Source: Geoalkalibacter sp. (GTDB taxonomy: Bacteria > Desulfobacterota > Desulfuromonadia > Desulfuromonadales > Geoalkalibacteraceae). From it: a stretch of 34,498 nt of DNA. The stretch is from the NCBI RefSeq assembly GCF_030604225.1, contig NZ_JAUVWH010000015.1, positions 1-34,498 on the forward strand, read 5' to 3'. A program made the position numbers and the translations under genes. This document shows positions 1-34,498 of this stretch, in pieces. Position 1 is the first letter of the stretch. Every line of letters starts with the position of its first letter. The notes under the pieces are model-generated. The model was not told where the DNA came from. It made no database searches and saw nothing but the letters and a program-made list of their open reading frames with translations.

Positions 1-531
1 CCCCTGGCCGGCCCGGTGGTGGCCGCGGCGGTCATTCTGCCGGAGCGTTTCGACCTGCCCGGATTGACGGATTCGAAAAAGCTTAGCGAAAAGCAGCGCC
101 AAAGACTCTATCCCCAAATTCGCGCGGCGGCGCTGGCGGTGGGTATCGGCGTGGCCTCGGCGGCGGATATCGACCGCCTCAATATCCTGCAGGCCACACT
201 GCAGGCCATGCGTCGGGCCGTCAAGCGGCTGGCGCTGCCCCCCGACTATCTGCTGGTGGACGGCATCACTCCGCTGCCCACCGACATTCCCCAACTCACC
301 CTCAAGCAGGGCGATTCGCGCTCCCTGTCCGTGGCCGCTGCTTCGGTGGTGGCCAAGGTGGTACGCGACCGCATCATGAACGCCTTGGATCGCAGCTATC
401 CCGGCTACGGCTTTGCCGGGCACAAGGGCTATGGCTGCCGCGCGCATCTCGACGCCATCGCCCGCCTGCGGCCCTGTCCCCAGCATCGACGCAGTTTTCG
501 CGGCGTGCGGGAGCACCTGGAGGAGGCGTGA
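1..531 (+). CDS. rnhB: Ribonuclease HII (5' end outside window)
   Basis: RNase HII cleaves the RNA strand of RNA-DNA hybrids and starts removal of misincorporated ribonucleotides. The gene is cut by the window edge. The frame is open from base 1 and reads PLAGPVV, the end of the family's N-terminal DEAGRGPLAGPV signature, so the GTG at 16 in the ORF track is not the true start and one or more metal-binding acidic residues lie upstream. Further family signatures are visible: TDSKKLSEKQR, the LLVDGI strand, the AAASVVAKVVRDR helix and the YGFAGHKGYG segment. The C-terminus is complete. It overlaps the next gene by four bases (GTGA), indicating translational coupling; rnhB-yraN is a common bacterial pair. 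Confidence 0.96.
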   Translation, partial: PLAGPVVAAAVILPERFDLPGLTDSKKLSEKQRQRLYPQIRAAALAVGIGVASAADIDRLNILQATLQAMRRAVKRLALPPDYLLVDGITPLPTDIPQLTLKQGDSRSLSVAAASVVAKVVRDRIMNALDRSYPGYGFAGHKGYGCRAHLDAIARLRPCPQHRRSFRGVREHLEEA

Positions 532-890
532 CCCTCGCCCGCCAGAGCCTCGGCCGCTGGGGTGAGGAGGCTGCCAGCGCCTTTTTGCAAGAGCGGGGAT
601 TCCAGGTCGTCGCCCGCAACCTGCGCACGCCCCTCGGCGAAATCGATCTGATTGTCCGGCAGGGGCGCGACCTGGTGTTCGTCGAGGTCAAGACGCGGCG
701 CACCGCCCGGTTCGGGGCGCCCCAGGATGCCGTGACCGTCCGCAAGCAGCGCCAGATCATCCGCGCCGCCCAGTGGTATCTGGGCAGCGGCCGCCACGGC
801 GGGTTGCAGCCGCGCTTCGATGTGGTGGCGGTGCTCGCCTCCGCCGCCGGGCCGCGCATCGAGCATATCGCCAATGCCTTTACCCTGTAA
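528..890 (+). CDS. YraN / UPF0102 family nuclease-like protein
   Basis: 120-residue protein of the UPF0102 (YraN) family, whose members have a restriction-endonuclease-like fold; the cellular role is not settled. Family landmarks are the N-terminal LGRWGEEAA helix, then GEIDLIV (about residues 37-43) and FVEVKTR (about 51-57), which together give the D...ExK arrangement of PD-(D/E)xK nucleases. The length is normal for the family. The GTG start at 528 overlaps the rnhB stop codon, so translation is probably coupled. It may process DNA alongside RNase HII, but that is only inferred from adjacency. Confidence 0.93.
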   Translation: MTLARQSLGRWGEEAASAFLQERGFQVVARNLRTPLGEIDLIVRQGRDLVFVEVKTRRTARFGAPQDAVTVRKQRQIIRAAQWYLGSGRHGGLQPRFDVVAVLASAAGPRIEHIANAFTL

Positions 891-908
891 GCCGCACGAG
901 GACCTGCC

Positions 909-2855
909 ATGAATCCGACTTTTGCCAACCTGGGTTATCTGCGCCTGGCCGTGGCGACCCCGGCCCTGCGCGTCGCCGATGTCGCCTTCAACGTCGATGA
1001 AATCCTGCGGGTCCTGGAGGCTCTGCGCGAGGAGGACGTGCAGTTCGCGGTGTTTCCCGAGCTGTGCCTGACGGGCTATTCCTGCGGCGATCTGTTCTAT
1101 CAGGATCTGTTGCTGGAGGCGGGTGTCGCGGCCCTGCCGCGCCTTGCCGAAAAAAGTGGAGAACTGGGCATGGCGATGGTGGTCGGACTGCCGGTGCGCC
1201 ACCAGGGCGCCTTGTACAACTGCGCCGCGTTTCTCGCCGAAGGCCGGGTGCTCGGCTTGGTGCCCAAGACCTTTTTGCCCAATACCAACGAGTTTTACGA
1301 GGAACGCTGGTTTGCCTCGGCCCGCGAAAGCCGGGCCACGGAAGTGCGTCTGGGCGATGTGCCGGTGCCCTTCGGCACCGATTTGCTGTTTCGCTGGCGG
1401 CAGCGTCCCGACTGCCTGGTCGGCATCGAAATCTGCGAGGATCTCTGGGCGGTGCAGCCGCCGAGTTTGGCCCAGGCCCTGGCGGGCGCCACGGTGCTGG
1501 TGAATTGTTCGGCGAGTCCCGAGATCCTCGGCAAGCAGGCGTATCGCCGCGCCCTGGTGCAGTCCCAGGCGGCGCGCTGCCTGGCGGCCTATGCCTACGC
1601 CTCGGCCGGTCCGGGGGAGTCCAGCACCGATCTGGTCTACTCCGGCCATGGCCTGATCGCTGAAAACGGCCAGGTGCTGGCGGAGAGCGAGCGCTTTTGC
1701 TTTGAGGCGCGCTGGGCGATCAGCGATGTGGATCTGCTGCGCCTGAGTCAGGAGCGCCTGCGCAACAACAGTTTTTCCGCCCAGGCAGCGCCCGGAGCCT
1801 GGCGGCTCATCGATTTCTCCTGCGCTGACCGGCCCCTGGCGCGACTGCGCCGCGAGATTCCCGAGCGTCCCTTCGTGCCCAGCGGCGAGGAGGAGCGCAG
1901 CGAGCGCTGCGGCGAGATCTTCGCCCTGCAAACCACCGCCCTGGCCAAGCGCCTGCGGCACACGGGCAGCCGGCAGGTGGTGATCGGCATCTCCGGCGGC
2001 CTGGATTCGACCCTCGCCCTGCTGGTGACGGTGGGGGCCTTCGACAAACTCGGCCTGGAGCGCAAAGGCATCCATGCCCTGACCTTGCCCGGCTTCGGCA
2101 CCACCACGCGGACTCGCGGCAATGCCGAACAGCTCGCGGACCTGCTCGGCGTCAGCTTGCGCGTCATTTCCATCGACGCGGCGGTGCTCCAGCATTTCGC
2201 CGATATCGGGCACGACGGCCTGACCCACGACATCACCTTTGAGAACGCCCAGGCGCGCGAGCGCACCCAAATCCTCATGGACGTGGCCAATCAGGTCGGC
2301 GGGCTGGTCATCGGCACTGGCGATCTTTCCGAGCTGGCCCTGGGCTGGTGCACCTACAACGCCGATCACATGTCCATGTACGGAGTCAATGCCGGGGTGC
2401 CCAAGACCCTGGTGCGCTATCTGGTGGAATGGTGCGCCCACGCCCGGTTCAGCGGCGCCGTGTCCGAGGTTCTGGAGGATATCTGCGCGACGCCGGTGTC
2501 CCCTGAATTGCTGCCGCCCGACGCCAACGGCGACATCCGGCAGAAGACCGAGGAGCAGGTTGGCCCCTACCTGCTGCACGATTTCTTTCTCTTTCAGGCG
2601 GTGCGCATGCAGTTTCCGCCGCGGCGCATCCTGTTTCTCGCCGAACAGGTCTTCGCCGGGCAGTTCAGTCGGTCCGAGCTGCTGAAATGGCTGAGAAATT
2701 TCTATCGCCGCTTTTTCTCCCAGCAGTTCAAGCGCTCCTGTCTGCCCGACGGGCCCAAGATCGGCAGTCTGGCGCTTTCGCCGCGCGGCGACTGGCGCAT
2801 GCCGAGCGATGCGAGCGCCGCCTTGTGGCTGGCCGAACTCGAAGGGCTGGAGTAG
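909..2855 (+). CDS. nadE: Glutamine-dependent NAD+ synthetase
   Basis: Cytosolic enzyme for the last step of NAD biosynthesis: ATP-dependent amidation of deamido-NAD using ammonia from glutamine. It is a two-domain protein of 648 residues. The N-terminal nitrilase-type glutaminase domain carries a visible catalytic triad: E51 in [10 protein letters not shown]120 in PKTFLPN and C176 in EICEDLW. The C-terminal synthetase domain has the ATP pyrophosphatase P-loop SGGLDS at 362-367, and a typical [12 protein letters not shown] segment follows. The ATG at 909 is preceded by a GAGG-type ribosome-binding site and lies 18 bases after yraN, consistent with one operon. Length and architecture match the long glutamine-using form, not the short ammonia-using NadE. 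Confidence 0.97.
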
Positions 2856-2863
2856 CTTCGCCC

Positions 2864-3700
2864 ATGCCCGGCACTCTCTACATCGTCGCGACGCCCATCG
2901 GCAATCTCGAGGACATCACCCTGCGAGCCCTGCGGATCCTCAAGGAGGTGGCGGTGATCGCCGCCGAGGACACCCGCCACAGTTGCAAGCTGCTCAACCA
3001 TTACGCCATCGCCACGCCCCTGGTGGCTTGCCACGAACACAACGAGGAGGCGCGTGCCGCGCAACTGCTGGCCCGCCTGCGGGACGGCGCGGATGTCGCC
3101 CTGATCAGCGATGCTGGAACGCCGGCCATTTCCGACCCCGGCTATGTGCTGGTGCGATGCTGTCGCGCGGCGGGTATCCGCGTGGAAGCGGTGCCTGGAC
3201 CCTCGGCCGTCACCGCGGCCTTGTCGGTGGCGGGGTTGCCCTGTCATCGCTTTGCTTTCGAGGGATTTCTGCCGGCGAAAAAAAAGGCGCGCGAGGATTT
3301 GCTGCTGGCCCTGCGGGATGAGCCGCGCACCCTGGTCTTCTACGAGGCGCCCCATCGTCTGGCGGAAACCCTGGGCGCCGTGGCGCGGATTTACGGGGTC
3401 GAACGACCAGTGGCGGTGGCCCGCGAGTTGACCAAGAAGCATGAGGAGCTGTTCAGCGGCACCGCCGGGGAGGCCTGCGTCCATTTTGCCGGGGAGGTGC
3501 GCGGCGAGATCGTGCTGCTCATCGCGCCGGGCGAGAAAGCCCAGACCGAGCCGGAGGCGGTGCCCGCCGCCCTGCAACGCCTGGCCGCGGCGGAGGATCT
3601 GCCCCCCGCGGAACTGGTGCGGCGCGTCGCCAAGGCGACCGGCGTGGCGCGCGGCGCGGTTTATCAGGAATATCTCAGGTGGAAGGGGGAGAAGGCATAG
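2864..3700 (+). CDS. rsmI: 16S rRNA (cytidine(1402)-2'-O)-methyltransferase
   Basis: RsmI 2'-O-methylates C1402 in the decoding centre of 16S rRNA. The ORF track extends to 2687, inside nadE; the first plausible start is the ATG at 2864, giving MPGTLYIVATPIGNLEDIT and 278 residues, the usual size. The extra upstream residues are nadE sequence read in another frame. Visible tetrapyrrole-methylase-fold signatures are ATPIGNL, AAEDTRHS, ISDAGTPAISDPG, VEAVPGPSA and GFLPAKKK. It starts 8 bases after the nadE stop, probably co-transcribed, and is convergent with acyP. No clear terminator was seen in the 22-base gap. Confidence 0.96.
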   Translation: MPGTLYIVATPIGNLEDITLRALRILKEVAVIAAEDTRHSCKLLNHYAIATPLVACHEHNEEARAAQLLARLRDGADVALISDAGTPAISDPGYVLVRCCRAAGIRVEAVPGPSAVTAALSVAGLPCHRFAFEGFLPAKKKAREDLLLALRDEPRTLVFYEAPHRLAETLGAVARIYGVERPVAVARELTKKHEELFSGTAGEACVHFAGEVRGEIVLLIAPGEKAQTEPEAVPAALQRLAAAEDLPPAELVRRVAKATGVARGAVYQEYLRWKGEKA

Positions 3701-3722
3701 GTTTTGTGGGACCTATGGAAAA

Positions 3723-6077
<2,355 letters not shown>

Positions 6078-6102
6078 TTTATGCCGCACCGCGGCTCAAT
6101 GA

Positions 6103-6131
6103 TTGTCATGCGTTCCGGCATCAGGTAATAT
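6103..6131 (+). promoter_or_regulatory. sigma70-like promoter of the CorC/HlyC-type gene
   Basis: TTGTCA (6103-6108), 17-nt spacer, TAATAT (6126-6131). The expected transcript start near 6138 lies downstream of the ORF-track start at 6103, which supports the ATG at 6175 as the real start. Confidence 0.7.
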
Positions 6132-6174
6132 TCCCCGGAATTACAATGCCTGTTTCGCTGTACTGGAGAAGGGA

Positions 6175-7437
6175 ATGTCCGAGGACTTACTGTTTCGACT
6201 TGCCGTGCTCGGGGTGTTGTTTGTCCTTTCGGCCTTTTTTTCCGGGTCGGAAACCGCCCTGATGTCCCTGGACAAGCTGCGCGTCAAATACCTGGTCAAG
6301 AAAAAACGCAAGAACGCCGAGCGTCTGGAGGAGCTTCTCGACCAGCCGGAGAGCCTGCTCGGCGCCATTCTGGTCGGCAACAATCTGGTCAATATCGCCG
6401 CCTCGGTGTTTGCCACGGGGCTTTTTGTTTCGCTCTACGGGGAACGCGGCGAACTGCTCACCATTCTGGTACTGACCCCACTGCTGCTGATCTTTGCTGA
6501 AATCTGCCCCAAAACCTACTCGGCGAAAAATCCGGAGCGGGTGTCCTTCTGGGTGCTGCGCCCGATTCTGGCGGTCTTATGGCTGCTGGCGCCGGTCATC
6601 TGGGTGGTGACGCGCATCTCGCGCCTGCTCACCCGCCTGATTCAGGGAGAAGATAAGCCGGGACCGATCCTTTCCGAGGATGAAATCCGCAATATCATTT
6701 CCGTCGGCGAGGAAGCCGGGGTGCTGCCCAAGGAAAACCGGCACATGCTCCACGGCATCTTTGATCTCTCCGCCATCCGCGCTCGCGACATCATGATTCC
6801 GCGCACCGAGGTGGTTGCCATGGAAGCCGGCACCCCCTTCGACGAGGCGCTGGCTTTGGCGCGGGGCGCGCACCATTCACGATTTCCCGTCTATGAAGGC
6901 AGCCTCGACCAGGTCATCGGCATCATCCATTCCAAGGATATCCTGCGCTATGTCGGGCGCCCCCAGGATTTTCGCCTGCGCGAGTCCTGCCGGCCACCCT
7001 ATTTTGTCCCGGAATCCAAGCGCATCGGCACCCTGCTGCAAGCCTTTCGTCGCAAGCGCGCGCATTTGGCTATCGTCGTCGACGAATACGGCGGCATGGA
7101 GGGGATCGTGACCCTGGAGGATATCGTCGAGGAAATCGTCGGGGAAATTCAGGATGAATACGATGCCGAGGAAGTCGAGATCCGCGAGCTTGGCCCACGG
7201 CAGTATCTGGTCGACGGCAGCGTGACCCTGCGGATTCTCAATCGCCGTTTCGGCCTGGAACTCGCCGAGGAGCATGCCAACACCCTGGCTGGTTTTCTCA
7301 TGCACAAAATGGGCGTCATCCCCGAACAGGGTGCGGTCTGCGAGTGCGACGGCCTGGTCTTCACCGTCGTGCGTGTGGTGGAGCGGCGCATCGAGGAGAT
7401 CGAGATGGTGTTGCCCGCCGAGGAAGAAAAAACTTAA
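6175..7437 (+). CDS. CNNM/CBS-domain membrane protein (HlyC/CorC family transporter)
   Basis: 420-residue inner-membrane protein: an N-terminal CNNM (DUF21) transmembrane domain of about 180 residues, a pair of CBS domains, and a C-terminal CorC_HlyC domain. The first helix region LFVLSAFFSGSETALMS is the DUF21 signature. DIMIPRTEVVAM opens the CBS pair, and DEYGGMEGIVTLEDIVEEIVGEI is the second CBS hallmark. Relatives are linked to Mg2+/Co2+ homeostasis, some as exporters; the substrate here is unknown and the hemolysin name is historical. The start is the ATG at 6175, with a GGAGAAGGGA purine-rich ribosome-binding site. It appears monocistronic, with a promoter at 6103-6131 and a terminator at 7472-7500. 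Confidence 0.93.
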   Translation: MSEDLLFRLAVLGVLFVLSAFFSGSETALMSLDKLRVKYLVKKKRKNAERLEELLDQPESLLGAILVGNNLVNIAASVFATGLFVSLYGERGELLTILVLTPLLLIFAEICPKTYSAKNPERVSFWVLRPILAVLWLLAPVIWVVTRISRLLTRLIQGEDKPGPILSEDEIRNIISVGEEAGVLPKENRHMLHGIFDLSAIRARDIMIPRTEVVAMEAGTPFDEALALARGAHHSRFPVYEGSLDQVIGIIHSKDILRYVGRPQDFRLRESCRPPYFVPESKRIGTLLQAFRRKRAHLAIVVDEYGGMEGIVTLEDIVEEIVGEIQDEYDAEEVEIRELGPRQYLVDGSVTLRILNRRFGLELAEEHANTLAGFLMHKMGVIPEQGAVCECDGLVFTVVRVVERRIEEIEMVLPAEEEKT

Positions 7438-7471
7438 AAATAATTCATTTGTTACGCGACTCCGCCTGTCG

Positions 7472-7500
7472 AGGCCCTCTTTCCGGGGGCCTTTTTTATT
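7472..7500 (+). terminator. Intrinsic terminator after the CorC/HlyC-type gene
   Basis: Inverted repeat AGGCCC (7472-7477) / GGGCCT (7487-7492) with a 9-nt loop, followed directly by a six-T run. It separates the upstream gene from the dcw promoter 55 bases on. Confidence 0.8.
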
Positions 7501-7554
7501 GCATGAACAATAAGGCAAGGTCGCAAAAAATCTAAAAAAATTAAAAAAATCTCC

Positions 7555-7583
7555 TTGACACTCCCGGGGGTGGGGGCTATATT
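7555..7583 (+). promoter_or_regulatory. Main promoter of the dcw (division and cell wall) operon
   Basis: Perfect -35 TTGACA (7555-7560), a 17-nt spacer, then -10 TATATT (7578-7583); the start of transcription is expected near 7590. An A-rich tract (about 7525-7550) lies just upstream and could act as an UP element. G-rich MraZ-box-like repeats overlap and follow it, so autoregulation is likely. Confidence 0.88.
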
Positions 7584-7609
7584 TTTCCCAAAATGTGGGG
7601 AATGGTGTC
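7570..7609 (+). promoter_or_regulatory. Candidate MraZ-binding repeats
   Basis: MraZ proteins bind tandem GTGGG/TGGG-type boxes, about one helical turn apart, upstream of their own gene. Here GTGGG occurs at 7570 and again at 7595, and GTGTC at 7605, exactly 10 bases after the second box. The first overlaps the promoter spacer and the others cover the expected transcription start, positions suited to repression. Box identity is inferred from known MraZ systems. Confidence 0.5.
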
Positions 7610-7633
7610 ATTTTCGGCCAAGCAGGGGGTTGG

Positions 7634-8077
7634 GTGAGCTTTACCGGTGAATTTCACAACACCATCGACGCCAAGGGGCGCGTGAGCATTCCGGCAAAAT
7701 TCCGGGAAGTTCTGCGTCAGTTTGGTGACGAGGGGCTCAAGCTCACCAAGAATATGGACGGGGGGCTCTCCGCCTATCCCCTCGAGCGCTGGCAAGCCAT
7801 TGAGAAGGACATTGCCGCTGTTGCCCCGGGTCCGCGCCGCACCGCGCTCAACCGCTTGATTCTCAATCCGGCGGAGAGTTGCGCCTTTGACAAGCAGGGA
7901 CGTATCCAACTCCCTCAGGCCCTTCGCGCCTATGCCGGCTTGGAGCAGGACGTGGTAGTGGTCGGTGGGATCGAGAAAATCGATATTTTCAGTCAGGCGC
8001 GCTACGCCGAGGTCAATCGCGAGTCTCAGGACCTTCTGCGCGCCGATCCTCAGTTCGTCGCCGATCTGGGGCTCTAG
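7634..8077 (+). CDS. mraZ: Transcriptional regulator MraZ
   Basis: MraZ is an AbrB-like DNA-binding protein that represses the dcw operon, first gene of the cluster. The ORF track starts at 7595, but that is within a few bases of the predicted transcription start. The better start is the GTG at 7634, preceded by an AGGGGG ribosome-binding site, giving MSFTGEFHNTIDAKGRVSIP and 147 residues, close to the usual length. Two MraZ/SpoVT-AbrB half-domains are visible: DAKGRVSIPAKFR near the N-terminus and DKQGRIQLPQALR in the middle. The stop codon abuts the rsmH ATG. Confidence 0.95.
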   Translation: MSFTGEFHNTIDAKGRVSIPAKFREVLRQFGDEGLKLTKNMDGGLSAYPLERWQAIEKDIAAVAPGPRRTALNRLILNPAESCAFDKQGRIQLPQALRAYAGLEQDVVVVGGIEKIDIFSQARYAEVNRESQDLLRADPQFVADLGL

Positions 8078-9034
8078 ATGGGGGCGAGTATCGCCGAGGG
8101 GCATGTGCCGGTGATGCCCAAGGAAGTGCTGGAGTATCTCCAGCCGTCAGGCGGCGGCATTTTCCTCGATGGAACCCTGGGTGGTGCCGGACATGCACGA
8201 TTGATTCTGGAGGCCGCCGCACCCGCCGGGCGTTTGATCGGTCTGGATCGAGACCCGGCCGCATTGGGCCGTGCCCGAAAGCTATTGGCCGACCAGGGCG
8301 CGCGGGTGGTTCTTTTTCATCGCAATTTTGCCGAAATGGCTCAGGTCGCGGCTGAGCTGGGAATCGCCGGAGTCGACGGCATTCTGCTGGATCTCGGGGT
8401 GTCTTCCTATCAGCTGGATGAGGCGGAGCGCGGTTTTTCCTTTCGCAGTGACGCGCCCCTGGACATGCGCATGGACCCCTCGGTCGGCAGCACCGCCGCC
8501 GAAATCCTCGAAAGCGCCGAAGAGCGCGAGCTTGAACGAATTTTTCGCGATTTTGGGGAGGAGCGCTTTGCCCGGCGCATCGCGCGCCGTGTAGTGGAGA
8601 TTCGCCGCACCCAACCTTTGCGCACCACCAGCGAACTGGCCGAGTTGGTGCGCGAAACGGTGCCCGGCGGCAAGGTGCCGGGCCGGATTCACCCCGCCAC
8701 GCGGGTCTTTCAGGCACTCAGGATCTTTGTCAACGACGAATTGCGGCACGTGGAGGAGGGCTTGCGCCAAGCCGTCGATCTGCTGCTGCCGGGGGGGCGG
8801 CTGGTGGTCATCAGCTTTCACTCCCTGGAGGACCGCATCGTCAAGCATTATTTTCGCGAGGAAGCGCGCGGCTGCATCTGCCCGCCGCGGGTTCCGCGCT
8901 GTGTGTGCGGGCATCTGCCGCGGGTCGAATTGTTGACCCGGCGCGGCGTGCGGCCCGCCGCGGAGGAAGTCGAAGCCAATTCCCGGTCGCGTAGCGCGGT
9001 GTTGCGGGCCGTGCGACGGCTGCCTTCGTCTTGA
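8078..9034 (+). CDS. rsmH: 16S rRNA (cytosine(1402)-N4)-methyltransferase
   Basis: RsmH (MraW) adds the N4 methyl to C1402 of 16S rRNA, the same nucleotide that RsmI (also in this window) methylates on the ribose. 318 residues. Visible motifs: HVPVMPKEVLEYL, the SAM-binding DGTLGGAGH (31-39), GLDRDPAAL, LLDLGVSS, RIFVNDEL and ISFHSLEDRIVKHYF, with the usual Cys-rich tail CICPP...CVCG. It starts directly after the mraZ stop, so coupling is likely. Confidence 0.97.
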   Translation: MGASIAEGHVPVMPKEVLEYLQPSGGGIFLDGTLGGAGHARLILEAAAPAGRLIGLDRDPAALGRARKLLADQGARVVLFHRNFAEMAQVAAELGIAGVDGILLDLGVSSYQLDEAERGFSFRSDAPLDMRMDPSVGSTAAEILESAEERELERIFRDFGEERFARRIARRVVEIRRTQPLRTTSELAELVRETVPGGKVPGRIHPATRVFQALRIFVNDELRHVEEGLRQAVDLLLPGGRLVVISFHSLEDRIVKHYFREEARGCICPPRVPRCVCGHLPRVELLTRRGVRPAAEEVEANSRSRSAVLRAVRRLPSS

Positions 9035-9054
9035 AGTGACCGACAGGAGAGACC

Positions 9055-9372
9055 ATGGCCCATTCCCTTCCCCAACTTTTACCCTCCGGCGTGCGGCTGA
9101 GTCTGACGCGTCCACGTCTGTTGCCGCTGCTGCTGTTTGTCGGCCTGGTGCTGGTGATCTCGCTTTTCTTCGTCTGGTCGCGCATCCAGGTTTTTCAGCT
9201 CAAGTACGAGATTTCCACCTTGGAGACGACTCTGCGCGAGGCGCAGCAGGAGGAGCGGCAGCTGCGTCTGGAAGTGGCCAGCTTGCGCAACCCCTCGCGC
9301 ATTGAAAGTATCGCCCGCACCAAGCTGGGCTTGCGTCAGCCCCTGCCCGAACAGATCATCAACGTGCGCTGA
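9055..9372 (+). CDS. ftsL: Cell division protein FtsL
   Basis: Small bitopic divisome protein that acts with FtsB/DivIC and FtsQ to recruit and activate FtsW-FtsI. 105 residues: a short cytoplasmic N-terminus, one transmembrane helix (about 23-43), then a periplasmic heptad-rich stretch (YEISTLETTLREAQQEERQL) expected to form a coiled coil, ending in the typical ARTKLGLRQP segment. An AGGAGAG ribosome-binding site precedes the ATG. Its place between rsmH and ftsI supports the call, since FtsL sequences are poorly conserved. Confidence 0.9.
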   Translation: MAHSLPQLLPSGVRLSLTRPRLLPLLLFVGLVLVISLFFVWSRIQVFQLKYEISTLETTLREAQQEERQLRLEVASLRNPSRIESIARTKLGLRQPLPEQIINVR

Positions 9373-9401
9373 GTCTTGATGAGAAAGGACCCTCCTGAAA
9401 A

Positions 9402-11393
9402 GTGGCTGCTATCCGACCCAACCAAAGTGTCGAGAACGTGGAACGCTGGTTCCGCCTGCGGCTGCGCCTGGTCGGCGTCCTGTTTCTGGCAGCCTTCGCG
9501 GTGGTGGTGGGTCGCGCCTATTACCTTCAGGTACGCAATGGCGAGATGTGGCAAAAACGCGCCGAGCAGCAGTTTCAGCGCGCCGTTCCCCTGGCCCCGC
9601 AACGGGGCACCATCTTTGACCGCAACGGCGAGGAAATGGCGGTCAGCCTCGAAAATGATTCCATCTATGCCGATCCGAGCCGCCTGAAGGATGTCGCGGA
9701 AACCGCGCGCCAGCTGGCCCAGGCTTTGGAACTCAAGGCGTCCGATCTGCAGAAAAAACTCAGCGGGCCGCGCGGATTTGTGTGGGTGAAGCGCCGAGTG
9801 ACGCCGGCGGAAAGCGAGCGGGTCAAAGCCTTGAGTCTGGCGGGCATCGGCTTCATCAAGGAGCACAAGCGCTATTATCCCAATGCGGAGATCGGTGCGC
9901 AGCTGATCGGCTTCACCGGGCTTGATCCCCAGGGCCTTGAGGGTTTGGAACTCGCCTACGACGGTTTCCTGCTCGGTGACGGTGGCTACCTGCTGATGGA
10001 GCAGGACGCCCTGGGGCGCGGTATGACCGCCGGCAACAACGTCGTGCGCGAAGGCGATCTCGGCCACAGCCTCTATCTGACCATCGACCGCAACCTGCAA
10101 TTTTTGGTGGAAAAGGAGCTGGCGGCGCAGGTTAAGGCCATGCGTGCCCGGGCCGGCACGGTGGTGATGCTGGATCCGGCCACGGGGCGTGTGTTGGCCA
10201 TGGCCAGCCAGCCCGACTACAACCCCAATATGTTCTGGAAGTACAAGCCGGCCCAATGGCGCAATCGCGCCATCGGCGATTCCCTGGAACCGGGTTCGAC
10301 CTTCAAGATTTTTCTGTTGGCGGCCGCGCTGGAGCAGGGCGTGGTCAAGAAAAACCAGACCATCTACTGCGAAAACGGCAAATTTCGCGTCGGCGGGCGC
10401 ACCATCAACGATCATAAGCCCTACAAGAATCTGACGGTGCCCGAAATCCTCAAGGTCAGCTCCAACATCGGCACGGCCAAGATTGCCAAGTCGCTGGAGC
10501 GCGAACGTTTTCATCACTACATCGAGCGGTTCGGTTTCGGCGCCCAGACGGGCATCGACCTGCCCGGCGAGGCGATCGGCCTGGTGCGCAATCCGTCCCA
10601 GTGGTTTGAGATCGACCTGGCCGCCATCTCCTTCGGCCAGGGGATCAGCGTCACGCCCATGCAATTGGCGGCGGCCACGGCCGCCATTGCCAATGGGGGA
10701 ACCCTGATGCGTCCCTACCTGGTGGAGAAGATCGTCGACAGCCGTGGCCAGGTGGTGCGTCAGCAGGCGCCCACCGCCGTGCGTCGCGTGGTGTCGCGGG
10801 AAACCGCCGAACTGGTGCGCGAGATGATGGCGACGGTCACCGAAACCGGCGGCACCGGCACCCTCGCGGCGGTACCGGGTTTTCGCGTCGCGGGCAAGAC
10901 CGGCACGGCGCAGAAGGTCGATCCCGTGACCGGTGGTTATTCCGTGGACAAGCGGGTGTCCTCTTTTGTCGGTTTTGTGCCGGCCGAGGATCCGAAGGTC
11001 GTCATGGTCGTGGTGCTCGACGAACCTCAGGAGCATACCTATGGCGGCCTGGTGGCCGCGCCGGTGTTTTCGCGCATTGCGACGCCGGCCTTGATTCACC
11101 TGGGCGTCTCGCCGACCACGCCCAAGGGGGAAAGCCCTCTGCCGCCGGTGGTGGAGGCGCGCAACCTGACGCCTCTGGCGCCGCTCATCGAGCCGGAACC
11201 CGGGGGCGAGGGGCCGGGGCGCATGCCGGATCTGACCGGCATGAGTTATCGCCAGGTGCTGCAAGTCATGGAGCGTACCGGCCTCAATATCCGCCTGGAG
11301 GGATCGGGGCGGGTGGTGGAGCAGGTGCCGCGCTTCGGTGAGCCGATTCGTTATGATTCCGAGGTGCGCGTGCGCCTCGCCAGTTCGTCTTAA
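9402..11393 (+). CDS. ftsI: Septal peptidoglycan transpeptidase FtsI (PBP3/PBP2x-like) with C-terminal PASTA domain
   Basis: Class B penicillin-binding protein that cross-links septal peptidoglycan together with FtsW. 663 residues: one N-terminal membrane anchor (about 22-40), a PBP dimerisation domain starting at RGTIFDRNG, and a transpeptidase domain with all three active-site motifs: STFK (S299, K302), SSN (353-355) and KTGTAQ (499 on). The last ~55 residues (MPDLTGMSYRQVLQVMERTG on) form one PASTA domain, absent from E. coli FtsI. The start is the GTG at 9402; the ribosome-binding site AAGGA is rather distant. An in-frame GTG at 9438 just before the membrane helix is an alternative. Confidence 0.95.
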   Translation: MAAIRPNQSVENVERWFRLRLRLVGVLFLAAFAVVVGRAYYLQVRNGEMWQKRAEQQFQRAVPLAPQRGTIFDRNGEEMAVSLENDSIYADPSRLKDVAETARQLAQALELKASDLQKKLSGPRGFVWVKRRVTPAESERVKALSLAGIGFIKEHKRYYPNAEIGAQLIGFTGLDPQGLEGLELAYDGFLLGDGGYLLMEQDALGRGMTAGNNVVREGDLGHSLYLTIDRNLQFLVEKELAAQVKAMRARAGTVVMLDPATGRVLAMASQPDYNPNMFWKYKPAQWRNRAIGDSLEPGSTFKIFLLAAALEQGVVKKNQTIYCENGKFRVGGRTINDHKPYKNLTVPEILKVSSNIGTAKIAKSLERERFHHYIERFGFGAQTGIDLPGEAIGLVRNPSQWFEIDLAAISFGQGISVTPMQLAAATAAIANGGTLMRPYLVEKIVDSRGQVVRQQAPTAVRRVVSRETAELVREMMATVTETGGTGTLAAVPGFRVAGKTGTAQKVDPVTGGYSVDKRVSSFVGFVPAEDPKVVMVVVLDEPQEHTYGGLVAAPVFSRIATPALIHLGVSPTTPKGESPLPPVVEARNLTPLAPLIEPEPGGEGPGRMPDLTGMSYRQVLQVMERTGLNIRLEGSGRVVEQVPRFGEPIRYDSEVRVRLASSS

Positions 11394-11425
11394 AGCTTTT
11401 GACTTTTTCCGACAGGAATAGGAAA

Positions 11426-12937
11426 ATGCGCGATTCTGTGAATTTTTCCCAACTGATTTCGGGATATTCTCCGGCGGCGAACCTGCCGGATCCGCAGATC
11501 AGCGCCCTGCATTACGACAGCCGCCGGGTGGTCCCCGGCAGCGCATTTTTCGCCCTGCGCGGCGAAAATGCCGACGGTCATCAGTTCATCGGCCAAGCCA
11601 TCGCTCGCGGCGCGGTGGCGGTGGTCATGGAGGAAGCAAGAGAGCTTCCCGCCGGGGTTGCCGGTCTGGTGGTGCCCGACACGCGCGCGGCCCTTGCCGA
11701 GGCCGCCGCGGTGTTTTTCGGCGATCCGACGGCCGGCCTGCGGGTGGTGGGCGTGACCGGCACCAACGGCAAGACCACCACCACCTGGCTGCTCGAAGCG
11801 ATTCTGGCCGAGGCCGGTCATCGCCCGGCGGTCATGGGCACGGTGAATTACCGTTTCGGCGCACGCCAATTGCCCGCGCCCCATACCACCCCCGAAGCAC
11901 TGGAGCTGATGCAGGTGGTTCAGGATTTTCGCGCGCAGGGCGCGGACAGCCTGGTGATGGAAGTTTCGAGCCACGCCCTGCAACAGCACCGGGCGGACGG
12001 GGTGCGCTTTTCCGTGGGCGTTTTCACCAACCTCACCCCGGAGCATCTTGATTACCACGGCGACATGGACGCCTACTACGCCAGCAAGAAGCGCCTGTTC
12101 AGCGACCTTCTGCCGCGCGATCTGGGGCGTGCCGTGATCCATGTGGGGGATGAGTTCGGCAGGCGCCTCGCGGCCGAGGTGCCCAATGCCCTGACGTGCG
12201 GGTGTCGTGACGATGCCCAGGTCAGGCCTCTGGCGGCGGAGCTCTCCCTGGAGGGAATCCGCGCCCGGATTCAGACGCCGCGCGGCAGCCTGGATATCCA
12301 TTCGCGGCTCCTCGGGCAGTTCAACCTGGAAAATCTGCTGTGTGCCATCGCCGCGGCCGAGGCGCTGGAACTGCCGCAGGCGGCCATAGTCGCCGGACTG
12401 GCGCGGGCTCCGCAGGTTCCCGGGCGGTTGGAGAGCGTGGACAACCAGCGCGGGGCGGTCATCCTGGTGGATTACGCCCACACCGGCGACGCCCTGGAAA
12501 AGGCCCTGGTCACGGTGCGCGCCCTTGAGCCCCGCCGGGTTCTGGTGGTGTTCGGCTGCGGCGGCGACCGGGACCGGCGCAAGCGCCCGGTCATGGGCGC
12601 CGTTGCCGCGCGTCATGCCGACCTGGTGGTGGTGACCAGCGACAACCCGCGTAGCGAAGAACCCCAGGCCATCATCGCGGAGATCTTGGCGGGCCTGCGC
12701 GAGGCCGGCTGCCCGGCCCTGACCCGGGAGGAACTGGGGCGGGCGGGGGGGCGCGGCTATGTTGTCGAGCCGGATCGGCGGCGCGCCATCACGCTTGCCG
12801 TATCCCTGCTGGCCCAGGGCGATCTGCTGCTGGTGGCGGGCAAGGGACACGAGGATTATCAGATTGTGGGCAGCGAGCGTTTTCACTTCGACGATCGCGA
12901 GGAAGTGAAGCGCGCGCTTGGGGAGCAGGAGGTCTAG
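11426..12937 (+). CDS. murE: UDP-MurNAc-L-Ala-D-Glu:meso-diaminopimelate ligase
   Basis: Cytoplasmic Mur ligase adding the third stem residue of the peptidoglycan precursor. The ORF track starts at a TTG (11399). The ATG at 11426, behind the purine-rich GACAGGAATAGGAAA, is preferred and gives 503 residues. The ATP-binding GVTGTNGKTTT is at 109-119. The specificity motif DNPR (406-409) is the form used by meso-DAP enzymes, so the cell wall is probably of the DAP type. Other landmarks are HTTPEALELM, EVSSHAL, TNLTPEHLDYHGDM and AGKGHEDYQ. Confidence 0.97.
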   Translation: MRDSVNFSQLISGYSPAANLPDPQISALHYDSRRVVPGSAFFALRGENADGHQFIGQAIARGAVAVVMEEARELPAGVAGLVVPDTRAALAEAAAVFFGDPTAGLRVVGVTGTNGKTTTTWLLEAILAEAGHRPAVMGTVNYRFGARQLPAPHTTPEALELMQVVQDFRAQGADSLVMEVSSHALQQHRADGVRFSVGVFTNLTPEHLDYHGDMDAYYASKKRLFSDLLPRDLGRAVIHVGDEFGRRLAAEVPNALTCGCRDDAQVRPLAAELSLEGIRARIQTPRGSLDIHSRLLGQFNLENLLCAIAAAEALELPQAAIVAGLARAPQVPGRLESVDNQRGAVILVDYAHTGDALEKALVTVRALEPRRVLVVFGCGGDRDRRKRPVMGAVAARHADLVVVTSDNPRSEEPQAIIAEILAGLREAGCPALTREELGRAGGRGYVVEPDRRRAITLAVSLLAQGDLLLVAGKGHEDYQIVGSERFHFDDREEVKRALGEQEV

Positions 12938-12940
12938 CTG

Positions 12941-14338
12941 ATGAAACTTGATTTGGCAACCATAGCCCGGGTGACGGGCGGAACGCTGTTGCCGCCGGGA
13001 GCCGGCGGTACGGTTGAAGGAGTTTCCAGCGACAGCCGCTCCATTGAGTCGGGCGAACTGTTCGTGCCCCTGCGCGGTGAAAATTTCGACGGGCACGATT
13101 TTCTCGTGCAGGCGGCGCGCCGCGGCGCCGCGGCCTGTCTTTCCGAGGAAATCGTCGCCGGGTTTCCCGTGCCGGTGATTCATGTGCCGGACACCCTGCG
13201 CGCCATGGGCGATTTGGCCGCCGACTGGCGGCTGCGCTTGGCGGGACCGTTGGTGGCGGTGACCGGCTCTTCCGGAAAAACCACCACCAAGGAAATGCTC
13301 GCGGCGATTCTCGAACAGACCGGCGCGGGGCTCAAAACCGAGGGCAATTTCAACAATCTCATCGGCGTGCCCCTGACGCTGTTCAAGCTCAATCCCGAGG
13401 AGCATCGCTGGGCGGTGATCGAAATGGGCATGAGCGCCCGCGGTGAAATCGCCCGCCTGGCGGAGATCGCTCGCCCCCAGATCGGCATCATCACCAACAT
13501 CGGTCCGGCCCATCTCGAAGTCCTGCAGGGAATCGACGGCGTGGCGCGGGCCAAGGGTGAGTTGTTCATCGCCCTGCCGCCCGGCGGCACCGCCATTGTC
13601 AATGCCGATGACCCACGCACCCGTGAGTTGCCCGTGGCCAACGGCGTGCGGCGCCTGCTGTTCGGGGAATGCGAGAGCGCCCAGGTGCGGGCGCGCGAGA
13701 TCCGCGTCCAGGGTCACGAGGCGGCTTTCAAGTTGTGTCTGGGCGAGCAGGAGGTTCTCGTGCGCCTGCGCGTGCCGGGCCGCCACAACGTGCTCAACGC
13801 CCTGGCGGCTGCCGCCGCGGCCCATGCCCTGGGCGTCGCGCCGGCCCTGATCGCCCGCGGCCTGGGGCGCTACCGCCCCATCGCCGGACGTCTCAATCTG
13901 GCCAATCTGCCCGGCGGCGCCCTGCTCATCGATGACAGCTACAATGCCAATCCCCTGTCGGTCAAGGCGGCTCTTGCCACCCTGGATGAGCTGCCGGGCG
14001 GCGGCCGCCGCATCGCCGTGCTCGGTGACATGCTGGAACTGGGGCCGGAGGCGGCGAGCCTGCATCGGGAAATCGGCGCCGAAGCCGCGCGGCGCTGCGA
14101 TCTGCTCGTCGTGCTGGGCAACATGGCGCAAGAACTCGCCGCCGGTGCCCGTGCGGCGGGCATGGACGAGAGCCGGGTGTGGATCGCGCGCGATCACCAG
14201 GACATCGCCAACCGTCTGCAGGATGTTCTGGTTCGGGGTGATCGTTTGCTGGTCAAGGGATCGCGGGGCATGAGAATGGAGAAAATCTGCGCACTGCTGC
14301 AGGAACGTCAGGAGTTCCGGCTGGCCGTGGTGATCTGA
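12941..14338 (+). CDS. murF: UDP-MurNAc-tripeptide:D-Ala-D-Ala ligase
   Basis: Adds the D-Ala-D-Ala dipeptide made by Ddl (also in the cluster) to complete the MurNAc-pentapeptide precursor. 465 residues. Motifs: N-terminal [22 protein letters not shown]-binding [49 protein letters not shown], and C-terminal [15 protein letters not shown]. It starts 3 bases after murE, with the GGAGG ribosome-binding site inside the murE end. Confidence 0.97.
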
Positions 14339-14348
14339 GGACGGACGC

Positions 14349-15425
14349 ATGCTCTACCACCTGCTGTACCCGCTGCATACCGAATATTCGGCGTTCTATG
14401 TGTTCCGGTTCATCACCTTCCGGACCATATACGCGACCATCACCGCCCTGGTGATCTCTTTCCTGATCGGTCCCTGGCTGATCAACAAGCTGTCGTCCCT
14501 GCAGATCGGCCAGTCGATCCGCAAGCTCGGGCCCGAATCCCATTTCAAGAAAGAGGGCACGCCGACCATGGGCGGCACCCTGATTCTCTGCGCCATCGTG
14601 CTGCCGACCCTGCTGTGGGCCGATCTGACCAATCTCTATGTGTGGGTGGTGCTGCTGGTCACGGTCGGTTTCGGCATCGTCGGCTTCAGCGACGACCTGC
14701 TCAAAGTGCGCAAGCGCAACAGCGACGGGCTTTCCGCGCGGTCCAAGATGTTCTGGCTGCTGCTCATCGCCTTTGCCGCCGGTTTGATCCTCTATGTCTA
14801 TCCCCCCTTTCAGACCACCCTGGGTGTTCCCTTCTTCAAGAACGTGCGGCCCGAATTGGGCCTTTTCTACATTCCCTTCGCGCTTTTGGTCATCGTGGGC
14901 GCCGGCAACGCCGTGAACCTCACGGATGGCCTTGATGGCCTGGCCATCGGCCCGATGATCATCGCCTCGGGCACCTATCTGCTCTTCGCCTATCTGGCGG
15001 GCAATGCGCGACTGGCCGAATATCTGCAGATCAACCCCGTGCCCGGAGCCGGCGAACTCTCGATCCTGTGCGGCGCCATGGTCGGCGCGGGGCTGGGGTT
15101 TCTCTGGTTCAACAGCTATCCCGCCCAGGTGTTCATGGGCGATGTGGGCAGTCTGTCCCTGGGCGGCGCCCTGGGCACCATCGCCGTCATCACCAAGCAG
15201 GAAATCGTGCTGGTGATCGTCGGCGGGATTTTTGTCCTGGAGGCGCTGTCGGTGATCTTCCAGGTCACGTCCTTTCGCCTTTACGGCAAACGGATCTTCA
15301 AGATGGCGCCGATTCATCACCATTTCGAGCTCAAGGGCTGGCCCGAGCCCAAGATCATCGTGCGTTTCTGGATCATCAGCATCATTCTGGCGCTGGTGTC
15401 CCTCTCGACCCTGAAGCTGAGGTAA
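14349..15425 (+). CDS. mraY: Phospho-MurNAc-pentapeptide translocase
   Basis: Integral membrane enzyme that transfers phospho-MurNAc-pentapeptide to undecaprenyl phosphate, forming lipid I. 358 residues with about ten hydrophobic segments. Signature motifs are GTPTMGG, the Asp-rich [47 protein letters not shown] and the [11 protein letters not shown] loop. The ATG is preceded by GAGG and lies 10 bases after murF. Confidence 0.98.
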
Positions 15426-15429
15426 GGCC

Positions 15430-16794
15430 GTGAATCCCTATGCCGGAAAAAATGTGGCGATCGTCGGCGCGGGCCGTACCGGCTTGGCGCTGGTCGGTTA
15501 TTTCCTGCGCGCGGGGGCACGCCTGACTCTTTCCGACCGCCGGGAGCGCGACCGCATTCCCCAGGCCGAGACCCTGACGCAGGCCGGCGTGCGCCTGGAT
15601 TGTGGCGGGCACAGCGCGGAACTGCTCGGCGCAGCCGACCTGATCGTGGTCAGCCCCGGCGTGCCCCTCGATCAGCCGGCCCTGGCGGCGGCCGCGCGCG
15701 CCGGCGTGCCCATTCTCGGTGAAATCGAAATTGCCTGGCGGGCGCTCAGGGCACCGCTGGTGGCGATTACCGGCACCAACGGCAAGTCGACCACCACCAC
15801 CCTGTGCGGCGATATCTTTCAGGCTTGGGGAAAAAAAACCTTTGTCGGCGGCAACCTCGGCCAGCCGCTCATCGATGCGACGCGCGAGGACGGCTGGGAC
15901 TGGCTGGTGGCCGAGTTGTCCTCCTTCCAGTTGGAGGCGGTGGCGGATTTCCGGCCGCGTTTTGCCCTGCTGCTCAACATCACCGAGGATCACCTCGATC
16001 GCTATCCCGACATGGACAGCTACCTGGCGGCCAAGGCGCAAGTCTTCGCCCGCCAGCAGAACGATGACGTCACGGTGCTTAACCTGGAGGATCCGCTGGT
16101 GCTCAAGGCGGCGGCGGAGTGCCGGGCACGCAAGGTGTTTTTCTCCTCGGCGCGGGTTCTCGATGAGGGCATGGGATTTGACGGTGACGCCCTGGTCTGG
16201 CGCATGGGCGGTTGCGAGGAGCGTTTCGCCGTGGCCGACATGCAGCTGCGCGGGTTGCACAACGTCGAGAACGCCATGGCCGCCCTGATCCCGGCGTTGC
16301 TTTCCGGCTGTCCGGCCGCTCTTGCCTGGCGGGCGGTCTGCGCTTTTGGCGGCCTGCCGCATCGCATGGTGCCGGTGCGGCGGCTCGATGGGGTGACCTG
16401 GTACAACGATTCCAAGGCGACCAACGTCGGCAGCGTGGTCAAGAGCCTGGCCGGACTGAGCCATCCGGTGACGCTGATTGCCGGGGGCAAGGACAAGGGC
16501 GGCGATTATGCGCCCCTGGTGCCGCTGGTGCGCGAGCGGGTCGCTCACCTGATTCTCATCGGTGAAGCGGCCGCGCGCATCGAATCGGTCCTCGGTGCGC
16601 TGGCCCACTGCCTGCGGGCGTCGGATATGGCCGACGCGGTTCGGCGTGCCCGCGAGCTGACCCCGGCCGGAGGAACGGTGCTGCTCTCGCCGGCCTGCTC
16701 CAGCTACGATATGTTTCGGGATTTTGAAGAGCGCGGCGATATTTTCGCCGGCCTGGTCAAAGCTCTGCCGGAAGGCGAAGCCAAGGCGGTCTAG
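15430..16794 (+). CDS. murD: UDP-MurNAc-L-Ala:D-Glu ligase
   Basis: Adds D-glutamate, the second residue of the stem peptide. 454 residues, GTG start 4 bases after mraY. An N-terminal Rossmann-like domain (NVAIVGAGRTGLALVGYF) is followed by the ATP-binding ITGTNGKSTTTTL, then NLGQPLI, AELSSFQLE, NITEDHLDRYPDM, and the C-terminal YNDSKATNV and AGGKDKGGDY signatures. All usual motifs are present. Confidence 0.97.
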   Translation: MNPYAGKNVAIVGAGRTGLALVGYFLRAGARLTLSDRRERDRIPQAETLTQAGVRLDCGGHSAELLGAADLIVVSPGVPLDQPALAAAARAGVPILGEIEIAWRALRAPLVAITGTNGKSTTTTLCGDIFQAWGKKTFVGGNLGQPLIDATREDGWDWLVAELSSFQLEAVADFRPRFALLLNITEDHLDRYPDMDSYLAAKAQVFARQQNDDVTVLNLEDPLVLKAAAECRARKVFFSSARVLDEGMGFDGDALVWRMGGCEERFAVADMQLRGLHNVENAMAALIPALLSGCPAALAWRAVCAFGGLPHRMVPVRRLDGVTWYNDSKATNVGSVVKSLAGLSHPVTLIAGGKDKGGDYAPLVPLVRERVAHLILIGEAAARIESVLGALAHCLRASDMADAVRRARELTPAGGTVLLSPACSSYDMFRDFEERGDIFAGLVKALPEGEAKAV

Positions 16795-16796
16795 AC

Positions 16797-17903
16797 ATGA
16801 CGATCCGACGCGAATTCGATACGGCGATTCTGCTTCTGGCGGTGGTGCTCACCTGCTTCGGGGTGGTCATGGTCTATTCGTCGTCGTCGATCATGGCCGC
16901 CAAGCGTTTCGGCGATGACTTTTTCTTCCTCAAGCGTCAGGGGATCTTCGCCGTCGCCGGCTTTGCCCTGATGGCCGCCGCCATGTACATCGACTATCGC
17001 TTCTGGCGTCGCTTGACGGTCTTTGTCATGGCCACCGCGGTGATCCTGCTTGTCTTGGTGCTGATCCCGGGGGTCGGGGCCAGTGTCGGCGGCGCTTCGC
17101 GCTGGCTGCGCCTGCCGGGGTTCTCGGTGCAGCCGGCGGAACTCGCCAAGCTGGCCATGGTGTTCTACCTGGCCCATTCGCTGGCGCGCAAGAAAGACAA
17201 GATGAAAAGTTTCAAGCTCGGTTTCCTGCCCTACATGCTGGTGCTGGGCTGCCTGCTGGGGCTGTTGCTGCTGCAGCCCGACCTGGGCAGCGCCATGGTC
17301 ATCGCCGGTGTGTCCATGGCCATGCTCATGGTCGGCGGCGCGCGCCTGAGCTACCTGATTTCGGTGGCATTGCTCGCGGTGCCGGTGCTCTACATGGCGA
17401 TCATGCAGGTCGATTACCGCCGCCGGCGCATCCTGGCGTTTCTCGATCCCTGGGAAGATCCCTACAACACGGGTTTCCAGATCATCCAGAGCTGGACCGC
17501 CTTCGGCCTGGGCGGCGTGTTCGGCAAGGGCCTCGGCGAAGGCCAGCAGAAACTCTTTTATCTGCCCGAGGCGCATACGGATTTCATCCTGTCCGTGGTC
17601 GGCGAGGAATTGGGCTTTGTCGGCGTGCTGGTGGTGGCCGCCATGTTTCTGGTGCTCTGCCTGCGGGGCCTGCGCATCGCCCAGCAGGCCCCGGATGACT
17701 ATGGACGCCATTTGGCCTTCGGCCTGACCTTTCTCATCGGCCTGGGCGCTTTCATCAACATGGGCGTGGTGCTCGGCTTGCTGCCCACCAAGGGCCTGGC
17801 CCTGCCGCTGCTCTCCTATGGGGGGACCAGTCTTCTGACCACCCTGTTCGCGCTCGGAGTTCTGCTCAACATCTCGCGCCAGAGCAGGGAGGACAAGCCA
17901 TGA
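16797..17903 (+). CDS. ftsW: SEDS-family septal peptidoglycan glycosyltransferase FtsW
   Basis: Polytopic membrane protein that polymerises lipid II into septal glycan strands with FtsI. 368 residues and about ten transmembrane segments. SEDS signatures: GVVMVYSSSS near the N-terminus, GASRWLRLPGFSVQPAELAKLA, the GKGLGEGQQKLFYLPEAHTD loop ending in FILSVVGEELG, and the C-terminal PTKGLALPLLSYGGTSLL. It starts 2 bases after murD and overlaps murG by four bases (ATGA). FtsW is preferred over RodA because of its place between murD and murG. Confidence 0.97.
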   Translation: MTIRREFDTAILLLAVVLTCFGVVMVYSSSSIMAAKRFGDDFFFLKRQGIFAVAGFALMAAAMYIDYRFWRRLTVFVMATAVILLVLVLIPGVGASVGGASRWLRLPGFSVQPAELAKLAMVFYLAHSLARKKDKMKSFKLGFLPYMLVLGCLLGLLLLQPDLGSAMVIAGVSMAMLMVGGARLSYLISVALLAVPVLYMAIMQVDYRRRRILAFLDPWEDPYNTGFQIIQSWTAFGLGGVFGKGLGEGQQKLFYLPEAHTDFILSVVGEELGFVGVLVVAAMFLVLCLRGLRIAQQAPDDYGRHLAFGLTFLIGLGAFINMGVVLGLLPTKGLALPLLSYGGTSLLTTLFALGVLLNISRQSREDKP

Positions 17904-18979
17904 GGATGCTGCTGGCGGGTGGTGGAACCGGCGGTCACCTGTTTCCCGCCGTTGCCTTGGCCGAGCAGCTGCTGCGCGAGGAACCCGATGCGCAGGTGCT
18001 GTTCGTCGGCACCGAACGTGGCCTGGAAAGTCGTGTGCTGCCCCGCCTTGGTCTTGCGCTGCGCAAGATCGAGATCAGCGGCCTGGTGGGCAAGGGCTGG
18101 CGGCACAGGTTGGCCCTGCTGCCCCAGCTGCTGAAAAGTTTTTGGCAATCCTGGGCGATTGTGCGCGAATTTCGACCCGACGTGGTGGTCGGTGTCGGCG
18201 GCTACGCTTCGGGCCCGGTGCTGGCCGTCGCGCGCCTGCTCGGCTACCCGGTGTTGATTCATGAGCAAAATGCCCGTCCCGGGTTGACCAATCGTCTGCT
18301 GGCGCCCTGGGTGCAGCGCGTCTGCCTGTCCTTTGCCGAGGCTCAGGATCTCTTGCGCCGCGCCTCGGTGGTGGTCACGGGCAACCCGGTGCGTCTCGGA
18401 TTGGCTGATTGCCCGCCGCCACCGCCGGGCACGCCCCATCTCCTGGTGTTCGGCGGGTCCCTGGGCGCGCGCGCCATCAATGACGCGATGCTGGCCACCC
18501 TGCCGGAGTTGGCCGACCTCAAGGGCCGGATTGGTCTGCTGCACCAGACGGGCGAGGAGGATCTGCAGCGGGTGCGCGAGGGGTATCGAGCCGCCGGCTG
18601 GAATCCCGAGTGGGTGGTGCCGTTCATCGACGACATGAGCGCGGCCTATCGCCGGGCCCATCTGGTGGTATGCCGGGCCGGGGCCACCACCCTGGCGGAA
18701 TTGACGGCCTGCGGGCGAGCCGCCATCCTGGTGCCCTATCCCCATGCGGCGGGCGATCACCAGACGGCCAATGCCCACGCCCTGGCGGAAAAGGGCGCGG
18801 CGCTGCTGCTGCCCCAATCCCAGTTGACCCCCGCGCGGCTGGGACAATTGGTACGCGATCTGCTCGCGGATCTCGATCTGTTGACTTCCATGGCCGGGGC
18901 CGCCCATGCCCTGGGCAAAAGGGACGCAGCCGCCGCGATTCTCAAGGAATGCCGGGCGATTGCCCAAAAACGCAAGTAG
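17900..18979 (+). CDS. murG: UDP-GlcNAc:lipid I GlcNAc transferase
   Basis: Membrane-associated GT28 glycosyltransferase converting lipid I to lipid II, the substrate of FtsW. 359 residues. The first G-loop [16 protein letters not shown] is at the N-terminus, followed by [28 protein letters not shown], the third G-loop [11 protein letters not shown], and the donor-binding [20 protein letters not shown]. The start overlaps the ftsW stop, so translation is coupled. Confidence 0.97.
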
Positions 18980-19005
18980 CGCCTGATCCTGCAAGCGGAG
19001 AAAGC

Positions 19006-20397
19006 ATGTACGGAAAGATCCGAAAAATTCATTTCGTCGGCATCGGCGGCATCGGCATGAGCGGCATCGCCGAGGTGCTGCTCAATCTCGGCTATCAGGT
19101 GTCGGGGTCGGATCTGCGCGAAAGCGAGATCACCCGGCGGCTGGCCGACCTTGGCGGCGAGATTTTCTACGGCCATCGCGCGGAGAACCTCCGGGATGTG
19201 GATGTGGTGGTGACCTCTACGGCGGTGAAAAAGGACAATCCCGAGGTCGTGGATGCTCATCGACGCCTGATTCCGGTCATCCCGCGCGCGGAAATGCTCG
19301 CCGAATTGATGCGCATGAAGTACGGCCTCGCCGTGGCCGGCACCCACGGCAAGACCACCACTACCAGCATGGTGGCAACCCTGCTGTATCATGGCGGCAT
19401 CGATCCGACCTCTGTCATCGGCGGGCGTCTCGATTCCCTGGGTTCCAACGCGAAACTCGGCCAGGGCAAGTTCCTGGTGGCCGAGGCCGACGAGTCGGAC
19501 GGCTCCTTCATGCTGCTCTCGCCGACCATCGCGGTGGTGACCAACATCGATGCCGACCACCTCGATTTCTACCGCGACCTGGAGCAGATCAAGGACACCT
19601 TTGTCGATTTCATCAACAAGGTGCCCTTTTACGGCCTGGCGGTGCTCTGCCTCGACGATCCCAACATCCAGGCCATCATTCCCCGGGTCAAGAAGCGATT
19701 TCTCACCTACGGCCTCGCCGGCCAGGCCGATTTGCATGCCACCGACATCGTGCATCAGGCCGGGCGCACCTCCTTTCGCGTGCATTGCCGCGGCGAGGAT
19801 CTGGGCCAGGTCAGCTTTCGCATGCCGGGACGTCATAACGTCCTCAACGCCTTGGCGGCCATCGCCGTGGCCATGGAAATCGGCATTCCCTTCTGGAACA
19901 TCGCCGACGGTTTTCAGGATTTCGGCGGAGTGCAGCGCCGTTTCCAGATCAAGTACGACGCCCAGGACATCATGGTGGTCGATGATTACGGACACCACCC
20001 GGCCGAGATCAAGGCCACCCTGGCCGCGGCCCGCTCGGGCTGGGATCGCCGCGTCATCGCCGTCTTTCAGCCCCATCGCTTCAGCCGCACCCAGGCCCTG
20101 TTCGAGGAATTCGTCACCGCCTTCTATCAGGCCGACCATCTGGTGGTGACCGATATCTACGCCGCCGGCGAAGAGCCCGTCGCCGGGGTCGACAGCGCCG
20201 CCCTGGTGGAGAGCATCCGCCGCCACGGCCACAAGGATGCCCATTACGTCGGCGAGCGCAGCGCCGTGGTGCCGCACCTCGCGCCCCTGCTGCGGCCCGG
20301 CGACATGGTCATCACCCTGGGGGCGGGCAACATCTGGCAGGTGGGGGAGGATCTCATCCGCCATCTGCGTGAGCGCGACAAGGGCGCCATTTCTTGA
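19006..20397 (+). CDS. murC: UDP-MurNAc:L-alanine ligase
   Basis: First Mur ligase, adding L-Ala to UDP-MurNAc. The ORF track opens at 18610 inside murG, but the family start [20 protein letters not shown] is the ATG at 19006, preceded by an AAGCGGAGAAAG-type ribosome-binding site, giving 463 residues. Motifs: [25 protein letters not shown] (ATP), [19 protein letters not shown] and [14 protein letters not shown]. It is followed by a 62-base gap and ddl; murB, often found here in related clusters, is absent. Confidence 0.97.
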
Positions 20398-20459
20398 ACC
20401 TAATTCCCCGCGATGACAGAAAACGTCATTTTCGAGGATTGCAAACAGGATAGCAGGCC

Positions 20460-21386
20460 ATGACCCGAGAAGAACTCAAACAGCGTCAGATCGCCGTACT
20501 CATGGGCGGGCTCTCCGGTGAGCGGGACGTGTCCCTGCGCACCGGCGCGGCGGTACTCAAGGCTCTGCAAACGCGCGGCTATCGTTGCCAGGGCATCGAC
20601 GTGAACCGCGATCTGGCCCGACAACTGCGCGACAGCGGCGCCGAGGTCGCGTTTATCGCGCTGCATGGCCGCTTCGGCGAGGACGGCACCGTGCAGGGGC
20701 TTCTCGAACTAATGGATATCCCCTACACGGGCAGCGGTGTCCTGGCCTCCAGCCTCGCCATGGACAAGGTCGCGACGAAAAAAATGCTCATTTACCATGA
20801 CCTGCCGACCCCGGGTTTCGAGGTGTATCGGCGCGGCGCCGATCTGGAAGCGCTGCTCGCGCGCTGCCGGCACTTCCCCCTGGTGGTCAAGCCGGCGCGG
20901 GAAGGCTCGACCCTGGGCATCACCATCGCCCGCGACCTGGAACATCTGCGCCGGGGGATTGACGAGGCCCTGCGCTTTGATGACCAGTTGCTGGTGGAGG
21001 AATATATTCCGGGGCGGGAAATCACCGTCGGGGTGCTCGACGGCGAGCCCTTGCCGGTCATCCAGATCGAGGCCCAGGGCGGTTTCTACGATTTCGGCGC
21101 GAAGTACACCAGCGGTCGCACTGAGTATCTGCTGCCCGCGCCCCTGGAGCCGGCCCTCTATCACCGCCTGCAGGAAGCCTCGGTTGCCGCCTGCGAGGTG
21201 TTGGGCTGCACGGGCGCCGCGCGGGTCGATTTTCGGGTCAACGAGCGTGAATTCTACTGCCTGGAAGTCAATACCATTCCCGGCATGACGGAAACCAGCC
21301 TTCTGCCCAAGGCCGCGCGGCAGGCCGGCATCGACTTCGAGGAGTTGGTGCTGCGGATTCTGGAAGGGGCCGGCGTCAACAAGTAG
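20460..21386 (+). CDS. ddl: D-alanine-D-alanine ligase
   Basis: ATP-grasp enzyme making the D-Ala-D-Ala dipeptide consumed by MurF. 308 residues, about the size of E. coli DdlB. Visible signatures: VLMGGLSGERDVSLRTG at the N-terminus, ALHGRFGEDGTVQGLLELM, PYTGSGVLASSLAMDK, the ATP-grasp core EEYIPGREITVGVL, and C-terminal EVNTIPGMTETSLLPKAA with metal-binding acidic/Asn residues. ATG start with an AGGA-type ribosome-binding site. The substrate could in principle be D-Ala-D-X, but nothing suggests that here. Confidence 0.96.
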   Translation: MTREELKQRQIAVLMGGLSGERDVSLRTGAAVLKALQTRGYRCQGIDVNRDLARQLRDSGAEVAFIALHGRFGEDGTVQGLLELMDIPYTGSGVLASSLAMDKVATKKMLIYHDLPTPGFEVYRRGADLEALLARCRHFPLVVKPAREGSTLGITIARDLEHLRRGIDEALRFDDQLLVEEYIPGREITVGVLDGEPLPVIQIEAQGGFYDFGAKYTSGRTEYLLPAPLEPALYHRLQEASVAACEVLGCTGAARVDFRVNEREFYCLEVNTIPGMTETSLLPKAARQAGIDFEELVLRILEGAGVNK

Positions 21387-21438
21387 GCCGGTTCGCGGCG
21401 GTGGATCAACAGGGGCCGAGGCCCCGGAAAAACGAGCG

Positions 21439-22347
21439 ATGCGCGATTACAAATCAGTCACCCCTCCCAAGGTCAAGCCGAACAAGGTGCGTCGGGTGCG
21501 CAAGCCCCGCGACTTGCAGCGGCTCGTCAAGGCCAGGGGCAAGGCGAACAAGGCGCGCCCCGAGCGCCAACCGCGCGACTGGAAGGTGCTCTTGCAGAAG
21601 ACCCTGCGTTGCGCGGTGGCGCTGGTCAGCACGGCACTGATCGTCGGTGGCGGCGTCATCGCGGCGCATATGCTGGTGGCTTCGGATTATTTCCGCATCG
21701 AGGCGGTGCGCGTGGAAAACGCCGCGCGCGTGACGGTCGAGGAAGTCGTGGGCCTTTCCGACATTCAAATCGGCAGCTCGATTTTTGATCTCAATCTGGA
21801 TATGATCGGACGCAGGATCGAGGAGAATCCCTGGATTGCCACCGCGCGCATCGACCGCGTTTTTCCGCGCGAGGTGGTGATTCGCCTGGAGGAGCGCCAA
21901 CCGCGCGCCATCGTCAATCTCGGCTATCTCTATTACGTGGATGCCGACGGCGAGGTGTTTAAAATGCTCAGTGCCGGTGACCGGCTGGATTTTCCCGTGA
22001 TCACCGGCATCGAACGCGAGGACCTGCTGGACAAGCCCGAGCACACCCGCGAGCGCCTGCGTCAGGCCCTCGCCCTGATCGACGAGCTGGCCCAGCGGCG
22101 GCGCTTCAATCTGGAGTCGATTTCGGAGCTGAGCCTCAACCGCGAGGAAGGCATCTCGCTTTACACCTACCTCGACGCGGTGCCGGTGCAGCTTGGCGAG
22201 GGCGATTTCGCGCAGAAACTCGATCGTCTGGAACAGATCTACAAGGAGCTTGAGCCGCGGCTGCCGGCCCTGAGATACATCGATCTCAAGGTGCCCGACC
22301 GCGTGATCGTGAAGGTTGACAACAGGCAGCAAAAGGCCAGGGGCTAA
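21439..22347 (+). CDS. ftsQ: Cell division protein FtsQ
   Basis: Bitopic divisome scaffold linking the Z-ring side to FtsL and FtsB. 302 residues: a long, strongly basic cytoplasmic N-terminus (about 50 residues, Lys/Arg-rich), one transmembrane helix (about 55-77), a POTRA domain (FRIEAVRVENAARVTVEEVV on) and the FtsQ/DivIB domain (NPWIATARIDRVFPREVVIRLEER on). Preceded by a weak GGAAAAACGAG ribosome-binding site and a small GC hairpin (21412-21425). The place between ddl and ftsA supports the call. Confidence 0.94.
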   Translation: MRDYKSVTPPKVKPNKVRRVRKPRDLQRLVKARGKANKARPERQPRDWKVLLQKTLRCAVALVSTALIVGGGVIAAHMLVASDYFRIEAVRVENAARVTVEEVVGLSDIQIGSSIFDLNLDMIGRRIEENPWIATARIDRVFPREVVIRLEERQPRAIVNLGYLYYVDADGEVFKMLSAGDRLDFPVITGIEREDLLDKPEHTRERLRQALALIDELAQRRRFNLESISELSLNREEGISLYTYLDAVPVQLGEGDFAQKLDRLEQIYKELEPRLPALRYIDLKVPDRVIVKVDNRQQKARG

Positions 22348-22370
22348 GGCCGCCGGGGAAGGGGAATGTT

Positions 22371-23600
22371 ATGAGCAACAGGAAGGACAATCTGGTCGTC
22401 GGGCTGGACATCGGCACCACCAAGATCTGCGCCATCATCGGCAATCTCACCGCCGAGGGGATCGACATCGTCGGCATCGGCACCAGTCCCTCGAAAGGCT
22501 TGCGCAAGGGCGTGGTGATCAACATCGAGAGCACCGTGGCCGCGATCCGCAAGGCCTTGCAGGAGGCCGAACTCATGGCCGGCTGCGAGATCAAGTCGGT
22601 CTTTGCCGGCATAGCCGGTGGTCACATCAAGGGGTTCAACTCCCAGGGGGTGATCGCCATCAAGAACCGCGAGGTCACCAGCGAGGACGTGCGCCGGGTT
22701 ATCGACGCGGCCAAGGCGGTGGCCATCCCCATGGACCGCGAGGTGATCCACATCCTGCCGCAGGAATTCATCATCGACGACCAGGACGGCATCAAGGAGC
22801 CCCTGGGCATGAGCGGCGTGCGCCTCGAAGCCAAGGTGCACATCGTCACGGGCGCGGTGGCCAGCGCGCAGAACATCATCAAGAGCTGCAATCGCGCCGG
22901 CGTCGACGTGGCCGACATCGTGCTGGAGCAACTCGCCTCCGCCGAGGCGGTGCTCTCCGCCGACGAGAAGGACCTGGGCGTGGCGCTGGTCGATATCGGC
23001 GGCGGCACCACCGACATCGCCATCTATATCGACGGCGCGATCAAGCACACGGCGGTGTTGTCCCTCGGCGGCAACCACCTGACCAACGACATCGCCGTGG
23101 GCCTGCGCACCCCCATGGCCGAAGCCGAAAAAATCAAGCATGCCTACGGCTGCTGCCTGACCTCCATGGTCGAGAAGGATGCCACCATCGAGGTGCCCTC
23201 CGTGGGCGGACGCGAGGCGCGCGTGCTCTCGCGTCAGTTGCTCGCGGAAATCCTCGAGCCGCGCGTTGAGGAAATCTTCACCCTTGTGAATCGCGAAATC
23301 CTGCGCAGCGGCTATGAGGATCTCATCGCCTCCGGGGTGGTGATCACCGGCGGCACCTCGATTCTGCCGGGCATGCCGGAGCTGGCCGAACAGATTTTCG
23401 GCATGCCGGTGCGCCGCGGCGTACCGCGCGACATCGGCGGACTGACCGACGTGGTCAATTCCCCTGTTTACGCCACCGGCGTTGGTCTGGTTAAATACGG
23501 CTGCAAGAATCTCAACATCAAGAATTTTTCCATCGATCAGGAAAACATTTTCGACAAGATCGTTAGACGCATGAAAGAGTGGTTCGGCGAATTTTTCTGA
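22371..23600 (+). CDS. ftsA: Cell division protein FtsA
   Basis: Actin-like ATPase that tethers FtsZ to the membrane and recruits later divisome proteins. 409 residues. Actin-fold motifs: phosphate 1 [16 protein letters not shown], phosphate 2 [12 protein letters not shown], adenosine motif [18 protein letters not shown]. The SHS2-type 1C domain follows phosphate 1 ([12 protein letters not shown] region). The C-terminus, [17 protein letters not shown], is an amphipathic membrane-targeting helix. The ribosome-binding site GGGGAAGGGG is strong. Confidence 0.97.
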
Positions 23601-23615
23601 TGCCTCAACAAACCG

Positions 23616-23640
23616 TCCGGAATCGCGGAGAGATTCCGGA
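23616..23640 (+). promoter_or_regulatory. Hairpin in the ftsA-ftsZ spacer
   Basis: Perfect 9-bp inverted repeat TCCGGAATC (23616-23624) / GATTCCGGA (23632-23640) with a 7-nt loop, 21 bases before the ftsZ start codon. No T tract follows, so it is not a standard terminator. It could set a processing site, protect a processed ftsZ mRNA end or adjust ftsZ translation; this is inference from structure only. Confidence 0.55.
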
Positions 23641-23661
23641 AACAGCCCGCGGGAGGGAGAC

Positions 23662-24825
23662 ATGTTTGAATTCGAAGAAAATTTGGATCGCACGGCGAAA
23701 ATCAAGGTCATCGGCGTCGGCGGCGGTGGCGGCAACGCGGTCAACACCATGATCGACTGCCACCTCGAAGGAGTGGATTTTCTCACCGCCAATACCGACG
23801 CCCAGGCGCTCAAGACCAGCAAGGCGCCCATGAAGGTACAGCTCGGCGGCAAGCTGACCAAGGGTTTGGGCGCCGGCGCCAATCCGGAAATCGGCCGCGA
23901 GGCGGCGCTCGAGGACCGCGCGCGCATCGCCGAGTTTCTCGAAGGCGCGGACATGGTGTTCATCGCCGCGGGCCTGGGCGGCGGCACCGGTACCGGCGCG
24001 GCGCCGGTCATCGCCGAGGTGGCCAGGGAAATGGGCGCCCTGACGGTGGGGGTGGTGACCAAGCCCTTTACCCGCGAAGGCCGCCAGCGCATGAAGAAGG
24101 CCGAGCAGGGTGTGGATTGCCTGAAGAAGGTGGTCGATTCCCTCATCGTCATCCCCAACGACCGGCTGCTTGGGCTGGCCGGCAAGAACATGAGCATTCT
24201 CGACGCCTTCAAACCCTCCGACGACGTGCTGCGCCAGGCGGTGCAGGGCATCAGCGACCTGATCACCACCAGCGGCCTGATCAACGTCGACTTCGCCGAC
24301 GTCAAGGCCATCATGAGCGTGCGCGGCATGGCGATGATGGGCATCGGGATGGCCTCGGGCGAGAAACGCGCCGCCGAGGCCGCGCAGAAGGCCATCAGCA
24401 GCCCGCTGCTGGAGGAGATCGACATCTCCGGCGCCAAGGGCGTGCTGGTCAACATCTGCGGTTCGAGCAGCCTGACCATGGAAGAGTTCGAGGAAGCCTC
24501 GCGCATCATCCACGACAAGGTCCATGAGGATGCCAACATCATCATCGGTCTGGTCGTCAACGAGGAACTCGGCGACAGCATCAAGATTACCGCCATCGCC
24601 ACCGGCTTTGGCGAGTCCTTCGAGAAGACCCGCGCGGCGACGGACGAGATCAAGGCGCAGGCGGCCGCCGCCCTGCGCGCCAAGGAAAACACTGATGTGC
24701 CGGCGTTCATCCGCGAGCGCCAGCGTGAGAGCATCCGCAGCATGCGCTCGAACCTTGGGGCCAACGTCGCCGGCAGCGAGGACGAATACGATATCCCCAC
24801 CTTCCTGCGCAAGCGGGTTGACTGA
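23662..24825 (+). CDS. ftsZ: Cell division GTPase FtsZ
   Basis: Tubulin-like GTPase forming the Z ring. 387 residues: N-terminal GTP-binding [15 protein letters not shown], the tubulin signature GGGTGTG (106-112), the synergy-loop segment [11 protein letters not shown], a short variable linker, and the conserved C-terminal peptide [10 protein letters not shown] that binds FtsA and other partners. The ribosome-binding site GGGAGGGAG is strong. Last gene of the dcw operon; a terminator follows at 24972. Confidence 0.98.
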
Positions 24826-24971
24826 GGGATCGCGCGCCTTCGACATTTTTCGTTTTGCCGGGGGCTTGCTCCCCCGGTCACGCGGGTTTGATGAGCGCAT
24901 CCCCGAGCCGGTTCTCCGCCCGGCGTCCGAGGGGAAAAGTGCGTGTGATGTAGTGTTGTTCTCCCTCCACC
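24826..24971. other. Gap after ftsZ, no gene seen
   Basis: Non-coding stretch between ftsZ and its terminator. It contains a perfect 7-bp hairpin CCGGGGG / CCCCCGG (24858-24877, 6-nt loop) lacking a T tract on either strand. A 92-residue minus-strand ORF across the region lacks any recognisable domain or credible start and was not accepted. The distance from ftsZ to the terminator leaves a fairly long structured 3' UTR. Confidence 0.5.
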
Positions 24972-25002
24972 AAGGGACCGTCGCGTGCGGTCCCTTTTTT
25001 CT
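24972..25002 (+). terminator. Intrinsic terminator of the dcw operon
   Basis: GGGACCG (24974-24980) / CGGTCCC (24988-24994) with a 7-nt loop and a six-T run directly after; AA before and TT after extend the stem. It marks the end of a likely 17-kb transcript that starts at the mraZ promoter. Confidence 0.9.
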
Positions 25003-25046
25003 TGGCAACGCGCCCGGACGGGCAGGGACGGGATAGGGCGATAGGC

Positions 25047-26771
25047 ATGAGTCGGCGATTATTGGATAAGGCGCGGCGGCGCCTGGCGGCGGAAAGCGGT
25101 TGTCGCGCCAACCCCTGGGGCGGGCGGTTGACGGTGGCCCTGGTGTATCCCAACACCTACCATCACGCCATGAGCAATCTTGGCTTTCTCACCGTCTATC
25201 ACCTGCTCAACAGCCGCGAGGATTGCCTCTGCGAGCGGTTTTTTCTGCCCGACGCCGAGGATCTCGCCGAGCACCGCGCCACCGGCTATCCCCTGTTTTC
25301 CCTGGAATCGGGCCGTTTTCTCGAAGATTTCGATCTGGTCGCCTTTTCCATCTCCTTTGAAAACGACTATCTCAACTTGCCGCTGATCTTCGAGCTGGGG
25401 CGCCTGCCCTGGCGCGCCGCCGAGCGCGACGCACGCCATCCCCTGGTGCTGGCCGGAGGCGTGTGTGCCTTTCTCAACCCCGAGCCCCTGGCCGAGGTCA
25501 TGGATCTGTTCGCCGTGGGTGAGGCCGAGCCGATCCTGCCCGATCTGATCCTTGCCCTGCAACAGGAGCGCGCCTCGCGGGAGGCGCTGCTGGATGAGCT
25601 GGCGCGGGTGCCGGGTATCTACGTGCCCAGCTTGTACGCGGTGGACTATCAGGCCGACGGAATCCCGGCGCGCTGTTTGGCGCTTAAGGACGCGCCCCAG
25701 CCGGTGCGTCGCCGCTGGCTCGCCGACCTGGACGCCTCAGCCAGCGTCTCCTATGTGCTCACCGAGGAGACGGAGTTCGGCGACCTGTATCTCAGCGAGG
25801 TGTCGCGCGGCTGCTCGCGGGGCTGCCGGTTTTGCGCCGCCGGGTTTCTTTACCTGCCGCCTCGCGACCGCAGTTTCGCCAACCTTGCCGCCCAGGCTGA
25901 CGAAGGCCTTTGCCGACGCCGGCGCATCGGCCTGGTGGGGGCGGCGGTAGCGGATCATCCCTATGCCGGCGCCTTGCAGCGGCACATTCTGGAACAGGGG
26001 GGCGGCGTTTCGATGTCGAGTCTGCGCATCGACGCCTTGCACCGCGAAGAGGTCGATGCCCTGGCCGCCGCGGGCCATCGCAGCCTGGCCATCGCGCCCG
26101 AAGCGGGCAGCCAGCGGTTGCGCGACCTGGTCAACAAGGGGCTCACCGAGGCCGATATTCTGCGTGCCGTGGCGTTGCTCGCCGAGGGCGGCATCCCCAA
26201 TCTCAAGCTGTATTTTCTCATCGGCCTGCCCACGGAGACGGATGCCGACGTGGAGGAACTGTTGCGCCTGACCGCCGCCATCCGCACCCTCTGGCTCGAT
26301 GCGGGGCGCAAGCGTGGCCGCCTCGGCAACCTGACCCTGTCCCTCAATCCGTTCATCCCCAAGCCCTTCACGCCATTGCAATGGGCGCCCATGGCGACGG
26401 AAAAAAGCTTGCAGCAGACCCTGCGCCGCATCCGCTCCGGGGTGGCGCGCCTGGCCAACACCGAGATGATCTGCGAATCCCTGCGCGCGGCGGTGCTGCA
26501 AGCCTTTCTCGCCCGCGGCGACCGGCGGGTCGCGGCGGCCCTGCCGTTGCTGGCTGCCGGGCGCAACCTCAAGGCCGTTTGCCGTGAACTGGATCTCGAT
26601 CCGGATTTCTACGTCACGCGCCCGCGCGGCGCCGAGGAAATTTTCCCGTGGGAAGTGATCGACAACGGCGTGCGCCGCGATTATCTGTGGCAGGAATACC
26701 AGCGCGCCCTACAAGGGCGCGTCACGCCGCGCTGCGCCCCGGGCTGCCGGCGCTGCGGCGTTTGTGGTTAA
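25047..26771 (+). CDS. B12-binding-type radical SAM protein
   Basis: 574-residue radical SAM enzyme of unknown substrate. The N-terminal ~200 residues resemble a cobalamin-binding-like Rossmann domain (VALVYPNTYHHAMSNLGF, LAGGVCAFLNPEPLAE, GEAEPILPDL) without a clear DxHxxG motif. The [4Fe-4S] motif CSRGCRFC follows near residue 260, and the SAM-barrel segment EAGSQRLRDLVNKGLTE later. The last residues hold another four-Cys cluster, CAPGCRRCGVC, which could bind a metal or second Fe-S cluster. It resembles the family whose members are often fused to or paired with DUF2344; no DUF2344 gene is in the window. The ATG at 25047 is preferred to the upstream GTG at 25002, which overlaps the terminator. 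Confidence 0.85.
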   Translation: MSRRLLDKARRRLAAESGCRANPWGGRLTVALVYPNTYHHAMSNLGFLTVYHLLNSREDCLCERFFLPDAEDLAEHRATGYPLFSLESGRFLEDFDLVAFSISFENDYLNLPLIFELGRLPWRAAERDARHPLVLAGGVCAFLNPEPLAEVMDLFAVGEAEPILPDLILALQQERASREALLDELARVPGIYVPSLYAVDYQADGIPARCLALKDAPQPVRRRWLADLDASASVSYVLTEETEFGDLYLSEVSRGCSRGCRFCAAGFLYLPPRDRSFANLAAQADEGLCRRRRIGLVGAAVADHPYAGALQRHILEQGGGVSMSSLRIDALHREEVDALAAAGHRSLAIAPEAGSQRLRDLVNKGLTEADILRAVALLAEGGIPNLKLYFLIGLPTETDADVEELLRLTAAIRTLWLDAGRKRGRLGNLTLSLNPFIPKPFTPLQWAPMATEKSLQQTLRRIRSGVARLANTEMICESLRAAVLQAFLARGDRRVAAALPLLAAGRNLKAVCRELDLDPDFYVTRPRGAEEIFPWEVIDNGVRRDYLWQEYQRALQGRVTPRCAPGCRRCGVCG

Positions 26772-26774
26772 GCC

Positions 26775-27095
26775 ATGGCCTGGATGCAATTGGTGATTGC
26801 CGGATTGTTCGAAGTGCTCTGGGCGGTGGGTCTCAAGTTCACCCAGGGTTTTACCCGCATCGTCCCCAGTGTCCTGACCCTCGCCGCCATGGGCGTGAGC
26901 TTTTGGTTCTTGACCCAGGCCCTGCGCACTCTGCCGGTGGGCACCGCCTACGCCGTGTGGACGGGCATCGGCGCGGTGGGTACCGCTGTCGTCGGCATGC
27001 TGTTTCTCGGCGAGCCGCGCACCGCCCTGCGCATCTTTTTCATCGCCCTGATCGTCGTCGGCATTGCCGGGCTCAAGTGGGCGGGTTCGCGCTGA
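26775..27095 (+). CDS. SMR-family transporter, Gdx/SugE type (guanidinium exporter)
   Basis: Small multidrug resistance family inner-membrane protein, 106 residues, four transmembrane helices, functioning as an antiparallel dimer. The essential membrane Glu is in [12 protein letters not shown], and the SugE/Gdx hallmark [17 protein letters not shown] is present, distinguishing it from EmrE-type drug pumps. Gdx members export guanidinium in exchange for protons. It lies 3 bases after the radical SAM gene, so it is probably co-transcribed, and no guanidine riboswitch can fit directly upstream. Confidence 0.9.
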
Positions 27096-27117
27096 GGAAA
27101 ATCGAATGGGGGCGCGC

Positions 27118-27145
27118 TTGACAGGACGCCGCGAGCGGCTAAAAT
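27118..27145 (+). promoter_or_regulatory. sigma70-like promoter of tpx
   Basis: Perfect -35 TTGACA (27118-27123), a 16-nt spacer, and -10 TAAAAT (27140-27145), 47 bases before the tpx start codon, indicating that tpx is transcribed on its own. Confidence 0.75.
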
Positions 27146-27192
27146 GATGACCGTTTCGCTAATCTTTCATCCCTGCTCAAGGAGGATTCCCC

Positions 27193-27711
27193 ATGGCCCA
27201 GGAAAAAACCGGCATCATCACCTTCAAAGGCAACCCCATGACGCTGCTCGGTCCCGACATCAAGGTGGGCGACGCGGCGCCTGAGTTTCGTGTGGTCGAC
27301 AACGGCCTGGCGCCCGTGACCCTCGCCGATTCGGCGGGCAAGGTGCGGCTGATCACGGTGGTGCCGTCCATTGATACCCCGGTGTGCGACACCATGACGC
27401 GCAAGTTCAACCAGGACGCCGCCGCCCTGCCCGACAGCGTGGTGGTCTACACCATCAGCCTCGATCTGCCCTTCGCCCAGAAACGCTGGTGCGGCGCCGC
27501 CGGCATCGAGAAGGTCAAGACCCTCTCCGATTACCAGGAGCGCTCCTTCGGCCTGAACTACGGCCTGCTCATCAAGGAATTGAAGCTGCTCGCGCGCGCC
27601 GTGTACGTCATCGACCAGCAGGGCAAGGTGGCCTACCGCGAGATCGTCAAGGAAGTGACCGCCGAGCCCGACTACGCGGCGGCCCTGGCGGCGGCGAAGA
27701 ACCTTGTCTAA
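27193..27711 (+). CDS. tpx: Thiol peroxidase
   Basis: Atypical 2-Cys peroxiredoxin reducing H2O2 and organic hydroperoxides with thioredoxin. 172 residues. The peroxidatic Cys is C65 in [15 protein letters not shown], and the resolving Cys is C100 in KRWCGAAG, the Tpx pattern. The ATG has a perfect AAGGAGG ribosome-binding site. It is flanked by its own promoter (27118-27145) and terminator (27817-27845). The C-terminus and length are normal. Confidence 0.96.
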
Positions 27712-27725
27712 GCTAGTTTAGGGGG

Positions 27726-27802
27726 GCGCGGAAGAACGCGGAAAAGGCGGGATCGCAGCGGATCTGGCTGGTTAAGCCGCGGTGATCCTGAAAATCCGCG
27801 AC
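27726..27802. repeat. Degenerate 10-11-nt period repeat after tpx
   Basis: GCGG(A/G/T)-type units recur about once per helical turn: GCGGAAG at 27728, GCGGAAA at 27738, GCGGGAT at 27747, GCGGATC at 27758 and GCGGTGA at 27779, with weaker units (CTGGTTA, TGAAAAT) filling the positions between. No ORF with support covers it. Function unknown; it could be a dispersed genomic repeat or a protein-binding array. Confidence 0.45.
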
Positions 27803-27804
27803 CC

Positions 27805-27816
27805 ATGAACGTTCAT
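27805..27816. promoter_or_regulatory. 12-bp perfect palindrome
   Basis: ATGAACGTTCAT is a perfect dyad lying directly against the 5' edge of the tpx terminator stem. It may be an operator-like protein site or part of the neighbouring repeat; nothing in the sequence decides. Confidence 0.35.
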
Positions 27817-27845
27817 AGCCCTCGGCCTCGCGGTCGGGGGCTTTT
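27817..27845 (+). terminator. Intrinsic terminator of tpx
   Basis: An 11-bp stem including two G-T wobbles, with arms AGCCCTCGGCC (27817-27827) and GGTCGGGGGCT (27832-27842), a TCGC tetraloop and a TTTT run. It also separates tpx from the convergent TatA-like gene. Confidence 0.8.
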
Positions 27846-27852
27846 GTTGATT

Positions 27853-28047
27853 TCAGGGCTTGCGGTCGCGGTTGCGGCCAAGAAGACTGTCGAGAGAGAA
27901 GAAATTGCGCAGGCCGCCGCGGGCGCGGTTGACCTGGTCGTGCACCTCCATGCCGCGCCGCACGATGGCGCCGGCGCGGCGCGCACCGAACAGCAGGACC
28001 AGCAGGCCGATGAGCAGGGCGATTTCCCAGATGCCGAAACCAAACAT
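27853..28047 (-). CDS. Small TatA/TatE-like protein
   Basis: 64 residues: MFGFGIWEIALL, a single hydrophobic helix, an LFG hinge, then an amphipathic, basic helix. This is the layout of TatA-family Tat translocase pore proteins, including the Glu early in the membrane helix. The usual FGPKKLPE hinge is changed to FGARRAGAI, and the tail is short. An AGAGGAG ribosome-binding site sits 7 bases before the ATG, and a promoter-like pair lies at 28080-28109. No tatC or tatB is in the window, so it is a stand-alone copy. A TatA-shaped membrane protein unrelated to Tat export remains possible. Confidence 0.75.
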   Translation of the reverse strand: MFGFGIWEIALLIGLLVLLFGARRAGAIVRRGMEVHDQVNRARGGLRNFFSLDSLLGRNRDRKP

Positions 28048-28079
28048 GGCGGGGCTCCTCTTGCGGGCGAATGACCCGG

Positions 28080-28109
28080 ATCATAGCCCGCCCGGGACGG
28101 CAAAGACAA
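28080..28109 (-). promoter_or_regulatory. Candidate promoter of the TatA-like gene
   Basis: On the minus strand TTGTCT (28104-28109), an 18-nt spacer, then TATGAT (28080-28085). The -10 is good, the -35 moderate. Confidence 0.55.
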
Positions 28110-28118
28110 GGTTTTCCC

Positions 28119-28154
28119 GCGCATCCGAGCCGGCGCATCCGAACCTTGCGCCGG
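28119..28154. promoter_or_regulatory. Direct and inverted repeats between the divergent TatA-like and MoxR-type genes
   Basis: A 10-bp direct repeat GCGCATCCGA occurs at 28119-28128 and 28133-28142. The second copy is embedded in an 8-bp perfect inverted repeat, CCGGCGCA (28130-28137) / TGCGCCGG (28147-28154). The position between two divergent starts suggests an operator, but no regulator is identified. Confidence 0.4.
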
Positions 28155-28213
28155 CGGACCGGGATGAATTATCGTGGAGAGCGTGGCGCGGCATTCAAAA
28201 AGGTTGAAAATCC

Positions 28214-29275
28214 ATGAATGTTGAACAAATGAAACTGGTGGTGCGCGAGATTCTCACCCGCACCGATCTGACCCCCTGCATCGTCGGTCATCGCGGCGTC
28301 GGCAAATCGGCGGGCATCCTCCAGGTGTGCCGCGAGGCGGGGCTCAATTACGTGTCCCTGCGCCTCGGGCAGATGGAAGTCGGCGACTTGGTCGGCATTC
28401 CCTACCGCGAGGGCGAGGTCATGCGCTGGTCGCGGCCCTCCTGGTGGCCCCTGGACAGCGACGCACCGACGGTGGTGCATTGCGACGAGCTCAACCGCGC
28501 CCAGCAGGAGGATACCCTGCAGGCCATCTTCCAGTTCGTCGAACCTCCCGCCGCGGGCCGCCGTCGCGCCCTGCACACCCATCAGCTCGATCCGCGCCAC
28601 AAGGTGGTGGTGACCATCAATCCCCCCGACGGCACCTACCAGGTGGCGACCCTCGACCGCGCCTTGCTGGATCGTATGGTAATGGTCTACGTGGAAACCG
28701 ATTACTCCTGCTGGGCACGCCATGCCGAGAAAAACAGCTTCGACGCCGACGTGCGCCAGTTTCTCGCCGCTCACAGCCAGATGCTCGCCCGCCAGGGCAG
28801 TCCCCTCGACATGCAGATGGAGCCCAGCGAGCGCGCCTGGGAGATGGTCAGCACCCTGCGCCGCAACTGCCGCTTTCCTCGTGACCTGGAGATGGAAGTC
28901 TACGCCGGCATCGTCGGCAACGAGGCGGCCGCCCTGTTCCTGCAATGGTGCACGGACAATCGCGCGCGGCCGGTGAGCGCGGACGAGGTGCTCGACGGCT
29001 GGGACGAGGTTGAAGAGCGGGTGCGCGCCCAGCGCGACGACCTGCAAGCGGCCACCCTCAACCTGCTGGTCGCGCGCCTGCGCCACCAGCCGCGCCTGAG
29101 CCCCGCCCAGGAGCGCAACCTGGTGGCCTACATCGACGTGCTGCCGCGCGACCTGCGCTTCGGCCTGGTCAAGACGCTGCTCAAGATTCCCGCCGTGGCC
29201 GCGGTGCTGAGCAAGGACGAGTACGATGCGGTGGTGCTTGACGCCATCGCGCAGATCAGCCGCGAGGCGAGTTGA
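28214..29275 (+). CDS. MoxR-type AAA+ ATPase
   Basis: 353-residue AAA+ protein of the MoxR-like class, which usually acts as a chaperone remodelling a partner with a VWA domain. Walker A is GHRGVGKSA (about 25-33), Walker B with the class-typical DELNRA is in VVHCDELNRAQQED, sensor 1 is TINPPDGTYQVATLD, and LLDRMVMVYVE carries the arginine-finger-type Arg. The C-terminal part is helical, with no named domain recognised. The ribosome-binding site is weak. A VWA gene lies 79 bases downstream, matching the usual MoxR-VWA pairing; the client and process are unknown. Confidence 0.88.
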   Translation: MNVEQMKLVVREILTRTDLTPCIVGHRGVGKSAGILQVCREAGLNYVSLRLGQMEVGDLVGIPYREGEVMRWSRPSWWPLDSDAPTVVHCDELNRAQQEDTLQAIFQFVEPPAAGRRRALHTHQLDPRHKVVVTINPPDGTYQVATLDRALLDRMVMVYVETDYSCWARHAEKNSFDADVRQFLAAHSQMLARQGSPLDMQMEPSERAWEMVSTLRRNCRFPRDLEMEVYAGIVGNEAAALFLQWCTDNRARPVSADEVLDGWDEVEERVRAQRDDLQAATLNLLVARLRHQPRLSPAQERNLVAYIDVLPRDLRFGLVKTLLKIPAVAAVLSKDEYDAVVLDAIAQISREAS

Positions 29276-29282
29276 GAAGGGC

Positions 29283-29317
29283 TGTCCTTTGTCCTTGGTC
29301 CTTTGTCCTTGTGTGTT
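29283..29317. repeat. Heptad array 1 (MoxR-VWA spacer)
   Basis: Four tandem 7-nt units: TGTCCTT at 29283, 29290 and 29304, GGTCCTT at 29297, then a decayed GTGTGTT at 29311. It lies in the 79-base spacer and carries no coding role. Read on the minus strand the units are of the GGACAAA/GGACCAA type, one of which recurs in array 2. Confidence 0.75.
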
Positions 29318-29354
29318 TGGCAAAAATTGCCCTGATCGTGCCATGGCGTAGCGG

Positions 29355-30557
29355 ATGAGAGACGTTCAACCTTCAGCCAAGGACCAGCATCTTCTTGAAG
29401 ATGCCGTCATCCGCCTGCTCAAGCGGCGGCCTTTCTACGGCCACCTGCTGCTCAATTTTCAGCGGCGCTTTGGGACGGGGGCCTATCCCCTGGGGGTGAC
29501 GCTGGTGGGTGGGCTGCCGTTGCTCGAAGTCAATGCGACGCGCTTTGGCGAGTATTGCGGCGCGGAGCAGGAGGCGCTGCTCGAGCACTGCATCAAGCAT
29601 GTGCTGCATCTGCACATGGCGCGGCGCAAGGAGCGCCATGCCCTGACCTGGGATGTCGCCTGCGATCTCGCCATCAATCCCGGAATTGCCTCTCTGCCCG
29701 GCGGCGCGCCGCTGCCCGGGCGCTATCATCTCGACGAGGGCCTGGCCGCCGAGCAATATTACGCGCTGCTGTCACGGCCTTTCGCCATGGGCAATTTGGA
29801 AGGCGAGGGCTTGGGTGATGCATCGCGGGAAAGTTCCGGCGACGTCGGGGTGGGGAACACCCGGGATTCCGCCCAAGACGCTGCCCCTCTCGATGATCAC
29901 CAGCTTTGGGCCGAAGCCGATGCCGTGCCCCTGCGCCTCGCCGAGCAGATCGTGCGCGGGCTGGTGCGGGAGGCCTGGCGCAAGAGTGACGGCGAAATCC
30001 CCGGCGATCTCAAGACCCTGGTGGCGGCCATGCTCGCCCCCGCGCCCATTCCCTGGCGGCAGGTGCTGCGCCAGTTCGTCGCCATCGCCGGGCGGGTGGG
30101 CCGCCAGAGCACCTGGAAGCGCGAGCATCGCCGTTTTGCTCACGCCACGCCGGGCCAGCGCAAGCGCCGCCGCCTCAACCTGCTGGTCGGCATCGATGTC
30201 AGCGATTCCACCAACATCCAGGCCCTGCGCGAAGCCTTCGCCGCCGAGTTGGTGCGCATCGCCCGCGGTCGCGACACCCTGCTCACCGTGCTCTACGCCG
30301 GCAGCCGCATCCAGAAAATCGCCAGTTTTCGCGGCTGCGAGGCCGTGGCCGAAGTCTTCCACGGCGGCGGCTTCACCGATCTGCGCCCGGTGTTCGACTA
30401 CGCCCGCACTCTCCATCCCCGGCCCGCCGCCGTCATCTATCTCACCGACGGCTACGGCGAGACACCTTCGCAAATGGAATTCCCCACCCTCTGGGTCTTG
30501 ACCAAGGAGGGCCAGAAGCCGGCAGATTGGGGCGTGGAGCTGCGGCTTGACACCTGA
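29355..30557 (+). CDS. DUF2201-like metallopeptidase/VWA protein with HCxxH in place of HExxH
   Basis: 400 residues, two parts. The N-terminal domain resembles the putative metallopeptidase domain of DUF2201 proteins. The expected HExxHxxxxH reads H78-C79-I80-K81-H82 with H87 at the right spacing, so the three His ligands are kept but the catalytic Glu is Cys. A polar low-complexity linker (about 150-190) follows. The C-terminal VWA-like domain has a complete MIDAS: DVSDS (281-285), T341 in GGFTDLR and D365 in YLTDGYG. The start is the ATG at 29355 with a poor ribosome-binding site. The preceding MoxR ATPase is the probable partner; the role is unknown. Confidence 0.82.
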   Translation: MRDVQPSAKDQHLLEDAVIRLLKRRPFYGHLLLNFQRRFGTGAYPLGVTLVGGLPLLEVNATRFGEYCGAEQEALLEHCIKHVLHLHMARRKERHALTWDVACDLAINPGIASLPGGAPLPGRYHLDEGLAAEQYYALLSRPFAMGNLEGEGLGDASRESSGDVGVGNTRDSAQDAAPLDDHQLWAEADAVPLRLAEQIVRGLVREAWRKSDGEIPGDLKTLVAAMLAPAPIPWRQVLRQFVAIAGRVGRQSTWKREHRRFAHATPGQRKRRRLNLLVGIDVSDSTNIQALREAFAAELVRIARGRDTLLTVLYAGSRIQKIASFRGCEAVAEVFHGGGFTDLRPVFDYARTLHPRPAAVIYLTDGYGETPSQMEFPTLWVLTKEGQKPADWGVELRLDT

Positions 30558-30584
30558 GGCGCCGCGTGACCCTCAACCTGCCAC

Positions 30585-30640
30585 TGATAACGGACCAACA
30601 AACAATGACAAGTGACCCATGACAACTGACAAGTCCCTAA
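30585..30640. repeat. Heptad array 2 (after the VWA gene)
   Basis: Degenerate 7-nt period held in phase over eight units: TGATAAC 30585, GGACCAA 30592, CAAACAA 30599, TGACAAG 30606, TGACCCA 30613, TGACAAC 30620, TGACAAG 30627, TCCCTAA 30634. GGACCAA is also present in array 1 in the opposite orientation. The array runs up to and possibly into the start of the next ORF, depending on which ATG is used. Confidence 0.7.
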
Positions 30641-30645
30641 CCCCT

Positions 30646-31032
30646 ATGACCGAAGAATCCGTCCGCGCTCTGCTCGAAGAGGCCGGGGCGCGGGTCGCCT
30701 CGCGCGGCGGACGCACCGACAACTACGGCGCCCCGCGCGAATTCTCCTTCGAGGTGCGCGCCCTGTTTCCCTCCGGCCTCGGCCTGCAATTGACGGCCCG
30801 CCAGTACAACTACCGCGATCCCTGGGAAGCGGGTGGTCGCGTCAACGACCTGGTGGATGTCGCCCTGCTGCGCGACGGCGCCTATTCGCCCCTGCCGCGC
30901 GGCTACGAGTGGTTTCAGGGACGCGACGAGGAGGAGGGCGTGGATGAGGAGACCCTGCGCGCCATCATCGCCGTGGTCCGCGACCTCAATCCCAAGATTT
31001 TCAAGCTGCAGGAACTGACCGGGGATTTTTAA
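30646..31032 (+). CDS. Hypothetical protein downstream of the MoxR-VWA pair
   Basis: Unrecognised 128-residue soluble, acidic protein without signal peptide or membrane segment. The sequence suggests an alpha/beta fold: a helical start (ESVRALLEEAGARV), beta-rich middle (FSFEVRALFPSGLGLQLTARQYNYRD) and acidic helical end. The ORF track starts at the ATG at 30619, but that codon lies in the heptad array; the ATG at 30646 gives the more natural start MTEESVRALLEE. Neither has a good ribosome-binding site. Codon use matches neighbouring genes, so it is probably real. Position suggests it may serve the MoxR-VWA pair. Confidence 0.65.
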   Translation: MTEESVRALLEEAGARVASRGGRTDNYGAPREFSFEVRALFPSGLGLQLTARQYNYRDPWEAGGRVNDLVDVALLRDGAYSPLPRGYEWFQGRDEEEGVDEETLRAIIAVVRDLNPKIFKLQELTGDF

Positions 31033-31067
31033 TCCCTGTGACGACTTTCCGCACCGGGCAAGGCGTC

Positions 31068-31089
31068 AAATCCTCCAGCCCTAGGATTT
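31068..31089. other. Hairpin upstream of the four-TM gene
   Basis: Inverted repeat AAATCCT (31068-31074) / AGGATTT (31083-31089), 8-nt loop, in the 86-base gap. A second small dyad, GGGATT / AATCCC (31022-31036), spans the previous stop codon. Neither has a clear T tract; they may act as weak terminators or mRNA structure. Confidence 0.4.
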
Positions 31090-31118
31090 CTGATCTTCCG
31101 AACGAAGGGATTTCGCCC

Positions 31119-31523
31119 ATGCAGCACAGGCCCGCGAAGGGAAACGATCCTGACCCGAAAATCGGGCGCATCGGCGAGCGTCCCCCTTGGGTACGCCATT
31201 TGTCCTTGCCGATTCGCGCGCTTCATCAGCTCGGGGCCGCCGTCATTCTCGCGGCCTGGCTGTTCGATGGTTTGGCGGGGCGCACCGGCGCGTTTCTGGC
31301 GTTGACCCTGGTCAGCGGCGGTTTGCTGATGGCGGGCGACTGGATGCAGCATCGTCAGTTGTGGCGCGAACTGGTGGGGGTGGTCACTCTGCTGAAAATT
31401 CTTGTTTTCGGCGCGGCCTATCACGGGTTTCTGCCCCAGGGCGCCGCCGTCGTACTGGTCTTTCTCGGTGCCGCCGTGGTGGCCCATGCCCCCCGCAAAA
31501 TCCGACATCGCCTGCTGTTCTGA
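31119..31523 (+). CDS. Four-TM membrane protein of unknown function
   Basis: 134 residues. A polar N-terminus of about 30 residues is followed by four predicted membrane helices, near LHQLGAAVILAAWLF, AFLALTLVSGGLLMAG, LVGVVTLLKILVFGAA and GAAVVLVFLGAAVVAHA, and a short basic tail. The ORF track begins at 31038; the ATG at 31119 is chosen because GAAGGGA lies 8 bases upstream and because the extra residues would read through the 31068-31089 hairpin. Family not recognised. It ends 19 bases before the metallo-beta-lactamase gene, so co-transcription is likely. Confidence 0.7.
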   Translation: MQHRPAKGNDPDPKIGRIGERPPWVRHLSLPIRALHQLGAAVILAAWLFDGLAGRTGAFLALTLVSGGLLMAGDWMQHRQLWRELVGVVTLLKILVFGAAYHGFLPQGAAVVLVFLGAAVVAHAPRKIRHRLLF

Positions 31524-31542
31524 GGCGAGGGACGGCATCTGC

Positions 31543-32667
31543 ATGGCTTCGATCCCCTCCCCAACACCCCGTCCCGGGCGCTTGCCTTTCAATTTCTGCG
31601 AGCCGGCTTTTTTCTCCGGGCTGATGGATGATCCGCTGCTGCTGGTGCAGGTGCGTCCCCTGGGCCGCGGCCTGCTGTTTGACTGCGGACAGCTTCACCA
31701 TCTGGCCAAGCGGGTGCTGCGCTCCATCGACGCGGTTTTCATCAGCCACGCGCATATGGATCACTTCATGGGCGTGGATACGCTGGTCCGCCATGTTCTG
31801 GTGTCGCCGCGCACCCTCGATTTCTATGGGCCGCCGGGCATCGCCGCGCGTTTCGCCAACAAGCTGGGCAGTTACGACTGGAATCTTGCCGAGGATTTCT
31901 GGTGTTCGTTTCGCGTGCATGAGGTTCACGCGCACGGTCTGCGCACTTTTATGTTTCGGGGACCCGAGGGCTTCGCCTGCCGCTTCGTCGCGGAACGTGC
32001 CCACTCATCCACCGGCCTCCATGTCAACCGCTATCTGCGGGTGGATGCCGATCTCTGCGATCATAAGATTCCCGTCCTGATTTATCGCATCACGGAACTT
32101 CCGGGATTTGCCCTGGACGAAGGGCGCATGGCGGTGGCCGGGTTGGTTCCCGGCCCCTGGATCAAGGAGCTCAAGCAGCTGTTCTTCGCGGGCGACCTGC
32201 AAGGGCGTCGGCTCCGGATACCGCGGGGTGTCGGAGACGCCGGGCCGGATGCCGAGGAAACTGATGCCGCCGCGCTTTACGAACGCATCCGCGCCCGCGC
32301 GACACCCGCGAGCATCGGTTATTTCACCGACCTCGGCCTGACGCCCGAGAATCGCCGGCGCCTCAAGGATCTGCTCGGGGGAGTGACTCTGTTGATCGGC
32401 GAATGCACCTACCTGGCGCAGGACGAGGCACGGGCGCGGGCCGCCCATCATCTGTGCAGCACCGACATCAATGTGCTGCTCGATGAGTTGCGGCCCGCCT
32501 GGTTTCTGCCCATGCACCTCTCCAAGAGCTACCTCGGGCGCAGCGAGCGGCTCTTTCGCGAGCTGGAGCCGCCCGCCGGCACGACCATCCTGCGTCTTCC
32601 CGAACGGCTCACGCCGCGTCCGCTGATCCCCGCCGATCTGCCGCCGGCGGCGCGGGGACGCTGGTGA
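31543..32667 (+). CDS. Metallo-beta-lactamase-fold hydrolase (RNase Z-like)
   Basis: 374-residue MBL-fold protein. The metal-binding motif SHAHMDHFMG (HxHxDH) follows the typical LLFDCGQLHHL strand. Later metal or family segments are FAGDLQG, LIGECTYL...ARAAHHLCSTD and the C-terminal FLPMHLSKSY. Layout resembles RNase Z/ElaC-like proteins that act on nucleic acids or phosphodiesters, but substrate is unknown. The ORF track start at 31402 lies in the preceding gene; the ATG at 31543 follows the purine-rich GAGGCGAGGGACGG. An in-frame ATG at 31624 is possible but would drop the NFCEPAFFSGL segment, which looks like part of the fold. Confidence 0.82.
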   Translation: MASIPSPTPRPGRLPFNFCEPAFFSGLMDDPLLLVQVRPLGRGLLFDCGQLHHLAKRVLRSIDAVFISHAHMDHFMGVDTLVRHVLVSPRTLDFYGPPGIAARFANKLGSYDWNLAEDFWCSFRVHEVHAHGLRTFMFRGPEGFACRFVAERAHSSTGLHVNRYLRVDADLCDHKIPVLIYRITELPGFALDEGRMAVAGLVPGPWIKELKQLFFAGDLQGRRLRIPRGVGDAGPDAEETDAAALYERIRARATPASIGYFTDLGLTPENRRRLKDLLGGVTLLIGECTYLAQDEARARAAHHLCSTDINVLLDELRPAWFLPMHLSKSYLGRSERLFRELEPPAGTTILRLPERLTPRPLIPADLPPAARGRW

Positions 32668-32750
32668 GGAGGGTTTGCTACTAGAGCGCCTTGCTTTCGA
32701 GTGAATGGCGGAATTGGCGGCGGGATCGAGGGTTGGAGGGCAAAAAATGG

Positions 32751-32777
32751 CGGGGTCGCCGCGGGCGACCCCGTTTT
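32751..32777. terminator. Probable bidirectional intrinsic terminator
   Basis: Perfect 10-bp stem CGGGGTCGCC (32751-32760) / GGCGACCCCG (32764-32773) with a 3-nt loop. On the plus strand a TTTT run follows. On the minus strand the stem is followed by CCA and a six-T run (plus-strand A run 32742-32747). It sits between the MBL gene and the convergent small Cys-rich gene and can serve both. Confidence 0.8.
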
Positions 32778-32803
32778 GGCGAGCAGTGGCGCGTCGCGGC
32801 GCC

Positions 32804-32983
32804 TCAAATGGGTCTGGGATTGCAGACGTTTTCGTCGTTGTGAACCTGGGCACCACAGTTGGTGCAGACGAAGCGAGGGTTTTCAAAAAGTTTTTCGATG
32901 TCCGGATTGCGTTCCTTGTAGGTCAATTGACAAGCGTGGAGCGCGCAATGTTCTTCGGGGTTGATGCAATCCTTCTCAGCCAT
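32804..32983 (-). CDS. Small Cys-rich (zinc-ribbon-like) protein, 59 residues
   Basis: Below the ORF-track length cutoff. On the minus strand an ATG at 32983 is preceded by a strong AAGGAGGAGG ribosome-binding site. The product begins MAEKDCINPEEHCALHACQ and has six Cys, at 6, 13, 18, 40, 43 and 54. CTNCG (40-44) resembles a zinc-ribbon or rubredoxin-type knuckle, with nearby His residues. No family was recognised with certainty. Strong initiation signal, coherent Cys pattern and a terminator 30 bases after the stop make it a convincing gene. It might bind zinc or iron. Confidence 0.75.
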   Translation of the reverse strand: MAEKDCINPEEHCALHACQLTYKERNPDIEKLFENPRFVCTNCGAQVHNDENVCNPRPI

Positions 32984-33225
32984 GTTGCCTCCTCCTTGAT
33001 GTAAATGCGCTCATTTCCCGTGGGGACCGAGCGCTTCGCGCATGTCCAAATCTTAACAAATTTTGGGGTCAATGCCATGCCGCGGGGTTTTTTCATGCCC
33101 TGGCGACGGGTCGAGCGTATCGGCGCTTTCGATATTTCCTAGGGAAATTATCGATATTATCTCTTGGACAGGTTTGGCGCCTCCCTGTTAGGATGCCCGC
33201 ATTTCTCGCGTGGAGGCTCTATCGC
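32984..33225. other. Divergent gap upstream of the Cys-rich and transglutaminase-like genes
   Basis: Non-coding. It holds the repeat-rich site at 33129-33158. No near-consensus sigma70 promoter was found for the minus-strand gene. For the plus-strand gene a weak TTGGAC...TAGGAT pair with a 19-nt spacer lies after 33160. The region is visibly more AT-rich than the genes around it. Confidence 0.4.
33129..33158. promoter_or_regulatory. Operator-like palindrome with flanking direct repeats
   Basis: The octamer TCGATATT occurs at 33129-33136 and 33151-33158, 22 bases apart (about two helical turns). Between and overlapping them is the palindrome ATTTCC TAG GGAAAT (33134-33148). Upstream of a secreted-protein gene, this looks like a regulator site; the regulator is unknown. 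Confidence 0.5.
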
Positions 33226-34233
33226 ATGGCACATCGTTTCAGTGTTTTCCTGCTTTTGCTGCTCTTGTCCCTGCCCTTTGCCGCCGCTGCCGGCCAGGGG
33301 GGCACCATCCAGATGGATTTCGATCTCTCCGCCCATGCCCCCGGCGAGGAGGTCAGGCTCTGGATTCCCTACCCGGTGTCCGACGCCCATCAGACCATCA
33401 GTGCGGTGCGTGTCGAGGGGAACCACGCCGAGGCCGCCGTTTACACCGACAAGGTTTTCGGGACGCCGATGCTCTTCGCCCGCTGGGCGCCGGGAACCGA
33501 GGAGCGCACCCTGAGATTTTCCTTCGCCGTGGAACGGCTTGAAGTGATCCGGCGCGATTTCCCGGCCAAGGAAGCTGCCTGGGATCCGCGCGATTATGCC
33601 TTGTGGTTGGCGCCGACCGCCCTGGGCCCCACGGACGGCGAAGTAAAAGCGCTGGCGGAGAGCATTACCAAGGGCCGCAAGACGGTTCATGGCAAAGCTC
33701 GGGCCATCTATGACTGGACGGTGGAGAACATGTATCGCGACCCCGGCGTGCTGGGCTGCGGCCCCGGAGATGTTTGCGGCCTGCTGCAAAAGCCGGGAGG
33801 TAAATGCGCCGACATCCACTCGGTCTACGTCGCCCTGGCGCGCGCGGCCGGCGTTCCGTCCCGGGAAATCTTCGGCATTCGGTTGGGCAAGGATCAACCG
33901 GCGGACATTACCAACTGGCAGCACTGCTGGGCCGAATTCTATCTGCCCGGCTATGGCTGGGTGCCGGTTGACCCGTCCGATGTGCGCAAGGCGATGCTAA
34001 CGGAAAAGCTCGAACTTTCCGACCCGCGCGTCGCCGAACTGCGCGAGTATTTCTGGGGCGGCATCGAAGCCGCGCGCGTCCAACTCTCCCAGGGGCGCGA
34101 TCTGATTCTCTCCCCCGCTCAGCAGGGCGCGCCCCTCAACTATTTCATGTACCCCTACGCCGAGGTCGGCGGCAAGGCCCTCGACTGGCTCGATCCCGCC
34201 AGCTTCAAGTACGTCCTGACCTATCGTCCCTAA
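33226..34233 (+). CDS. Secreted transglutaminase-like protein
   Basis: 335 residues with an N-terminal signal peptide (basic MAHR, hydrophobic VFLLLLLLSLPFAAAA), so exported. The core is a transglutaminase-like (papain-fold) domain: the nucleophile Cys in GGKCADIHSVYVALARAAGV, the His in NWQHCWAEFYLPGYGW, and the Asp in VPVDPSD, giving the Cys-His-Asp triad. The N-terminal ~130 residues are beta-rich and probably form a separate domain. The substrate is unknown; related proteins are often peptidases or protein cross-linkers. The ATG at 33226 is preferred over 33193 because GGAGG lies about 9 bases upstream and the signal peptide then starts properly. Confidence 0.85.
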   Translation: MAHRFSVFLLLLLLSLPFAAAAGQGGTIQMDFDLSAHAPGEEVRLWIPYPVSDAHQTISAVRVEGNHAEAAVYTDKVFGTPMLFARWAPGTEERTLRFSFAVERLEVIRRDFPAKEAAWDPRDYALWLAPTALGPTDGEVKALAESITKGRKTVHGKARAIYDWTVENMYRDPGVLGCGPGDVCGLLQKPGGKCADIHSVYVALARAAGVPSREIFGIRLGKDQPADITNWQHCWAEFYLPGYGWVPVDPSDVRKAMLTEKLELSDPRVAELREYFWGGIEAARVQLSQGRDLILSPAQQGAPLNYFMYPYAEVGGKALDWLDPASFKYVLTYRP

Positions 34234-34246
34234 GCCATCGAAACGT

Positions 34247-34294
34247 GCGTCAAGGCGTTGCGCCGGGTGATTCCGGACCGCCTTGACGCAACGC
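34247..34294. other. Structured element after the transglutaminase-like gene
   Basis: A perfect 11-bp inverted repeat GCGTCAAGGCG (34247-34257) / CGCCTTGACGC (34279-34289) encloses a small CCGG-based inner hairpin. A second perfect 8-bp pair, GCGTTGCG (34255-34262) / CGCAACGC (34287-34294), overlaps both arms, so the two stems exclude each other. No T run follows. It may be a T-less terminator or a switchable RNA element. Confidence 0.5.
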
Positions 34295-34305
34295 AAACAG
34301 CCCTG

Positions 34306-34329
34306 TTGACAACGAAGGGAGAATATAAT
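34306..34329 (+). promoter_or_regulatory. Promoter-like boxes with unusually short spacing
   Basis: Perfect TTGACA (34306-34311) and TATAAT (34324-34329), but separated by only 12 nt, too short for a normal sigma70 promoter. One of the boxes may be used with another partner, or a spacer-bending activator (as for MerR-type regulators, though these use long spacers) would be needed. AT-rich DNA continues to 34378. Confidence 0.35.
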
Positions 34330-34378
34330 ACCGTTCTGCTTAAGATTAATAAAAATTTATATCTTTGGTTGGAATTCC

Positions 34379-34498
34379 ATGGAAAAGCTCTCCAAGGATT
34401 CGCGCGCCTTGCTTTTTTATTCCTGGCTGCTGGCTCTTTTCGGTCTGGCGGGAGTCGCGGCTTCCTATGCGTGGAATCTCGCGCTGCTGGAGCGCGAG
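34379..34498 (+). CDS. N-terminus of a membrane protein (truncated by window end)
   Basis: 40 codons from an ATG at 34379 are open to the window end. The product starts MEKLSKDSRALLFYSW and contains a hydrophobic helix (about 11-31, LLFYSWLLALFGLAGVAASY) followed by ELRE-like polar residues, an arrangement seen in membrane-anchored sensor proteins, though no domain is yet visible. The ribosome-binding site is weak (TTGGAA). Codon use matches the rest of the window. Function unknown. Confidence 0.6.
   Translation, partial: MEKLSKDSRALLFYSWLLALFGLAGVAASYAWNLALLERE

Follow-up and report, generated by a model that had tools for sequence, protein, structure and literature searches.

The DNA analysed here (the window) is a stretch of 34,498 nucleotides from Geoalkalibacter sp., and its feature of interest is a gene for a protein of 400 amino acids that combines a metallopeptidase-like domain with a VWA domain. 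The features to be discussed are the following:

28214-29275, + strand: gene for a MoxR-like AAA+ ATPase of 353 aa, the partner gene upstream of the DUF2201 gene (PHROG, motifs, co-occurrence)
29355-30557, + strand: gene for the 400-aa protein, DUF2201_N metallopeptidase-like plus VWA-like DUF2201 (Pfam)
29583-29615, + strand: degenerate metal motif E77-H78-C79-I80-K81-H82-x2-H85-x-H87, without the catalytic Glu79 (sequence and class alignment)
29652-29678, + strand: D100-V-A-C-D104-L-A-I-N108, the helix after the motif (conservation)
30195-30449, + strand: VWA stretch with MIDAS-type residues D281-x-S283-x-S285, T341 and D365 (conservation)
30619-31032, + strand: gene for a 137-aa protein, downstream of the DUF2201 gene (homologues downstream in clade loci)

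Both domains of the 400-aa protein exceed the curated Pfam cut-offs: residues 12-265 match DUF2201_N (PF13203, E 3e-20, 73.4 bits versus a cut-off of 23.2) and residues 277-398 match VWA-like DUF2201 (PF09967, E 5.5e-14), which is the domain order that Pfam gives for its 'putative metallopeptidase domain' DUF2201_N and VWA-like DUF2201. No other PF13203 match occurs in the own genome. The codons at 29583-29615 of the reading frame that starts at 29355 (gag cac tgc atc aag cat gtg ctg cat ctg cac) specify residues 77-87, EHCIKHVLHLH (E77, H78, C79, I80, K81, H82, V83, L84, H85, L86, H87), as the preliminary description had read them. Its statement that the spacing of the three zinc-type His residues is kept also holds, since H78-x3-H82-x4-H87 is the spacing of the canonical family, in which the first two His are present in 83 of 83 sequences and the third in 82 of 83. 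The H-x3-H-x4-H motif is followed by a helix of the NxAxDxxIN type, and the hallmark of DUF2201_N is thereby present, with the first Asn changed to Asp in 75 of 80 clade members. The MIDAS residues D281, S283, S285, T341 and D365 are intact and, gaps aside, invariant in all classes of homologues described below.

Close relatives of the 400-aa protein (54-81% identity) were taken from Desulfuromonadia, and further members from this group were added by region and by a family search, which found PF13203 in 184 of 277 Desulfuromonadia genomes. Canonical relatives were collected from other families of the phylum, plasmids and viral contigs, and are mostly viral; 536 of 600 candidate viral stretches encode relatives, and 80 were kept. 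When the viral contigs were searched with a query from the window's clade, no relative was found. The sequences were divided into an HExxH class (n=83), the EH class to which the window protein belongs (n=80, or 81 distinct Desulfuromonadia homologues together with the deviating clade member L171), and an AHL class (AHLVMHVAHFHP; AHLVMH) of 17 sequences. Genome G535 has one HExxH-class and one EH-class member (L068 and L179), and a viral member, L098, has HSVMH instead of HExxH inside an otherwise canonical branch.

In the HExxH class Glu79 is present in all 83 sequences, residue 77 is as a rule Ala, Cys or Val and never Glu, Asn100 occurs in 82 of 83, and His85 in at most one. A Glu after the first His, by which an active HExxH metallopeptidase would be recognized, is found in none of the 81 clade members, so that the missing Glu of the preliminary description is a property of the whole clade. 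The three ligand-type His residues (78, 82 and 87) are invariant throughout this clade, and sporadic HE..H sequences elsewhere in the protein occur in only 4 of 81 members, around residues 182 and 332, two positions unrelated to each other, with none shared. Beyond what had been described, Glu77, His78, His82, His85 and His87 are each fixed in 80 of 80 EH members, and Asp100 is present in 75 of 80, where canonical relatives have Asn. Compared with Pfam DUF2201_N, the window's clade thus shows EHxxxHxxHxH in place of HExxH and Asp in place of Asn100. Across the clade and canonical sets H78, H82, H87, R90, D104 and N108 are invariant, as are D104 and N108 over 47 aligned sequences. By these alignments, position 79 of the EH class is freed from the constraint that acts on it in the HExxH class, and the domain is likely a pseudo-peptidase across the whole of this old clade.

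Trivial causes for the missing Glu79 were also considered. A pseudogene or a sequencing error was ruled out by the existence of a conserved clade with open frames, and a chance substitution by the complete lack of Glu79 among the 81 clade members. A role as decoy of an active paralogue is unlikely, because there is one copy per genome as a rule and no second PF13203 protein in the own genome; G535 carries one of each kind.

The AHL class has likewise lost Glu79 and gained His85 (16 of 17), but carries Ala77, Leu79 and Asn100, and has neither Glu77 nor Asp100. This second group without Glu79 (L052-L067 and L199, from other Desulfuromonadia genomes; AHLVMHVAHFHPLRR) is located beside a distant MoxR gene. 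In the phylogenetic tree the EH class, including L171, groups as a single clade with good support, on a branch that is long, and the loss of Glu79 would best be placed in the ancestor of that clade. A first tree placed the AHL class among the HExxH sequences, and a tree in which EH and AHL were held together exceeded the free search by 17.7 log units (p-AU 0.79), so that a single loss shared by EH and AHL is not rejected. Convergent loss is also possible, since AHL otherwise resembles the HExxH class, in Asn100 and in several residues on the VWA side.

AlphaFold2 models were obtained with a mean pLDDT of 83.5 for the 400-aa protein and 86.3 for a viral HExxH relative. The order of elements is the same in both: helices, three strands, the motif helix, and a helix with D104 and N108. 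In the 400-aa model the motif helix comprises residues 69-84, and the motif lies near its C-terminal end. Relatives of the 400-aa protein detectable by sequence were absent from the PDB, where fold searches returned VWA domains only and no match for the N-terminal domain. A search of a viral fold library gave matches to phage metallopeptidase and VWA-like proteins, which largely repeat the sequence kinship.

The gene upstream encodes a protein that matches PHROG 1297 ('ATPase', E 4e-46) and, weakly and below the cut-off, the Pfam families AAA and AAA_5. Both nucleotide-binding motifs are intact, with GHRGVGKS as Walker A and VVHCDELNR as Walker B, and the patterns GHRGVGK[ST] and xxHCDELNR are found in 63 of 64 clade copies. 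The putative assignment to the MoxR type is our own reading of these motifs and of the pairing with a VWA protein. The MoxR gene adjoins the DUF2201 gene in most EH loci. In several Geobacteraceae-type genomes (L011, L028, L173, L174 and others) it is located away from DUF2201 and is present elsewhere in the genome. All 11 EH-class genomes that were searched as a whole contain the MoxR gene, unlinked from DUF2201 in ten, and the unlinked copies of those ten show 65-74% identity. A MoxR homologue was found in 0 of 13 genomes without DUF2201, using the same query that was positive in EH-class genomes as a control, and the AHL genomes G499 and G576 possess only a distant MoxR. The MoxR ATPase is co-inherited with the EH-class DUF2201 gene.

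The third member of this co-inherited set is the 137-aa protein; in almost every EH locus its gene lies close to the DUF2201 gene, on the downstream side. Homologues were absent from all 13 searched genomes that lack DUF2201, and none was found in G499 and G576. The protein gave no family match in Pfam, NCBIfam, PHROG or PADLOC. Some Geobacteraceae-type genomes have about 1 kb or more between the DUF2201 gene and the 137-aa gene. A known defence system was considered for the locus and set aside, PADLOC having given no match.

We consider it probable that the locus encodes a MoxR-VWA machine for ATP-driven remodelling, whose peptidase domain is now non-hydrolytic and probably serves as a metal-stabilised binding module. 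The general base of the N-terminal metallopeptidase-type domain would have been lost in the clade ancestor, while His78, His82 and His87, and possibly His85, would still hold a metal. The MoxR-type AAA+ protein would supply ATP-driven remodelling, the VWA domain with its intact MIDAS would depend on divalent cations to dock either the ATPase or a client, and the pseudo-peptidase domain would hold, sense or recognise the client polypeptide but not cleave it. The simplest account is that this domain has turned into a binding or structural module, because the ATPase motifs, the MIDAS and the ligand-type His residues have been kept and only the general base has been lost. In its favour we counted the clade-wide loss of Glu79, the retained His set, the intact ATPase and MIDAS motifs, the co-inheritance with the MoxR and 137-aa genes, the single PF13203 copy of the own genome, the grouping as one supported clade, and the order of elements shared with the viral HExxH relative. 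Counted against it are the chance that the role of base has passed to Glu77 (at i-1), which a crude helix model allows, or to Asp100, and the fold searches, whose PDB hits were confined to the VWA domain. For the 400-aa protein itself we infer metal binding, absence of proteolysis, client binding and a chaperone role, and by analogy the putative machine as a whole may act as a chaperone.

The residues that are newly fixed in the clade invite other readings. It seems unlikely that Glu77, His78, His82, His85, His87 and Asp100 together form a rebuilt metal site that takes the place of the peptidase site throughout the clade. Such a site would give the MoxR-VWA machine a new metal function other than proteolysis, for instance a client switch gated by metal, or a different catalytic chemistry. 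It is improbable that the protein is still a hydrolase, a MoxR-regulated metallopeptidase with an EHxxxH motif in which the base has shifted from position 79 to Glu77, or to Asp100. The conservation of these two acids in the clade, and the presence of neither in canonical relatives, would fit such a shift, and a crude ideal-helix model, with a closest approach to the metal of 6.7 Å for Glu77 versus 5.9 Å for Glu79, puts a Glu at i-1 about as close to the metal as one at i+1. Such a shift is, however, weakened as an explanation by L171, which has Arg77 and still no Glu79, and by the AHLVMH sequences, since a group without any of the three acids shows that the family tolerates loss of Glu79 with nothing in its place. 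Furthermore, peptidases of the HExxH type are not known to carry their base at i-1.

Equally doubtful is a rebuilt His-rich metal site (His78, His82, His85 and His87, with Glu77 or Asp100) with its own function, be it structural, sensory or redox; a coordinatively saturated four-His site would be one example. The distribution of His85, present in both classes that lack Glu79 and nearly absent from HExxH relatives, agrees with this, as does the finding that residues 78, 82 and 85 share one face when on a helix. In the same helix model, however, His85 comes no closer than 5.6-5.9 Å to a metal held by His78 and His82, and the predicted helix stops at residue 84. Such a site may be a form of the non-hydrolytic binding module rather than a true rival to it, and the alignments favour Glu77, His85 and Asp100 over Cys79 as its components. 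The suggestion in the preliminary description that Cys79 serves as a fourth ligand or a regulatory thiol is hardly credible: Cys occurs in the window protein and seven other clade members, but the 81 sequences have L 48, C 8, V 8, G 8, A 6, M 2 and I 1 at this position, and C, C, V and G within the window's genus, so that a mostly hydrophobic or small residue, usually Leu, gives Cys no special standing. Of that interpretation the pseudo-peptidase part therefore stands, for the clade as a whole, and the special role of Cys does not.

The closest published system is found in group 2.2 jumbo phages, where a MoxR AAA+ protein is paired with a vWA protein that bears an N-terminal metallopeptidase domain; the pair was proposed to take part in virion assembly, in which structural proteins would be processed (PMC7824862). 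The two-gene logic is the same as in the window, and from the description in that paper the phage proteins would belong to DUF2201. The canonical viral relatives found here resemble the jumbo-phage pair in having HExxH and often a MoxR-like gene upstream. Unlike that pair, the window's clade is without the catalytic Glu, resides on chromosomes of Desulfuromonadia, and was not found among the viral contigs. What is new here is this clade-wide, Glu-less variant of the published phage pair. The clade also differs from that pair in having its own 137-aa partner and in lacking a neighbouring DUF3150-like gene, a gene that occurs in phage and plasmid DUF2201 cassettes. Within the limited flanks available, a DUF3150-like gene was seen in 40 of 83 canonical loci (plasmids and many phages) and beside none of the EH (0 of 80 loci) or AHL genes; in one plasmid example the Pfam name was just under the cut-off. 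On plasmids L231-L234 (Burkholderiales and others) the genes for an AAA ATPase, a DUF3150-like protein and a canonical HExxH DUF2201-VWA protein are adjacent, sometimes near conjugation genes.

Inactive peptidase domains fused to vWA are known from MoxR-vWA ternary conflict systems, e.g. VMAP, where they are suggested to bind peptides or to regulate in a dominant-negative way (PMC7159879). The MoxR-vWA core is common to these systems and the window pair, but their inactive domains are trypsin- or caspase-type effectors with other partners, whereas the window locus has no PADLOC counterpart. More generally, inactive metallopeptidase homologues with a substituted HExxH are reviewed as pseudopeptidases that bind or scaffold proteins (PMC11266112); many of these also lose metal ligands, in contrast to the invariant ligand-type His of the window's clade, and the text of the review contains no DUF families. 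In E. coli, the MoxR ATPase RavA and its VWA partner ViaA modulate a protein complex (PMC10585395). By description, this combination of a MoxR ATPase with a VWA partner is like that in the window. To our knowledge, ViaA has no metallopeptidase-type domain.

DUF2201 is essentially unstudied in the literature that was searched. The existence of Glu-containing phage and plasmid relatives next to a Glu-less chromosomal clade allows a non-cutting role of the peptidase domain to be tested, with the co-inherited trio of MoxR, DUF2201 and 137-aa genes as a defined set for such tests. As nearly all Desulfuromonadia members inspected lack the catalytic Glu, the name 'putative metallopeptidase' is probably wrong with respect to activity. 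The L052-L067/L199 group has the top PF13203 scores of all, 260-341 bits, and the model of that name thus fits a likely inactive group best. A further label, 'HNH endonuclease', is attached to PHROG 1314, which matches the 29355-30557 protein over its whole length (2.9e-44), and is probably wrong for this metallopeptidase-VWA family.
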